Assembly (NCBI GenBank): GCA_018654255.1
Contig: JABILX010000004.1
Coordinates: forward strand, 1 to 64,000
DNA from: Candidatus Peregrinibacteria bacterium
GTDB taxonomy: Bacteria > Patescibacteriota > Gracilibacteria > UBA1369 > LOWO2-01-FULL-3
DNA length: 64,000 nt
Direction: 5' to 3'
Below are positions 1 to 64,000 of the stretch, piece after piece; the first letter of the stretch is position 1, and the number at the start of each line of letters is the position of its first letter. The notes under the pieces are model-generated. The model made no database searches. It worked only from the letters and a program-made list of their open reading frames with translations, and was not told the origin of the DNA. The translations under genes and the position numbers were made by a program.

Positions 1-175
1 ACGCATCGTCTTCGGGCTCGGTGGTGTCGTGTCCGTTGTGCACGTCCGCGATGGACGCGGCCTTGTCGGAGGGGATGTCATCGACGCAACCGCCGATGGT
101 CAGACATCCCAGGGTGATGATCAGGGCCAGAACCAGGCCCGCCTTAGAAACAAAGAGACTCGTGAGCTTTGCCAT
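1..175 (-). CDS. Partial lipoprotein (N-terminal 58 aa; runs off the window edge)
   Basis: Minus-strand ATG at 175 preceded by AGGAGG; translates MAKLTSLFVSKAGLVLALIITLGCLTIGGCVDDIPSDKAASIADVHNGHDTTEPEDDA with signal peptide and IGGC lipobox. Absent from the ORF track because no stop lies in the window. Confidence 0.7.
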   Translation of the reverse strand, partial: MAKLTSLFVSKAGLVLALIITLGCLTIGGCVDDIPSDKAASIADVHNGHDTTEPEDDA

Positions 176-876
176 TTCGAGTTTCCTCCTCAATTGGCGT
201 GTCCAAAAAAAGACAAGGTGTATCATCAAAGCGACTAGCTTTATAAGCCGCTGAAAAAGGGGGGAGGGTGGTGGGGTGGTAAGGTGAGACAATTAGGCAG
301 GATTGGGAGATAGCAGTCAGAAAAGACTGCAAGACTATATATCCAATGCGAAAACCGTATACAGGCTCGCGTTACCATGGTTAATAGATAGCTTATTGAT
401 TCTTGTTAAGCCACCAATCATGGAGACAAAACCCTTTTGCCCGCTTGAAGCAGAGAATTATCTCCACGGTAGGCAGCTTAAAAGAATACAAAATTATCCA
501 GTCGAGTTTTCAAAGATCGTCCTATGTTTGTTGCAGATACCATGAAGGTAGGGCTTTATCGGCCCAACCAAGCGATCCGCCTTGGTGTCCTAATGAATAC
601 GGGCATATTGCGAGCATCCTATTAAGAAACAAAAATAGGAAGCGAAATATACATGAAACAGATGAAACTGTCAAGGAAATTCGGGCAGAAACCGCTAGCC
701 GAAAACAAAACTAAAAACCTTGACAAAATCACTAGTAGCATGTAGAATTCCGTACCTGGCCACTTTATAACCTAATACAATGCTATTTTTGCGCGTTAGT
801 TATCGACCCTGCTACAGGTTAGCACTGTCATGCTAATGTTTTTGTTTTAGGAAAAAGAAGGTCAGTGATCTTTTAC

Positions 877-892
877 AAATAGGCATTACGGT
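877..892. repeat. Left arm of 16-bp inverted repeat (aaataggcattacggt)
   Basis: Exact reverse complement at 2565-2580. Confidence 0.85.
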
Positions 893-1179
893 ATAAGTTA
901 TTCGACTTATTTGTAGTGGCAAGACTAGGGGATAACAGGTTGTAAAGTGGCCTTTCTTCCTTTGTCCCCTGATTTTGCCACTATAGAAAGTTAAGATAAC
1001 TTCTGTAGATTATACATACATACCCCAAACAGCCGCTCAGGAGAAATTAGAGCGTTTGCAATATGGTTTCCACACCCCCCTTTTGACACCTCCACTTAAC
1101 AGAGGTGATTATAATAGATAGTTCACTTTGAACGAGAGTTTCTCTTTTTCCCTTTTTTCCTTTCAAGGAGGAAGTGTCG

Positions 1180-2475
1180 ATGAAAACCATCACACAGCTG
1201 ATCGTGGCGATCCTGATCGCCTGGGCTCCCGTGCAGATTGCGCGGGCAACCGACAACCCCAACCCCTGTGGTGACAAGGAGATCTGCATCAAGGTCCCCG
1301 GAGTCAACCAGGACTGCTTCAAGGTCTGCTGCGGACAGAAGAACAAGATCGTCGAGGACGACGACGGCACCACCACCCAGGACTGCTCCTGCGACGCCGG
1401 CGAGTTCTGTCAGCGCATCCGCGGCAAGGAGATCTGCCTGGATTCCGTGCAGCTCGAGACCTACAGGGCACACAAGGCTAAGCGGGCCGCCGCCGCACAT
1501 CGCGCGCGGCAGAAGGCCAAGCTGGCCGACCTGGAATCCAAGGCCGCAGAGCTCGAGAAGGTCAAGGGCGACGTCGAAGCGACACGCCTGGCACACCTGC
1601 AGATGCTCCAGTCCCAGGCCACCCTGCTCAGCGACACGGAAGGCTGGGCGCGTGAAGAGCTGACCGAGGCCAAGAAGGTCCTCGAGGACAACCAGAAGCA
1701 TCATGACGACATGAAGCTCAACTGGCTTAAGCTCCGCGACGACATCACCGCGTTCGAGAAGTACCTCGCCGAGACCCACGACCCCGCGAAGACCAGGGCT
1801 ACCACGATCATCTCGAATCCCGATATGACCAAGGACCACCCTGAGCTGCTCACGGACTCCATCACTGAGCTCCAGACCGTCGACGCAACTCTCTCCACCA
1901 TGACCTCAGCACTGATCGCCTCACGCGAGATGATCTGGAAGGCCGAGGAGAAGGACGTCAAGGCCGAGCTCAAGCGCAAGGTCAAGGAGATCAAGAAGCT
2001 CAAGAGGAAGGCCAAGAAGCCGAAGCATTTCGAGGTTTCCGGTGGGACGACGATCATCATGACCGACGACAAGAAGACGATGTCGGGAGGACAGCTCTCG
2101 GCGCGCTACCGGTTCCTGGATGGCGTCTTCCAGCCCACTCTCGGTCTCCGGCTCGCAATGGGCCAGTTCCCCAATTCCCGCTTCTACAACGGAGTGCTCG
2201 GGGAGCTCGGCGCGTACGTTCGGGTTCACAAGAACTTCGAGCTGGTATTCCTGGGACACGGCGGTGGTTACTGGGGCTTCTACAAGTCCACCGGTTCCGG
2301 CCCGGCGGCAGGTGCACGTGGCGGCATCGTGATCCGCTTCAACCAGGAGTCGGCGATCACCCTGGCGTACAACTACGAGGGGATCATCCCGATGAAGAAC
2401 ACGGAGACGTACAGCGATTCGTGGAAGTACAGCTCCCACGGCTTCGTCCTCGAGTTCAACGGCGGGATCTTCTAG
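1180..2475 (+). CDS. Secreted coiled-coil protein with probable C-terminal outer-membrane beta-barrel-like region
   Basis: AAGGAGG 8-9 nt before ATG 1180 (ORF track starts at GTG 1174); signal peptide, Cys-rich N-terminus, long charged helical region, beta-rich C-terminus ending in Phe (..EFNGGIF). Markedly GC-rich codons. Confidence 0.7.
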   Translation: MKTITQLIVAILIAWAPVQIARATDNPNPCGDKEICIKVPGVNQDCFKVCCGQKNKIVEDDDGTTTQDCSCDAGEFCQRIRGKEICLDSVQLETYRAHKAKRAAAAHRARQKAKLADLESKAAELEKVKGDVEATRLAHLQMLQSQATLLSDTEGWAREELTEAKKVLEDNQKHHDDMKLNWLKLRDDITAFEKYLAETHDPAKTRATTIISNPDMTKDHPELLTDSITELQTVDATLSTMTSALIASREMIWKAEEKDVKAELKRKVKEIKKLKRKAKKPKHFEVSGGTTIIMTDDKKTMSGGQLSARYRFLDGVFQPTLGLRLAMGQFPNSRFYNGVLGELGAYVRVHKNFELVFLGHGGGYWGFYKSTGSGPAAGARGGIVIRFNQESAITLAYNYEGIIPMKNTETYSDSWKYSSHGFVLEFNGGIF

Positions 2476-2564
2476 CGTCCACCTCCAACCAGGATCCAGC
2501 ACAACACGCTGCTGATGATCCGGGGGAATAGGTGTTCAATCACCATGTATAACCATTGTCTACA

Positions 2565-2580
2565 ACCGTAATGCCTATTT
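2565..2580. repeat. Right arm of 16-bp inverted repeat (accgtaatgcctattt)
   Basis: Exact reverse complement of 877-892. Confidence 0.85.
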
Positions 2581-2704
2581 CCCTTACAAAAAAACGCCAA
2601 AACAAGCCTATCTTAGACCTTTTATTACAAAAAGGGGAATTTGCCAAACCTCAAACAAAAAACCTCTCAAACCGCAACGGGACAACGAAAAAGGAGTATG
2701 TCAA

Positions 2705-3238
2705 CTAGGTACGCTCAATAAAACCAGTTCCACCAAAAATCTCATCAATACGGGCTCGAGTAATAGAGAATAGCCCAATCGGCGGCATATCAGACAAAAT
2801 ACGATTAACCATGCTTGGAACACAACGCGAAAATGCAAAAGGAGACATTCTTTCTAGGGCATCCCTGTCGGAAGCTGAAGTATCAGATAATTGATCCAAA
2901 CCACCCAAATCCATCAAACGAGTCGGTCGAGGAGGATAATCTTCCCACATAAGTCCCAATAAACGCTCAAATATTAATTCTGGAGACATTCCTTCTCTAA
3001 ACCAAGCACCGATCATTTTTAAACGAAATGCAAGGTTATCATACTCTGTTAGTCCATCCTCAGTCCGCAAATCATCAGTTGTAAAAGCATTTAAACGTTC
3101 AGTCCATAACTCAGCTAGTGAGGATAGAACACCTAAAGCTTGTTGAGGAGTAGGAGTGTGAACAATATGATTGTCTTCCAAGTCACGATCACCCATAAAT
3201 TCAAGGTTAAATTTTTTAAACATAAATATGGAGGACAA
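2705..3238 (-). CDS. Hypothetical protein (177 aa)
   Basis: Intact ORF; no family recognised. Confidence 0.55.
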   Translation of the reverse strand: MSSIFMFKKFNLEFMGDRDLEDNHIVHTPTPQQALGVLSSLAELWTERLNAFTTDDLRTEDGLTEYDNLAFRLKMIGAWFREGMSPELIFERLLGLMWEDYPPRPTRLMDLGGLDQLSDTSASDRDALERMSPFAFSRCVPSMVNRILSDMPPIGLFSITRARIDEIFGGTGFIERT

Positions 3239-3309
3239 TATTACAACACGGAGCCCAGCTTGTCAACCCCTCCCACCCCCCCCCTAAACCAACCAACCCC
3301 CCACAAAGC

Positions 3310-3339
3310 AAAAACCCCCCGCTTGCGCGGAAGGTTTTT
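3310..3339 (-). terminator. Rho-independent terminator downstream of SLH gene
   Basis: aaaaaccccccgcttgcgcggaaggttttt: GC-rich stem flanked by A/T runs. Confidence 0.6.
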
Positions 3340-3383
3340 GCCCCTCATTCCTATGAAAATGTCTAATCGTATGAGTGTGTGGT

Positions 3384-3452
3384 GGTGCTTGTTTTGCGGG
3401 CGGTCCTGTTCGTCGACTCGAGAGTCAGCGAGTGGACCAAGGCCTCAGCACC
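3384..3452 (-). ncRNA. Candidate structured 3'-UTR RNA (three nested stems)
   Basis: Complementary pairs 3384-3389/3447-3452, 3402-3406/3434-3438 and 3416-3420/3429-3433, between the SLH stop codon and its terminator. Confidence 0.4.
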
Positions 3453-3474
3453 CATGGCCTCTATATCAATCGGT

Positions 3475-5799
3475 TTATAGTAAACCAGCTTGAGATAATC
3501 TGTAGAGTAGTAGAGCTACTTCACCTCTCATAACTTTGTTACCTGGGTAGAAGTATCCAGAATATGTGTTGTATAGGTCATAGTCATGAGCTAGACAAAC
3601 ATAATCTTGGTACCAATCACCTTCAGCATCTGCGTAGTAGTTAACGTTACAAACAGGAACGTTGTATCCGTTTACTGTTTCAGCAGACTCAAGTGTGAAT
3701 TTAAGTAGTTCAACTCTGTTGATTTCTTCTTCAGGTTGTACAAGAGTAGTACCTCCGTATCCAGCAACTAGTCCGTAAAACTTACCAGTTCGTAGATATT
3801 TCATATACCAGCTTCCTGTAATAACATCAGTGAAACCAAGGTTTGTATAATCATCAGGTAGTACAGGAACATCAAACGCTTCAACGATTACCTTCAAAGC
3901 TTCAGCTCTGTTGATAAAGTCGTATTGTCTGAATGAACCATCAGTGTACCCACCGAATACTCCACTATCTTTTGCCCAAAGGATTGCTTCGCAATAGTTT
4001 GAGTTAGTAGTTACATCCCAGAATCCACAGTTTTCAGTTGGATCTGGTGTTGGGCCTGGAGTAGGACCTGGTGTAGGTTCACCTCCGATTGTTCCTTCGT
4101 TACCGATAACAAAGAATCCTCTTTCTTTATCAGTTTTGCTGTTTTTACCATCAACTCTTGATGTTACTCTGTATGAGTACTTGTCGTTTTTGTCCAATTT
4201 CTTTCCATCTTCGTCACGACCATCCCAACTGAAAGTGTAACTTCCAGCTTGTAGAGTTTGGTCGTCCAATAGAACAACTTCTGAGTTTGAAGATTTATTA
4301 CCCTTGAAGATTTCAAGAGTAACTTCTGCTTCTTCATCGATTGTGAAATCGATATCAACAGTATCTTCAGTGTTCTTTGAAACGATTACTGGGAAGATAG
4401 AGTCGTTAGTAACGTTTGATTCACCAGTTGATACTTCGTCTTCTTCAACCTCAACATCAATTTCGCTAACTGACTCAATGTCGTCGTTAGCTATGTTCAT
4501 AGCTGTAACTCTGAATTCGTAAGTATCTTCATCAGCTTCATCATCGTCATCATCCATTCCGTCCCATTGAACTGCATACCAGTCATTATCTGAAACTTCT
4601 TCTTCGTCCATTAAAGTAACGACTTCGTTGTTGCCGTCCATTACTTCAACAGTAACGATAGCATCAGCATCAACACGGAAAACTACATATGTAAATTCTC
4701 CGATTGTGTTGTCGAAAGACTCTTTAGTAACAAACATGTCGTCCATTACTTCAGGTTGATCATATTCAACTTCAACGTAATAAGTAACTGTATCATCGTC
4801 AGCTTCGAATACTAGAGCCCAAGTTCCTTCTTCTATATAATCATCGTCATTATCAAGACCGTCCCATTCGATTTCGTAACGGTCAGAATCCATCTCTTCG
4901 TCTTCCCAAAGTTCAACGTCGTCATTCTCACCAACTAATTTAGCGTGAAGTGAAAATTCTTCAACGTCTTCTTCAAGTTCGAATTCGATGTCTAATTCAT
5001 CGTCTGAAGGATCCCAAGGGTTTGGAGAAACTTCAACGTTAGTAATTAGGTCTGAATCAGCAACACCGTCGTATTTAACTTCAACAGTTACAGACTCAGT
5101 ATCTGTATCGTCAGCTGTAGTAGCTACAACTGTAAGAGTGTAGTCACCAGCTTCAACTAGGTCACCGCTATCATCACGAGCATCCCAAACTAATGTTCCA
5201 GATGTTACGTCATTAAGAGCAGCGAAAGTTTTAACTTCGTCACTATCTTCGTTTTCGATTACAGCTACAACGTCAGCTTCCATATTCAACTCGAAAGTGA
5301 ATGTAGCAGAATCAGTAGTAGTTGTTGGATCAACAACTGAAGTATCAGCTTCTAGAGTAGAAACAGACAAACCTTCAGGAGTACTAGTAATAGTAAGAGT
5401 AGTATTAACAATACCACCTTCTGAACCATCAACTGCTGAAGCAACAGTTCTAATCATGTAGTCACCGTCAGCCAATGGAGTGTTCTCTTGAAGCATCCCA
5501 TCGATATCCCAAGAGTCAGGAGTGTTAGCTGTTAGTTCCTCATCCTGGAAAACTACAATGTATGTAATACCTGTAGCAGGATCCATCAAGCGACTAGTCG
5601 CTACAGAATCCTTCGCAACCTCTATAGTTAGGATTGCAGTATCACCTTCGCTTGGATTGATTGAATCAACATCAAGGTCATATCCAATAACCAAAGGTTC
5701 AACTTGATCAGGATCTTCATCACCAACACCTCCTGCTACTGCAGTCTGTGAAGTAAGAAGACCTGTGATTGCCATTACGGCTAGAAATTTTTTCCACAT
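3475..5799 (-). CDS. S-layer-like protein: signal peptide, FlgD/Ig-like repeats, C-terminal SLH domains
   Basis: Repeated 'xWDGxDxDGxxxxxGxY' units; C-terminal SLH-like 'YCEAILWAKDSGVFGGYTDGSFRQYDFINRAEALKVIVEAF'. Confidence 0.85.
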   Translation of the reverse strand: MWKKFLAVMAITGLLTSQTAVAGGVGDEDPDQVEPLVIGYDLDVDSINPSEGDTAILTIEVAKDSVATSRLMDPATGITYIVVFQDEELTANTPDSWDIDGMLQENTPLADGDYMIRTVASAVDGSEGGIVNTTLTITSTPEGLSVSTLEADTSVVDPTTTTDSATFTFELNMEADVVAVIENEDSDEVKTFAALNDVTSGTLVWDARDDSGDLVEAGDYTLTVVATTADDTDTESVTVEVKYDGVADSDLITNVEVSPNPWDPSDDELDIEFELEEDVEEFSLHAKLVGENDDVELWEDEEMDSDRYEIEWDGLDNDDDYIEEGTWALVFEADDDTVTYYVEVEYDQPEVMDDMFVTKESFDNTIGEFTYVVFRVDADAIVTVEVMDGNNEVVTLMDEEEVSDNDWYAVQWDGMDDDDDEADEDTYEFRVTAMNIANDDIESVSEIDVEVEEDEVSTGESNVTNDSIFPVIVSKNTEDTVDIDFTIDEEAEVTLEIFKGNKSSNSEVVLLDDQTLQAGSYTFSWDGRDEDGKKLDKNDKYSYRVTSRVDGKNSKTDKERGFFVIGNEGTIGGEPTPGPTPGPTPDPTENCGFWDVTTNSNYCEAILWAKDSGVFGGYTDGSFRQYDFINRAEALKVIVEAFDVPVLPDDYTNLGFTDVITGSWYMKYLRTGKFYGLVAGYGGTTLVQPEEEINRVELLKFTLESAETVNGYNVPVCNVNYYADAEGDWYQDYVCLAHDYDLYNTYSGYFYPGNKVMRGEVALLLYRLSQAGLL

Positions 5800-5846
5800 A
5801 TTTGTGAGTGGTTAAAATCTAATTATTTGAAATATATATATATAAA

Positions 5847-5864
5847 GTCTCGGTTTCTTGAGAC
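5847..5864 (-). promoter_or_regulatory. 5'-terminal mRNA hairpin; promoter -35 at 5897-5902 (TTGACA), -10 at 5874-5879 (TAATAT)
   Basis: GUCUC-AAGAAACC-GAGAC directly downstream of a 17-bp-spaced sigma70-like promoter; similar element at 8874-8892. Confidence 0.55.
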
Positions 5865-6006
5865 AGGTCGTGAATATTAAGTGTTAATTGACATATTGTC
5901 AAGTAATTTAACGACTTTTTTCATAGATTGTTACGCAATATGCTATTTAACAGGTTTAAGCTTGTGGAAGAAAATAATCTGCGAAAGTTAATTACGACAC
6001 AAAAAA

Positions 6007-6037
6007 GACCCTCCGCGTTACCACGGAGGGCCTTTTT
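6007..6037. terminator. Rho-independent terminator (possibly bidirectional)
   Basis: aaaaaagaccctccgcgttaccacggagggccttttt. Confidence 0.85.
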
Positions 6038-6070
6038 AAATTTTCAATTCATCGGCCGAAGCCTATGAAA

Positions 6071-8836
6071 CTAGTTTCCAAGAAGTCTATAAATTGCCTC
6101 AGCAACTTCAGCTCTTGAAGCTTGAACGCTTGGCAAGAATAGGTCACCTATTACTGTGAATAGGTTGTCCAATTTAGATTGGCAAACGTAACCTGTGTAC
6201 CAATTACCAACGCTAACGTCAGCGTATGGATTGTATTGACAAGCAGGAACAACAGTTACTCCAGCAAGCTTTGCTCCTTCATAAAGGAATTTCAAGAACT
6301 CAACTCTCTTAACTGCGTCTGAAGGTCTAACAGTGTTTGAAAGACCGTCTCCTGATAGAAGTCCGTATAGTTTACCACTTCTAAGGTAAGACATGTACCA
6401 AGCTCCAGGGATAACGTCATTCCATCCTAGAGTTGTACCATCGTCAGAGTAAAGGTTAAGGTCAAAAGCTCTCATAGCTACAGCTAGAACCTCTGCTCTA
6501 TTGATACTAGCATAAGGTCTGAATTCTCCTGAAGGATCACCTTCGAAGATTCCTTCTGAAGCCACCCATTGGATTGCGTCATAGTTTGGATTGCTTGGAA
6601 GTACGTCAACGAATGAATAGTCATCATTGTCGTTAGAACCAAGGTTAGATCCAGAATCATCGTCATCATCATCACCACCTATTTGAACTAGGTAAGGATT
6701 ATCAAGCAAGCTTGAACCATTGTCATCGTCGTTTGATGAACCTGTTTCAGATGGTCCTCCGAACACGTCTCCAAGATCGTCAGTAATAACAAATTTACCA
6801 GTTTCAGTTTCAGTGCTGCTTGAACCTTCTTTTTGTGTGTAGATCTTATAACTGTAGTAACCATCGTCCATTACATCTCCATCTTCCTCTCTTGTATCCC
6901 AAACGAATTTATAATCACCTTCTGGTACGAGAGTGTAATCCATAAGAATTACATCAGGTGAACCACTTGCAGTTCCTCCTTCCCAGATAGCAACTTTTAC
7001 TTCAGCATCGTCTTCGATTTCAAAAGTAAGTTCAACCTCACTATCTTCTTCAGTTACAGGTGGAATAAGCATATCCATAGTGATGTTTGATTTTGAACTT
7101 GAAACATCATCTTCGTCTAGATCAACAGTAACACTTTGAGTTTCACAATCATCATCACTACCAAGGCTACAAGCCTCAAGTTGGATTTTGAATGTGTCAT
7201 CATAATCAAAGTCATCACCATCATCCTCTAGACCATCCCAGTAAACTGCGTACCATTTATCTTTTTCAACTTCTTCTTTCTCATCTTCACCAAGAAGATC
7301 AACTTTTGAGCTGCCATTCTTCAGAACAACAACACTTACATTTGCATCTGTTTCAAGCATGAATCCGAAATAAACACCTTCTCCAAGATCAGGATCGATT
7401 TCTTTCTTTGTAACGAAAATTTCGTCGATTTCAGGACTTTCATATTCAACTGTGAAATCAGTCTCTACATAGTAAGTAGTCTCATCAATATCACCAAGGA
7501 AAAGAAGTGTCCATTCTCCTGGTTCAATGTATTCATCATCTTCATCTTTACCATCAAAATCAGTGTCATACACTTTGTCGCTAAGGTCATCTTCTTCATA
7601 TATTTCAACTACTTCACCTCCTTTTCTAGCTTCGATTTTTATTGTGTCAAAATCAACATTAAGTTCCCATTCAATATCAAGTTTTTCTTCTAATGGATCC
7701 CAATCACCACCTGGATCAAGGTCAATATTTTTGATCTTAGATCCACCAGGGTGATAGTTAGAACCTTCAGAAGTTACGTCAAGAACAATAGTGTCATCAA
7801 CAGCAACACCTAGATCATTTCTTGCAGTAATTACAACAGCGTAAAGACCTTCATCGACAACGTCTCCGATACCTTTTGTACCATCCCAGTCGAAATCAAG
7901 AACTTCGTTCTCGTACTCATCAGATCCATCGAAATCAGAAGGAATAAATACAACAGTTCCTTCATCCTCACCTTCAACATCAAATACAACGATTTCTACA
8001 GTGACATAAGCTGTACCATCCAAATCAAAAGTAACAGTTACGTCTTCATCCTCAGCAGTGAAAGCCTTATCTGCTGCATCCGCATCAGCAGCAGGGCTTG
8101 TAACTACAAGTTTTGGTGCTGAAGGATCTTCGTATTTAACAAAAAGATCAATAGTAACAGTCTCTACAAGAAATGTTAGTGGATAACTCTGTACCTTAAT
8201 TTCTAGTTGGTAATCACCAGGGAGAATATAATCACCTGAATCATTCCCATCCCAAGCAAAACTTCCTTCATAATTCTCATCGTCAGTAGCAATAACATCA
8301 TTAAAAGTTTTTACTTCTTCATCATCTAAGAGAAGTGCAAAAGATACTCGTGCACTAGTTGAAACTTCGAAATCAAGAACAAGGTCTCCGTCAAGAGATG
8401 GATCCCACAACATATCAGGTTCGAAATCATCAATGTCGATCCAAAGATCATGAGAAATTTCAAGATCTGTCTCAAAAGTTACTGCATCAAGTACCAAGAC
8501 AACTTCATAGTCGTCAGTAGGTAATTCAAGACCATCAGCATCAACGCCTCCCCAACTTACAGAACAATCTATGTCATTTTCACAAGTGACACCAGTCGTC
8601 AAATCAACGAGAGTATCTCCATCCCCATTGATAGTTAGAGAAGTAAAAACGGAAGCAACCTCTTTAGTAAAAGCAATGTCCAATGTTGGCTGATTATTTT
8701 CAACATAGACATACTCGTCTGTAGTCTCACCGTCAACGGACAGAGTAATATCTCCGTTGTCAGCAAAAGCCGCAGGAACTACCAATGTAGATAGAATCCC
8801 TACAACTCCCAAGAGTGAAATTAGTTTTTTCACCAT
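6071..8836 (-). CDS. S-layer-like protein paralog (FlgD/Ig-like repeats + SLH domains)
   Basis: Signal peptide, repeated 'WDGxxxxGD...' units, C-terminal SLH-like 'YDAIQWVASEGIFEGDPSGEFRPYASINRAEVLAVAMRAF'. Confidence 0.85.
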   Translation of the reverse strand: MVKKLISLLGVVGILSTLVVPAAFADNGDITLSVDGETTDEYVYVENNQPTLDIAFTKEVASVFTSLTINGDGDTLVDLTTGVTCENDIDCSVSWGGVDADGLELPTDDYEVVLVLDAVTFETDLEISHDLWIDIDDFEPDMLWDPSLDGDLVLDFEVSTSARVSFALLLDDEEVKTFNDVIATDDENYEGSFAWDGNDSGDYILPGDYQLEIKVQSYPLTFLVETVTIDLFVKYEDPSAPKLVVTSPAADADAADKAFTAEDEDVTVTFDLDGTAYVTVEIVVFDVEGEDEGTVVFIPSDFDGSDEYENEVLDFDWDGTKGIGDVVDEGLYAVVITARNDLGVAVDDTIVLDVTSEGSNYHPGGSKIKNIDLDPGGDWDPLEEKLDIEWELNVDFDTIKIEARKGGEVVEIYEEDDLSDKVYDTDFDGKDEDDEYIEPGEWTLLFLGDIDETTYYVETDFTVEYESPEIDEIFVTKKEIDPDLGEGVYFGFMLETDANVSVVVLKNGSSKVDLLGEDEKEEVEKDKWYAVYWDGLEDDGDDFDYDDTFKIQLEACSLGSDDDCETQSVTVDLDEDDVSSSKSNITMDMLIPPVTEEDSEVELTFEIEDDAEVKVAIWEGGTASGSPDVILMDYTLVPEGDYKFVWDTREEDGDVMDDGYYSYKIYTQKEGSSSTETETGKFVITDDLGDVFGGPSETGSSNDDDNGSSLLDNPYLVQIGGDDDDDDSGSNLGSNDNDDYSFVDVLPSNPNYDAIQWVASEGIFEGDPSGEFRPYASINRAEVLAVAMRAFDLNLYSDDGTTLGWNDVIPGAWYMSYLRSGKLYGLLSGDGLSNTVRPSDAVKRVEFLKFLYEGAKLAGVTVVPACQYNPYADVSVGNWYTGYVCQSKLDNLFTVIGDLFLPSVQASRAEVAEAIYRLLGN

Positions 8837-8873
8837 AAAATTTTGGGTTAAATTTATTTAAATATATTTTAAA

Positions 8874-8892
8874 GCGCGAGTTTTCTTAGCGC
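8874..8892 (-). promoter_or_regulatory. 5'-terminal mRNA hairpin; promoter -35 at 8924-8929, -10 at 8902-8907
   Basis: GCGC-UAAGAAAACUC-GCGC after GACCU; same layout as 5847-5864 with a different stem. Confidence 0.5.
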
Positions 8893-9007
8893 AGGTCTGG
8901 TATAATAGTACAAATTTAATATTTGACAACCTTTTATTACGGCAAAAAGGCAAAATTATTACATAATCACCTTTTTAATCAAGTTGCCAGCTAGCCCAAA
9001 AAGATGT

Positions 9008-9895
9008 CTAAACAACAATTTCCTTCAACAAATAAACCACGCCATCGCTATTCAAAAGCACCTCCCCATCAGCACCCAGAACCTGTTTCGGAAACTTAAC
9101 GCCTTCATCAATTTCTTCTCCCACAGAATATGGAGTGCCATATCTACCATTCAAAAAATAATAATCATTTCCACCAGTCATCCCACTATCACCAACGACC
9201 AAAATTTCTCGACACCCACCCTCTTCACACCCATCGGCAAATTCAAAACCACGATCTTTCAACAATTTATGAAAAATAGGAACAGAAGAATCTTTGTCGC
9301 CATTGACCGGGACGACCAGGCATCCCAATCCAGAATTCCCAAGCCTCAAATAATCCAAAGCATTGCCTCCACCAACAGCCTCAAACTCCTTCATATACTT
9401 CAAAGCAAGATCATACAATTCATCAGAAAGCTCATAAACATCCTCAATCTCCATTTCCATCCTACCAATCGGAGCTATAACTATCGGAACCAAATGCGTA
9501 AGAAACTCAGCCTTATCTTTCAACAGATCAATCAACCCAGACTCAAACTTCTCCTTTGGAACTTCTGAAGGCCAGTCGGCCAAATAAAATTGCTTCCAAG
9601 AAGTTCCATCTTCACCACCACCAACTCCAGCATACTCGTACCCAACAGATCCATTTTCACCAAAATAATAAAAATTCTTAAAAACTTCTTCCCCAAAATG
9701 CTCTTTCAAGTAATTGGAAGCCTTCGTAAACCTCTTATCAAAAGAACTCAATTGCCTTCCAGTACAAATCGCAATCGGAAAACCGCCATCCAATAACCGC
9801 CCAAACTCAGACACGACTTTAGGATCAGGTTCCCAAAGACCTTTTTCGGTGATAGTCCCATCAAAATCGAACATTGCTGCTTTGAATTTCATCAA
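9008..9895 (-). CDS. HAD-superfamily hydrolase
   Basis: MMKFKAAMFDFDGTITEKG (DxDGT motif) and downstream 'VVGDSGMTGGNDYYFLNGRYG'. Confidence 0.8.
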   Translation of the reverse strand: MMKFKAAMFDFDGTITEKGLWEPDPKVVSEFGRLLDGGFPIAICTGRQLSSFDKRFTKASNYLKEHFGEEVFKNFYYFGENGSVGYEYAGVGGGEDGTSWKQFYLADWPSEVPKEKFESGLIDLLKDKAEFLTHLVPIVIAPIGRMEMEIEDVYELSDELYDLALKYMKEFEAVGGGNALDYLRLGNSGLGCLVVPVNGDKDSSVPIFHKLLKDRGFEFADGCEEGGCREILVVGDSGMTGGNDYYFLNGRYGTPYSVGEEIDEGVKFPKQVLGADGEVLLNSDGVVYLLKEIVV

Positions 9896-9928
9896 ACATG
9901 GATTAAGTTGAACGTATTCTATCAGAAA

Positions 9929-11608
9929 CTAAAACGGTCGTCTAACCTTGGGGAAATTCATCCAAACAGGAATTCCACACCAATGAGCGCCCTCCGGACA
10001 AGGTCCTTCGCGCAGCATTTCACCATCCTCATCTCCACGAATTCCTCCCTGATGACGAGTCAAACAAGGTGGTCCCAAATAGCGCGCAATCCGAGGATGA
10101 ACCTCAGTAACCTGGGCGACCTCATCTATTGAAGAATTATATATTTCAAGCTGCGCATTGAAACAAGTGCGCAATCTCCATTTGTGTACGAAACCAAGCA
10201 AATTCCCGCTTTGAGTAAACCGAAGATTCAAAGCATTCGGCAAAATATAAACCGCATATTCAGGTGAAACTCCCATATCAATCAGCTCATTCTTCACCGA
10301 CCAAAGCATATCGCAAATTTCACGATACAATGCGGCAGCTTCTGCATTCTTCTCCACAACCTCAGGTACATGATAATCCGGCTTCATAGTATGAACCCGT
10401 GACAGCAAAGGTTTCGACGTCGGAGTAGTTCTATGCCTTTGATCCTGGCTATCCGCAGTATGAGTAATCTTTTTCTTGAATGTATAAGTAATGTGCTGCA
10501 TCGCCCGCATGAGAGGGGAGTGAGCGAAACTATTTAACGTATCGAGGTGATAACGATTTTTCTTGGGGTTCATTACCAAATCGATCGCCTCATCATCAGT
10601 CAGCTCATCACCAGAAATTCCAAGTACTTCACGAACAGCTCCCGCAAGCATCATCTCTCCGCTTCCCTGATAATTAACCAATTTTGAGATGCGACCATCA
10701 AGATCTGCATCAAATTCAGCCGCAAATTTGTCCCCATCAACTTTCGCAGACTCAGGCGTATTCTCGCCCCATTCCAAGGTGTCATTCACCGCCATCGGCG
10801 CCTCACCAATCATCTTCAAAAGGGTAGGGTCAATCTGATTAAGAGCCCCCATCATCCCATCAACAACGCGTTTGGCCTCATAAGGCACATCGCAAGAATT
10901 AACCAATCGAATATATCTCTGAAGTGTTATTGCAGAGACAGTATGATACAGAGTAGTCGAAGCACATATCGGCAAAACATAACGAGCATTTTCAATAGCC
11001 TTTTTCTCAGAATCAACCCTGATCTGTTTATCAGTTTGTCCCTTGATTTTGCCAATCTGACTCATCAACCGGAAATTATCCTCAATCAAAATCTCAGACA
11101 GTCTCTCATATGCTTGATATGCTTTGGTAAAAGCATTTTTATAAAGATTAGCAGCCTTGAATCCATCATATTTCGTGCCTCCAGACCCAGTCGTCCCAAG
11201 TCCAACCCCAGCTCGACCACCACTTCCTTCAGATTCAAATGGCGGAATGAAAACCTCAGGATCATCGAAATAAACATATCTCTGACTCTGTTGTTCGGAA
11301 TTATAAAAAGGATGACTATGCAAAAACGACCAAACAAAATGCCGACTCACCCCTGAAATCCCAAACACAAAAGTCGGATGTTGAAAAGGCGTATGATGAC
11401 CAGCCTCATATATAAGGCCACCGATCCTCTCACGTTGTCCCTCAGTCACCTCATAAGGCTTGATCAAGTTCGCGCTGTAGCAAGTTCGAGCACTCGCAAC
11501 AGCAATATCAAAAGGATCTTTCGTATAAGAAAGAAGTTCTACTTTCGGCTTCAACGGCTTTATTGTTTTTGGCTCTGGCATCGCGCACACATTAAATAAG
11601 CGAAGCAA
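9929..11608 (-). CDS. thyX: FAD-dependent thymidylate synthase-like, long form with two ThyX-like halves
   Basis: N-half 'HHTPFQHPTFVFGISGVSRHFVWSFLHSHPFYNSEQQSQRYV'; C-half 'THTADSQDQRHRTTPTSKPLL' with RHR motif. Confidence 0.8.
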   Translation of the reverse strand: MLRLFNVCAMPEPKTIKPLKPKVELLSYTKDPFDIAVASARTCYSANLIKPYEVTEGQRERIGGLIYEAGHHTPFQHPTFVFGISGVSRHFVWSFLHSHPFYNSEQQSQRYVYFDDPEVFIPPFESEGSGGRAGVGLGTTGSGGTKYDGFKAANLYKNAFTKAYQAYERLSEILIEDNFRLMSQIGKIKGQTDKQIRVDSEKKAIENARYVLPICASTTLYHTVSAITLQRYIRLVNSCDVPYEAKRVVDGMMGALNQIDPTLLKMIGEAPMAVNDTLEWGENTPESAKVDGDKFAAEFDADLDGRISKLVNYQGSGEMMLAGAVREVLGISGDELTDDEAIDLVMNPKKNRYHLDTLNSFAHSPLMRAMQHITYTFKKKITHTADSQDQRHRTTPTSKPLLSRVHTMKPDYHVPEVVEKNAEAAALYREICDMLWSVKNELIDMGVSPEYAVYILPNALNLRFTQSGNLLGFVHKWRLRTCFNAQLEIYNSSIDEVAQVTEVHPRIARYLGPPCLTRHQGGIRGDEDGEMLREGPCPEGAHWCGIPVWMNFPKVRRPF

Positions 11609-11611
11609 ATC

Positions 11612-13006
11612 TTACAAACTCTTTCGCTTGCGACCCGTTTTAACTTGAGGTCTTGTGACATTGTAAGCAACCAAAGCCATCGCTAGAAACACCCAGAACA
11701 TCAGAGAGTTTTCTTCCATAGCATAAGGCAGGTCAAGCAGCCCATGCGCTAGGAAATATCCAACCACTACGAAATATTCATTTCTTTCAGGACGGAAAAT
11801 CCCAAAGAACGTCATCGCGTAAATCATCAAAATCGCCAAGAACCCAAAGATCCCCAAATCACTCCACCAAAAAGTTGCCAAATTATGCGGATGCGGTGGA
11901 AGCTCAATCTCAGGAATCCCATGCTCAGGCAAAATCTCATCAACATTCTCCCGGAAAAACGCCTGATAATTACCAGGCCCAATCCCTTCAAGGGGATACA
12001 TCTTGAAAGCTTCATAATTAAAAGTATAAATCTGCGAACGCCTGTTCAACGATGTCTCCTGCGAATCATTTCCAATCAAAATCTGAAACTTACGAGTATT
12101 ATATTGAGTTACAACAAATCCAATCATCAAAACCACAACTCCCGCAACAATATATTTTTTCCAAGTACGAGGAACATTAATAAACAAAAGATACAAACAA
12201 AGAAGCCCCGTCACTGCCAAACCAGTATATGACTTCGTCAAAAGCAAAATCAACCCTGCTATCAAAACAAAAACACCTTCCAGCCACAAGCTTTTCCAAG
12301 CAACCTTCTTTGCCGCAAAAATCTTCTTCACTCCTCTCAAAACAGCAAGAACCAAAGTAGGCCCAAAAATATAAGACAACCAATTTGCACTTTCAGCCTT
12401 CATTTCAAAAAAGGGATCAATATAAGGCCAAGCCAACCTGTCCAGATAATCGACCGATCCACCCGGCAACACACCCAAAAAGTATTTGAACAAAATCGTC
12501 AGTCCAAACAAACCAAACACAATCAAAAAACTTCGCTGAAATCTCTCGAAAAGTTTCGCACGACCTTCCCGACCTTCACCACCTTTGCCAGAGAGCCCAA
12601 AATACAAAACCAAAAACATCAACACAGGACTTATATAATTGATATAAACCTGAAAATAAAACGAACGGATAACAGGTTCAAGTCCGACATAAGAAACCTT
12701 CGAAACTACAACTCCAGCCGCCAAAAATATCAAGACCAGATAAATCCATCGAAATCCCAACCGAGGTCGAATCTCCCGAACAAACAAAGCCGCCACCAAA
12801 TACACAGCAACTAAAAACCAAACAAAAAGCGACGCCACCGAAAACAAATCAAACATCGCCAAACTCCCCAGCGGGCGCAAAGCATCCAACCCAGGCCAAA
12901 AATAATCATGAAATCTGAAATCAATTATCCCAGCCACGATAAACACAGGTAGCAAACAAAGCGACCAATCAAAAACAAACTTAAATCCTCGAGAAACTTT
13001 ATTCAT
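11612..13006 (-). CDS. O-antigen ligase/polymerase-like membrane protein
   Basis: Multi-TM; '..YPLEGIGPGNYQAFFRENVDE..ELPPHPHNLATFWWSDLGIFGFLAILM' typical of the Wzy/WaaL family. Confidence 0.75.
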   Translation of the reverse strand: MNKVSRGFKFVFDWSLCLLPVFIVAGIIDFRFHDYFWPGLDALRPLGSLAMFDLFSVASLFVWFLVAVYLVAALFVREIRPRLGFRWIYLVLIFLAAGVVVSKVSYVGLEPVIRSFYFQVYINYISPVLMFLVLYFGLSGKGGEGREGRAKLFERFQRSFLIVFGLFGLTILFKYFLGVLPGGSVDYLDRLAWPYIDPFFEMKAESANWLSYIFGPTLVLAVLRGVKKIFAAKKVAWKSLWLEGVFVLIAGLILLLTKSYTGLAVTGLLCLYLLFINVPRTWKKYIVAGVVVLMIGFVVTQYNTRKFQILIGNDSQETSLNRRSQIYTFNYEAFKMYPLEGIGPGNYQAFFRENVDEILPEHGIPEIELPPHPHNLATFWWSDLGIFGFLAILMIYAMTFFGIFRPERNEYFVVVGYFLAHGLLDLPYAMEENSLMFWVFLAMALVAYNVTRPQVKTGRKRKSL

Positions 13007-13829
13007 TTAACAGAACTTTATGACCTTCCTTTTCTAACATTTTTTTGATCCGTTGAACAGATGCTTTTGAAGGCGCTTTCACACCTTCGAGCGAATATCG
13101 GAGCCCAAGCTCTTCCCACTTATAAACCCCATGCGTGTGGTAGGGGAGCAATTCAATCAATTCAAATTTAACCTCGCGGAGAAACTTCCTCAACGCAGAC
13201 AAGTTCGACCTCGTATCTGTATATCCAGGCAAAATCAAATATCGCAACCGCAACTTCGCCTTAGGGCGCTTCGCAGTGCCAACATACGAGCTCAAATAGC
13301 GCAAATTCTCCAAAATCTGCTCATTAGGCACGCCAGTCAAACATTTGTGAATACCAGAGTCGAAATGCTTCAAACTCACCATAAAGGTATCAACATAAGG
13401 CAAAATCGAATCCAAAACTTTCTGTGAAGTAAAAAGCGAAGTGTCGACAGCAGTATTGATCCTATCTTTTTTGCAAAGCTTCAAAAACTCCAACAAAAAC
13501 TTAGGCTGAAAAACAGGATCTCCTCCACTCACAGTCACTCCACCTTTGCGACCAAAATATGGTTTGTAGTCTCGAACTTCCTCGAGCAATTCACGCGCCG
13601 TCATCATAGAGTGATCCACCAAATCTAGCATATCCCGATTGTGACAATACACACATCTCAGAGGACAACCTTCGAAGAAAACAACAAACCTCACCCCAGG
13701 ACCATCCAAAGCCCCAAAAGTCTCAAAAGAATGTATCATCCCGGTCAATTTGTGAACCGGTTTCACCTTTTTTTGCTCTGAAGGTGTCAAAGTCTTGCAG
13801 AATCTTCTATTTTTGAGAATTTTAAGCAT
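12999..13829 (-). CDS. pflA: Pyruvate formate-lyase activating enzyme (radical SAM)
   Basis: 'MIHSFETFGALDGPGVRFVVFFEGCPLRCVYCHNRDM' (CxxxCxxC) adjacent to pflB. Confidence 0.92.
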   Translation of the reverse strand: MLKILKNRRFCKTLTPSEQKKVKPVHKLTGMIHSFETFGALDGPGVRFVVFFEGCPLRCVYCHNRDMLDLVDHSMMTARELLEEVRDYKPYFGRKGGVTVSGGDPVFQPKFLLEFLKLCKKDRINTAVDTSLFTSQKVLDSILPYVDTFMVSLKHFDSGIHKCLTGVPNEQILENLRYLSSYVGTAKRPKAKLRLRYLILPGYTDTRSNLSALRKFLREVKFELIELLPYHTHGVYKWEELGLRYSLEGVKAPSKASVQRIKKMLEKEGHKVLLNE

Positions 13830-13841
13830 GGTAGAAAATTT

Positions 13842-16190
13842 TTAATAGAATTTTTTGTGGAAAGTCCGGCTGATGACTTCTTTCTGCTGTTCTTTCGTAA
13901 GTTTAATAAAATTCACCGCATATCCAGAAACTCGTATCGTGAGCTGCGGATATTTCCAAGGTTTCTTCATCGCATCTTCCAAAACCTCTCGATTCAAAAC
14001 ATTCACATTGATGTGATGCCCACCTTTTTTGAAATAGCCATCTAGCATATTGCTCAAATTCTCAATACGCATTTCTTCGTTTTTGCCGAGAGTTTGTGGT
14101 GTTATCGAGAATGTGTTTGAAATCCCATCTCGACAGAAGTTGTAAGGCAATTTCGCAACTGAGTTCAAAGAGGCGAGTGCGCCGCACTTGTCACGGTTAT
14201 GCATAGGGTTCGCACCAGGCGCAAAAGGCTCATGAGCTTTTCTACCATCTGGAGTAGCCCCAGTATGTTTTCCATAAACCACATTTGCAGTGATAGTCAG
14301 CAAGCTCAAAGAATGCTCCGCATCCTTATATGTTGGATACTTGCGCAGAGACTTTGTAAATTTTTTGCACAACTCTACTGCAATTGAGTCGACCCGCGCA
14401 TCATTGTTCCCAAAAGCAGGCCAACTACCCACAATCTTGAAGTCCTTAGCAATACCAGTCTTCTTATCCCAAGTAGGTCGCACCTTCGCATGTTTGATCG
14501 CAGACAAGCTGTCCGCCACAATACTCATCCCCGCCATCCCAAACGCCATAAACCTGTGAATATCAATATCGTGCAAAGCCATCTGGCTATTTTCATAGTG
14601 GTAATTGTCGTGGGAGTAATGGATGACATTCATCGTCTCGACATATTTCTTTGCCAACCAATCCATCATCCCAAAAAATCGAGTACTTACTTCCTTGTAG
14701 TCGAGGACAGCCCGATTCTTCAAAGGCTTTACCCCATCGAGAACAAGCCCTCCAGTTAGTTCATTCCGGCCCTGATTAATCGCGAGCAAAAGAAGCTTTG
14801 GCAAATTGCATCTAGCCCCAAAAAATTGCATCTCCTTCCCAATAGCCATCGCAGAAACACAACAAGCAATTCCATAATCATCTCCGTGATAAGGCCGCAT
14901 CAAATCATCATTCTCAAACTGCAAAGACGAAGATTCGATGGCAATACGAGAAGAGTAATCCTTGAACCCTTCAGGCAAATCTTGAGACCAAAGAACAGTC
15001 AGATTTGGCTCAGGTGCAGGTCCCAAATTTTCCAAAGTATGCAACATTCGGAAAGAAGTCTTCGTCACCATCGATTTACCAGCCTTCCCCCGAGGACCAA
15101 CAGCGGTCATCCCACCGAGAACACAAGTGATCCAAGTCGGATCTCCAGCAAAAAGAGCATTGTATTCAGGATGCCTCAAATGCCGCACGATCCTTAATTT
15201 GATAACAAAATCATCAACAAATTGCTGAATTTCATCTTCGCCATAGCGCCCATCGCGCAAATCCCGCTCCGCATAAATATCAATAAACGCATCAATTCTG
15301 CCCATACTCATCGCAGCTCCATCCTGCTCTTTCACAGCAGCCAAATATCCGAAATAAAGCCATTGGATAGCCTCCTTGGTATCACGCGCTGGTTTCCCAA
15401 CATCGAATCCATAAGACGCAGCCATTTTCTTCATATCTTCAAGCGCACGAATCTGTTTATGCAAAAATGTCCGTGCTCGCATATTCTCCTCATTCATGTA
15501 GTCAAACTTCTTGTTTTCAGCAGCTTTTCGCTCTTCCACAAGTCGATCAATTCCATACAAAGCAACCCGCCTATAATCACCAATAATCCGTCCACGTGAA
15601 TAATTATCAGGCAGCCCAGTAATCAAACCCTCTTTTCGGAAAAGATTTTTATCAGCAGTAAAGAAATCATCCCAACTATAATACATATCAAAAACCGCAT
15701 CATTGTGAGTAGTAACATCCTCGGTATAAATCTTGTGAATTTCAGGACTGATTTTGTAGCCGAGATCTTCAAGAGATCGCTCAACCAACCTGATACCACC
15801 ATGCGCCTTCAAGGTCCTCACAAGTGGTTTGTCTGCCTGCACTCCCACAATCGATTCATTTTTCTGATCAATATATCCAGGCTTGTGGCTCGTGATTGTC
15901 GAGACCGTCTTGGTGTCGACCCCGAGTAAACCTCCTTTTTTCAACTCTTTACCGAGAAGTTGCTTCGTTTTGCCCCAGACTTTAACAGTTTTCTTTGTCG
16001 GCTTCACCAAAAAAGACTCATCTCCATTGTATACAGAGTAATTCTTCTTGATGAAATTACTGACATCGACGGCTTTTTGCCAGGTGCCAGGTTTGAATTT
16101 GCGATAAGGAGTGAGTGCTTTCTTCTTTTGCGCCGCTCGCGACGAAATATTCTTAGACATTTTAAAGGTTTTTAAGGATGAGGAATTCAA
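13842..16190 (-). CDS. pflB: Formate C-acetyltransferase (pyruvate formate-lyase)
   Basis: Full-length with glycyl radical motif '[28 protein letters not shown]'. Confidence 0.95.
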
Positions 16191-16327
16191 AAGCGATTAT
16201 ACTGCAAAAAAGAGAAGGGTTCAAATTTTCGAAGGAATTGGGAAGAAAGATCATTTGTTCACGTCTAGCCTTGACGAAAAAGCAAAAAGATGTTATAGTC
16301 AACGCCTTTTCTAAACTATAAATAAAA

Positions 16328-17221
16328 ATGAAAGGAAGAAATATAATTCCGGCTGCATTACTCTTAGCAAGTGCCATTTTGGCGCCAGCTACAGTAAACG
16401 CACAGGAAAAACCATCAAAAAAAGCAGAGCAAATAACCCTGTCTACAAGAGGAGAAATCGGCAAGGAATTATCAGGAGCAGAATCACCAGAAAAACTGCC
16501 AGAAATAATGTACATAACAGCAAAATCTACAAGAGTTAGAAAAGCACCAAAAACATCAGCCAAAGAAGTATTTAAGCTATTTGCAGGAATGGAAATTCAT
16601 CCAATTGAAATAAAAAAAGTAAATGAACAATCTTGGATGAAAATAAGCGTTCAAGGAGAAGATTATTGGATATTTGAAGATGATCTAGCCGAAGAGAAGG
16701 CCCCAGAGCCCAAAGAAAGGGTGAAAGGATACAAATTAGTAATTGATAAAGAAGACCGCACAATTACTCTGCTAAAAGCAGATAATGGAAGCTGGTCAGA
16801 AGAAAAAGTCTATCCAATGGGAATAGGTGGTAGTGGAGACACTTCTCCAAAACAGGTTGAAGGAGATGGACTTACTCCTACAGGTAAATACTACATTGCA
16901 AATATAAACCCAAGGAGTAATTTCGGGGAACATCCAGATACAGGAAACCCTATCCCATCGTTGCAAATCGGTTATCCAAACAGATTTGATGCATGGCGTG
17001 GACTACAAGACGGCATAATAGACACCAGACGATATAAAGAAATTGCACGAGCGATAGGTAAAAAAGGTCTACCCAGACAAAGGAGAGACCTAGGTACATA
17101 CATCATGATCCATGGTGGAGGAGCATCTGACTGGACGATAGGCTGCATTGCAGTAGATAACACCGACATGTTAGAGCTTTCAAGGTTAATAAAACTAGGT
17201 ACGCCGGTTGAGATAAAGTAG
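16328..17221 (+). CDS. SH3-like + L,D-transpeptidase (YkuD) family protein
   Basis: Signal peptide; catalytic 'MIHGGGASDWTIGCIAV'; 'LTPTGKYYIANINPRSNFG'. Confidence 0.88.
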   Translation: MKGRNIIPAALLLASAILAPATVNAQEKPSKKAEQITLSTRGEIGKELSGAESPEKLPEIMYITAKSTRVRKAPKTSAKEVFKLFAGMEIHPIEIKKVNEQSWMKISVQGEDYWIFEDDLAEEKAPEPKERVKGYKLVIDKEDRTITLLKADNGSWSEEKVYPMGIGGSGDTSPKQVEGDGLTPTGKYYIANINPRSNFGEHPDTGNPIPSLQIGYPNRFDAWRGLQDGIIDTRRYKEIARAIGKKGLPRQRRDLGTYIMIHGGGASDWTIGCIAVDNTDMLELSRLIKLGTPVEIK

Positions 17222-17276
17222 AAAACATGGTATAATAAACATGTTGAAAATACAAAAATAAATAACAAAAACAAAA

Positions 17277-17720
17277 ATGCCACCAAAAGAAAACTTTGAT
17301 CCATCAAGAGAAGAATCAGCCGAAAACCATGAAGGAGATGCCGAAAAAATCCTAAAAATCTCTGTTGACGGTCTTGTAGAGGATGGAGTAATAAACCAAG
17401 GTTATGCAAACGAGCTTTTACAAGCACCAGCCAAAGCAGCAATAGCTGAAATAATGTTTGGCTTATCAGAAAACCTAGGAATACTAGAAACACAAGCAGA
17501 AGATGAGGGAAGAGAAATAGATCAAGGAGAAAGAGCAAGATTGATCCGAGAAGCAACAGGGAGAGCGAGCGCACATCTCATAAGAGATACGCTTCTTGTT
17601 AAATTTCTAAGAGACGGAAAACTAAATGAGGAAGAAGCAAAACAATACGTGGAAATGGAAAACATAGCAGCGGCAGCAGAAAGATTGATGGCACTAGACA
17701 ACGAGGAAGAAAATTCATAA
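17277..17720 (+). CDS. Hypothetical protein (147 aa)
   Basis: Intact ORF in a co-directional gene set. Confidence 0.6.
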   Translation: MPPKENFDPSREESAENHEGDAEKILKISVDGLVEDGVINQGYANELLQAPAKAAIAEIMFGLSENLGILETQAEDEGREIDQGERARLIREATGRASAHLIRDTLLVKFLRDGKLNEEEAKQYVEMENIAAAAERLMALDNEEENS

Positions 17721-17724
17721 AAAA

Positions 17725-18354
17725 ATGACAAAAACACAAACAAAACCAAAAATCTTTACAGATGAAGATCTTCTGGAAATGATAAGAAAATCCTTTTTTC
17801 TTGAAAGGAAATTCAAGGAGCAGTACGAAGGAATGCTAACAAGAGGCATTTTTTCCGAGGAACAAAAAGAGCACCTCCACAAAATCCTGATCAAAGAAAA
17901 AGAAGGCCTCAAACGCATCCTCCAAAACCCAAAATTTGAAGAAATAAAAGAAAAAATATCCCCAATCTCAAAAGAAGAAATTTGGGGAGAATGCAAAAAA
18001 ACTCTAATTAAAAAAGTAAACGAGGAAGAAGTAACAGAAGAGGAGGTCAAAACCCTGATACCAGCAGTAAGACAAGTTATTAACAACTCAGAAAACTTAA
18101 GAGAAGCAATTACTTCAATATCAGATAGATACAAACCTTTAAAATCAGTAAAACAAAAATTCGAACTACAAGAAAACGCTAAATTAGAAGACGTAGTTCA
18201 ACGCTTCGTAGGTTTGATAATGGATGAAAAAGGTATTGAAGAATTCGAGCTAGTAAGAAAAGAGATGCAGAATGTTGAGACAGAAGAATACATAACAATA
18301 CTAATGGAAAAATATCCAGAGCTATTTAATAAAGCAGTAAATGGTACACAATAA
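17725..18354 (+). CDS. Hypothetical protein (209 aa)
   Basis: Intact ORF; overlaps the next start by 14 nt. Confidence 0.65.
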   Translation: MTKTQTKPKIFTDEDLLEMIRKSFFLERKFKEQYEGMLTRGIFSEEQKEHLHKILIKEKEGLKRILQNPKFEEIKEKISPISKEEIWGECKKTLIKKVNEEEVTEEEVKTLIPAVRQVINNSENLREAITSISDRYKPLKSVKQKFELQENAKLEDVVQRFVGLIMDEKGIEEFELVRKEMQNVETEEYITILMEKYPELFNKAVNGTQ

Positions 18355-21300
18355 AAAAGTAGAAAGACAGAAAGGTGGACCAACTAAGTCACATTCAGTA
18401 GGTGATACTATTAACAAATTAAAACTTGTTGAATTTATTGAGGAATCAGAACTAGATTTTGACAATAGAAAAGAGGTTAAAAAAGCATTACGAAAACAAA
18501 CTAATCAAGCAGAAGAAGGGATTAAAATATTTGATGAAACTCAGGAGGGAATATTAATGCGGTACAGAGATCATGGCATTGAAAAGACAGGGGGGTATTT
18601 ACGAAGACTAAAAGCAAAAGTAGAAAGACTTGATACCGAAATTAAAAAGGACCAGTTGATAGAATTGTTCACTTCATTCCAAAACGAAGTGTTTCTGTTC
18701 AATGCAACATTGATTGACAAGGTACAAAAGTACGAAATACATCTAGTATTGGAAAAATATCCAAAAATTAAGAATGGCAATATAGCCAAGATAACAAAAG
18801 ATTACGTAACATTAACTGATGGTGAAAAAGTTGTATTTTCTGAAGAAGACAAAGAGAATCTTGAAAAAATTGATAGTGCAATATTTGATGTAAAAAGAGA
18901 ACAAAGATCAGGATTTGGAAATTATGATGCATTGATTGAAACGGATTCTAGGTTTGTTGAAGAAGAAATGAAACTTATGATTGAAGAGATAGAAAACGAA
19001 GGGGATTTGAAAAAAATTCTACATTTACTAGCAAAAAACATTAGAGAAATAGGATTGGATAACAATGATTTGGAAAAATTGGCAAAGATTGCAATACAAA
19101 GTAAATCCTATACAAAAACACTAATTGAAACAATTACACAATATGAAGAGTCAAATCCCATATTCAACATAATTTTAGCACTTGCCAAAAAAGCAAATCA
19201 AAAACGAGTTGAGGAAGCTATCAGAGAATTAGAATCGGGATTATCGATTAGCATTGAAGACCTAAAGCACCCTACTACCGGATATGGTAAAAATATAAAG
19301 TTTGCATTGAAAAAATTATCGGAAATTGGAGTAATAAGATTTCCAAAATCGAAAGATGAATTAAAAGCAGTATTAAATTCTAAATACAGTGTGATAATTA
19401 AAAATATCGGTTTGTATTTAACTCCTCAAAATAAGGGTATATTTACATCGATTTTTGAAGGATTTAACAAACAAGATTATGTTAAACCGGAGGTGCAAAA
19501 ATTTCTGTTAGCATACTTGAAATTGGTATTTCAACCTGACCTCGGTCCAGAAGTTGTTATTGATTACTACAAAAAAGGCAAGCTCGCTGAAATAACTGGA
19601 ATTATCTCTGGTAACAAAGAATTCCGACAAGTAAGCGATGAAATCTCTAGAATCAACTATGGTTTAATTGCAGAAAAACTGTCTGGCGAAGCAAAAGCAA
19701 ACTTCAAAAAACTCAACCAACAAGAAAAAGAAATATTATACGGAATTGCAAAAAACCAGCTTACTTCACATGAACACTTTGCAAGATTGTTAGGCGGAAG
19801 AACATTCCAAGATATACGTCAAAGCATCAAAGCAGCAAAAAAATTCCTTCCAGTATTTACAGAACAGGAAGCAGGAGAAAATGTAGCATCTTTATCTTTT
19901 AGGACGGTAGAGAAACTAGAAAAAAATAGAGTTAATCAGGACTACTTAAAACGAATTAAAGAAGAAAATATTAATATGAATGGAAACCCCGGAGTGATTA
20001 TTGATCTAATCTTATACAAACACAATTTAGAGCCGGACACACTTGATTTATTCATTGATGTAGTGAAAAAATTGACACAAAGAAGAGGCTATGGGTGTGC
20101 TTATCTTATTGGGAAACTAAGAAAAAACGAAAAAATTGGACCAAAGGATCTTGAGATCCATAAAAAAATAAATGTTATTGAGGATAGTAATGTGCTAAAT
20201 GCCATAGATAATTCGATAGCAAGAGAAGGAAGAAGCAAAACTGGGAATTTCGAAATGATCTCAGACGGAGGAATAGCATTCCTAAAAGAATTAAGCTTAC
20301 TGAAAGGCACAATAATTAAAGAAAAAATTACAAGATGGTACCTCCATGAGAGGGAAATCCCAGATGAGAAGAAAATGGAAGCCATAAAAAAAGTTGCAGG
20401 AATTGAAAATCCATTTATACAGAAACAATACCTTGATCTTGTGCTTTTTGGGAAAAAAGAGATCAACATTGATCTAACGAAACTAAATAAGATCAAAGCT
20501 TTTGAATACGGGATGATTAGGGGCTACAGGTCTTTAATAGAAAACATGTGCTTGGATAATAAATGTCTAACAGATCTAACAATAGATCATCTCGAAAAGA
20601 TCCAATCGCTTGATAGAGAATTGCAAGAGTTGACTTTTAAGAATTTCAAGAAAGGAAAAGAAGTAGATGAAAAGCAACTAACACTATTTAAGAAAATTTC
20701 TAAAATAAATGATAGACAATTAAGAAATATTATTCTGGGCAGAGTGCTGGACAAAAAGATTGGATTAAAAGAAGTTAATTATTGTTTATATGTGGCCAAT
20801 AGCATTCTAAAAAAACACAGTGGGAGAAAAAATGCAGCAGTATTAAAAATTCATATTCAAAGTTATCTAAGCAAGCCGGAAAATGAGAGAAGTGCAATTG
20901 AACTTGGACAAACTGAAATAAATTATCTTTCGAGAGCATTAGCAGATAAAAGAAAAAGCATATTTATAAGCATCAAATTAAAAGAAGCAAAATACAATAA
21001 TGATATTAAAAAGATAATGTTGGATTATCCAATTGAAAAATTAGAAATTGGAATGAAAAAGCTAGCCCAAATAGAATCTGACCTATATTTTGTTTCCAGA
21101 AAGATAGGTGATGTTCTTAGCAAATATGGAACATTAGAAGATCTAGAGAAAAAGAAGCTGCCAACAAAAGAAAAAGAAATAATAATTAAATGTTATAGGG
21201 AAATTCAAGAACTACTAGATGCAGTGGACGCGGAATTCCTGGAATTTGCAATTACAGATGGAGGGTTTCAACAGATAGCAGATGGCAGCGTGTATATACT

Positions 21301-23017
21301 AAATGCACTACACGACAAAAGTCCTGGAGCTAGAAAAGAAATTAGAGACGCCATGCCACCCATACTATTGATGGCAGGGGTAAAGAGAAATATGGGCAAT
21401 TACAGCGCTACTGATGAAAATACAGGAGCACTAAAAATGAATGGAGGAATGTTGCCATCAACTGTTCAGTATTCAATAGACTTATTGTTAAGCAGCCTAG
21501 AAAAGGATGATGGAACCATGATGACAATGGAAGAAGTTGCAAAAAAGTACAAACTTTCACATGAATTTATAATTCAATACATAACCTTAGCAATAAATTC
21601 CACGGGAGAAAGTGATATGTTCGAAAAATTGTTTACAGGTAATTCAAAAGAGTTTAATAAAAAGCTGATGGATGGTTTGATAATAAGTATTAGCGGAATA
21701 GATGATTTAATAACAGCAGAAGAATACTTTGAAGAGGAAATGTTCAGACAAAAAAATGAAATAACCAAAATCCTAGGTAATGGTCTTACAAAAATCATTG
21801 AACTCTCACGAAAAATACCAGAGATGCAGTATATTGTTGATCACATAGTAAAAGAAATTGAGAAAAAATATGATAACTTAGACAAGGTAAGCCGAGATGA
21901 GGTCAAAACAGTTTACAAAATACTACTACAGGCTGAAGACATGCTTCCAGAAAACCTAAAAGCTAAGTTAGCTAAAGATAAAGTTTTCCTAGCAATTAAA
22001 GAGGACGTAAAAGCTACAAAAACAATAAATTTCAATGTAGAGGACGTAGAAACAAAAGAAGAATTGGAAAAAACTAAATGGTATCAAGATCTACAAAAGG
22101 AGGAATGGTTCGTAAAGGCAAAAGCAGCAAGAAAAGGAAAACCATTGTTTTCACCAAGAGATTTCTTACGTGGAAACCCGAAAAAGTACAAACAACCAAT
22201 CATAACGAAAATATATGACGTTCAACACGGTGCTAATATCTCTATGAACGTAGCTAGATACACAGGTGATGAAAGATTCACAAGACATTACAGTAAATAC
22301 AAAGGAATGGGGTATCGCGTAAACTACATACATGGTGGTAATAGGAAAACGTATCCCGCAGAACTAGTTGTATTATCAAAAAGAACAAGAGATGGAAGGC
22401 TAATGATTAGAGTTGAACAATACAAGCAAGATAAGGACAAAAAGCCTGTCCCAGTCGATCTAACACAAGATTTGAAAAGTAGTTGTGTCCACAAGATAGA
22501 ATTAGCAGGACATGTTCAGAGTACCTACGGAGCTTTGGTAAGAAATACAGGTACAGAAGCAAATCCAGACATGACAAAATGGATAGCAGATAGAGGATGT
22601 GGTAATGCACACAAATCACATGGAGAAGGACGAAAAATGGGGCCTAAAGTTCAAATAGTTGCAACAAACATAAAAGGTGAAAACTACAAACAAAACGTAA
22701 TATTTGCAATTCAAGAACAAATATTAGCAGAAAACGCAGGAAGACAAATGACTCATGTAGAGTTGAAAGCAGAAACAGAAAAAAGACTTATTGCAAAAGG
22801 GTATGACAGAGGGAAAAAGAGTATTTTAGGATATTATAGAGGAATGCTAGTTTACGGAGACTCTAGAGCGGCACAAGCACAAAGAGCAGATGTGATCATT
22901 GATCAAATGCTATTTCAGTCAGGTCCAGAATTAGCACAAAAAACTGGAGGAGCTAGAGGTATGAGCATGACAGATGAAGACCTGGCTAGGATTAGAGAGC
23001 AGTTTGAAATCAACTGA
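18341..23017 (+). CDS. Giant hypothetical protein (1558 aa), mostly helical, no recognised domain
   Basis: Single uninterrupted ORF; Lys/Glu/Ile-rich, with a distinct less repetitive C-terminal ~350 aa. Confidence 0.85.
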   Translation: MVHNKKVERQKGGPTKSHSVGDTINKLKLVEFIEESELDFDNRKEVKKALRKQTNQAEEGIKIFDETQEGILMRYRDHGIEKTGGYLRRLKAKVERLDTEIKKDQLIELFTSFQNEVFLFNATLIDKVQKYEIHLVLEKYPKIKNGNIAKITKDYVTLTDGEKVVFSEEDKENLEKIDSAIFDVKREQRSGFGNYDALIETDSRFVEEEMKLMIEEIENEGDLKKILHLLAKNIREIGLDNNDLEKLAKIAIQSKSYTKTLIETITQYEESNPIFNIILALAKKANQKRVEEAIRELESGLSISIEDLKHPTTGYGKNIKFALKKLSEIGVIRFPKSKDELKAVLNSKYSVIIKNIGLYLTPQNKGIFTSIFEGFNKQDYVKPEVQKFLLAYLKLVFQPDLGPEVVIDYYKKGKLAEITGIISGNKEFRQVSDEISRINYGLIAEKLSGEAKANFKKLNQQEKEILYGIAKNQLTSHEHFARLLGGRTFQDIRQSIKAAKKFLPVFTEQEAGENVASLSFRTVEKLEKNRVNQDYLKRIKEENINMNGNPGVIIDLILYKHNLEPDTLDLFIDVVKKLTQRRGYGCAYLIGKLRKNEKIGPKDLEIHKKINVIEDSNVLNAIDNSIAREGRSKTGNFEMISDGGIAFLKELSLLKGTIIKEKITRWYLHEREIPDEKKMEAIKKVAGIENPFIQKQYLDLVLFGKKEINIDLTKLNKIKAFEYGMIRGYRSLIENMCLDNKCLTDLTIDHLEKIQSLDRELQELTFKNFKKGKEVDEKQLTLFKKISKINDRQLRNIILGRVLDKKIGLKEVNYCLYVANSILKKHSGRKNAAVLKIHIQSYLSKPENERSAIELGQTEINYLSRALADKRKSIFISIKLKEAKYNNDIKKIMLDYPIEKLEIGMKKLAQIESDLYFVSRKIGDVLSKYGTLEDLEKKKLPTKEKEIIIKCYREIQELLDAVDAEFLEFAITDGGFQQIADGSVYILNALHDKSPGARKEIRDAMPPILLMAGVKRNMGNYSATDENTGALKMNGGMLPSTVQYSIDLLLSSLEKDDGTMMTMEEVAKKYKLSHEFIIQYITLAINSTGESDMFEKLFTGNSKEFNKKLMDGLIISISGIDDLITAEEYFEEEMFRQKNEITKILGNGLTKIIELSRKIPEMQYIVDHIVKEIEKKYDNLDKVSRDEVKTVYKILLQAEDMLPENLKAKLAKDKVFLAIKEDVKATKTINFNVEDVETKEELEKTKWYQDLQKEEWFVKAKAARKGKPLFSPRDFLRGNPKKYKQPIITKIYDVQHGANISMNVARYTGDERFTRHYSKYKGMGYRVNYIHGGNRKTYPAELVVLSKRTRDGRLMIRVEQYKQDKDKKPVPVDLTQDLKSSCVHKIELAGHVQSTYGALVRNTGTEANPDMTKWIADRGCGNAHKSHGEGRKMGPKVQIVATNIKGENYKQNVIFAIQEQILAENAGRQMTHVELKAETEKRLIAKGYDRGKKSILGYYRGMLVYGDSRAAQAQRADVIIDQMLFQSGPELAQKTGGARGMSMTDEDLARIREQFEIN

Positions 23018-23058
23018 TTGTGAGAGGCGCATGTTGAAGTGTTCAAATCTCGAGATGG

Positions 23059-23087
23059 GTTGACAAAAGGGCAAAACAGGCGTAGAA
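23059..23087 (+). promoter_or_regulatory. Sigma70-like promoter upstream of the zincin-like gene
   Basis: TTGACA-17 bp-TAGAAT between ORFs 18341-23017 and 23124-24263. Confidence 0.6.
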
Positions 23088-23123
23088 TCCATCCCTTATG
23101 CATTTTTCTTAAACACAATAAAA

Positions 23124-24263
23124 ATGTCCAAAAGGAAAAGTACGGAAAAAACAGCCGCAAGAGATGTATTAACTCGAGACGGAGGAAAGGAATCAAAAGA
23201 GTCAGAAGGAGCAAGGATTAGACTTCCAAGATTAAGTACACGTAACAAAATAATTGTACTTATTGGACTTGCGTTAGCGGTGGTTGGGACAGAATATTCA
23301 AAAGATGAAGGAAAAAAAGAGTCAAAAACAGTTTCAAGCGCACCAGCAAAACCAGTATCGACCCCAAGAGAATCACCAGAGAAAAAAGAGTCTTTTATCG
23401 TAGACGGAGTTGAAATCAAAACAAGCTCAGTTCCAGAAGCAGATTTTAGACAAGCATACGAAAGAGCCCAATCAATCACAGGAGGTTTGTACTGGGAACC
23501 AAAATCATTGAAGGTAGAATATGGCGATGTGTTCGATTCAAACATAAAAGGAGAAACAGGAGGAAGAGCAAGCTGGACCAGCGATAAACTAGATGAGATA
23601 ATCTCGAATCCAGATATGCTAACACACGAATTGGTACACTTCCTACTAGGGCCAGGCGCAAAAAATTGGCCACTTGCACTACAAGAATTATTTGCATCTA
23701 CAGCAGACGCAATGGAAGAGAATCGGCCAGAAGTTCCGTATCAGGAAATGAATCTGCCTTGGGTACAAATGCCAACAGATGAATCGCTTCACAATCCATC
23801 CCCACTTATAACTTTCAGATATCTTGCTTTGTCACAAGCAGGTGATAAATTCAAGGATAAATTGCCCGAAGTAGCAAGAGATGCAATGGGAAGAACAGAT
23901 ATAAATTTCAAAAACCTAGCAGAATTCTTGGCAAAATACGGGATAAATCATCACATCCTTAGCCCGGGTGAAACAGGAGAACAAGTTGCTTTCGTTAGAT
24001 TTAAAGGAGAAAACGGACCAAACGAATATCAAGATGGATACGTATATGTACGCTACAAACGAGTAAAAGGAGATTCTACGGAATACCCTTATGCAGGTCC
24101 ACATCAAGCAGTTTTCATTGCGGAAGATGGTAGGGAATTCCCACACAACGTAAGACCCATGCAGGGAGTAATATTTCTGCCTCCACCAAACAGAACCAAC
24201 AAATTTGTAAGAGCAATGGTGAACCACCCAGACGGGCAATTCCATGCACAATTGGATAATTAA
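23124..24263 (+). CDS. Membrane-anchored putative zinc metallopeptidase (gluzincin/peptidase-MA-like)
   Basis: One TM near the N-terminus; 'HELVHFLLGPGAKNWPLALQELFAS' (HExxH followed by Glu). Confidence 0.6.
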   Translation: MSKRKSTEKTAARDVLTRDGGKESKESEGARIRLPRLSTRNKIIVLIGLALAVVGTEYSKDEGKKESKTVSSAPAKPVSTPRESPEKKESFIVDGVEIKTSSVPEADFRQAYERAQSITGGLYWEPKSLKVEYGDVFDSNIKGETGGRASWTSDKLDEIISNPDMLTHELVHFLLGPGAKNWPLALQELFASTADAMEENRPEVPYQEMNLPWVQMPTDESLHNPSPLITFRYLALSQAGDKFKDKLPEVARDAMGRTDINFKNLAEFLAKYGINHHILSPGETGEQVAFVRFKGENGPNEYQDGYVYVRYKRVKGDSTEYPYAGPHQAVFIAEDGREFPHNVRPMQGVIFLPPPNRTNKFVRAMVNHPDGQFHAQLDN

Positions 24264-24286
24264 AAAAACAACATAACCACCCACCC

Positions 24287-24844
24287 ATGCAATCAGAGCA
24301 ACAATCATACCCAGACAGACATTCAATAGAAACAATACACGCATCAGCCGACACATTGGCACAAGGAGGCGAAAATGATCAAGCGATGGCAGATGAACTC
24401 AGAGAAGATCTCATAAGATTACAACTCACAAGACTCATGGGAGCAATCACTAGAAGAGTTAGAGCTCTACACTTCATGCCAGGAGCACCTAATGACCCAG
24501 TTGCAAGTCCTTTAACAGGTAGTTGGCCCGTTGAAAAAGAAGGGGAACTATCTAGAGTAACTTCAATTACCGATATTTTGATCAAAGATGACAGTCGCAC
24601 ATTGGAAGATGACGATATTCAAGGATGGCACGGAATCCCTCTACACACTACGAGAGAAATCACAGATGTTAAAACAGATGAATTGCTATGGTTAAACCCA
24701 AAAGTAACAGACGATATCCATACACGACTTTCAACAATGTCAGATGATGAGATCTGGGCACTAAGAAGAGAAATGTTCGGTTCTGCAGAAGATCATTTTC
24801 TCTCAGGTAGAGTAAGAAGAGAAAGAGGATTGCTGGAAGACTAA
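24287..24844 (+). CDS. Hypothetical protein (185 aa)
   Basis: Intact ORF directly after the zincin-like gene. Confidence 0.6.
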   Translation: MQSEQQSYPDRHSIETIHASADTLAQGGENDQAMADELREDLIRLQLTRLMGAITRRVRALHFMPGAPNDPVASPLTGSWPVEKEGELSRVTSITDILIKDDSRTLEDDDIQGWHGIPLHTTREITDVKTDELLWLNPKVTDDIHTRLSTMSDDEIWALRREMFGSAEDHFLSGRVRRERGLLED

Positions 24845-24899
24845 AGAATCATATTAATCCCCAAAAACTCCTCTTTCGCAAAGAGATGGCGGAATCTTT

Positions 24900-24912
24900 A
24901 ATGGTGGGCCTG
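24900..24912. repeat. Left att-like repeat (aatggtgggcctg)
   Basis: Identical to 34309-34321; followed by T-arm-like ttgggttagattttgaaccaacc. Confidence 0.7.
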
Positions 24913-25181
24913 TTGGGTTAGATTTTGAACCAACCATCAGGGCAATAGTATTATACCCTGTAAGACCAAGGTTTAGTAGGATTTTGCAAAAACAAGTTGT
25001 GGAGAAGGAGGCATTTAAAGCAGTTTCGAATTATAACCAAAAAGTCCTTTATTAACCTGAAAATGAGGGGGGTATGACAATCTAATATGATTAACCCGTG
25101 TGAGTTTGAACAAAGGGGTCTCGTGATAGAATTATGTTCTTATGCTATAATCCGGAACGAATAAACCATAAAAGATTAAAA

Positions 25182-25340
25182 ATGGCAGAAGAAGTAAAAG
25201 GGAATAGGAAAGATCTGGTAAAAGTAATAAAAGCTGTTTCAGGACCAAAACCACCACCAGCCAACGCAGCTGAAAACAAAAAAGGAATGAGAGACGCACA
25301 AGGCGACTTCGTAAGGTTCGACGAGAAGATAAGCGAGTGA
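25182..25340 (+). CDS. Small hypothetical protein (~52 aa)
   Basis: ORF track starts at 25134, but a TATAAT -10 at 25146-25151 suggests the ATG at 25182 (MAEEVKGN..). Confidence 0.4.
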   Translation: MAEEVKGNRKDLVKVIKAVSGPKPPPANAAENKKGMRDAQGDFVRFDEKISE

Positions 25341-25341
25341 G

Positions 25342-26100
25342 TTAAGAGGATGTTAAGTCATTTACTGCATCCAGGTACGCACAATAATCACATTCTTTGT
25401 CCGCTTTAGGAATTTTTTTACTTCTTAAACATTTGTAAAGATCTTTGAGTGTTCCTTCAACCCATTTGTCACTTCCTTTATACGAAATTAATGTAACATC
25501 GAAGTCTAGCTTTCCATCAAAGGCTTTCCTGTCTGCTTTACCGTTACAATACACGAAATAACCTGTATTTGAGACCTTGTAGCCGTTCTGACGAAGTAAC
25601 CATTGGTAGACTTCCATCTGACGTTTGTAGCCCTCGTGCCAGTCTTTATCAAGCACAGTGATGTCTCCTGCTTTTGCAGTAGCTTTGTAGTCCACAACAA
25701 TAAATTCTCCTTTTGAGTTTTGCCAAAGATCGTCTATAGCCCCGAAAACTAAAAAGTTAGTTTGTTTATGTAGATGTTGTACCCCAGTGAAGTTATGCCT
25801 CCACTTGTCCAGGTCTTCGTGCGGAATTGGCTTTGCGTCTACGCCGTACTTCTTAATCAGTGGATGTTGTTTGCCGTTGTTTCTATGTGTGTCAAATTCT
25901 TGTTTCAACAGAGTGTCTACAGCACTGTTTAACGCAAATGGGAAGCCTGGAGGTCTCCCTGTCCCCAGCCTTCTGTCTATATAAAAACAGCGTGGGCATT
26001 GAGTGAATAGATCGATTTTAGAACGTGATAGGTTGAAAGGCTCTTTACTTTTCGGGTCGTAGAGGTTGCGGGTGCGATGTGGGTTGTAGTATTGAGACAT
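25342..26100 (-). CDS. PD-(D/E)XK nuclease family protein (Cas4/RecB-like)
   Basis: 'SRSKIDLFTQCPRCFYIDRRLG' and 'VFGAIDDLWQNSKGEFIVVDYKAT' plus C-terminal Cys pair. Confidence 0.75.
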   Translation of the reverse strand: MSQYYNPHRTRNLYDPKSKEPFNLSRSKIDLFTQCPRCFYIDRRLGTGRPPGFPFALNSAVDTLLKQEFDTHRNNGKQHPLIKKYGVDAKPIPHEDLDKWRHNFTGVQHLHKQTNFLVFGAIDDLWQNSKGEFIVVDYKATAKAGDITVLDKDWHEGYKRQMEVYQWLLRQNGYKVSNTGYFVYCNGKADRKAFDGKLDFDVTLISYKGSDKWVEGTLKDLYKCLRSKKIPKADKECDYCAYLDAVNDLTSS

Positions 26101-26143
26101 ATCTAATTGTTATTTTTTAGACATCATAAGGCTTTCCAAGACA

Positions 26144-28648
26144 TTAACCTTGATTAACAAAACTCTCTTCATAATCTTTCGAGCTCAAAACTGTATCGAA
26201 AAGACCGACGTCTTCGTCTTTATGCTTATTTATTCCTATGTATCGCAGGCTAGAGTCTTCATATCGTTTGAATTTATATACAGCATCATTCATCAACCCA
26301 CTGTTAAAGACTCCAAGACTTACTAATAGTTCAAAATCTCTAACGGAAATCCCAGTAACTTTTTTGAATAATCCTGGTTCAAGTTTAGTGATGACATCTT
26401 TTAAACTACGCTCTCTGTAATCAGTTAAGTACATAAACACGGGGATTCTTGTGGCAAATTTTATTAGTTTTCCCTGAATTTGTTTTCTTTTACTTTTATA
26501 TTCCTTCTCTTCATCGGTGAGTTTTTTCTTTTCGCTTTTAGTCAAATCTCTTTCGTTTGCCTCTTTTTTCATTTTATTAATTGATTCAGTTTTATTAATT
26601 ATTGTTTCAATGTCCTGGTTCAGACTGCGAAACCCTTCAATGCTCATCAAGGCATCCATAGCCTCTTGATTGTTCATCAATTGTTGTAACGTATTATTAT
26701 CAACATTTACTAATAAAGCACTTTCCCAGCGTCTTGCCAGGAGGGTGGCTGTCGTTCCGCTCATTGCAATATCAAGGACCCCAGCTGGGTCAATCTCTTT
26801 CATTGAGCTCCCATCGTAACAAAGTACAGGTAGGAAACGTATAAATTCCGCCACTTTTTTCTCGGGATTGGATTCATTTACATTCAAACGACAACTGTAA
26901 TCAGCAATTTGTCTTAACGCTCTGTCTGGAGCAAAGTCAAATACATAACATTCTTTTTTCATTATTTCTTTCTTGTTGGGCGAAGTGCTGTCTGGATTTT
27001 TTATAGTCCAAGGCGTTTGTACTCTAAATGCAGCTTGGAAGTATGTTTCGGGACTGGATGAATTCCTCAACATAAAAATGCCTGTCCAAGGTGGTACAGA
27101 CACTCCTGTTGTCAGTTTACCGCAAGACAGCGTGATGGTCTTTGATTTCAATGGATTATCCATAGTATTGAATACCGGTGGCAATGCCTCAACGCCAATT
27201 CCTGCCTTTTTTCCAGCTGCGACTATAATCTCATAGTCGTTGTAAAACTTGTTTTGTTTTTGCCTCAATAAATTTTTCATTGCGTAGCAAGAAGCAACAC
27301 TCGGTAAAAACCAAAATGTGTGAGATAACAGGTTCAATAAGCGTACGTCAGAAAATGGCATAGGAGGCTTTTTTGCGCCCAATTTTAAGTTATCAATAGT
27401 AGTTTCTAAAAATCCTCCACGTATTAAATCTAACCATTTTTGGACCTCATTTTCATAAATAAATTTAGCCTTACCACCATCTCCACTGGCTGAAAAGAAT
27501 ACGTTTAAATCAAACTCATTAAACTCTCCTTGCATTGCAATTTCCCGAATGGAATCTGGTAATTGATAAGTGAGCATTACCATTCTTGGTAGGGATTCGT
27601 ATGGGTTTTCCTCTTTTTTCCATTCCGCTTTTGCTTTCTGCTCATCTGAATATGTCCAGTTATATACTTGTTCTTCTATAAATTCACCAGAAGAGATTGC
27701 TCTGAAAGGGGTTCCAGAAAGATAGAGATATGAACCCGTGGTAATAGGCATTATACTTTCGTCGAAATATTCGATCCCTTCACCTTCTCCAAACTCTATT
27801 TCTTCTGCTCCCTCTGCTTCAAAAAGTTCTTTAGCATTTTCGCGCCAAGCACCATAATGATATTCATCAAAAATAATACAATCCCAATTAATAGAATGAG
27901 CCCATTCGTTTTTAAGCTTTATTCCTCCCGCTTTGTTTCTACCTAAAAAATCTTGAAAGGAAGCGAAACAAACAAAAGGCTTACTATTGTCAATATCATC
28001 ATAAATAGAGCTACTCCTAGAAATAAACTGCCACCCCTGAAAGTCAATATGTGACTTCAAATCTTGTTCCCAAGCACTATGTACAGCAGGCTTGAAAGTT
28101 AGTACTAGTATTCTTGACCAGCCCATTTTTTTTGCGAGTTTATATGTAGCAAAGGTTTTACCAAAACGCATTTTTGCGTTCCAGAGGAAATGCGGTGTTT
28201 TTTGCGGATTTTCTTTCTTATAGCTTTTAAAATAAGTTATGGTTTTGTTTACTGCCTCTTCTTGTTCAGGGCGCATTTTAAAATCAAGCACTCTGTTTTC
28301 TTCATTTAATTCACCTCGCTTGACGGCAAGTACAGCAGCTTTAACATCCTTGACACTGCATTTAAACCACTCTCCATCAGGGTTTTTAATGCCTAGCTTG
28401 CGCAAATAGCGATGCACATCGTGATCTGCAAAAGTACTTCCGTCTTTGCGCATTGCTGGTTCCTCCAGAAGAATTTTATAAGGCAATACACCCGGTCTAA
28501 CAGTGGGGTATTGTTGTGAAACACGAGTCTTCACGTCAATAGTTGTGAATCCAACCTTCAACAACCCTTTATATTGTGGATTTGTATCTTCGTAGGCGTA
28601 TATCTTGGGATCTGCCTTTGGTCTAGATGGGAAAAATTGTTTGTTCAT
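26144..28648 (-). CDS. GIY-YIG/T5orf172-like domain fused to SF2 helicase; restriction subunit-like
   Basis: N-terminus 'KIYAYEDTNPQYKGLLKVGFTT..R..D.DVHRYLRKLGIKNPDGEWF'; helicase 'NAKMRFGKTFATYKLAKK' and 'CIIFDEYHYGAW'. Confidence 0.75.
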   Translation of the reverse strand: MNKQFFPSRPKADPKIYAYEDTNPQYKGLLKVGFTTIDVKTRVSQQYPTVRPGVLPYKILLEEPAMRKDGSTFADHDVHRYLRKLGIKNPDGEWFKCSVKDVKAAVLAVKRGELNEENRVLDFKMRPEQEEAVNKTITYFKSYKKENPQKTPHFLWNAKMRFGKTFATYKLAKKMGWSRILVLTFKPAVHSAWEQDLKSHIDFQGWQFISRSSSIYDDIDNSKPFVCFASFQDFLGRNKAGGIKLKNEWAHSINWDCIIFDEYHYGAWRENAKELFEAEGAEEIEFGEGEGIEYFDESIMPITTGSYLYLSGTPFRAISSGEFIEEQVYNWTYSDEQKAKAEWKKEENPYESLPRMVMLTYQLPDSIREIAMQGEFNEFDLNVFFSASGDGGKAKFIYENEVQKWLDLIRGGFLETTIDNLKLGAKKPPMPFSDVRLLNLLSHTFWFLPSVASCYAMKNLLRQKQNKFYNDYEIIVAAGKKAGIGVEALPPVFNTMDNPLKSKTITLSCGKLTTGVSVPPWTGIFMLRNSSSPETYFQAAFRVQTPWTIKNPDSTSPNKKEIMKKECYVFDFAPDRALRQIADYSCRLNVNESNPEKKVAEFIRFLPVLCYDGSSMKEIDPAGVLDIAMSGTTATLLARRWESALLVNVDNNTLQQLMNNQEAMDALMSIEGFRSLNQDIETIINKTESINKMKKEANERDLTKSEKKKLTDEEKEYKSKRKQIQGKLIKFATRIPVFMYLTDYRERSLKDVITKLEPGLFKKVTGISVRDFELLVSLGVFNSGLMNDAVYKFKRYEDSSLRYIGINKHKDEDVGLFDTVLSSKDYEESFVNQG

Positions 28649-30156
28649 AATTTTACGTCTAATGGGCGGACCATTGATTCAATGAAAGCATTTTCTTGTT
28701 CAGTTAAGCCGTACTTCTTGTTTAACTTCTCGTCCGACCAAGGTTCATCAAAATTTTGCATTGGAACAAAAGAATAAACCTTTTTTGGTACATCTTGAGT
28801 GTTTTTAATTAACAGAACAAGAAACCTAAACAACCTTGTGTGCATATAACTGATTACATTTCTTGCTTGTTTTTCAGATGGATAAGGTCCGACCACGATG
28901 TACGTTTCTGTACAGCACGTTCCAGGTTCCGCAAGGATTGGCCTACTCAATATTTGATGTGGATAAGAATCACCTCCAGGGCTGGCTTTTGGGACTATTA
29001 CTTTAATTTTATCAACTAAATTGTGATTCCTTTCTACCTCCTCAATATTTATATATCCACATTCACCAAACCTAAATAATTTAATATTATTTGTTTCACT
29101 TTTTTGTTTTTTAAAATCGGAGAAATTTGTTCCTAAACCAAATGGTTTTCTTGAACTCACGTCTTTCACAAAGGGGTCTTCTCTAAATGAACGGACTTTT
29201 TTAAATATACTTATGGCCTCGTTATATCTAATAAAAATATCGCTATTCTCCTCTAGCAGCGGTCTTTCAATTGTCTCACCTATCACACCAGATTTATGGG
29301 TCGTAACCTTGCAATGTCCTTTGTGGGATTTATCCCATAAAAAATAACAAATACCTCCTCTTATGTTCAATCCGGGAAAGCAATCAGAGGTTTCCGGGAA
29401 GTCGTGGATTTCAGCTATTCGATCATCATTAAGCATTTCTTTTCTAAATTCATCCAGCCCTTTTCCTCCTGCAAACCAACGAGAAGGGATAATCATCGTT
29501 AAATATTTTGGGTTTAATTTTTTTGCTTGTTGAACAAACTTATGATAAATAGGGGCAGCGCTTGTCCCAAAGCCTCCATCGCTCAATTGATAAGGGGGGT
29601 TTCCAACTATTACATCAAATTTCATATTAAATATTTTTTTAGGTGTGTTTTCGTGTATAAATTTGTAAGCGTGTGTTTCTAGTTCATCGTTACGATCGTA
29701 TACTTCTTTGCTTGCTCCGCAGAAAGTGCATTTTCCATTTTTCCAGGAATGTTTAACTTTTTCATATAAAATGTTTCCCTGTTCAGATTCAAACCCCTCG
29801 CATAAAGAATATATCCCATTAGCTGTTTTGCTACAATATATTGATCTACGAGACATTAGGGAGGTAAGTTCAGTAATAGCTATGCCAAACAATTGGTTTT
29901 TAAAAATATGGTTAATGCGTTCTTGCTTGTCTGGTATTTCTTTCTCTAAACCAATCTCTAATCTTCTGGCTATTTCTCTTAAGAAAATCCCAGATTTAGA
30001 AACAGGATCAAGAAAAGTTGAGGCTTTGTTACTCCACAATTCATTTGGCAATAAATCTAATATTTTATTTGCCAATGACGGTGGGGTAAACACTTCATCA
30101 TTGCTTAAATTTGCAAGGCAGGTAAGGACATCAGGGTTGTAACTAGGCTTGAACAT
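28645..30156 (-). CDS. Eco57I-like N6-adenine DNA methyltransferase with catalytic NPPY
   Basis: 'FDVIVGNPPYQLSDGGFGTSAAPIYHKFVQQA'; motif-I-like 'FLDPVSKSGIFLREIARRL'. 4-nt overlap with the next gene. Confidence 0.8.
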   Translation of the reverse strand: MFKPSYNPDVLTCLANLSNDEVFTPPSLANKILDLLPNELWSNKASTFLDPVSKSGIFLREIARRLEIGLEKEIPDKQERINHIFKNQLFGIAITELTSLMSRRSIYCSKTANGIYSLCEGFESEQGNILYEKVKHSWKNGKCTFCGASKEVYDRNDELETHAYKFIHENTPKKIFNMKFDVIVGNPPYQLSDGGFGTSAAPIYHKFVQQAKKLNPKYLTMIIPSRWFAGGKGLDEFRKEMLNDDRIAEIHDFPETSDCFPGLNIRGGICYFLWDKSHKGHCKVTTHKSGVIGETIERPLLEENSDIFIRYNEAISIFKKVRSFREDPFVKDVSSRKPFGLGTNFSDFKKQKSETNNIKLFRFGECGYINIEEVERNHNLVDKIKVIVPKASPGGDSYPHQILSRPILAEPGTCCTETYIVVGPYPSEKQARNVISYMHTRLFRFLVLLIKNTQDVPKKVYSFVPMQNFDEPWSDEKLNKKYGLTEQENAFIESMVRPLDVKL

Positions 30157-30823
30157 TGTTAGCTAATTTTAAAAAGTGAGTTAAAGGGAATTCCTCAATA
30201 GGTATTGGTATAAACGCTTCATCTCCCAAATCAGAAAATAGATTTGGACCATCTATTGGTTGATTTTCCAGTAAGTTTGCAAGGGTATAATCCCTACGTT
30301 TTATCATACTCCCATTTACGGCTGACCACTCGGAAAAAACAATTGGATGTGAACTTTCGCCCACCGTTTTCAGGGTTAAAGCATCTCCACAAAGAATATT
30401 TCTACTAATTATAAATCGGACAGAGATTCTACATTCTTCTTTGCATTTGTCTCTATAAAGTGCGGTATATTTTTCATCGAATATGTTAAATAGTCTTTTA
30501 CCGCAATCTTGCACATTATCCTCTAGGATATCCACTCCATAAATGCTTGAAATGGCAATAACTGAATACCTTTCAAATTCCAATTGGTTTCTCTTATAAC
30601 GTTTTTCTACTTCTGATAGCTTCCTTTTAAATATTTCAACGAGAAAATTACCTGTGCCACAGGCAGGCTCTAAAAAACGGGAATCGATTCTTTCCGTTTC
30701 TTGTTCCACTAGGTCAAGCATAGCATTTACTTCACGCTCGGCTGTAAATACTTCACCGTGATCAGCAATACGCTCCTTCGATTTAGCCTGGCTGACTGGT
30801 GTATTGTTTTTTCCACTCTGCAT
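30143..30823 (-). CDS. DNA methyltransferase-like protein with SAM-binding motifs, no obvious NPPY
   Basis: 'RFLEPACGTGNFLVEIFKRKL', 'IYGVDILEDNVQDCGKRLF', 'NILCGDALTL'; expected catalytic position reads 'IVFSEWSAVNGSM'. Confidence 0.72.
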   Translation of the reverse strand: MQSGKNNTPVSQAKSKERIADHGEVFTAEREVNAMLDLVEQETERIDSRFLEPACGTGNFLVEIFKRKLSEVEKRYKRNQLEFERYSVIAISSIYGVDILEDNVQDCGKRLFNIFDEKYTALYRDKCKEECRISVRFIISRNILCGDALTLKTVGESSHPIVFSEWSAVNGSMIKRRDYTLANLLENQPIDGPNLFSDLGDEAFIPIPIEEFPLTHFLKLANNVQA

Positions 30824-31068
30824 TATCTGGTTGTTATTAGTTGTTGCAAAAATTGGCCAACCAAACTGGTGTTATTCTACAAAGTAAGAGGAGAAACCGC
30901 AACCCCACCAAGGAGTAATGGAAAGATATATCCAACTTAACTGCGAGGATTTATTAATGTGGACTGATTCATTACAGTAAAGAATAATAAGAAATGGACT
31001 TTTTATTTTTCAACCACCGTCTTATAATAAGGCCACTAAATCAAGTTATTTTTACTTAAAGAAAAAAT

Positions 31069-31287
31069 ATGCCAGAACGCATCAATTTCTATCAAATATT
31101 TCGGATCGGTCCTGACGGAAGTATAGAGCCAATTAAAACCGTTAGGATTGGCGGTGCGCAATTTGGTCCAGGTGTTCGCTTTGGAAAAGGAGTTTCCTTT
31201 GGTGGCATAGATTTATCAAAATACATAGGAAGAGATTTGCGTGTGGAAGAACAAGATGGAGTTTTAATCATTACCGGTATTTATTAA
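31069..31287 (+). CDS. Small hypothetical protein (72 aa)
   Basis: Intact ORF starting the + strand gene run of the element. Confidence 0.6.
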   Translation: MPERINFYQIFRIGPDGSIEPIKTVRIGGAQFGPGVRFGKGVSFGGIDLSKYIGRDLRVEEQDGVLIITGIY

Positions 31288-31290
31288 ATT

Positions 31291-31644
31291 ATGGCAGACA
31301 AAGTAACTATCGACATACCGAAAGCCTCAAGCAAAGAAGTTGTTATAATACCAATTGGCGATCTTGGAGGAATAAAGAAAAAATTTGAAAAAATTGACCA
31401 GATTTTATTTGTCATAATAACTGTTCTCTTATTTTCTTTGGTCGCAATCATTGTTTCAGTAGTTGGAATATTTTTAGATCAAATGAGGTACAACAATGCT
31501 GCCTATAAAGATTATGCTGAAAAAATAGAAATAGTAGATTTTGGACAGGACGCTAATAATGAATTATTGCAACAGAACAAACAAAATCAGGAATTAATCC
31601 TGCAACAACAAGAAGAATTATTGAAATTGTTCGAAAAGCAATAG
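31291..31644 (+). CDS. Hypothetical membrane protein (one TM)
   Basis: 'ILFVIITVLLFSLVAIIVSVVGIFL' TM segment, Gln-rich coiled tail. Confidence 0.6.
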   Translation: MADKVTIDIPKASSKEVVIIPIGDLGGIKKKFEKIDQILFVIITVLLFSLVAIIVSVVGIFLDQMRYNNAAYKDYAEKIEIVDFGQDANNELLQQNKQNQELILQQQEELLKLFEKQ

Positions 31645-31671
31645 GCAAAACAGAATATATGGCAAGAAACT

Positions 31672-32073
31672 ATGAAAAAGATTTCCTACAACAAGCTTTC
31701 TGCAAGGCAAAAAGAGAACTATAATTTCCAGAAGATTTCCGCAATATTAGCTGATTATGGATTCAATACTCTACGCTTGTCGGATGATTGGCAAGGTGCT
31801 GATTTTATAGCTAATCATATTGATGGAAATACTTTTCTTAAAGTTCAGTTAAAGGGAAGGTTCACGATATCAAAGAAGTACATTGGTAAGGAGATTTGGG
31901 TTGGTTTTCCGCACAAGGGCGGGTGGTACCTTTATCCGCACGACATAGTCGTAGAAGAACTACGAGGATACTCAAACTTTGAGAATACACAGTCTTGGAG
32001 AAGGGCCGGGACAATACATAATGCCAATCCATCAAAAAAAGATTTAGAAATTCTGAAGCCATACAAACTCTAG
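31672..32073 (+). CDS. Putative PD-(D/E)XK-fold nuclease-like protein
   Basis: 'WQGADFIANHIDGNTFLKVQLKGRF' resembles D-x(n)-QxK of restriction endonuclease folds. Confidence 0.45.
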   Translation: MKKISYNKLSARQKENYNFQKISAILADYGFNTLRLSDDWQGADFIANHIDGNTFLKVQLKGRFTISKKYIGKEIWVGFPHKGGWYLYPHDIVVEELRGYSNFENTQSWRRAGTIHNANPSKKDLEILKPYKL

Positions 32074-32179
32074 TTGTTATAAAAATACTCTTCGATCAAT
32101 AGCTCAAGTAAAACAAATCTCTATATGGTATAATACAGCTGTTTTATAGACGCTTAACAAATCTATAAAGGAGTATATT

Positions 32180-32773
32180 ATGACTGTAAAACAGAAGAAA
32201 TTCTTCCAGAGCATCCTTGATTCTCCTAGCTACGCAGAAGCAGCTAGAAAAGCTGGATATAGTGAGAAGTCCTGTAGGGTATCAGCTTGTAGAAATATAA
32301 CGAAGTATAACGAATTCTTCGTGCGTTTAATGAGAGAAGCAGACATAGACACAGATTCGTTAGCAAAGAACCTGAAACAGGGCTTAAATGCAGAAAATGA
32401 AGGCATCAAATTCAGATATACAAAGCTAGCACTAGATCTATTAGAGAAAGTGTTGAATAATGAAAAATTGGAGGAGGAACTCGAGTATGATGAAGAAATT
32501 AAAGAAAAAACTTCAGAAGAGCATATGATAGATAGATTTATGTTTGCCTTAAGATTGGCGAAGTGGACTGAATCAAGTATGGCTTTTATTGATCTCAAGG
32601 ATTTGCCTGAAAATGTACAGATGCTCCAGCCGGAAGAAGTAGTAAAAAGGCTGAAAATAGAGAAGTATTTGACTGGAAAATCCAAAAGAACTCCAAAAGA
32701 AATGAATAGTTGCTTTGTACAGCGCGCGAAAGACAGCCTTCCCTCTAAAGAAAATAATACAACAAAAAAATGA
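32180..32773 (+). CDS. Terminase-small-subunit-like HTH protein
   Basis: 'TVKQKKFFQSILDSPSYAEAARKAGYSEKSCRVSACRNITKYNEFF' matches the terminase small subunit N-terminal pattern; overlaps the recombinase start. Confidence 0.6.
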   Translation: MTVKQKKFFQSILDSPSYAEAARKAGYSEKSCRVSACRNITKYNEFFVRLMREADIDTDSLAKNLKQGLNAENEGIKFRYTKLALDLLEKVLNNEKLEEELEYDEEIKEKTSEEHMIDRFMFALRLAKWTESSMAFIDLKDLPENVQMLQPEEVVKRLKIEKYLTGKSKRTPKEMNSCFVQRAKDSLPSKENNTTKK

Positions 32774-34332
32774 CAGATACTTCAGAGTCAGTTACGGTTA
32801 AAAGATGCGTGATATATCTTCGGAAATCGGAAGATGATCCCAAGAAACAAGTAAGATCTATAAAAGACCAGAAGAGGGAGTGTTTGATGTTGGCTGAAAG
32901 GAGTGGGATGAAAGTGAAAAACGAAGACATAATAGAGGAAGAACGATCTGCGAAACGATCGGGGAATAGATCTAAATTCACAAAGTTAATCGAAGATATA
33001 AGAAAAAGGAAAATAGACGGCCTAATTGCTTGGCACCCTGATAGGTTGGCAAGAAATATGAAAGAAGCTGGAGAGATAATAGATTTACTAGATGAAGAAA
33101 TATTAAAAGTTCTAAAATTTGTAGCACATCATTACGAAAACGACTACAACGGCAAAATGGCTTTAGGAATAAATTTTGTTATTGCCAAGCAGTACTCCGA
33201 TAAGTTGTCCGTAGATGTAAAAAGAGGAGTGGTGAGAGCTTTGTCGGAGGGGAAGTCATCAGGACAGTATAAGCCAGGGTATATTAGGAGCGAAACTACT
33301 AAATATTACGAACCGAACGAAGAAATGTGTGATAATAAAATGACTATGTTTGGATTACTTGGAAAAGCTTGGGCAATGAGGATTGATGGCAAGACTTTAG
33401 AAGAAATAGCAGAATATATGAATATAAACGGGTACAAGAGGCGACTTAAAAAGGCCAGGAAATATCAGGAGATTTCTAAACAAAAATTAGCAAAGGTATT
33501 CAAGGACCCATTCTACTACGGGGTACTAATGCAAGCCGGTCAGGAAGTTGATTTAAGAGGGATTTACGAATTTATCCCGATGGTAACGGAAGAAGAATTT
33601 TTGAAAGTTCAGCACTTTAACAGACCAGAATTAGAGGTGCCAAAAAAACATAAATACCCATTCAAGGGGCTAATAGTATGTAATAACTGTGAAAAAAATC
33701 TAACCGCAGGGGCTCCTAGAAGCCGAAGTGGAGAAAAGTATCTTCGATATTGGTGTGCCAACAAAGATTGTGATAATAAAAGCATTCGAGCAAAAGAAGT
33801 AATTGAATATATGGTTGCACTATTTGATAACCTCGAAACAGTAACAAAAGATCATTATGAAGAATATTTAAAAGGGGCAAAAGAATTCATAAGAAAAGAA
33901 GAAGGATCATTGTTAAATGAACAATGTCAGCTACTTAAAAAACAAAAATTTGCAGAAAAAGAATTTGAGGAGATAGTGGTAGTCTTAATGACCAAAGGGA
34001 GAGGGATGCAGACAAATGAAAGAAAGGCACTAGAAAACAAGAAAAATAAGTTAAGTGATAGCATCAAACAGTACGAAAGAAGACTCGAGAAACTAGACAG
34101 ACAGCTTGAAAAAACAATCCCAATGGACTTTGAAAGCTTTTTGAACACCCTAAAAACCTTATCTACAAGCTTTTTAGCAGCAGACGCTACAACAAAAGAC
34201 GAAATTGCTCGAAACATCTTTTTGAACCTAGGTGTGAAGGGTGGAGAAATCGCTACAGTAAGCGTAAAAGAGCCATTTAAAAGTATGGCAGAAAAGGACT
34301 TTGTCCTAAATGGTGGGCCTGGTTGGATTTGA
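32770..34332 (+). CDS. Large serine recombinase
   Basis: 'CVIYLRKSEDDPKKQVRSIKDQKRECL...GLIAWHPDRLARNMKEAGEIIDLLD'; recombinase domain, Cys zinc-ribbon (CNNCEKNL..CANKDC), coiled coil. Stop codon lies inside the tRNA 3' exon. Confidence 0.92.
   Translation: MTDTSESVTVKRCVIYLRKSEDDPKKQVRSIKDQKRECLMLAERSGMKVKNEDIIEEERSAKRSGNRSKFTKLIEDIRKRKIDGLIAWHPDRLARNMKEAGEIIDLLDEEILKVLKFVAHHYENDYNGKMALGINFVIAKQYSDKLSVDVKRGVVRALSEGKSSGQYKPGYIRSETTKYYEPNEEMCDNKMTMFGLLGKAWAMRIDGKTLEEIAEYMNINGYKRRLKKARKYQEISKQKLAKVFKDPFYYGVLMQAGQEVDLRGIYEFIPMVTEEEFLKVQHFNRPELEVPKKHKYPFKGLIVCNNCEKNLTAGAPRSRSGEKYLRYWCANKDCDNKSIRAKEVIEYMVALFDNLETVTKDHYEEYLKGAKEFIRKEEGSLLNEQCQLLKKQKFAEKEFEEIVVVLMTKGRGMQTNERKALENKKNKLSDSIKQYERRLEKLDRQLEKTIPMDFESFLNTLKTLSTSFLAADATTKDEIARNIFLNLGVKGGEIATVSVKEPFKSMAEKDFVLNGGPGWI
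34309..34321. repeat. Right att-like repeat (aatggtgggcctg)
   Basis: Identical to 24900-24912; overlaps the tRNA 3' end. Confidence 0.75.
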
Positions 34333-34353
34333 ACCAACGACCAATCGGTTATG

Positions 34354-34976
34354 CATCTCATCCACCACTTTCGTGGCCCCTTTCGGGTTTGTAAGCTGGA
34401 CTATCCCTTCATCCTGCGAAAGCAGGACGTCTACCGTCTAGTCTCTACACCTTCAACCGCCTAAGGCGGAAGCTTGGCTCGGGATTGTCATAGTTCGCTA
34501 GTTGCGAACCTTAGATTTCCCCGAATTTGATAGATTATACTTTAGAGATTACTCTCTAAGCAGCCCTTTGAAGCAAAACCGTATCGTGTTACAATCCAGT
34601 TATGAAAGAAATCATAAACTGTAAAATTTGCGGGTGTAAACTGGAAGGAAAACAGACATTATATTGTAGTACAATCTGTAAAAATAAAGCTCATCAGAGC
34701 TATGAAGCTCAAAAAGATAGGGGTCTTCATAGAAAAATAAAACTAGTGACAGAATCCGGAGGACAATGCTCAGTTTGTGGATACAAAAAGAATCTTGCCG
34801 CTCTCACATTCCATCATAAAGACCCTAGTAAGAAAGAATTCAAATTAGATATGAGATCTTTGTCTAATAGGAAACTTTCTCGGATAAATGATGAGCTCAG
34901 AAAATGTACGCTTATCTGTCATAACTGTCATGCAGAATTACATCACCCACAGCACGACTTAGAATCTACTTCCTTA
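34354..34976 (-). ncRNA. Group I intron (tRNA-type, IC3-like) interrupting tRNA-Ile(CAU)
   Basis: Core on minus strand: ..ggggaaatctaag..gacaatcccgagccaagc..ggttgaaggtgtagagactagacggt..gggatagtcc..gatgagatG| resembling the cyanobacterial tRNA-Leu intron core; exon ends in U, intron ends in G. Confidence 0.87.
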
Positions 34977-34991
34977 AGCCGACTGCTCTAA
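34602..34991 (+). CDS. HNH endonuclease, antisense to the group I intron (candidate homing endonuclease)
   Basis: 'QCSVCGYKKNLAALTFHHKDPSKKEF...KCTLICHNCHAELHH'; ORF ends 15 nt into the tRNA 5' exon. Confidence 0.85.
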   Translation: MKEIINCKICGCKLEGKQTLYCSTICKNKAHQSYEAQKDRGLHRKIKLVTESGGQCSVCGYKKNLAALTFHHKDPSKKEFKLDMRSLSNRKLSRINDELRKCTLICHNCHAELHHPQHDLESTSLSRLL

Positions 34992-35030
34992 CCCCTGAGC
35001 TACAGGCCCAAATTTTCAATGTGCAAAAGA

Positions 35031-35366
35031 CTAATTTTCCTCTTTAACAGCCTCCTCCTTTGGAGCTTCAGTTGGAGCCTCAGAAACATGTTTTCCTCCC
35101 CTCTTATCCAACTCGTTCAAAGCTCTAGCGATATTCGATTTCTTGTGATCAGCATTCTTCCCGTGAATTATATTCTTTTTCGCGGCCATGTCGATAATTT
35201 TGTAAGCAAAAGGTAAGAATTTCTTAGCTTCTTCAAGTTTCCCCTCTTTGATCAGTTCAAGAGCTTTTTTATAAGTAGTTTTAAGCTCGCTTCTAACAGG
35301 GAAATTTCTAGCTCTTTTCTTTCGGCTTTGTTGCATTTGCTTTTTTGCAGACTTGATAATTGGCAT
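35031..35366 (-). CDS. rpsT: 30S ribosomal protein S20
   Basis: 'MPIIKSAKKQMQQSRKKRARNFPVRSELKTTYKKALELI..'. Confidence 0.85.
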   Translation of the reverse strand: MPIIKSAKKQMQQSRKKRARNFPVRSELKTTYKKALELIKEGKLEEAKKFLPFAYKIIDMAAKKNIIHGKNADHKKSNIARALNELDKRGGKHVSEAPTEAPKEEAVKEEN

Positions 35367-35455
35367 TACTATAAGGTTAATTGATTTTGAAATTTGCTTG
35401 ATGAGTTTAGGTCAGAACTGACCTGAAGTCAAACAGATTTACCTGGGACTCAAGG

Positions 35456-35516
35456 TTTAATCCGGATTAAAATTAACAGGTTAAAGCCAACAGGTTAAAA
35501 AATTAATCCGGATTAA
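35456..35516. repeat. Palindrome-flanked tandem CAGGTTA element, copy 1
   Basis: TTTAATCCGGATTAAA ... aacaggttaaa gccaacaggttaaa ... TTAATCCGGATTAA. Confidence 0.6.
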
Positions 35517-35575
35517 CTTGCCACGGATTAATTTGCCACTTTCAAACAAAACCCATCCTATGTTAAATTATCCAC

Positions 35576-36151
35576 ATGCAGATAGTACTTGCCTCAAAAA
35601 GCCCACGCCGAATAGAACTCCTCCAAGAACTTGGCCTTAAATTTGAAACATACAGCCCTGATTTCAAGGAAAGAGAAGGGGAAATAGATGAAGATCCGGC
35701 CGAAATAGCCCTCCACAACGCCCTCGGCAAGGCACAAGAAGCCCAAAAACGCTTCAAAAACGCGATAATTATAGGTGTAGACACGGTTGGATCATCCCAC
35801 GGCCACATCTTGGGCAAACCAAAGGACCGAGAAGACGCTACCCGCCTTATTAGGCTAATTTCAGGCACAACGCACAAAGTTGTCTCAGCAGTGGCGATAA
35901 TTAACACAAAATCAGGCAAAATCATTTCCGCGACCACAGAAACTCTCATAACGATGGACAAAATGGACGAGGCCGAAATCCAAGCCTACATCGATACCGG
36001 CGAAGGCGACGACAAAGCAGCCGCATATGCGATCCAAGGTAAAGGCTCACTCTTCATTAAAAAAATAGAAGGGGACTACTTTAATGTAGTTGGTCTCCCA
36101 ATTTACACACTCAAAAAACTTCTAAAAAAATTCTCTGTAGACCTGTTATAA
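35576..36151 (+). CDS. maf: Maf-like nucleotide pyrophosphatase
   Basis: 'MQIVLASKSPRRIELLQELGLKFE...GVDTVG...GEGDDKAAAYAIQGKGSLFIKKIEGDYFNVVGLP'. Confidence 0.92.
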   Translation: MQIVLASKSPRRIELLQELGLKFETYSPDFKEREGEIDEDPAEIALHNALGKAQEAQKRFKNAIIIGVDTVGSSHGHILGKPKDREDATRLIRLISGTTHKVVSAVAIINTKSGKIISATTETLITMDKMDEAEIQAYIDTGEGDDKAAAYAIQGKGSLFIKKIEGDYFNVVGLPIYTLKKLLKKFSVDLL

Positions 36152-36225
36152 GGACCCCGAACCCACCCAACGTCCCTCCCGAACTTAAGTAGGGTTTTTA
36201 GTTAAGTCCGAACTCGTCAAACCCC

Positions 36226-36279
36226 TTGACAAAATCCCATGATTAGTATATAGTCACCTCTTTCCAAAATACTAATCAT
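36226..36279 (+). promoter_or_regulatory. Promoter (TTGACA-17-TATAGT) with 11-bp inverted repeat atgattagtat/atactaatcat
   Basis: Left IR arm overlaps the spacer and start of the -10, right arm in the 5' UTR of the SLH gene at 36286. Confidence 0.55.
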
Positions 36280-36285
36280 TTCACT

Positions 36286-38277
36286 ATGTCTAAAAAAATC
36301 GTATCAAAACTACTCACATTAGTGCTGACAACAGCGCTAATCGCAAGCACAGCAGCGACAGCATTAGCTTCATCTGATCTACGAATTTCGTACGATCAGT
36401 TCAGCTCAAACACTCTTTCTTTCTGCATCAACCAAGATGCAGCAATCACAGTCGGAATATATGAATCGACTGACGATGGAAACGAAGCTGTAAAACTATT
36501 CGCAAACGAATCGCAAATAGATAACGGTTGTTATTCATACAACTGGAACGGGACTTACGAAGACGGCGATGAGGTAGATAAAAACGACAAAATTTTCTAT
36601 TGGATCAAAGCAGAAAACCCTAATAACACAGATACGGTCTCAGGCTGGATCGATTTAGAAGAAGCAGACGAAGACAACGAAATCGATGAGGAAGAAACCC
36701 TAATCGACGATTTGGAAGTAAGCGAAGAAAAATACGATCCATGGGATTCAGATGACGAGCTAGAAATCCAATTCGAACTTGAAGACGACGCTGAAGTAGA
36801 CGTAAAAATCTACAAAAAGTCTTCAAACAAACTTATCAAAGAATTAGCAGATGATGTTGATCTTGATGACGATGACCACTATTACGATTGGGATGGTCGC
36901 GACGAAGACGGTGACATGGTAAAAGAAGGAACATATTATGTAAAAGTTGTGGCAGAAGACGACGATGAGAACAAAGACATTGATTCTGTTACCTTCAAAG
37001 TTAAAAAAGGAGCAAACGACGAAACAGACGACCCACGTTTAGAAGATGTTTTCTTGAGCAAAGCATCATTCGACCCAGGACTAGGGGAATATACATACAT
37101 CATATTCACTCTTACATCAGAAGCTGACCTAGAAATAAACGTATACGATGACGAAGAAGTCAAAGTAGCCGATCTCTACGACAAACACGACGTAGACGCA
37201 GGTACTTATGTATACGGTTGGAACGGCGAAAAAGACAACAACTCTATCGTTGACTACAATTCAACATACACTATCGAAATAATCGCTGAGAACTCAAAAG
37301 GCGACGACGATATCGAGGTAGAAGTCGAAGTGAAACAAGACACAGAAACTTCAAAGAAATCAAACGTATACAAGGACAAAACTATGCCAAAAGTTTTTGA
37401 ACCTGACGGTGCAAAAGAAATGGATTTCCTATTCAAACTTTCAAAAGACGCAGACGTAATCATAGAGGTATACGATGACGGTAAAGTTCTTGCGACTTTA
37501 TTCGAAGGAGAACTTGATAGTGGTTCGAACAAAATCGAATGGAACGGACGCACTAACGATGGAGACCTGATCACAGACGGAATCTACGACTACAAAGTCA
37601 CGTCAGAAAACTACAAAGGCAAATCAATTGAATACGGAAAATTCTATATCGAAAACAGCGACGAAAAATTTGTCGCAACGACAACGACAACAACAACAAC
37701 CGGCCAAACATCAAACAAATGTGCCAACTACAAAGATCTAAGTATCAATGATATGTACTGTGAAGCTATCGCTTGGACTTCAGAAAACGACATTTTCGAA
37801 GGCGACAGCACAGGAAACTTCAATGCATACGCACCAATCAACCGTGTTGAAGCAATCAAAGCCATCCTAAACGCATTCGACATAGAAATAATCGAAGGAT
37901 ACCAAAGCAACGTAAACTTCCTAGATGTACAAAACGGAAGTTGGTACGCGAAATACGTTCAAACAGCCGTCCTCAACGGAATTGCTCAAGGATACCAAAA
38001 CAATACATTCAAGCCAGGTGGCCAAGTTGTAAAAGCAGAAGCACTCGTAATGGCTCTGAACACAGCACAAATCAAAGGCAAAGCTAACGTGAACTACTGC
38101 ACGACAAAACCATACGCAGACATCGAAACAAACGTTTGGTACACAAACGCAATATGTTACTCAAAAGCGTACAACTTGCTCCCAGCATATGGAAACAATT
38201 TCTACCCAACAACTGCATTTACGAGAGGGGACATGGCGCAATTGCTTTATAATATGCAAAAAGCAGGTATACTATAG
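36286..38277 (+). CDS. S-layer-like protein paralog (FlgD/Ig-like repeats + SLH domains)
   Basis: Same architecture as ORFs 3475-5799 and 6071-8836; SLH-like 'YCEAIAWTSENDIFEGDSTGNFNAYAPINRVEAIKAILNAF'. Confidence 0.87.
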   Translation: MSKKIVSKLLTLVLTTALIASTAATALASSDLRISYDQFSSNTLSFCINQDAAITVGIYESTDDGNEAVKLFANESQIDNGCYSYNWNGTYEDGDEVDKNDKIFYWIKAENPNNTDTVSGWIDLEEADEDNEIDEEETLIDDLEVSEEKYDPWDSDDELEIQFELEDDAEVDVKIYKKSSNKLIKELADDVDLDDDDHYYDWDGRDEDGDMVKEGTYYVKVVAEDDDENKDIDSVTFKVKKGANDETDDPRLEDVFLSKASFDPGLGEYTYIIFTLTSEADLEINVYDDEEVKVADLYDKHDVDAGTYVYGWNGEKDNNSIVDYNSTYTIEIIAENSKGDDDIEVEVEVKQDTETSKKSNVYKDKTMPKVFEPDGAKEMDFLFKLSKDADVIIEVYDDGKVLATLFEGELDSGSNKIEWNGRTNDGDLITDGIYDYKVTSENYKGKSIEYGKFYIENSDEKFVATTTTTTTTGQTSNKCANYKDLSINDMYCEAIAWTSENDIFEGDSTGNFNAYAPINRVEAIKAILNAFDIEIIEGYQSNVNFLDVQNGSWYAKYVQTAVLNGIAQGYQNNTFKPGGQVVKAEALVMALNTAQIKGKANVNYCTTKPYADIETNVWYTNAICYSKAYNLLPAYGNNFYPTTAFTRGDMAQLLYNMQKAGIL

Positions 38278-38309
38278 TCAACCAAATTTCGAAAGAATAT
38301 TGGAGGGAT

Positions 38310-38354
38310 AAAAGAGACTTCTTGAAAATCTATTTTGGGAGGTCTTTTTTTTAT
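38310..38354 (+). terminator. Rho-independent terminator
   Basis: agacttcttgaaaatctattttgggaggtctttttttt after the SLH gene. Confidence 0.55.
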
Positions 38355-38422
38355 GTTACGATAAGAAAAGCACGGCGTGAAATCAGCGCTCGAAGCTCAA
38401 AAAAAATTTAACCCTCAAAACT

Positions 38423-38890
38423 ATGGGAAGACTAAAAGGAATTTTAACAGGATTAGCATTAGGTGGAGTTGTCGGAATGTTATTTGCTCCAAAAAAAGGA
38501 GCAGAGCTGAGAAACAGTATCAAAAAAGACATTGATGAAGGAAACTACGGAGTAAACGCTTTCAAAGAAGCATTCGCTGGAATGGGCAAAGATGTTGGTG
38601 GATTTGTAAACGAAGCATCTCAACACGACGACGTAAAAGAATATTTGTTAAAAGGTAAGAAATCTGCACAAGACGTTCAAGACAGAGCAGTTCTTTGGCT
38701 AGAGGCAAACTATGGCATCACAGAAGAAGATCTCAGAAAAGCAAAAAAACAAGTAGGACAGAAGACAAAGAAAGCAAAGACGACTGTGAAAAAGACCGTA
38801 AAAAAAGCACACAAAGCAGCAAACAAAGCAGTGAAGGCAGCTAAGAAGACCAAAAAGCCAGCAAAGAAGGCCACGAAAAAGAAGAAATAA
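38423..38890 (+). CDS. YtxH-like protein with Lys/Ala-rich histone-H1-like tail
   Basis: 'ILTGLALGGVVGMLFAPKKGAELR' plus C-terminal KKTVKKAHKAANKAVKAAKKTKKPAKKATKKKK. Confidence 0.7.
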   Translation: MGRLKGILTGLALGGVVGMLFAPKKGAELRNSIKKDIDEGNYGVNAFKEAFAGMGKDVGGFVNEASQHDDVKEYLLKGKKSAQDVQDRAVLWLEANYGITEEDLRKAKKQVGQKTKKAKTTVKKTVKKAHKAANKAVKAAKKTKKPAKKATKKKK

Positions 38891-38894
38891 ACCC

Positions 38895-40211
38895 TCACCC
38901 CCTCAACTCCTTCATATGATCAATCCTTTTTTGAACGAGCTCGGCCGTCCCAATATCGCGCCGATAAAAAACAGGCCCACTAACTGATCCGACTGCACTC
39001 TGAGCCAAACGCTCCGCCTCTTCCAAACTCTCCGCAATACCAACAAAAGCCACCGCGCGTGATCCACTCAAATATAAACCGTCATCCTTTTGATCGACTG
39101 ATGCATAATAAGCGCGCACGCCATCAGGTACCGAGCCAACTTCAATCTTATCTCCTTTACAAGGATTATCAGGATATCCATCAGGCACAACATATTTGCA
39201 AACAGTAGCTTTTTCTTCAAATTCAATCTCAATCTGATCCAAAGTTCCATGAATCATAGATTCACAAATATCTACAAAATCACTCTTTAACAAAGGCAGA
39301 ACATTCATCGCCTCGGGATCTCCAAATCGCGCATTGTATTCAATCAACTTCACTCCTCTAGCCGTAACGATGAATCCACCATACATTATTCCAACAAACT
39401 TTGTTCCAGTCTCTTCGCGCAAAGCGCCAGCAACCTTCCTAGTGATCTCACGAGCCGCAACGATGTCAGACATGGTCAAGAACGGCAACATGTGATTCGC
39501 GCCCCCATAAGATCCCATTCCACCAGTATTTGGACCCTTATCTCCATCATAAGCTCGTTTATGATCCTGTACGCAAGGCATTTCCACAGTATTCACTCCA
39601 TCACAGAAACTCATCAAACTAAATTCCTCTCCAACCAATTTTTCCTCCAAAATCACACGTCCACCCTCAGCCAAACATTCTCTCGCGTAAGCCAAGCCCT
39701 CTTCGCGTCCGTTCAAATGATCGCCGCTTACTTTCACGCCCTTTCCACCTTTCAAACCATCTGCCTTCACAACAAAATCATCTCCCAACTCATCGAACAT
39801 TTCTTCCAAACCTTTCTCGTCAAAGAAAACTTTGAACTTAGGATTCCCATAGATCGAATATTTCGCGAGCAAGTCACGAGTAAATGATTTCGACGACTCA
39901 AGTCGAGCAACAGTTTTCATCGGCGAACAGGATGGAATCTCATTTTCAAGAAGCATATCAACCACACCAGCAGCAATAGGAGCCTCAGGCCCAACAATAG
40001 CAAAATCAGGTCGCACATCATTCGCGATTCCTTGAATAAATTCCAAATCAGTCACACTTCCAACCTCATATCGCGCAGCTACATCACTAATTTTGGGATT
40101 CAAAGCACTACCAATAACAGTCAACTCAACGTGTTGAGGAGAACGCATCAAAGCTTCAGAAATAGCGTGTTCTCTTGCGCCATTACCTATTAAAAGAACT
40201 TTTTTACTCAT
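38895..40211 (-). CDS. purD: Phosphoribosylamine--glycine ligase
   Basis: 'KVLLIGNGAREHAISEALMRSP', 'KADGLKGGKGVKV', 'GPNTGGMGSYG'. Confidence 0.95.
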   Translation of the reverse strand: MSKKVLLIGNGAREHAISEALMRSPQHVELTVIGSALNPKISDVAARYEVGSVTDLEFIQGIANDVRPDFAIVGPEAPIAAGVVDMLLENEIPSCSPMKTVARLESSKSFTRDLLAKYSIYGNPKFKVFFDEKGLEEMFDELGDDFVVKADGLKGGKGVKVSGDHLNGREEGLAYARECLAEGGRVILEEKLVGEEFSLMSFCDGVNTVEMPCVQDHKRAYDGDKGPNTGGMGSYGGANHMLPFLTMSDIVAAREITRKVAGALREETGTKFVGIMYGGFIVTARGVKLIEYNARFGDPEAMNVLPLLKSDFVDICESMIHGTLDQIEIEFEEKATVCKYVVPDGYPDNPCKGDKIEVGSVPDGVRAYYASVDQKDDGLYLSGSRAVAFVGIAESLEEAERLAQSAVGSVSGPVFYRRDIGTAELVQKRIDHMKELRG

Positions 40212-40234
40212 AGAAATATCGGTTACAAAGAATT

Positions 40235-41752
40235 TTAGATAATTGTAAGTTGTTCATCCCCAGGTTCTTCGGAATCAAAAGAATCCTCGACAGATCCACA
40301 AGCCTTTTCACTCAACCTAGATTCAGAAACATCCTGCAAAACTTTCTTATCGACATCTCCAGTCTTATATTTCCCATCAAAACAAGCCATACACAAATCG
40401 TTGATATCAGACTTTTTAACGATACAACTATCGAAAACATTCTTCAAAGTTCCATAAAATAATTTATCAGCATCAATATATTTCCTTATGTCTTCAATAG
40501 AATTATCAGAACCAATCAACTCTTCAGAAGTAGGAATATCAATTCCATAAACACATGGGAATTTCACAGGAGGTGAATAAGATGCAAAATAAAGTTTCTT
40601 AGCGCCAGCCTCCTTACACATCCTGACAATTTCCTTCGATGTATTTCCTCTAACAATACTATCGTCAACCAACAACACCTTCTTCCTCTTGAACTCAAGA
40701 GGCATCGCATTAAGTTTGTATTTAATAGATTTCTTTCTAACAGCCTGTCCCGGCATTATGAAAGTTCGCCCAATGTATCTGTTTTTTATAAGTCCTTCCC
40801 GATAGGGGAGATCAAGTTTCTGAGCCAGAGCCATCGCAGAAGTTCTGCTTGAATCCGGCACGGGCATAATTACATCTATATCAATTTTTGATTTCTTGAT
40901 CTGATCTGCCAATTTTTCCCCCATACGAATACGCGCTTTATAAACAGAAACGTTATCAATCATCGAATCCGGTCTAGCAAAATAAATATATTCGAAAATA
41001 CAAGGAATATGTTTTTTATTAGTCAAAACTTTTGAATGGACCTTACGTTTTTGATCTATCCAAATTACTTCACCAGCCTTTACATCACGAACAGTCTCAA
41101 AACCTAGTATATCCAAAGCAATTTTCTCAGATGCAAAGATATAGTCTTCATACATTCCAACCTTTCTTTTCCCCATAATAAGAGGCCTTATCCCATGTGG
41201 GTCGCGGAAAGCAACCATTCCTTGCTTAGAAATATAAGATACAACGCTATAAGCACCTTTTGACCTTTTGAAACAGCTAGAAGCAGCATTGCATATATGA
41301 TCAAAATTAACATTCCCATTTAATTTTTGCTGGGTTAAAGCTTTCGTAAAGACATTCAAAATTACCTCAACATCACAACTTGAATTCACCAAACGTCGAT
41401 CTTTTTCAAAAAGCTCTTTTTTAAGCTCATGTGAATTAAAAAGATTACCATTGTGAGCCATCGCAACGCCATAAAACGCCTGCGAAAGAAAAGGTTGAGC
41501 ATCAGCAGCACCTCCATCTCCAATCGTAGAATAGCGAGTATGTCCGATCCCAACATTTCCTTGGAGTCGAAGCATATTTTTTGTACGAAAAACATCTTTA
41601 ACCAACCCAAGTCCTTTCTTCATATGAAAAACGTCTCCATCATAAGTCACCATTCCAGTAGCGTCCTGTCCTCTGTGCTGAAGTGTAATTAGGCCGTCAT
41701 AGATATCTTGAGCCACATACTTATGTCCGTAAATTCCAAGTACGCCACACAT
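40235..41752 (-). CDS. purF: Amidophosphoribosyltransferase
   Basis: 'MCGVLGIYGHKYVAQDIYDGLITLQHRGQDATGM' and 'VLLVDDSIVRGNTSKEIVRM'. Confidence 0.95.
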   Translation of the reverse strand: MCGVLGIYGHKYVAQDIYDGLITLQHRGQDATGMVTYDGDVFHMKKGLGLVKDVFRTKNMLRLQGNVGIGHTRYSTIGDGGAADAQPFLSQAFYGVAMAHNGNLFNSHELKKELFEKDRRLVNSSCDVEVILNVFTKALTQQKLNGNVNFDHICNAASSCFKRSKGAYSVVSYISKQGMVAFRDPHGIRPLIMGKRKVGMYEDYIFASEKIALDILGFETVRDVKAGEVIWIDQKRKVHSKVLTNKKHIPCIFEYIYFARPDSMIDNVSVYKARIRMGEKLADQIKKSKIDIDVIMPVPDSSRTSAMALAQKLDLPYREGLIKNRYIGRTFIMPGQAVRKKSIKYKLNAMPLEFKRKKVLLVDDSIVRGNTSKEIVRMCKEAGAKKLYFASYSPPVKFPCVYGIDIPTSEELIGSDNSIEDIRKYIDADKLFYGTLKNVFDSCIVKKSDINDLCMACFDGKYKTGDVDKKVLQDVSESRLSEKACGSVEDSFDSEEPGDEQLTII

Positions 41753-41763
41753 ATATAATTGGG

Positions 41764-42636
41764 TTAATTGGTTTCTTCTATTCCATGGAGTCTTCGTGCT
41801 GCTTTCACAACATTCAACATAAGAGCTGCAACAGTCATAGGCCCAGCCCCACCAGGTACAGGAGTTATATAAGATGCTTTTTTAGATACCGCATCGAAAT
41901 CCACATCTCCAACCAATTTCCCGTCATCAGTTCTATTTGTTCCAATGTCAATCACCACAGCACCTTCCTTCACCATATCTCCGGTAATCAAACCAGCTTT
42001 TCCAACACCTACACATAAAATATCAGCACGCTTTGTGTGGAACGCGAGATCCTGCGTATCAATATGACAAGTCGTAACAGTCGCATTTCTATTAAGTAGC
42101 ATCGTAGACAACGGTTTCCCAACAATATTGCTATGCCCAACAACAACAGCCTCTTTGCCTCGAGGATCTATTTTGTAATACTCGAGCATCTTGATCACCC
42201 CAAGCGGAGTACACGAAGACAAGTCTTCAAACTCAGTACTCAAAAACATCTTTCCTATATTATATGCAGTGAAGCCATCAACATCTTTTTTTGGATCGAT
42301 TGCTCGAATCACTAGTGGTACATTTACATGTTTTGGAAGAGGTAATTGAACAAGGATCCCGTGAATAGTAGGATCCTCATTTAATTCTTCAACCTTGCTT
42401 ATGATCTTTTCAGTAGTAACATCCGTCTCATAATCAAACTGTTCCCAATCTACAAAAGTCTTGTCACAAGCTTTTTGCTTTTGCCTAATATAAGAAAGGC
42501 TTGCCGGATCTTTACCAACCAAAACAACCGCAAGCTTAGGATGTACACCGTGTCGTGTCTTCATCTTCCTGACATCTTTGCCAAGAGATTTGTACATCTC
42601 ATTTGCTATTTTGCGGCCATCTATTAGTGTTGCCAT
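41764..42636 (-). CDS. folD: Bifunctional methylenetetrahydrofolate dehydrogenase/cyclohydrolase
   Basis: 'DGFTAYNIGKM', 'VVGHSNIVGKPLSTMLL', 'VTPVPGGAGPMTVAALM'-type motifs; likely start MATLIDGRKIA (ORF track starts earlier at 42708). Confidence 0.95.
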   Translation of the reverse strand: MATLIDGRKIANEMYKSLGKDVRKMKTRHGVHPKLAVVLVGKDPASLSYIRQKQKACDKTFVDWEQFDYETDVTTEKIISKVEELNEDPTIHGILVQLPLPKHVNVPLVIRAIDPKKDVDGFTAYNIGKMFLSTEFEDLSSCTPLGVIKMLEYYKIDPRGKEAVVVGHSNIVGKPLSTMLLNRNATVTTCHIDTQDLAFHTKRADILCVGVGKAGLITGDMVKEGAVVIDIGTNRTDDGKLVGDVDFDAVSKKASYITPVPGGAGPMTVAALMLNVVKAARRLHGIEETN

Positions 42637-42640
42637 AATT

Positions 42641-42725
42641 GAAAAAAATAAGACCAATGGGTTCCTTAAGCGATCAGTAATCTTTTCGTAGTTCCCGCCT
42701 TCCTCCATTGGTACCTGAAATATAG
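42641..42725 (-). promoter_or_regulatory. Candidate cis-regulatory leader RNA of folD-purF-purD (8-bp closing stem + U-tract), with TATATT -10 upstream
   Basis: Minus strand ggtACCAATGGaggaaggcgggaactacgaaaagattactgatcgcttaaggaacCCATTGGTcttatttttttc directly before the folD ATG. Confidence 0.5.
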
Positions 42726-42741
42726 CAAAAAAAGAGGGGAA

Positions 42742-43344
42742 TTACAATGGGAAATCCTTTAAAAATTTACCTGCAGTTTCCCACATCAACCCAGCAGTAT
42801 CATTGATTTCAGCCTGCATTTGGACTTTCTTCCACTTGTACTTGCGTGCGAGCTTTTCGTGAATTTTGCGACACTTCTCAGCGAGAGCATCATCCTGCTC
42901 GTGAATGTGTTTCGCTTCCTTTGCCTGCATATGCCTATGCCCAGACATATAGATAGCGAGATCTTCTTTCAAAAGATTTTTATTGATCGCCTCCATCCAC
43001 TTGAGCTTCAAGCCCTTCGCAACTCCCCAAGCAATCCCGGTCCCAACATAATCTTCAACAACCAAGATTTTTCCTTCGGCAAGCTTACGCTCAATCTCAG
43101 GCTGGAACTGATATCTATTAAGGACAAACCAAAGTTGCAATTCATCTTCAGGAATCGACTGCTTATCGTCGCCACGAAGAATATGGTCGAGAAAAGGCCC
43201 AGTCGGCTCTACAGTATAGTTTGGATATTTCAAGAACTCAGCATCATAGCCCTCGTTTATCAATCGTTCAGTAAGAATCTGGGCATGAGTAGACTTCCCA
43301 ATGTTATTTATTCCGTAGATTGTAATGAATTTTCCTTTTTGCAT
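42742..43344 (-). CDS. tmk: Thymidylate kinase-like protein
   Basis: 'GKFITIYGINNIGKSTHAQILTERLINEGYDAEFLKYPNY' P-loop. Confidence 0.85.
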   Translation of the reverse strand: MQKGKFITIYGINNIGKSTHAQILTERLINEGYDAEFLKYPNYTVEPTGPFLDHILRGDDKQSIPEDELQLWFVLNRYQFQPEIERKLAEGKILVVEDYVGTGIAWGVAKGLKLKWMEAINKNLLKEDLAIYMSGHRHMQAKEAKHIHEQDDALAEKCRKIHEKLARKYKWKKVQMQAEINDTAGLMWETAGKFLKDFPL

Positions 43345-43359
43345 TTTTCTAGCAATGAT

Positions 43360-43812
43360 TTAAGAATCAGTACTCCCAAAACCTCCTCGACTTCCTTCAC
43401 GGAAATCGCCAGAACCATCCTCAGCCCCAGCAACCTCCTCCAACTCAAATTTATCAATCCTAACAAAAACTCCCTGAGCGATCTTATCTCCACGCACTAT
43501 CTCAACATCATCGTCAGTAAAATTATAAACTTGAATTTTTATCTCATCCTCAGGCCCACAATAATCATGATCAATGATTCCAAATCCATGCGGAGTAGAC
43601 AAACCCTTCTTGCGAGGAGTGCTCGACCGTGAAGCGACAACCAGCATATATCCATCCGGCACAGAAACGATCAAGTTTGAAGGAACCAAAGTGATTCCAC
43701 CTACAGGCACGACAGCATTCTCTCTTGCCAAAATATCGAAACCCACAGCTCCGTCAGTTTCATAAACTGGAACCGGCAATCCACTATCTATTCTTTTGAT
43801 TTTGACTTTCAT
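43360..43812 (-). CDS. dut: dUTP diphosphatase
   Basis: 'DGAVGFDILARE', 'VVASRSSTPRKKGLSTPHGFGIIDHDYCGPEDEI', 'EDGSGDFREGSRGGFGSTDS'; start at MKVKIKRID. Confidence 0.92.
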   Translation of the reverse strand: MKVKIKRIDSGLPVPVYETDGAVGFDILARENAVVPVGGITLVPSNLIVSVPDGYMLVVASRSSTPRKKGLSTPHGFGIIDHDYCGPEDEIKIQVYNFTDDDVEIVRGDKIAQGVFVRIDKFELEEVAGAEDGSGDFREGSRGGFGSTDS

Positions 43813-43870
43813 AGTAAGGGTAAGATAAAGTAAATCGCACAAACGATCAAACAAAAATTACAAGCCTCAA

Positions 43871-44857
43871 ATGCCAAAAAAACAGGAAAAAATTGATTTC
43901 GCAATAGGGGGCCAAGCAGTTATTGAAGGAGTAATGATGCGTTCTCCAAATACGATTGTTATTTCAGTGCGCCGACAAAGCGGAAAAATAAAAACACAAG
44001 AACGTTTTTATACAAACCTAACTCACAAAATCCGAGCACTAAACATCCCATTCGTTCGCGGAATCATAAATCTATTTGAAATGATGGTGATTGGAACCAA
44101 AGCCATCAACTTTTCAGCGAACGAATACGCCGAAGATTTGGAAGAGGAATTCGCCGACAAAAGTAAAAAAGCCAAAGCCAAGGCCAAGGCCAAACCAAAA
44201 AAACAATCGAATGTAGTAAAACGATTTATCGACGCACTCTTGTTTACACTTTCACTCGTTATGGCCCTCGCACTCTCAGTTTTCCTATTCAAATTCCTCC
44301 CGCTCTGGATCACGTCGCTACTAGAAACTCAGTCGCAAACAATCGCAGACAACTGGATCCTGTTCAACTTAATCGACGGAATCCTCAAAACATCAATATT
44401 CATTCTATATATATTTATCCTAAGCTTAGTTCCTAGCTTCCGCAGAATTTTTGAATATCACGGCGCGGAACACAAAGCAGTCTTCAATTACGAAAAATCA
44501 CTTCCACTCACAGTTAAAAACTCACGCAAACAGTCTCGTTTTCACCCAAGATGCGGAACAAGCTTCATATTAATAGTATTCGTGATCAGTGTGATCGTTT
44601 ACACATTCGTACCAAAACAACCAGATTTCTGGACCAACCTTGGAAACCGCCTGCTATTCCTCCCACTCATCGCAGGTATTGCTTATGAATATCTCAAAAT
44701 CTCCGCACGTTTCTGCAATCAAACTTGGACAAAACTATTTGTGGCACCAGGTCTTTGGCTACAAAGGCTCACGACAAAAGAACCAACCGACGACCAAATA
44801 GAAGTAGCGTTGAACTCGCTCAAGCTAGCACTTGAGAAGGAGAAAGCTGCTAAATAG
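43871..44857 (+). CDS. DUF1385 family membrane protein
   Basis: 'IGGQAVIEGVMMRSPNTIVISVRR', 'EYHGAEHKAVFNYE', 'HPRCGTSFILIV'. Confidence 0.9.
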   Translation: MPKKQEKIDFAIGGQAVIEGVMMRSPNTIVISVRRQSGKIKTQERFYTNLTHKIRALNIPFVRGIINLFEMMVIGTKAINFSANEYAEDLEEEFADKSKKAKAKAKAKPKKQSNVVKRFIDALLFTLSLVMALALSVFLFKFLPLWITSLLETQSQTIADNWILFNLIDGILKTSIFILYIFILSLVPSFRRIFEYHGAEHKAVFNYEKSLPLTVKNSRKQSRFHPRCGTSFILIVFVISVIVYTFVPKQPDFWTNLGNRLLFLPLIAGIAYEYLKISARFCNQTWTKLFVAPGLWLQRLTTKEPTDDQIEVALNSLKLALEKEKAAK

Positions 44858-44858
44858 A

Positions 44859-45572
44859 CTAAGCCTGAGCCTGAGCATCTGCCATATCAACTGGAACGCC
44901 AGGTCCCATTGTTGTAGTCAGAGTGATCGATTTCAAGTAAGTCCCTTTAATAGTGGTAGGTCTTACATCCAAAATTGCTTTTACAACTGCAAGTAAGTTC
45001 TCTTTCAAGGCTGAACCTTCAAAAGAAACCTTTCCGAAAATAGTGTGAACATTTGCAAGCTTATCAACCCTGAATTCGACTTTACCTTTTTTGATTTCTT
45101 CAATTGCATTCACAACATCAGGAGTGATCGTCCCAGCTTTTGGACTTGGCATCAATCCTTTTGTTCCAAGGATTTTTGCGATCTTACTAATCTCTCTCAT
45201 CTGAGATGGATCTGCAACAGCGACATCAAAATCAAGCCATCCTTTTTCAATCTTCTCAATCAAGTCATTTGTACCTGCCTCAGATGCACCAGCTGCTTTC
45301 GCATCTTTTACACCAGCATCATCAACAAAAGCTATAACTCTAACCTCCTTACCAGTTCCGTGAGGAAGGCTAACGGTTGATCGAACATTTTGATCAGCGT
45401 GTTTTGGATTTACTCCAAGTCGAACGTGAACCTCGCAAGTTGAATCAAACTTGGTTGCAGGCGTTTTTTTAATGAGATCAATAGCCTCATCAACAGAGAG
45501 AACTTCTTTTCCCGCAAGCGCACTTTCAACTTGTTCGAGTGCTTCGCGGTATTTTTTACCGTGTTTTGCCAT
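44859..45572 (-). CDS. rplA: 50S ribosomal protein L1
   Basis: 'MAKHGKKYREALEQVE..' and 'TKGLMPSPKAGTITPDV'; ORF track starts upstream at 45617. Confidence 0.95.
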   Translation of the reverse strand: MAKHGKKYREALEQVESALAGKEVLSVDEAIDLIKKTPATKFDSTCEVHVRLGVNPKHADQNVRSTVSLPHGTGKEVRVIAFVDDAGVKDAKAAGASEAGTNDLIEKIEKGWLDFDVAVADPSQMREISKIAKILGTKGLMPSPKAGTITPDVVNAIEEIKKGKVEFRVDKLANVHTIFGKVSFEGSALKENLLAVVKAILDVRPTTIKGTYLKSITLTTTMGPGVPVDMADAQAQA

Positions 45573-45656
45573 TTTATATTGGGTTAAGTGGTAATGGCGG
45601 CCAGCTCCTTTGATCACATATTGCGATCCAGGGCCGTACCTCCCACTAAAAGTGGA

Positions 45657-46112
45657 TTATCCTTTGACCTCAACGCCCATGCTTCTGCATGTTCCAGAAA
45701 TGATCTGTACAGCGGCGTCTATGTCGTTTGCATTCAAGTCTTCCATCTTTGTTTTCGCGATTTCTTCCAATTGAGCTCTTGTAATTGTTCCAACCTTTTC
45801 TTTGTGTGGAACTCCAGAACCTTTTTCTAATTTGATCGATTTCTTGATCAATGAAGCTGCAGGCTCAGTTTTCGTAACAAAAGTGAATGATCTGTCCTCA
45901 GCAACCTTGATAACTACAGGAACTAGAGCACCTCCCATCTCTTTTGTTTTCTCGTTGAATTGATTACAAAAAGCTTGTATATCAACTCCGTGTTGTCCCA
46001 ACGCAGAACCTACAGGCGGAGCTGGATTAGCTTTCCCAGCTGGAATCTGTAGTTTGATAATGGTTGGTCCTTTTGGTTTTGCTTTATCTTTAGCCATAAT
46101 AATTTTGTTCAA
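45657..46112 (-). CDS. rplK: 50S ribosomal protein L11
   Basis: '[38 protein letters not shown]'. Confidence 0.96.
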
Positions 46113-46178
46113 GTAATATAACTTGAGTGCGTAACGTGGGGTATTCTAGAGAAAATGCGGAAAAAGTCAATCGAATTC

Positions 46179-47003
46179 CTACATCCCCAACATCAAATTT
46201 GAAACAAGATTCCTAACCTGAGGATGATATTGTTTCGGATAACTAAATCCAAAGATTTTTGAGCCAAGCCTCACGGTCAAAAAAGCAACACTATCTCGGC
46301 GCGAATCATTCATATAAAAGCTCGCACTTCCAAATTGATTTGTCTCATTCAAAGTAGACTGACCAGTTTCAGAAGCTCTCATTTTCAAGACCTCATAGAC
46401 TTCACCAACTTGAGCCGCATTATCAGGTACGATAGCATAAATTTTTGCAAAAGTAGTCGAACCATTTGTTACAGCATATTTCTTCACATCAATTCCAACC
46501 AAATCTGTCATAGGAATAGACTTATACAGCATCCCATCAGTCTCCTCATCAACCAAATATCCGCCAATAAATCCACTATTAACGATCTGATCATTCCTAA
46601 CATAAGAAACCGGCCCCGCAGAATCATCATAACTTCTCGAAAAGTCTTCGATATCAAAAGTCCCACCATCAGACAACGCAAGTCCAGAATCATCATTACT
46701 CATAAAATCAAAAACATCACCAGAAGAATCAACGATTTCAAGAGGCACATCGGTCGTATCAAGCAATCCAATATCAGCCACAACCTCTTCTTCCACAGGA
46801 TTCCCAATCAAATCAGCTCCAAGAACATTCGACTGAAATCTATCTGACAACTCCAATTCACTTGGCAAATTATATCCTTCCTCAGCAGTAACTCCATCAT
46901 TAGGCCCATCCACAGCCGGCAAATATTTGTTCACAAAAGTTTCAGCAGCCACAACGACTACAACAATAGTGAGCAGAACTGTAAACACAGTGAACTTTTG
47001 CAT
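46179..47003 (-). CDS. Hypothetical secreted/anchored protein
   Basis: N-terminal TM 'MQKFTVFTVLLTIVVVVVAAETFV'; start trimmed from 47030. Confidence 0.6.
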   Translation of the reverse strand: MQKFTVFTVLLTIVVVVVAAETFVNKYLPAVDGPNDGVTAEEGYNLPSELELSDRFQSNVLGADLIGNPVEEEVVADIGLLDTTDVPLEIVDSSGDVFDFMSNDDSGLALSDGGTFDIEDFSRSYDDSAGPVSYVRNDQIVNSGFIGGYLVDEETDGMLYKSIPMTDLVGIDVKKYAVTNGSTTFAKIYAIVPDNAAQVGEVYEVLKMRASETGQSTLNETNQFGSASFYMNDSRRDSVAFLTVRLGSKIFGFSYPKQYHPQVRNLVSNLMLGM

Positions 47004-47071
47004 ATGGAATGGGGGATAAGGTCGAAACAAAGATATAATACAACAAACAAAAGTGCAAATTTTTGTTTAGC

Positions 47072-47150
47072 TTTCCCGGGGAAGAATCCGGTATCTCCCC
47101 GGGGAAAAAGTTACAGGTTAAAACAACAGGTTAGGCTCTCTCCCCGGGGA
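47072..47150. repeat. Palindrome-flanked tandem CAGGTTA element, copy 2
   Basis: tttcccggggaa ... TCCCCGGGGA aaaagttacaggttaaaacaacaggttaggctctc TCCCCGGGGA. Confidence 0.6.
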
Positions 47151-47198
47151 AAACCCAAAAAATCCCCAGGGCCGACAACATCCAACTCGCACCCAAAC

Positions 47199-47744
47199 CT
47201 ATTTCTTCTTCACCTGAGTGAAATCCAGCTCAACAGGAGTTTCTCTACCGAAGATTGTGATCAAAACCTTGACCTTACCCTTCTCTTCATCAACAACATT
47301 GATAAGACCTTCGTAATTTGCGAAAGGACCATCCAAAACAGCAACATTGTCGCCCTCTCTGAAGTCGATTTTGAATTTTGGTTCTGATTTACCCATCTGT
47401 TTCTTCACAACATGCCATTCTTCAGGAGAAACAGGGACAGGAATTGTACCTGAACCGACGAAACCAGTAACATTTGGAGTATTTCGGACAACATACCAAC
47501 TATCATCATTTACAATCATATCTACCAAAACATAACCTGGGAAAATCTTCTTTTCCTCAGTTACAGGCTGTCCTTTTTTAATAACAATCTGAGTTTCTTT
47601 TGGAACAACAACATCAAAAATCAAATCTTGCATACCAAGAGATTCAATACGTTGCTGCAAAGCTTCACGTACAGCGTCTTCATACCCACTATAAGTGTGT
47701 ATTACATACCAGTTCCTACCTGTTCCTTCTATTTGCTTTGCCAT
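47199..47744 (-). CDS. nusG: Transcription termination/antitermination protein NusG
   Basis: 'NWYVIHTYSGYEDAVREALQQRI', 'FPGYVLVDMI', KOW 'EGDNVAVLDGPFANYEGLI'. Confidence 0.95.
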   Translation of the reverse strand: MAKQIEGTGRNWYVIHTYSGYEDAVREALQQRIESLGMQDLIFDVVVPKETQIVIKKGQPVTEEKKIFPGYVLVDMIVNDDSWYVVRNTPNVTGFVGSGTIPVPVSPEEWHVVKKQMGKSEPKFKIDFREGDNVAVLDGPFANYEGLINVVDEEKGKVKVLITIFGRETPVELDFTQVKKK

Positions 47745-47757
47745 TAGACTTTACTTA

Positions 47758-47997
47758 TTAAGATGTTGGAGCTGAAAGTTTTGCTGCCCACTCAAGAAGC
47801 TCCGCATAACCTTTATTAGCCAAAAAATCTGTTCCCGCTAAAAATATAGCGAAAACAAAAACAAATCCCAAAACTATAATCGTTAACCTGACAGCTTGGT
47901 TTTTTGTAGGCCAAGTAACTTTTGTAAGCTCTTTCAAGCTATCCTTTACATAATTGGTAAGTTTGTTGTCTTTTGCGATTTCCTTTACGTCTTTCAT
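47758..47997 (-). CDS. secE: Preprotein translocase subunit SecE
   Basis: 'VKDSLKELTKVTWPTKNQAVRLTIIVLGFVFVFAIFLAGTDFL', upstream of nusG. Confidence 0.9.
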   Translation of the reverse strand: MKDVKEIAKDNKLTNYVKDSLKELTKVTWPTKNQAVRLTIIVLGFVFVFAIFLAGTDFLANKGYAELLEWAAKLSAPTS

Positions 47998-48181
47998 AGT
48001 TTTTTTTAAACTGTTTACTGCTGATTAATACTCTCAAAAAGCCCGAGGACTTTTATGGTGACAGAATTATACCAACCACACCTGGTAAATTGCAAGTAAA
48101 ATTACATAAAAACACAACCCTTAACAGGTTTACACCGAGTCTAAAATATGATATAATTTATTAATATTTAAACAAAAATAA

Positions 48182-49216
48182 ATGAAAAAATTCATAGTAA
48201 GTTTCCTCATAGTTTTCAGTATGATCAATCTCGGATTGGGGTTGCAAGTACTGTCAATGAATGAACCTATTTTTGAAGTTGCGGCGGCAGATGACACAGG
48301 AGAAACGCCATCAGGCCACCTCTGGCTTCCGGATTCTTCGAAATATTCAGGCATTCCGACTCCTCCACCAAACAAATCAGGGCAAGAAATAGCGAGAGAT
48401 GCTATTTTTCAAGCAGTGAAGTACGCAAAAGTGTTGTCATCTGTAATCGCAGTCCTATTTATTATTTTCATGGGAGTTCGTTATGTCACTTCTGGAGGCG
48501 ACGAGGAAGCTATCAAGAAATCAACAAAAGGACTTTTATTCAGTTTGCTAGCGCTTGCTATGATAAGTATGTCCCAAGAAATTGCAGAGATAGTCGGCTT
48601 TTATGATTCAAACGCGGCCTTCAATACGCTATCTGATGGAGGAATTATAAACAAAGATAATCTGATAGACAGGGTTACATTATTTGATAGAAGAGTAGAA
48701 GTTATAATGATATTTATTAAATATTTTGTAGCAGGTCTTGCGGTTCTAATGTTGATAATAAACGGCGTGAAATTAGTAGCAGGAGGAGGAGAAGAAGAGA
48801 ATATTAAGAAAGCGAGGAACGGAATAGCCTATTCATTAGGAGGTCTTCTACTTCTTTACTTTGGAAATACATTCGTAACAAAAGTCTTCTATAGAGTAGA
48901 CAAAACTTCATTGCCAACAACAGGCGTAGAACCACAGCTTGACCTAGGACGAGGTGTCCAAGAAATAGTCGGGATCACAAATTTCATTGTAAGTTTCGTG
49001 GGACCACTTCTAATGTTATTGATTCTAATAGGAGGAGTTATGTACCTGACATCAGCAGGTGAAGAAGAGAAAATGAGTAAAGCAAAACGATTGATCATTG
49101 CGGCAGTGCTTGGAGTGATTGTAATTTATGGCGCATTCGCAATTGTTAGTACCGTAACGGCAGGTTCTTTTGCAGAACCAGCTACTATCCAAGAATACGA
49201 TTATCTTAACAACTAA
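48182..49216 (+). CDS. Membrane protein with three TrbC/VirB2-like two-TM modules
   Basis: Repeated 'hhhhxGVxYhTSGGxEExxKKAxxGhhxxhhxhhhxxxA' units; signal peptide. Confidence 0.75.
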   Translation: MKKFIVSFLIVFSMINLGLGLQVLSMNEPIFEVAAADDTGETPSGHLWLPDSSKYSGIPTPPPNKSGQEIARDAIFQAVKYAKVLSSVIAVLFIIFMGVRYVTSGGDEEAIKKSTKGLLFSLLALAMISMSQEIAEIVGFYDSNAAFNTLSDGGIINKDNLIDRVTLFDRRVEVIMIFIKYFVAGLAVLMLIINGVKLVAGGGEEENIKKARNGIAYSLGGLLLLYFGNTFVTKVFYRVDKTSLPTTGVEPQLDLGRGVQEIVGITNFIVSFVGPLLMLLILIGGVMYLTSAGEEEKMSKAKRLIIAAVLGVIVIYGAFAIVSTVTAGSFAEPATIQEYDYLNN

Positions 49217-49222
49217 TATAAA

Positions 49223-50272
49223 ATGATTAAAAAAATAGCTAAATCATTTCTACTATCCTTCCTGCTCATAAACCTTGGCCTCACGGTTGCGTATGGAGCA
49301 GTCGCATATGGATTTGACGTACCGGACTCACCAGATACATCAGAAGCACCAGCGATATCAAAAGTATATATTGCAGCGTCTCCATTAGGAGATCTGAACG
49401 CAGTTGGTAGCCAAACAGGATTAGAGAGTTTCCAAACAGGCCAACACGCAAAAGCGCCAGTAGATCTAGACACTCCAGGAGTGGGAACTATAGGTAGCGT
49501 GGGATACATGGTAATAGATATAGTTAAATTAGTAATGAGCAGCATAGCGGTTCTGATGATCGTTATATACGGGGTAAGAATGATAGTAGGGGGTAGCAAT
49601 GAAGAAGACATGACCAAGGTCAAAAAAGGACTCGCGGTAGCGGTATTAGGATTAATTGTAATACAATTAGCAGACGTTTTGGTGAAGGAAGTGTTCTTTG
49701 GAGAAGGGGCCCGGGCTGGAGAAGTCTTTGAAAACAAGACAACAGCTGGAGATTACGCAAAAAGAGGCCTTGAACAATTAGACTACATAATAGGAGCTAT
49801 CCAATACCTGCTCGGGTCAATAGCGGTATTAGTTATCATTATCAACGGAATCAAGATAATGATTACAGGTGGGGAGGAAGAAAATAGAAAGAAAGCATTG
49901 AAAAACATCGGTGTGGCTGCGGGAGGACTAATCATAGTACTCCTATCAGAAGTCGTAGTGGTGAAATTTATTTATCCAGAATTTGGCGAAGAGACTCCAG
50001 ATCCAGAAGCGGCAAAAGAACTTTTTGCAATGATTAGCAATTTCATCGCAGGATTCATAGCGACAATCGCTTTTGTGATGTTGCTGGTAGCAGGCTACAC
50101 ATATGTAGTTGCTGGTAGTGAAGAAACAGCTCGAGAAAAAGTCAAAAAACTTCTTCTTGGTGCAGTCATTGGAATAATCTTATCACTCGGAGCATATGCG
50201 ATTACAAACACATTAATTACATTCGAAGAAGAGAACGAATTCATACCGGATACAACAACACAATTGCCTTAA
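49223..50272 (+). CDS. Paralogous membrane protein with three TrbC/VirB2-like modules
   Basis: 'IYGVRMIVGGSNEEDMTKVKKG', 'INGIKIMITGGEEENRKKALKN', 'VAGYTYVVAGSEETAREKVKKL'. Confidence 0.75.
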   Translation: MIKKIAKSFLLSFLLINLGLTVAYGAVAYGFDVPDSPDTSEAPAISKVYIAASPLGDLNAVGSQTGLESFQTGQHAKAPVDLDTPGVGTIGSVGYMVIDIVKLVMSSIAVLMIVIYGVRMIVGGSNEEDMTKVKKGLAVAVLGLIVIQLADVLVKEVFFGEGARAGEVFENKTTAGDYAKRGLEQLDYIIGAIQYLLGSIAVLVIIINGIKIMITGGEEENRKKALKNIGVAAGGLIIVLLSEVVVVKFIYPEFGEETPDPEAAKELFAMISNFIAGFIATIAFVMLLVAGYTYVVAGSEETAREKVKKLLLGAVIGIILSLGAYAITNTLITFEEENEFIPDTTTQLP

Positions 50273-50315
50273 ATCAACTAATAATCTACAATTTAAAAAA
50301 ATAAACCCTATTCCT

Positions 50316-53300
50316 ATGAAATTAATGAAAAAATTGATTCTGTTGACGTGCGTATTGAGCATTTTGCCTCTTTATTCACTCGCAGCAAATCCGACAACTC
50401 TCGATCAAGTAGCTTTCGCTGCAGAAGACGATTACGAATTCTGTTTTGAACTACCAGAGGATGTAGATTGTAATCCAGATGAGATCTCTTTTCGAAAATA
50501 TCAAGGAGAATTGGTCTCAATTGATCCAACAAACTATGATGACTCCCTAACTCGAACCAAAAGCGTGCGAGAATTCATCGCAAAAATTGTGAATTACGCT
50601 TTGTCATTCCTAGGAATGATAGCAGTTTTATTGATCATATACGCAGGATTCATGTATCTGACAGCCGGAGGTGAAACTGAAAAAACAGACAAAGCAAAAA
50701 AGACGATAGGATTCACCGTAATAGGGCTTTTACTTATTTTGGGATCATATGCAATTGTAAACACAATACTCACCGGGCCATTCGACGGAGACGAAGTCAT
50801 CCAAGGAGAGGTCCAAGGTTGGGCAGCAACAGGATTCAACGCAAATACACAATCGATACTTGAAGCAAATCAAAACATTTTGGAAGGATATGTTTTCTTC
50901 TATGAATCTTTTGAAACAATAAAAACTCTAAAGAGCGAATCAGAAAAATCAAGCTTCCAAGCTGTTAATATTCCAAAACCTTTAGCACTTCAATATCTTT
51001 CAAACGTAAGAGCAAAAATTCAAAATCTCAAATACAAAACATCTCCGTTCTCACAGGCGAATAACAAAATGAATAATATTTTGAGAGCATTGAACAATAA
51101 GATTGATGAGTACGACAATTCTGTGGAGATTTTGGATTTCAGCAACACAATAGCAAGTTTGTTTGCAGGAAGCGGAGAAATGTCATTACCACAATTGCTT
51201 GATTTGATTGTAGTAGATTTTGCAGGCGACGAAAGTCAGTTTACAGGATCATTTGCAGATCTAAATTGTCCGCTTGATCAATTTGGTTCTAACACCCCAA
51301 GTGGCAGTGAACCTTTGGTGAGAGGAATATTAGGTGAAAACGCATGTGCATTAAAGGAGGTCTATGAAGAAGTGAGATTTCTCGAATTAAAAGATACAGG
51401 AATCCCAAATATATATGACAATATCAGCTCTAAATTAGCGGAACTCTCGGGCACAGTATACGATTCGTCCTTCAATATACAGGGAGACTCAGTTCGTGTG
51501 AGCCAGGCTCTCAAAGAACTATTATTCTCAATTGACGATTTGGTGCAGGCTCTAAAAAACGTTGAATTTGTTCAAGCAAAACTTGTAGCAAATAAAGTTG
51601 AAGGACCAGCACCACTTATAGTTAGATTCGATACTTTAGACTCTGTTGACCCATCGGGAGGCAGCATAGTAAGTGACAATATCGAATGGGATTTGCTAGG
51701 GAATGGTTATGACAACGATCCTAACGGTAGCGATTTTGAAGGATGTTATAAAACAGGATACAACCCAAGCGTTGATGACCCAGATTGGCAAAAATATACG
51801 AATTTCTGTGTATATAGAAATCCAGGCTTATACAGAGCATCAGTCAAGATTGAATCTTCTGATCCAGACAAATATGGAGCAGGTGAAAGTAAAATAGACA
51901 TCAAAGTGTTGCCACCTGAGCTTCAGTTGGTTGTAAATGTGAACGGTGACTACGTAAGCAATTATGCAAATGGATTTGAAATAAAATCAAAGAGCATAAT
52001 TTCATTTACAGAAAACGAGCCGATAATTTTTGATGCCAATGAAACAAATAGTGTGCCGGGACAAGATGTAAGTGGATATATCACAAAATATTCCTGGGAT
52101 TTAGGTGATGGTAATATATTAGAAGGAGAAGGGCCACATCCACAATACAACTATGAATCAGAGGGATTATATACCGTAAAATTGGACGTAGAAGCAGCCG
52201 ACGGCAAATCTGCTACGAAAATATTTAAAATCGCGATTGGTTCGCCAGCAGCAAGGATTAATGTACAACCAGAAGGAAAGAAATACCTCGGGCAATCTAT
52301 TACATTTGATGGCTCTGCATCAACCAGTGATGCAGGCGAAATAACAAGTTATATTTGGGCAATTGGGGAAGATGATCAATGTTCTAATCCAATCGATATA
52401 GATGCGTCAAGTAAGGATAAGATTTTTTACCACGAATTTGAAACTTCTGGAGAATATTACGTTTGTCTTGAGGTAGTTGACGCAACCTCGGAAAAATCTG
52501 AGAAAATTTCGGAATTTATAGATATAGATTCTCAACCTCCAGTAGCACTCTTTGACTTTGAAATTGAAGATCCAAAAGACCCATCTCTTGTAACATTTGA
52601 CGCATCAAAATCATATGATCCGGATGGGGAGCAGGACTTGCTTTTATTTGATTGGAAAGTTAAAGGTGAAGATGAACCAGGACTTATTGATTACATGGAA
52701 GCAGAAGATCCGTCGATAGAACCAATAGAGCAAGAAATTTTATTTAGTAAAAAAGGTGACTATGAAGTGACTCTAACGGTTACAGAGAATGGTGATACAG
52801 AAAACATAAGTATACTCACCAAAACAGTCACAATCACAAACACCCTCGACATCTCTTGGGGAGAAGATCTCGAATCAACAGGCACACTCGACGAAGGTGA
52901 GGTTGAAATGGAATTCGAATTTGAAAGCGATGAAGCGGTTGGATATGAAATTGATTTCGGAGACGGAGAAACAGAAACAGGCATAATGGACGGAGGTACA
53001 GCGACAACAAAGCATGTGTACACACAAGCAGGTAAATTCGATGTGACGGTCGAAGTATACGATGAAGAAGACAACAAAAACACACTCAAGAAAAAAGTAT
53101 TCATTGGAGGAGGAGACTCTCCTGTAGCGAGAATTATTTTCTACATAAACGGTGAAGAATACATTGACTACGAAGAGCCGGTTGTTGTTAGTCGGGCAGA
53201 CATGATTACATTCAGTGCAGCAGAATCAAAAAATACAGACGGGTCAAGCGACAGCTTGAAGTATCAATGGGATTTCGGAGACACAAAAAAGAGTTCGAAA

Positions 53301-54884
53301 GTCCAAGCAATGCACAAGTACGGAGAACTAAGTCCAAAAACACCAGGCTATTACACAGTCACATTAAAAGTATATGACGAAGATGATCAAGAACTCACAG
53401 ACCAAACAAGCTTAAAAATAGATGTAGCTCCAATCGCACCAAAATTTTCTTCACTTCAAGCTCTACCACAAGCAGGCCAAAACTTAACAACACCAGTTGT
53501 AATAAATATGGCATTGTTCGGGGCGGTAGATGAGGACGGGAAAATCACACAATACAAATGGTGGTATTTCAACGAAGAAGATCCAGAGGAAATACTCGGC
53601 CTCCAAATCACAGACGCACCATACGCGATCCTAACAATAGGAACAATGGGTGAAGAAGGTGATGACGTAACCTATGGATTTGGAGTGGAGGTAACAGACG
53701 ACGACAACCAAAAAGTATCATCAGAAGATGAGCTTGAACCAGAACAGATTCCAACCCTTGAAGTAACAAACGGAGCAAACGCAGCTCCAACTGCAAAATT
53801 CAACGTCGACAGAACCTCAGTAATAGTAGGTGAAACGGTAAACTTCTCATCTGCTTCAATAGATCCAGATGGAGATATCGTTGAATACGTATGGGACTTT
53901 GAAGGAAATGGATTCTTTGATGACGAACCTACTGCAAACTCAACAGTCTCACACGTTTTCGAAAAGAAAAACCTTAATGGATATAAAGCAAAATTAAAAG
54001 TAATCGATGACAAATTTGGAGAAGCAGTTTCTCCAACAGTAACAGTATATGTTGATTCAAATGCACAGGCTCCAGTAGCAGCTTTCAAAGCTGAAGCTAT
54101 CGGAGGCAAAATTGTAGAATTTACAAACAACTCAACAGCAGACACAGAATTAGGTGTTGAGATAGAAGAATACATTTGGGATTTTGACACAAATTCTCAA
54201 TTCATAACTTCAGACTCAAATGGAGATGGAGTGAAAGACAACGACGAAGATAACAACGAGGTGAATCCAGTTTTTGAATACGATGAGTTTGGAACTTATG
54301 AAGTTAAACTCACAGTCGTGGACACTCACGGCAACGAGAGTTCAGTAATAAATACAGTCTCAGTCTCAGCGCCCGCTACTGCGACTCCAGGAACTCCAAC
54401 GTCAGGCCAAGGAAGCATAATCCCTGGTAATCCAATCACAACAAATCCAGATATCAACATGAATGATACTCAAGGAACTGTCGTGCCATCAGAAGGAGGA
54501 GATCCAAACAACAACTTTGGTCTAGATACAGAACCAGGAGCCTCACAACCAAACGGAACAGTTGTGGATTTGACTCCAGTTCTAGCATCAATTCCAGCTC
54601 CTGAAATTGACGGAGTAGTCAGATTAAATGGGACAGCAGGTTCAGTAACATTCGATTTTTCAAATTCAATAGGAGACATCGCATACTATATTTTTGATAA
54701 AAACATCTATTTTGATACAAACCAAAATTCGATCCCGAACGACGACGAAGACTTTAAAACAAGTCTTCCTGGAATTTGGACAACTAATTTTGAGAAGGTT
54801 TGGGGAAAAACTGTGGTAAAATTAACTTTAGTTGATATTTATGGCAATAAAAAATCAACCGTACAAGAAATCCAATTTAAATAA
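50316..54884 (+). CDS. 1522-aa protein: N-terminal TrbC/VirB2-like module fused to many PKD-like domains
   Basis: 'IIYAGFMYLTAGGETEKTDKAKKTIGFTVIGLLLILGSYAIVNTI', then repeated 'YxWDhGDGxxxxxxxxxHxYxxxGxYxVxLxVxD'. Confidence 0.85.
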   Translation: MKLMKKLILLTCVLSILPLYSLAANPTTLDQVAFAAEDDYEFCFELPEDVDCNPDEISFRKYQGELVSIDPTNYDDSLTRTKSVREFIAKIVNYALSFLGMIAVLLIIYAGFMYLTAGGETEKTDKAKKTIGFTVIGLLLILGSYAIVNTILTGPFDGDEVIQGEVQGWAATGFNANTQSILEANQNILEGYVFFYESFETIKTLKSESEKSSFQAVNIPKPLALQYLSNVRAKIQNLKYKTSPFSQANNKMNNILRALNNKIDEYDNSVEILDFSNTIASLFAGSGEMSLPQLLDLIVVDFAGDESQFTGSFADLNCPLDQFGSNTPSGSEPLVRGILGENACALKEVYEEVRFLELKDTGIPNIYDNISSKLAELSGTVYDSSFNIQGDSVRVSQALKELLFSIDDLVQALKNVEFVQAKLVANKVEGPAPLIVRFDTLDSVDPSGGSIVSDNIEWDLLGNGYDNDPNGSDFEGCYKTGYNPSVDDPDWQKYTNFCVYRNPGLYRASVKIESSDPDKYGAGESKIDIKVLPPELQLVVNVNGDYVSNYANGFEIKSKSIISFTENEPIIFDANETNSVPGQDVSGYITKYSWDLGDGNILEGEGPHPQYNYESEGLYTVKLDVEAADGKSATKIFKIAIGSPAARINVQPEGKKYLGQSITFDGSASTSDAGEITSYIWAIGEDDQCSNPIDIDASSKDKIFYHEFETSGEYYVCLEVVDATSEKSEKISEFIDIDSQPPVALFDFEIEDPKDPSLVTFDASKSYDPDGEQDLLLFDWKVKGEDEPGLIDYMEAEDPSIEPIEQEILFSKKGDYEVTLTVTENGDTENISILTKTVTITNTLDISWGEDLESTGTLDEGEVEMEFEFESDEAVGYEIDFGDGETETGIMDGGTATTKHVYTQAGKFDVTVEVYDEEDNKNTLKKKVFIGGGDSPVARIIFYINGEEYIDYEEPVVVSRADMITFSAAESKNTDGSSDSLKYQWDFGDTKKSSKVQAMHKYGELSPKTPGYYTVTLKVYDEDDQELTDQTSLKIDVAPIAPKFSSLQALPQAGQNLTTPVVINMALFGAVDEDGKITQYKWWYFNEEDPEEILGLQITDAPYAILTIGTMGEEGDDVTYGFGVEVTDDDNQKVSSEDELEPEQIPTLEVTNGANAAPTAKFNVDRTSVIVGETVNFSSASIDPDGDIVEYVWDFEGNGFFDDEPTANSTVSHVFEKKNLNGYKAKLKVIDDKFGEAVSPTVTVYVDSNAQAPVAAFKAEAIGGKIVEFTNNSTADTELGVEIEEYIWDFDTNSQFITSDSNGDGVKDNDEDNNEVNPVFEYDEFGTYEVKLTVVDTHGNESSVINTVSVSAPATATPGTPTSGQGSIIPGNPITTNPDINMNDTQGTVVPSEGGDPNNNFGLDTEPGASQPNGTVVDLTPVLASIPAPEIDGVVRLNGTAGSVTFDFSNSIGDIAYYIFDKNIYFDTNQNSIPNDDEDFKTSLPGIWTTNFEKVWGKTVVKLTLVDIYGNKKSTVQEIQFK

Positions 54885-54900
54885 TTAACTTAAATAAAAG

Positions 54901-57027
54901 ATGACATCAGATAACGAAAATCCAAAAATGACATTGGGAGTAAATCCCGAAAACAAACCGCCTTTGACAGATCCAACCAAACAAAAAAAGAAAGGAAAAC
55001 CTTTTCTAATGATAGGTTTGGTTTTTGCTGGAATTGTGGTTTTGTACCTCGCCTTTGCGTTTATAACAATAGCAATGGCAAAAGAAAATCAAGATTTTGC
55101 TCTGACAAAAATGTTCGGAATGCCAGCTGCAACTTTCTTGAACGGACTTGTTACAGGAGTGCATATAGTGATGTTAATCATTACATTGGCAGTCCTAGTT
55201 ATGCTTTCAATCCCACTTTTCAAAATGCTTCTCGCAAAAAAAGCAGAGGTTGAAAAGAAGAAAAAAGCAAAAAAGAAAGTTATCATAACAGGAATAGTTT
55301 TATTTCTATTATTGGTATGCTGGATCGCAGCATTTGTTTATTTGGAAACCAGAAGGGAAGTGTTGAAGATAAATGTGGAAAACCCACCAATTCTTACAAC
55401 TCCAGAACAAACTCTGCAATTAACAGCGCCAATTACGATCAAATTTGACGCAACATACGCACCCATTAATTCTGCTCAATATCAAGTTCTTTCATATGAT
55501 TGGGATTTCGGCGATGGTGAATACGGGACAAGCAAGATTGTAACAAACGAGTACAAAAAGAAAGGTAGATTCGATGTTATTTTGGAAATAACAAAACGAA
55601 ACAAATTAACAGGAGAAGAGACAAAGGACACATACACAAAAACAATAACAATCGAAAACCAAGAGCTAACAGCGACTTTCAAAGCTGATCCTCAAGCAGG
55701 AGAAGCTCCATTGATCGTAAAATTCGATGCATCTGACTCTGTAGACCCAGACGGAATGATCGATACATACGAATGGGATGTCGATGGAGATGGTGAATTT
55801 GAAGACGAATTTGAAGGAGAAGTAGAGATAGAATATGAATATACGAAAATAGGAAGTTATGAAGTAATGCTTCGAGTTACATCACTATCAGGAGACTACA
55901 ACACAACAACAAAGCAAATAGTGGTAGGAGTGACAGAAACACCAGAAGCAGTTATTGAAATAGAAGGAGAGCCTGAAACTTTTGAAAAAGGAGTCTCTTA
56001 TGTATTCAGAGCAGAAAACTCAACCTCTCCAAATGGAGATATAGAGGAGTACGAATGGGATTTCGGTGACGGAAGTGCAAAAGAGGATACAAAAACAGTA
56101 AGTCATAAATTCACAAGCGAAGGAGTCTTCGAAGTCATCCTGACTGTAATAGACGAAGATGACAAAGAAGGAGAGACGATTCTGGAAGTTGTTATCGGAG
56201 ATAAACCAGGAGTTCCAGTAGCAAAAATCAAAACAACACCAATTATCGAAGAAGAAGCACTAGCTATCGAAGGAGAACTGCCATTAACAATACAATTCGA
56301 TGGAAGCGATTCAACAGACTTTGATGACAATATCGTTGAGTATGAATGGGACTTCAATGACGACGGAACCACAGACGAATACGGCAAAAAAGTCAGCCAC
56401 ACATTTCAGACAGAAGGAACTTATACAGTAAAATTAACAGTAGTAGACGCAGACGATAATTACGCTAATGATTCGATCGGAGTAAAAGTTCTTCCACAAG
56501 GAATGAACGCAGTCTTGCAGGCAAGCCCATTGAGTGGGGAAGTGCCATTAACAGTTAATTTTGACGCTTCAAGTTCGTCTCATCCAGGAGCTGAAATATC
56601 AAGTTATCAATGGAACTTTGGAGACGGAACAAACCCAATCCTAGGTTCTGCAAAAATAAACCACAAATACACATCAATTGGTGAATACACAGCTACAGTA
56701 ACAGTTATAGGAACAGACAACGCAAAAAATACCGATGAAGTTCACATAGTAGTTCGAGCAATTCAGGTAAATTCTTGTTTCGAAGCAACTCCAACAAGCG
56801 GAGAAGCTCCACTAACAGTCACATTTGATCCAGACTGTAGTTCAGGAACAATCACAAGTTATGACTGGAATTTTGGAGACGGAGAAAGCTCAACAGAAGT
56901 TAAGCCATCTCACACATTCGAAAATCCAGGAATTTATCCAGTTACATTAGAGGTTCTCGATAACAACAGTACAGTATCAAATACATTTGTGAACGTAGAA
57001 GTTACAGCTCCAGAAGTAGCTGAATAG
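54901..57027 (+). CDS. Membrane-anchored multi-PKD domain protein (708 aa)
   Basis: N-terminal TMs, then about six PKD repeats ('YEWDFGDGSAKEDTKTVSHKFTSEGVFEVILTVID'). Confidence 0.85.
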   Translation: MTSDNENPKMTLGVNPENKPPLTDPTKQKKKGKPFLMIGLVFAGIVVLYLAFAFITIAMAKENQDFALTKMFGMPAATFLNGLVTGVHIVMLIITLAVLVMLSIPLFKMLLAKKAEVEKKKKAKKKVIITGIVLFLLLVCWIAAFVYLETRREVLKINVENPPILTTPEQTLQLTAPITIKFDATYAPINSAQYQVLSYDWDFGDGEYGTSKIVTNEYKKKGRFDVILEITKRNKLTGEETKDTYTKTITIENQELTATFKADPQAGEAPLIVKFDASDSVDPDGMIDTYEWDVDGDGEFEDEFEGEVEIEYEYTKIGSYEVMLRVTSLSGDYNTTTKQIVVGVTETPEAVIEIEGEPETFEKGVSYVFRAENSTSPNGDIEEYEWDFGDGSAKEDTKTVSHKFTSEGVFEVILTVIDEDDKEGETILEVVIGDKPGVPVAKIKTTPIIEEEALAIEGELPLTIQFDGSDSTDFDDNIVEYEWDFNDDGTTDEYGKKVSHTFQTEGTYTVKLTVVDADDNYANDSIGVKVLPQGMNAVLQASPLSGEVPLTVNFDASSSSHPGAEISSYQWNFGDGTNPILGSAKINHKYTSIGEYTATVTVIGTDNAKNTDEVHIVVRAIQVNSCFEATPTSGEAPLTVTFDPDCSSGTITSYDWNFGDGESSTEVKPSHTFENPGIYPVTLEVLDNNSTVSNTFVNVEVTAPEVAE

Positions 57028-57070
57028 CGCGCCCCGCGTCGATAAAATCTCAGCGTCAAAACGCAAAAAG

Positions 57071-57098
57071 CGCCCGACGCGCACAACGCCCGACGCGC
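57071..57098. repeat. GC-rich intergenic tandem repeat (cgcccgacgcgc x2, 16-bp period)
   Basis: cgcccgacgcgc at 57071-57082 and 57087-57098 in an otherwise AT-rich context. Confidence 0.7.
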
Positions 57099-57127
57099 CT
57101 GACGCTCAAAAAAACAAAAACAAAAAA

Positions 57128-58051
57128 ATGGAAATGGAAAAGTTCAAAAAAATCTCAATTGCTTTAATGTCTGCAGTTCTAACTGTATGGTTCTGCGGCA
57201 TTCTCGAAGGGATTAGCGTTTTTGCCGAGGAAAGCGGAACGGCGGACATGCAAATAGAAGTGACAATTACTCCAGACGGATTGCTAGAAATGAACACAGA
57301 AATCACCTTCCATATAGATATAGTTGGAGAAGGAACGACTCCTTTTGACTACGAGATTGAATACGGAGATGAAATTACAGAAAGCCACACAACAAGCGCG
57401 CTCTCATACGAATTCAAACACACATACGATGCTGCAGGCACATACACGGTCACGGCGCTTGCGATGGACGATGAGTCCGAATGGGGAGTAGTAGAATTTG
57501 AATATGAAGTTGCGGAAGAAGCCCCAACACAATGCGGGGATCTTCTCGATAACGATGGTGATGGACTCGAAGATTATCCATACGATCCAGGTTGTACTTC
57601 AATAGACGACAATAATGAATACAATACGCCAGTCGACGATCCAAATGATGGATCAGGAGACTCAGGAGATACAGGCGATGATCCAGCGGATGATGGTGGG
57701 GATGATGACGGAAACGACGACGGAGGACTGCAATTTTATCAAGACCTAGATAGTTTCTTTGACGATCAAAATGGTACAGGCCAAAGCGGAAGCGACACGT
57801 CAGGAAGCAACACAACAGGTAGTAATAACTCTGGAAGTAGCTTATCTGGAACCACTCTTGGCAATACAACTAACACCTTAAATCAAGGAACTTTGGGGCA
57901 AACGCCTGATTCTCAGGCCCAAGCACAGGCTACTTTAGCCCTCCAAAACGCAACCACGGGCCAATCAGCAGGAACAGGCCCAGAAGCACTAATTTACCTG
58001 GTTTTCCCAGGTTTAGCATTAGCGATTAACAGGTTCAGAGGTCTTGAATAG
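57128..58051 (+). CDS. PKD-like surface protein with Asp-rich Cys motif and C-terminal sorting-like tag
   Basis: 'CGDLLDNDGDGLEDYPYDPGCTSIDD'; C-terminus 'LQNATTGQSAGTGPEALIYLVFPGLALAINRFRGLE'. Confidence 0.75.
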   Translation: MEMEKFKKISIALMSAVLTVWFCGILEGISVFAEESGTADMQIEVTITPDGLLEMNTEITFHIDIVGEGTTPFDYEIEYGDEITESHTTSALSYEFKHTYDAAGTYTVTALAMDDESEWGVVEFEYEVAEEAPTQCGDLLDNDGDGLEDYPYDPGCTSIDDNNEYNTPVDDPNDGSGDSGDTGDDPADDGGDDDGNDDGGLQFYQDLDSFFDDQNGTGQSGSDTSGSNTTGSNNSGSSLSGTTLGNTTNTLNQGTLGQTPDSQAQAQATLALQNATTGQSAGTGPEALIYLVFPGLALAINRFRGLE

Positions 58052-58066
58052 ACTCCTGGTTTATGG

Positions 58067-58081
58067 TATAATTTAATGATG
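58067..58081 (+). promoter_or_regulatory. TATAAT -10 just before the start codon (possible leaderless transcript)
   Basis: TATAAT at 58067-58072; ATGs at 58076 and 58079, at the expected transcription start. Confidence 0.4.
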
Positions 58082-61060
58082 GAAAAACAAATATATCCGT
58101 TAAATATTGCCCCCGGAGAACAGCCAAAACCGCAATCTCCAATCCCAACCGCTCCAAAAAAGCCAACTTTCAAGGAGTGGATTAAATCTAAAAAGTGGAT
58201 TTTTGCAGGAGTTCTGGGTGTTTTGGTGGTAGGAGGAGGGGTGTATGCGGCATTGACAATGGATTTTGGTGAGAATGTGAAAGGGATGATGCAATTTTCT
58301 GAGGACGGGAAATTAGGAATCGAAATTGAATCAGTCACGCCAGAAGATTGGGCGGTAAAAGGTTTGGATGAAGTTACATTCACTGTAGATTTTGCAGATT
58401 TAATTGAATATACGAGTGATGAAGAGAGTTTGTTAACAAAAATATCAATTGATTATGGAGATGGAACAGGTGGTGATGTAGCGGCTATTAATCATCCGAC
58501 AACATTTAAGCATACATATGATTTTTCGGGATCGAAAACAATCACGGTTTGGATAGTGCCAAAAAATGGTGGATCTGCATCAGATACTATTGATTACGAA
58601 ATCAAAAAACCAGAAGATGTTGACCCATTCACAGACTTCATTGTTACTCCAAGCTGGGAAGAAGGAAATGTTAACATGACTTTAGGATTTGATGTGGAAA
58701 CAACTGGTGGTTTTAATCACATGTTACTTGCAGATTGGAGTGATGGTAGCGATACAGAATATAAAAAACTAATTGGGGGAAAAGGGACTCTGACCCATGA
58801 GTATACACAGGCAGGTGATTATCAAATAACAGTAGTCGCATGTAATAACGTAACCAACCCTGGAGATCCTACTGATCCAAATCAATGTCTAACAAAGCAG
58901 ATTCAATACAAAGTTAATGAAACACAGCCTGAAGGAGGAGAGACAGATCTGTTATCTGTAGAAAAAAACACAATGATACTTACAGATGAGACCTTATCAG
59001 GAAATATAGATTTTACAGGTTTTAATACCTCGGATATAGCCAACTACACATTGAATCTAAAAAGAAATGATGCGATTATAAAAGAAATAATCTCTGGTAC
59101 AGAAGCTGCTGAAAATCAAAAAATTCCGTTCAGCTGGGATGGAAAAATCAATTCAGTTTTTCAAAAACCAGGTGAGTATGTCCTCGAATTAACTGTAATA
59201 CAGCCAGGACCAGCAGGCCCTCAAGATTTAATAATCGATATGTTCGATGAGACTTTTTACACGATACCAAAACTTAAAAAATTGGCCTTTAAAGATAAAG
59301 CGACCCTTGAAGAGGTAGATTACTTGAACATAGATAATAAGAATTTTGATACTGTAGAAATTCAATATGAAGTTGGGGAATTGCCTTTAGCGGTTGGAGG
59401 GAAGGAAAGTGTTGTCAAAGTTGGAATTGTTAAGAAAAATAGTGAAGGGTTTGTGGATGTGGCATTATTCACAAATAAAACCGAAGAAACATTTAATTGG
59501 GATTTTAAAAATATTCTTGATGGAGACGTTGAATATGGTGAATATTTAATTTCTGTATCAGTTGCTAGTGATGAATATCTGGGCTTAAATCCAACGGGAG
59601 TGTTTTCATACGACAAAACAATCGAACTCAAACTAGCTGCACTAGAAGACGCTACTCTGGAAACATTTCAATTTGTAGACAAGAACGGACAGCCACTCAA
59701 CAACCCAGTATACGACAACTACGAACCACCAACAGAAAACGAATCAGACACAGCAGACGAAGTCTTCGTTGAATATGAAATAGAGAACCTAGGATTAGAA
59801 ACTAATGCAGCAATTTTTGTATATGAAGAAGATTCAGAAAGCGCAATTATTGAGAGCCCTTGGATGAGTACCAGCTCATACAAATGGGAGATGACAGCAA
59901 ACGATTTGTATAAATTGGAATTAAACAAAACCTACAAACTAAAAGTAGCAACAACAGATCCTGTATATGGAGATCAAAAATTTGTAGAAGAAATTACACT
60001 AAAGGTAGGAGAGGCAGAGCCAGTCTTGCCAAAATGTAGTGACCTTATAGATAATGATGAGGACGGAACAATAGATCTTCTTGATCTAGGGTGTGAATCT
60101 CCGACAGACAATACCGAAGATCCAGATCCAGTCATCGAAGACCCAATCACTTGCACATACAACAACAAATCATACGCAATTGATGAAACATTCGACGCAG
60201 CAGATACATGCAACACATGTACTTGTGATGACGATGGAGGAATAAGCTGCACCACAGAAGTCTGCGAGCCAGACACAGACACCGGTACAAATACAGATAC
60301 AGACCCAGACCCGGATCCAGACCCAGCCGACGCTCCCCCTACTCTCGACCTTGGTCTCAATGATGCCCCAACTCCAGCTCAATGTGATGACGATCTGGAC
60401 AACGATGATGATGGAGATACAGACTACCCAGAAGATGAAGGATGTACTTCAATCAACGATACAACAGAGAATTCAGAAGGCAGCAGCAACTCACAGAATG
60501 AAACTATAGAAATAACAAAAGTCAGCATTTCAAAAGCGACTTTCAATCCATATATAAACGAAGTCCAAATTCTGTACACAACAAGTGAAGACGCAAATGT
60601 AACGGTATCAATATACAACATGAAAGGAGAGAAGATTGTTGACCTGCTGTCAGAAGAACAAACAAAAGGTGATCACAACGTTTGGTGGACAGGAACCGTA
60701 AACAACAAAACTTTAGGCAAAAAAGTTGATGATGGAAGTTATATTTTCAAAATCACAGCCGCACACAAACAATACCCAACTATAAAAGATACAAAAGAAG
60801 GAACAGTTACAGTGAACACTCAAACATCGACCAACCCAGGAGACTTCGAAGACCTCGATGGAGGAGGAGCAGAACCAGCAGGGGATCCCGAACCTCAGGG
60901 AACATTAGGCTCAACCCCAGTAACTCCAGATCAATTAATAGCAACCCAAACACTACAAAATTCAACAACTGGCCAGTCAGCAGGAACTGGTCCAGGAGTA
61001 CTGATTTATCTATTGATTCCTGCACTTGCTTTACCATTTAAACCTAAAAAAAATGACTGA
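58076..61060 (+). CDS. 994-aa surface protein: TM, PKD/FlgD-like repeats, Asp-rich Cys motifs, C-terminal sorting-like tag
   Basis: 'CSDLIDNDEDGTIDLLDLGCESPTDN', 'CDDDLDNDDDGDTDYPEDEGCTSIND'; C-terminus 'LQNSTTGQSAGTGPGVLIYLLIPALALPFKPKKND'. Confidence 0.8.
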   Translation: MMEKQIYPLNIAPGEQPKPQSPIPTAPKKPTFKEWIKSKKWIFAGVLGVLVVGGGVYAALTMDFGENVKGMMQFSEDGKLGIEIESVTPEDWAVKGLDEVTFTVDFADLIEYTSDEESLLTKISIDYGDGTGGDVAAINHPTTFKHTYDFSGSKTITVWIVPKNGGSASDTIDYEIKKPEDVDPFTDFIVTPSWEEGNVNMTLGFDVETTGGFNHMLLADWSDGSDTEYKKLIGGKGTLTHEYTQAGDYQITVVACNNVTNPGDPTDPNQCLTKQIQYKVNETQPEGGETDLLSVEKNTMILTDETLSGNIDFTGFNTSDIANYTLNLKRNDAIIKEIISGTEAAENQKIPFSWDGKINSVFQKPGEYVLELTVIQPGPAGPQDLIIDMFDETFYTIPKLKKLAFKDKATLEEVDYLNIDNKNFDTVEIQYEVGELPLAVGGKESVVKVGIVKKNSEGFVDVALFTNKTEETFNWDFKNILDGDVEYGEYLISVSVASDEYLGLNPTGVFSYDKTIELKLAALEDATLETFQFVDKNGQPLNNPVYDNYEPPTENESDTADEVFVEYEIENLGLETNAAIFVYEEDSESAIIESPWMSTSSYKWEMTANDLYKLELNKTYKLKVATTDPVYGDQKFVEEITLKVGEAEPVLPKCSDLIDNDEDGTIDLLDLGCESPTDNTEDPDPVIEDPITCTYNNKSYAIDETFDAADTCNTCTCDDDGGISCTTEVCEPDTDTGTNTDTDPDPDPDPADAPPTLDLGLNDAPTPAQCDDDLDNDDDGDTDYPEDEGCTSINDTTENSEGSSNSQNETIEITKVSISKATFNPYINEVQILYTTSEDANVTVSIYNMKGEKIVDLLSEEQTKGDHNVWWTGTVNNKTLGKKVDDGSYIFKITAAHKQYPTIKDTKEGTVTVNTQTSTNPGDFEDLDGGGAEPAGDPEPQGTLGSTPVTPDQLIATQTLQNSTTGQSAGTGPGVLIYLLIPALALPFKPKKND

Positions 61061-61790
61061 CGATAAAAAAACTTTCGAACCAGTAGATTTACAAACAGGA
61101 ACGCCCCCTCCCGCACCTGCGCCTGAGACTCCAGTCGCATCTGCGCCCGAGACTCCTGCTTCAGACATACAAATAACACCACCAGCCGCTGAAGAACCAG
61201 CAGTAGCACCTGAAGCCGCTCCGGCTCCCGAGCTTGCACCAGAAGCGCCAGCCGCTGAAGAGCCAGCAGCAGCACCTGAAGCCGCTCCGGCTCCCGAGCT
61301 TGCACCAGAAGCGCCAGCCGTGGAACCAGCAGCAGCACCTGAAGTCGCTCCGGCTCCCGAACTTGCACCAGAAGCACTGGTCCCAGAAACACCAGTTGCA
61401 CCAGAATCTTCAGAACTCAACGTGAAAACAACAGAGATAGTAAAACCAACAAGCGCAATCCTAGACGGAGAACCAGAAGGACAAAAAACAGCCGACGATG
61501 GATTCTTCAAGAAAAACAAAACGATGATTATGGGAGGAGTAGTAGCACTAATCGTTATAACAGTTATAGTTGGTATAGTTCTAAGTATTGGTAATTCAGA
61601 CAAACTAGAAGGAAGACTAGAAATGCTTAAAAAAGATGTAGAAACAGAAGCCGTACAAGCACCGGCCAAAGAAGAAGAACTTCCAACAAAAGCACCAACA
61701 GTCAATCCAAACGTTACACCAACAACAAGCCGCGCAGAACCAGATACTCAGAATTACCCAAACATCGTTTCACTTTACGCAGTAAAATAA
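61053..61790 (+). CDS. Membrane protein with Ala/Pro/Glu-rich repeat N-terminus and one TM
   Basis: Start MTDDKKTFEP at 61053 overlaps the preceding stop; PEAAPAPELAPEAP repeats; TM 'MIMGGVVALIVITVIVGIVLSIG'. Confidence 0.7.
   Translation: MTDDKKTFEPVDLQTGTPPPAPAPETPVASAPETPASDIQITPPAAEEPAVAPEAAPAPELAPEAPAAEEPAAAPEAAPAPELAPEAPAVEPAAAPEVAPAPELAPEALVPETPVAPESSELNVKTTEIVKPTSAILDGEPEGQKTADDGFFKKNKTMIMGGVVALIVITVIVGIVLSIGNSDKLEGRLEMLKKDVETEAVQAPAKEEELPTKAPTVNPNVTPTTSRAEPDTQNYPNIVSLYAVK
61206..61375 (+). repeat. In-frame tandem repeat, ~63-66 bp, about 3 copies
   Basis: gcacctgaag(c/t)cgctccggctcccga(g/a)cttgcaccagaagc starting at 61206, 61272 and 61335. Confidence 0.8.
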
Positions 61791-61853
61791 TCGCAGCATC
61801 GAGCCGAGAGCCTCGACACCGAGCCGCACCACAACATCACGCGAAACAACACC

Positions 61854-62960
61854 TTATTTCGCTACAAAAACCTTCTGTGTAGGATAAGCAAACTCTATCT
61901 TCTCTTTGTTAAATCCTTCAATCAAAGCAAAGTTTATCTTTTGTTGAATGTCCATATATTCTTCATAGTCATTCGACAAAACATAATAAACCACTTCAAA
62001 ATTCAGGCTAAAATCACCAAGTGCAGCAAAATGCACACGCCCAAATTCAGTTCCCTTAGCACTTTTAACAATCCTTTTAATCATAGCAGGAACCTTCTCT
62101 AATTTAGCCTTCTTAGTTTCATAAGTGACCCCAATGCTAAAAGAAACTCTTCTCTTTTTCATTCTCTTATAATTCTGAATAGTAGACTCAACAATCTCCT
62201 TGTTTGGGATAACAAGCTCTTCACCGTCCAAAGCTGCAATTCGAGTAGTCTTTATTCCAACACTCTTCACAGCTCCACTCAATTTTCCAATCCTAATATG
62301 ATCACCAATCTTGAAAGGTTTGTCCAAATAAATCGAAACCGAACTAAGCAAATCGCTCAAAATATTTTGCACAGCTAAGGCAATTGCAATACCAGAAATT
62401 CCAAGTCCAGTAATCAAGGGAGTGATCTCATAACCAAGATTCGAAACAACAAACAAAATACCAATCGCCCAAATTATAAAATTAATAAACTTAGCAAAAA
62501 TAGGAAGTAAAGCAGATCCGCCTGGGCCAGCTTTCTCACCGAATTTCTTCACAAAGAAATTAACAAGCAAAGTGAACACTTTGATTCCCCAAAAAGTTGC
62601 AAAGACAATCATGAAAATTTTGAGCCACTTATCATATTCGAGAGGAATCATTAAATGAGTTCTAGCGATCCAAAGAACAATAAGCAAACATACAGGCCAC
62701 CTCACCTTCATCAAAATATCAGCTAGCAACTCATCAAAAGTATTTTCCGTCTTCTTGGCAAATTTCTCGAACATACTAAGAGCCAAAGGGACTAAAAATT
62801 TAAAAACGAGATAAAGAATAATCGCGACTCCAAAAACAAGAACGTAGTCCGGAACGATCTCATATTCAGCAACTTCGCGAAACTTTGAAATAATTGAATC
62901 CATAGGAGGTAGGTTAAAAGGAATTTTCGCCAACAATCCTACCACATTAAACGGGAACAA
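61854..62960 (-). CDS. Mechanosensitive ion channel (MscS family)
   Basis: 'LITGLGISGIAIALAVQNILSDLLSSVSIYLDKPFKIGDHIRIG'. Confidence 0.93.
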   Translation of the reverse strand: MFPFNVVGLLAKIPFNLPPMDSIISKFREVAEYEIVPDYVLVFGVAIILYLVFKFLVPLALSMFEKFAKKTENTFDELLADILMKVRWPVCLLIVLWIARTHLMIPLEYDKWLKIFMIVFATFWGIKVFTLLVNFFVKKFGEKAGPGGSALLPIFAKFINFIIWAIGILFVVSNLGYEITPLITGLGISGIAIALAVQNILSDLLSSVSIYLDKPFKIGDHIRIGKLSGAVKSVGIKTTRIAALDGEELVIPNKEIVESTIQNYKRMKKRRVSFSIGVTYETKKAKLEKVPAMIKRIVKSAKGTEFGRVHFAALGDFSLNFEVVYYVLSNDYEEYMDIQQKINFALIEGFNKEKIEFAYPTQKVFVAK

Positions 62961-63981
62961 TAAATCTTTTTGATACTTTGCTAATCCTATTCACATCACC
63001 ATTCAACGCAATTAAAATTTCTTCATCAGGGTCAAAAAAATCAAACGAATTAGCATAATGCTCGTATCCCTCAGAAGAAGCATCGACAATATTAAAGAGT
63101 AGGTCAATAAGACCGTCATATTTACGGCCATAGTGGTCAAATTCTATTTCAGTTAAATCCTCAGGCAAACTGTTTTCAGCAGAAAGTAGTTTTTTAATCG
63201 GCAGTAGTACGGGACACCCATCCTCAGTAAATCCACGACGACAATACAATTGGTAGTCGCTAGTATCAGACGGGTCAAGCTTTAAAGAAACATTGTTTTC
63301 TTTTACATAGTCCATGTAATTAGACCAAGAAGCGAATAGTGGAGAACTAGTCTCAAAACGGACGGATCTCAAATAATATCCATTCCCATCATTAGATTCC
63401 AATTTTATACAAAGGTGTGGGTTTGCGGCAAAATATCTTCTGAGATTGGTGAATATGCGATGAAGCCGGGAAACCTTTATTGTAACGCCAAACTTCTCCT
63501 GCATTTGTTTTAGAATTATAGGACAAGTTACTGTGAAATTCGCCTTAGAGAAAGAGGCAAGGGTCTGCAAGACCATTCTCTCCTGAGGAGAAACTGTTAT
63601 TTTTTCCTTTTCACAGCTCCCGTTAATACTCATTTCAAAGTTAGAAATATCGAAATTACAAATGTGCGGACGCGGGTACAAAGAAAGATCATCTTCATGT
63701 TTTGGATTGTAAGCACCAAGAGCAGGAACATGCTCTGCATCAGTTAATTCAAAAGAAAAATTATTTCTACCAACTATTGTAAACCCAAGTAGAGAAGGAA
63801 TTTTCTCATTCAAAGATTCCACAACTTTTAAAAGAGCCCATAGCATATGATAGGTCAGCTCATAACCATCTTCAGAAGCCTTATTTTGAATATCCTCAAA
63901 AGTAGCTCCACCACCAGTTCTCATTTTTGCAAAAATAGTGCCAAAAATAGATTTTACAAGGCCAGGATCTCTTTTGTTCAT
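62947..63981 (-). CDS. Hypothetical protein (344 aa)
   Basis: Intact ORF overlapping the mscS start; no family recognised. Confidence 0.6.
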   Translation of the reverse strand: MNKRDPGLVKSIFGTIFAKMRTGGGATFEDIQNKASEDGYELTYHMLWALLKVVESLNEKIPSLLGFTIVGRNNFSFELTDAEHVPALGAYNPKHEDDLSLYPRPHICNFDISNFEMSINGSCEKEKITVSPQERMVLQTLASFSKANFTVTCPIILKQMQEKFGVTIKVSRLHRIFTNLRRYFAANPHLCIKLESNDGNGYYLRSVRFETSSPLFASWSNYMDYVKENNVSLKLDPSDTSDYQLYCRRGFTEDGCPVLLPIKKLLSAENSLPEDLTEIEFDHYGRKYDGLIDLLFNIVDASSEGYEHYANSFDFFDPDEEILIALNGDVNRISKVSKRFIVPV

Positions 63982-64000
63982 ACCTGTTAGGTGGGGAACA

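Follow-up and report, generated by a model that had tools for sequence, protein, structure and literature searches.

Integration of a Peregrinibacteria tRNA-Ile island is predicted to exchange the C-terminal tail of the island's own large serine integrase

Integration of a 9.4-kb mobile element of a Peregrinibacteria genome very probably swaps a functional, selected C-terminal tail of the large serine integrase that the element encodes, such that the full-length enzyme would be encoded by the circular form only. This reading comes from the sequence of a 64,000-nucleotide stretch of genomic DNA (the window) and its comparison with related elements. In the proposed arrangement, attP would span the 3' end of the integrase gene, and the gene in the circle would read through attP into a conserved tail. 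Recombination inside GGTGGGCCT would leave that tail, startless, at attL, and the resident gene would end in three codons (GWI) supplied by the antisense strand of the target tRNA.

The island spans 24900-34321 and is bounded by two exact copies of the 13-bp sequence AATGGTGGGCCTG, which occurs nowhere else in exact form either in the window or in the whole 1.24-Mb genome. One copy (24900-24912, plus strand) is the attL core at the left end of the island; the other (34309-34321, plus strand) is the attR core and corresponds to the 3' end of a tRNA gene on the minus strand. An earlier note on this DNA had described the repeat, its coordinates and the peptides that would arise at the junction, including ..LNGGPGWI* for the integrated form, and it was right to the base. 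The island has the features of a tRNA-targeted genomic island, with an intact tRNA gene at one end, a displaced 3' fragment at the other and an integrase aboard. The arrangement is best explained by insertion of the island at the 3' end of tRNA-Ile(CAU), apparently by its own large serine integrase.

The cargo on the minus strand comprises a PD-(D/E)XK/Cas4-like nuclease (25342-26100), a type IIG-like restriction protein with T5orf172 (GIY-YIG-like) and type III helicase domains (26144-28648), an Eco57I-type DNA methylase (28645-30156) and an MmeI-like methyltransferase domain (30143-30823). On the plus strand are two genes of unassigned function, one encoding 117 aa with one probable membrane segment as judged by eye (31291-31644) and the other encoding 133 aa with a weak DUF4365-like match below the cut-off (31672-32073). 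This cargo represents a split type IIG-like restriction-modification system together with a Cas4/PD-(D/E)XK nuclease, and the island is therefore probably an anti-phage island.

The target gene (34311-35009, minus strand) is interrupted. Its exons, 34977-35009 and 34311-34353, splice to a 76-nt CAU tRNA, which from its sequence we take to be tRNA-Ile(CAU). No other tRNA-Ile was present among the typed tRNA genes of the genome (the last few matches lay outside the typing), which fits this assignment. ARAGORN reported no tRNA for the window, having missed this gene owing to the group I intron within it. The intron (623 nt; 34354-34976, minus strand; Rfam RF00028 at 34374-34587, minus strand) lies in the anticodon loop, just before the anticodon. 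An HNH-like open reading frame (34602-34991, plus strand) runs on the strand opposite to the intron, and its end overlaps exon 1.

The recombinase gene (32770-34332, plus strand) encodes 520 aa in the integrated form. Its start is overlapped by a gene of the terminase-small-subunit type (32180-32773, plus strand), a partner that is conserved in related elements of two other genomes, G067 and G019. The protein contains a resolvase-type catalytic domain (PF00239, E 1.4e-20), with the invariant serine at S20 in an alignment of six sequences, followed by matches to the recombinase domain and zinc ribbon (PF07508 and PF13408) and, in an AlphaFold model, by the long helices of a coiled coil at residues 360-448. 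In this model, made for the integrated form, folded structure extends to about residue 508, and residues 509-520 are disordered (mean pLDDT 65, a modest confidence). By both the model and the family matches, the catalytic, recombinase, zinc and coiled-coil parts all precede residue 509, and in the sequence the catalytic and DNA-binding domains lie ahead of the swap point. In the integrated state the C-terminus reads ..FVLNGGPGWI*, and the last 22 bases of the gene overlap the intron-split tRNA-Ile(CAU) in antisense, confirming the earlier suggestion that the final codons are antisense to the tRNA. Because the swap would alter only what follows the region of residue 509, the integrated, tail-less enzyme is expected to stay catalytic, as with phage Mx8.

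At the other end of the island lies a detached recombinase tail consisting of GGP, 47 codons and TAA (24903-25055, plus strand). Joined across the repeat, the frame reads NGGP + VGLDFEPTIRAIVLYPVRPRFSRILQKQVVEKEAFKAVSNYNQKVLY*, with 47 codons at 24912-25052 and the stop TAA at 25053-25055, and the circle-encoded full-length enzyme would have 564 residues (517 to GGP plus 47). In the window, ATG, GTG and TTG are absent from the tail frame between the upstream stop and the 28th codon after the GGTGGGCCT start; that these in-phase codons lack a start of their own, as had been proposed, is therefore borne out. It follows that the first 27 tail codons would be translatable only when joined to the recombinase, and it is chiefly on this ground that we take the joined form to be real and relevant. 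The window is AT-rich, and positions and strands picked at random in it have frames open for at least 47 codons in about 24% of cases, so the significance of the tail rests on its conservation and not on its openness.

To look for conservation of the tail, we searched 89 genomes of the order by tblastn with a 50-residue query containing the tail only. The best match outside the query's own genome, G067:C43:3187-3336 (residues 1-50, gap-free, E 6e-4), is the attL of the G067 element, whose recombinase lies downstream on that contig. That recombinase is 52% identical to the enzyme in the window and also ends LNGGPGWI*. The attL of the G019 element carries a 48-aa tail (L060:1069) that aligns to the window tail with a 2-residue gap and has the same start and end. 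These three are the long tails known; aligned, those of the window, G067 and G019 read GGPVGLDFEPTIRAIVLYPVRPRFSRILQKQVVEKEAFKAVSNYNQKVLY, GGPVALDFELFIKSLFKHPVPARFYTQVTPVTSKEYKLRNITHYSSNVVY and GGPSKVDFEHIVRAMIKHKPVHNLSFKITSIIPKKPTKTNKYNAEIYY, and all three finish with Y-x5-Y-stop. An AlphaFold model of the tail is helical, at low confidence. Weak tail matches in other genomes were judged to be chance, some of them being tRNA-Gly antisense.

The first ten residues of the tail overlap the att half-site, and conservation was assessed from codon 11 on. Between the window and G067, the BLOSUM62 score was 38 against a codon-shuffle mean of -29 (sd 13.5), and none of 20,000 shuffles scored as high. 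The other two frames scored -39 and -46, and both contained stops. Identity by codon position was 35/55/38%, highest at the second position, and DNA identity beyond the att half-site was about 43%. For the window and G019, 0 of 5,000 shuffles scored as high, and conservation between the G067 and G019 tails gave a p of 0.0012. Past the att half-site, it is the protein sequence of the three tails that is conserved and not the DNA. These homologues support the claim of the earlier note that circular and integrated forms encode different C-termini; a homologue search was the means that the note had offered for refuting it, and the claim survived.

Right after the tail in the window is a 52-aa gene (25182-25340, plus strand) that matched no Pfam or PHROG family. 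A gene of 49-52 aa occupies the same place in all three elements, 19 to 126 bp past the tail stop, and by its position is a candidate directionality factor. In the circle, the gene order would be terminase-small-type gene, recombinase with tail, then small gene, and integration would cut this module at the tail.

The att arms also bear on the nature of the sites. In the attB arm provided by the tRNA, GAAC lies 19 bases after the GGTGGGCCT start (34331-34334), and in the P' arm it lies 24 bases after that start (24927-24930, plus strand), 5 bp further out. The attB-to-attP offset, taken for the right-hand arms only, is 5 bp in the window, G067, G019 and a tRNA-His relative, G026, and 4 bp in G001. 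For the LI integrase, the zinc-domain motif of attB sits 5 bp closer to the centre (PMC3783163). Because the offset matches this serine-integrase rule, it supports a genuine attP/attB pair with crossover in the shared core.

We searched 30 genomes from the family and 89 from the order and found close relatives of the recombinase in G019 (52% identity), G067 (52%), G075 (50%) and G001 (42%); G245 and G327 hold relatives at class level. In the elements of these relatives the recombinase stop sits in the antisense of the tRNA 3' end. The target tRNA is split by a group I intron in G067 and G075 and has no intron in G019 and G001. A stop within the tRNA was also seen in many relatives of about 30% identity, at tRNA-Gly, Gln, Ser and His, and the arrangement is frequent among relatives in Peregrinibacteria and their class. 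Since the stops lie in tRNA antisense, the residues that follow GGP across relatives (GWI, GRI, GWT and GRT) are tRNA sequence and not chosen by the enzyme. Phage and plasmid collections returned distant recombinases only (<30% identity among the matches listed).

The attL of G001 encodes a 9-residue tail followed by a close convergent cargo gene, so not all lineages have retained a long tail; no small gene was seen after the tail at this attL. We did not find attL for G075, G245 or G327. A scan of genome contigs with the attP' arm recovered the G019 and G067 elements only, plus unrelated matches, and a single-sequence scan of genome contigs gave no match. Tandem or nested att copies are present at L060:1069-12102 (G019) and L104:2168-7271 (G067). 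The second copy in G019, at 10022, is frameshifted, and that in G067, at 2168, has an 11-residue tail and stands beside a 1-kb stretch without a recombinase. Both look like decayed or satellite copies, and the att-flanked stretch in G067 is perhaps a satellite mobilised in trans.

More distant elements provided several further observations. The genome that contains the window has a second, distant serine recombinase (28% identity; L073:16268-17902, contig C1 at about 106-108 kb), the end of which reads into tRNA-His. In the tRNA-His relative of G026, two att cores lie 102 bp apart at the left end (L071:16127-16229; 3772 and 3874 on the reverse strand), and each continues the recombinase frame, for 55 and 21 residues respectively. 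A contig of 10189 bp (L063; G012:C53) has a 141-bp terminal overlap and is probably a circular free element. We left it out as proof of the joined gene because its subfamily is distant and its recombinase appears to carry a frameshift.

What might the tail do? We infer that excision still occurs and that it is only in the circle that the tail is active. Most likely, attP x attB integration depends on the tail or is favoured by it, or else the tail has a binding partner, for example the 52-aa protein; integration would take the tail away, and excision would be left to the tail-less enzyme. Serine integrases are in standard use for inserting DNA in one direction, and it is normally a separate factor that sets which way they work. 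A directionality role for the swap, raised in the earlier note as one possibility beside an expression switch, is a tentative proposal. In its full form, integration may convert a tailed, integration-proficient integrase into a tail-less form that is capped by tRNA antisense and separated from its small partner gene, which would constitute a built-in directionality switch; we regard this as possible rather than probable. If true, a natural enzyme whose own C-terminus depends on the reaction would be a self-contained switch.

A somewhat unlikely alternative is that the tail is a stability signal, with a short-lived long form made from the circle and a stable short form in the integrated state (or the reverse), as for the repressor of phage BPs. 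The BPs protein gp33 shows the same geometry (136 versus 103 residues; PMC4557955), and the last residues of the tails are hydrophobic (VLY, VVY and IYY). However, the host tmRNA tag ends ..SPVAVAA, unlike the tail, and the whole tail is conserved, not just its end. Mimicry of ssrA was unsupported, the tails ending KVLY, NVVY and EIYY as against VAVAA in the host tag. One might also suppose that read-through past attP is tolerated, that the enzyme is equal with or without the tail and that subfamilies differ in this respect. The tails of G001 and the tRNA-His relative G026, being short or different, are consistent with such an incidental or weakly constrained tail. The protein-level constraint among the three tRNA-Ile elements, with recombinases of about 50% identity, speaks against it, and we consider it improbable.

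Conservation at the DNA level only, in which the P' arm of attP or some regulatory site would be open as a frame by accident, appears more improbable still. The GATTTTGAAC arm motif does lie in the first ~30 bases, where the DNA is more similar, and a 47-codon open frame has the 24% chance given above. Past the half-site, however, DNA identity is low, similarity peaks at the second codon position, only the recombinase frame scores positive and the stop falls at the same place in three elements. It is extremely unlikely that the 47 codons belong to a gene of their own that is expressed at attL after integration: although the frame is open in the integrated form, no ATG, GTG or TTG precedes tail codon 28 in the window, conserved residues there come before any usable start, and G067 has an in-frame stop two codons before GGT.

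The reading we favour, the swap of a selected integrase tail at integration, can be set beside several known systems. The integrase of Myxococcus phage Mx8 is a tyrosine integrase. Its attP lies inside int, and integration makes a new int 3' end that does not inactivate the protein and alters its behaviour (PMC6070905); a listing of Mx8 int elsewhere is in keeping with the tyrosine class (PMC4383910). As in Mx8, the C-terminus of the window integrase would be changed by integration with the catalytic part kept. The window enzyme differs from Mx8 int in being a large serine recombinase, and its tail was compared with homologous ones from other elements; it is thus Mx8-like in its presumed working and not a member of that type. 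In mycobacteriophage BPs, attP again lies inside a gene, and integration removes a 33-residue C-terminal extension (PMC4557955). There the gene is that of the repressor and the extension bears an ssrA-like tag, whereas here the recombinase itself would be altered and none of the three tail ends resembles such a tag. In archaeal SSV-type suicidal integrases the recombination site is inside the integrase gene, and one review describes self-disrupting recombinases as exclusively archaeal (PMC8371274). Integration splits the SSV-type gene and separates the catalytic part; by contrast, the window integrase keeps all of its domains together, with every matched domain before residue 509.

Serine integrases in tRNA genes are described as rare in one source (PMC3218068), and a 2014 paper knew of none (PMC4383910); our analysis adds to the few reports of such use. 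Ralstonia phage RSM and Mycobacterium AICEs have tRNA-targeting serine integrases with a short core identical to the tRNA 3' end, the RSM core also being 13 nt, and the accessible parts of these sources mention no conserved state-dependent tail for either (PMC3218068, PMC3816273). Unlike the RSM recombinase, which is small and resolvase-like with attP between ORF14 and ORF15, the window enzyme is large and its attP would lie across its own gene. The Listeria LI/A118 large serine integrase resembles it in domain plan and in the zinc-domain motif, whose position differs by 5 bp between attB and attP, and the accessible part of its description mentions no state-dependent C-terminus (PMC3783163). 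In the part of the literature that we searched, we found no large serine integrase described as having a conserved tail that depends on the integration state. An attP within an integrase gene is already known from Mx8 and SSV-type elements; a serine-integrase version with a conserved tail, as these comparisons suggest, seems new.
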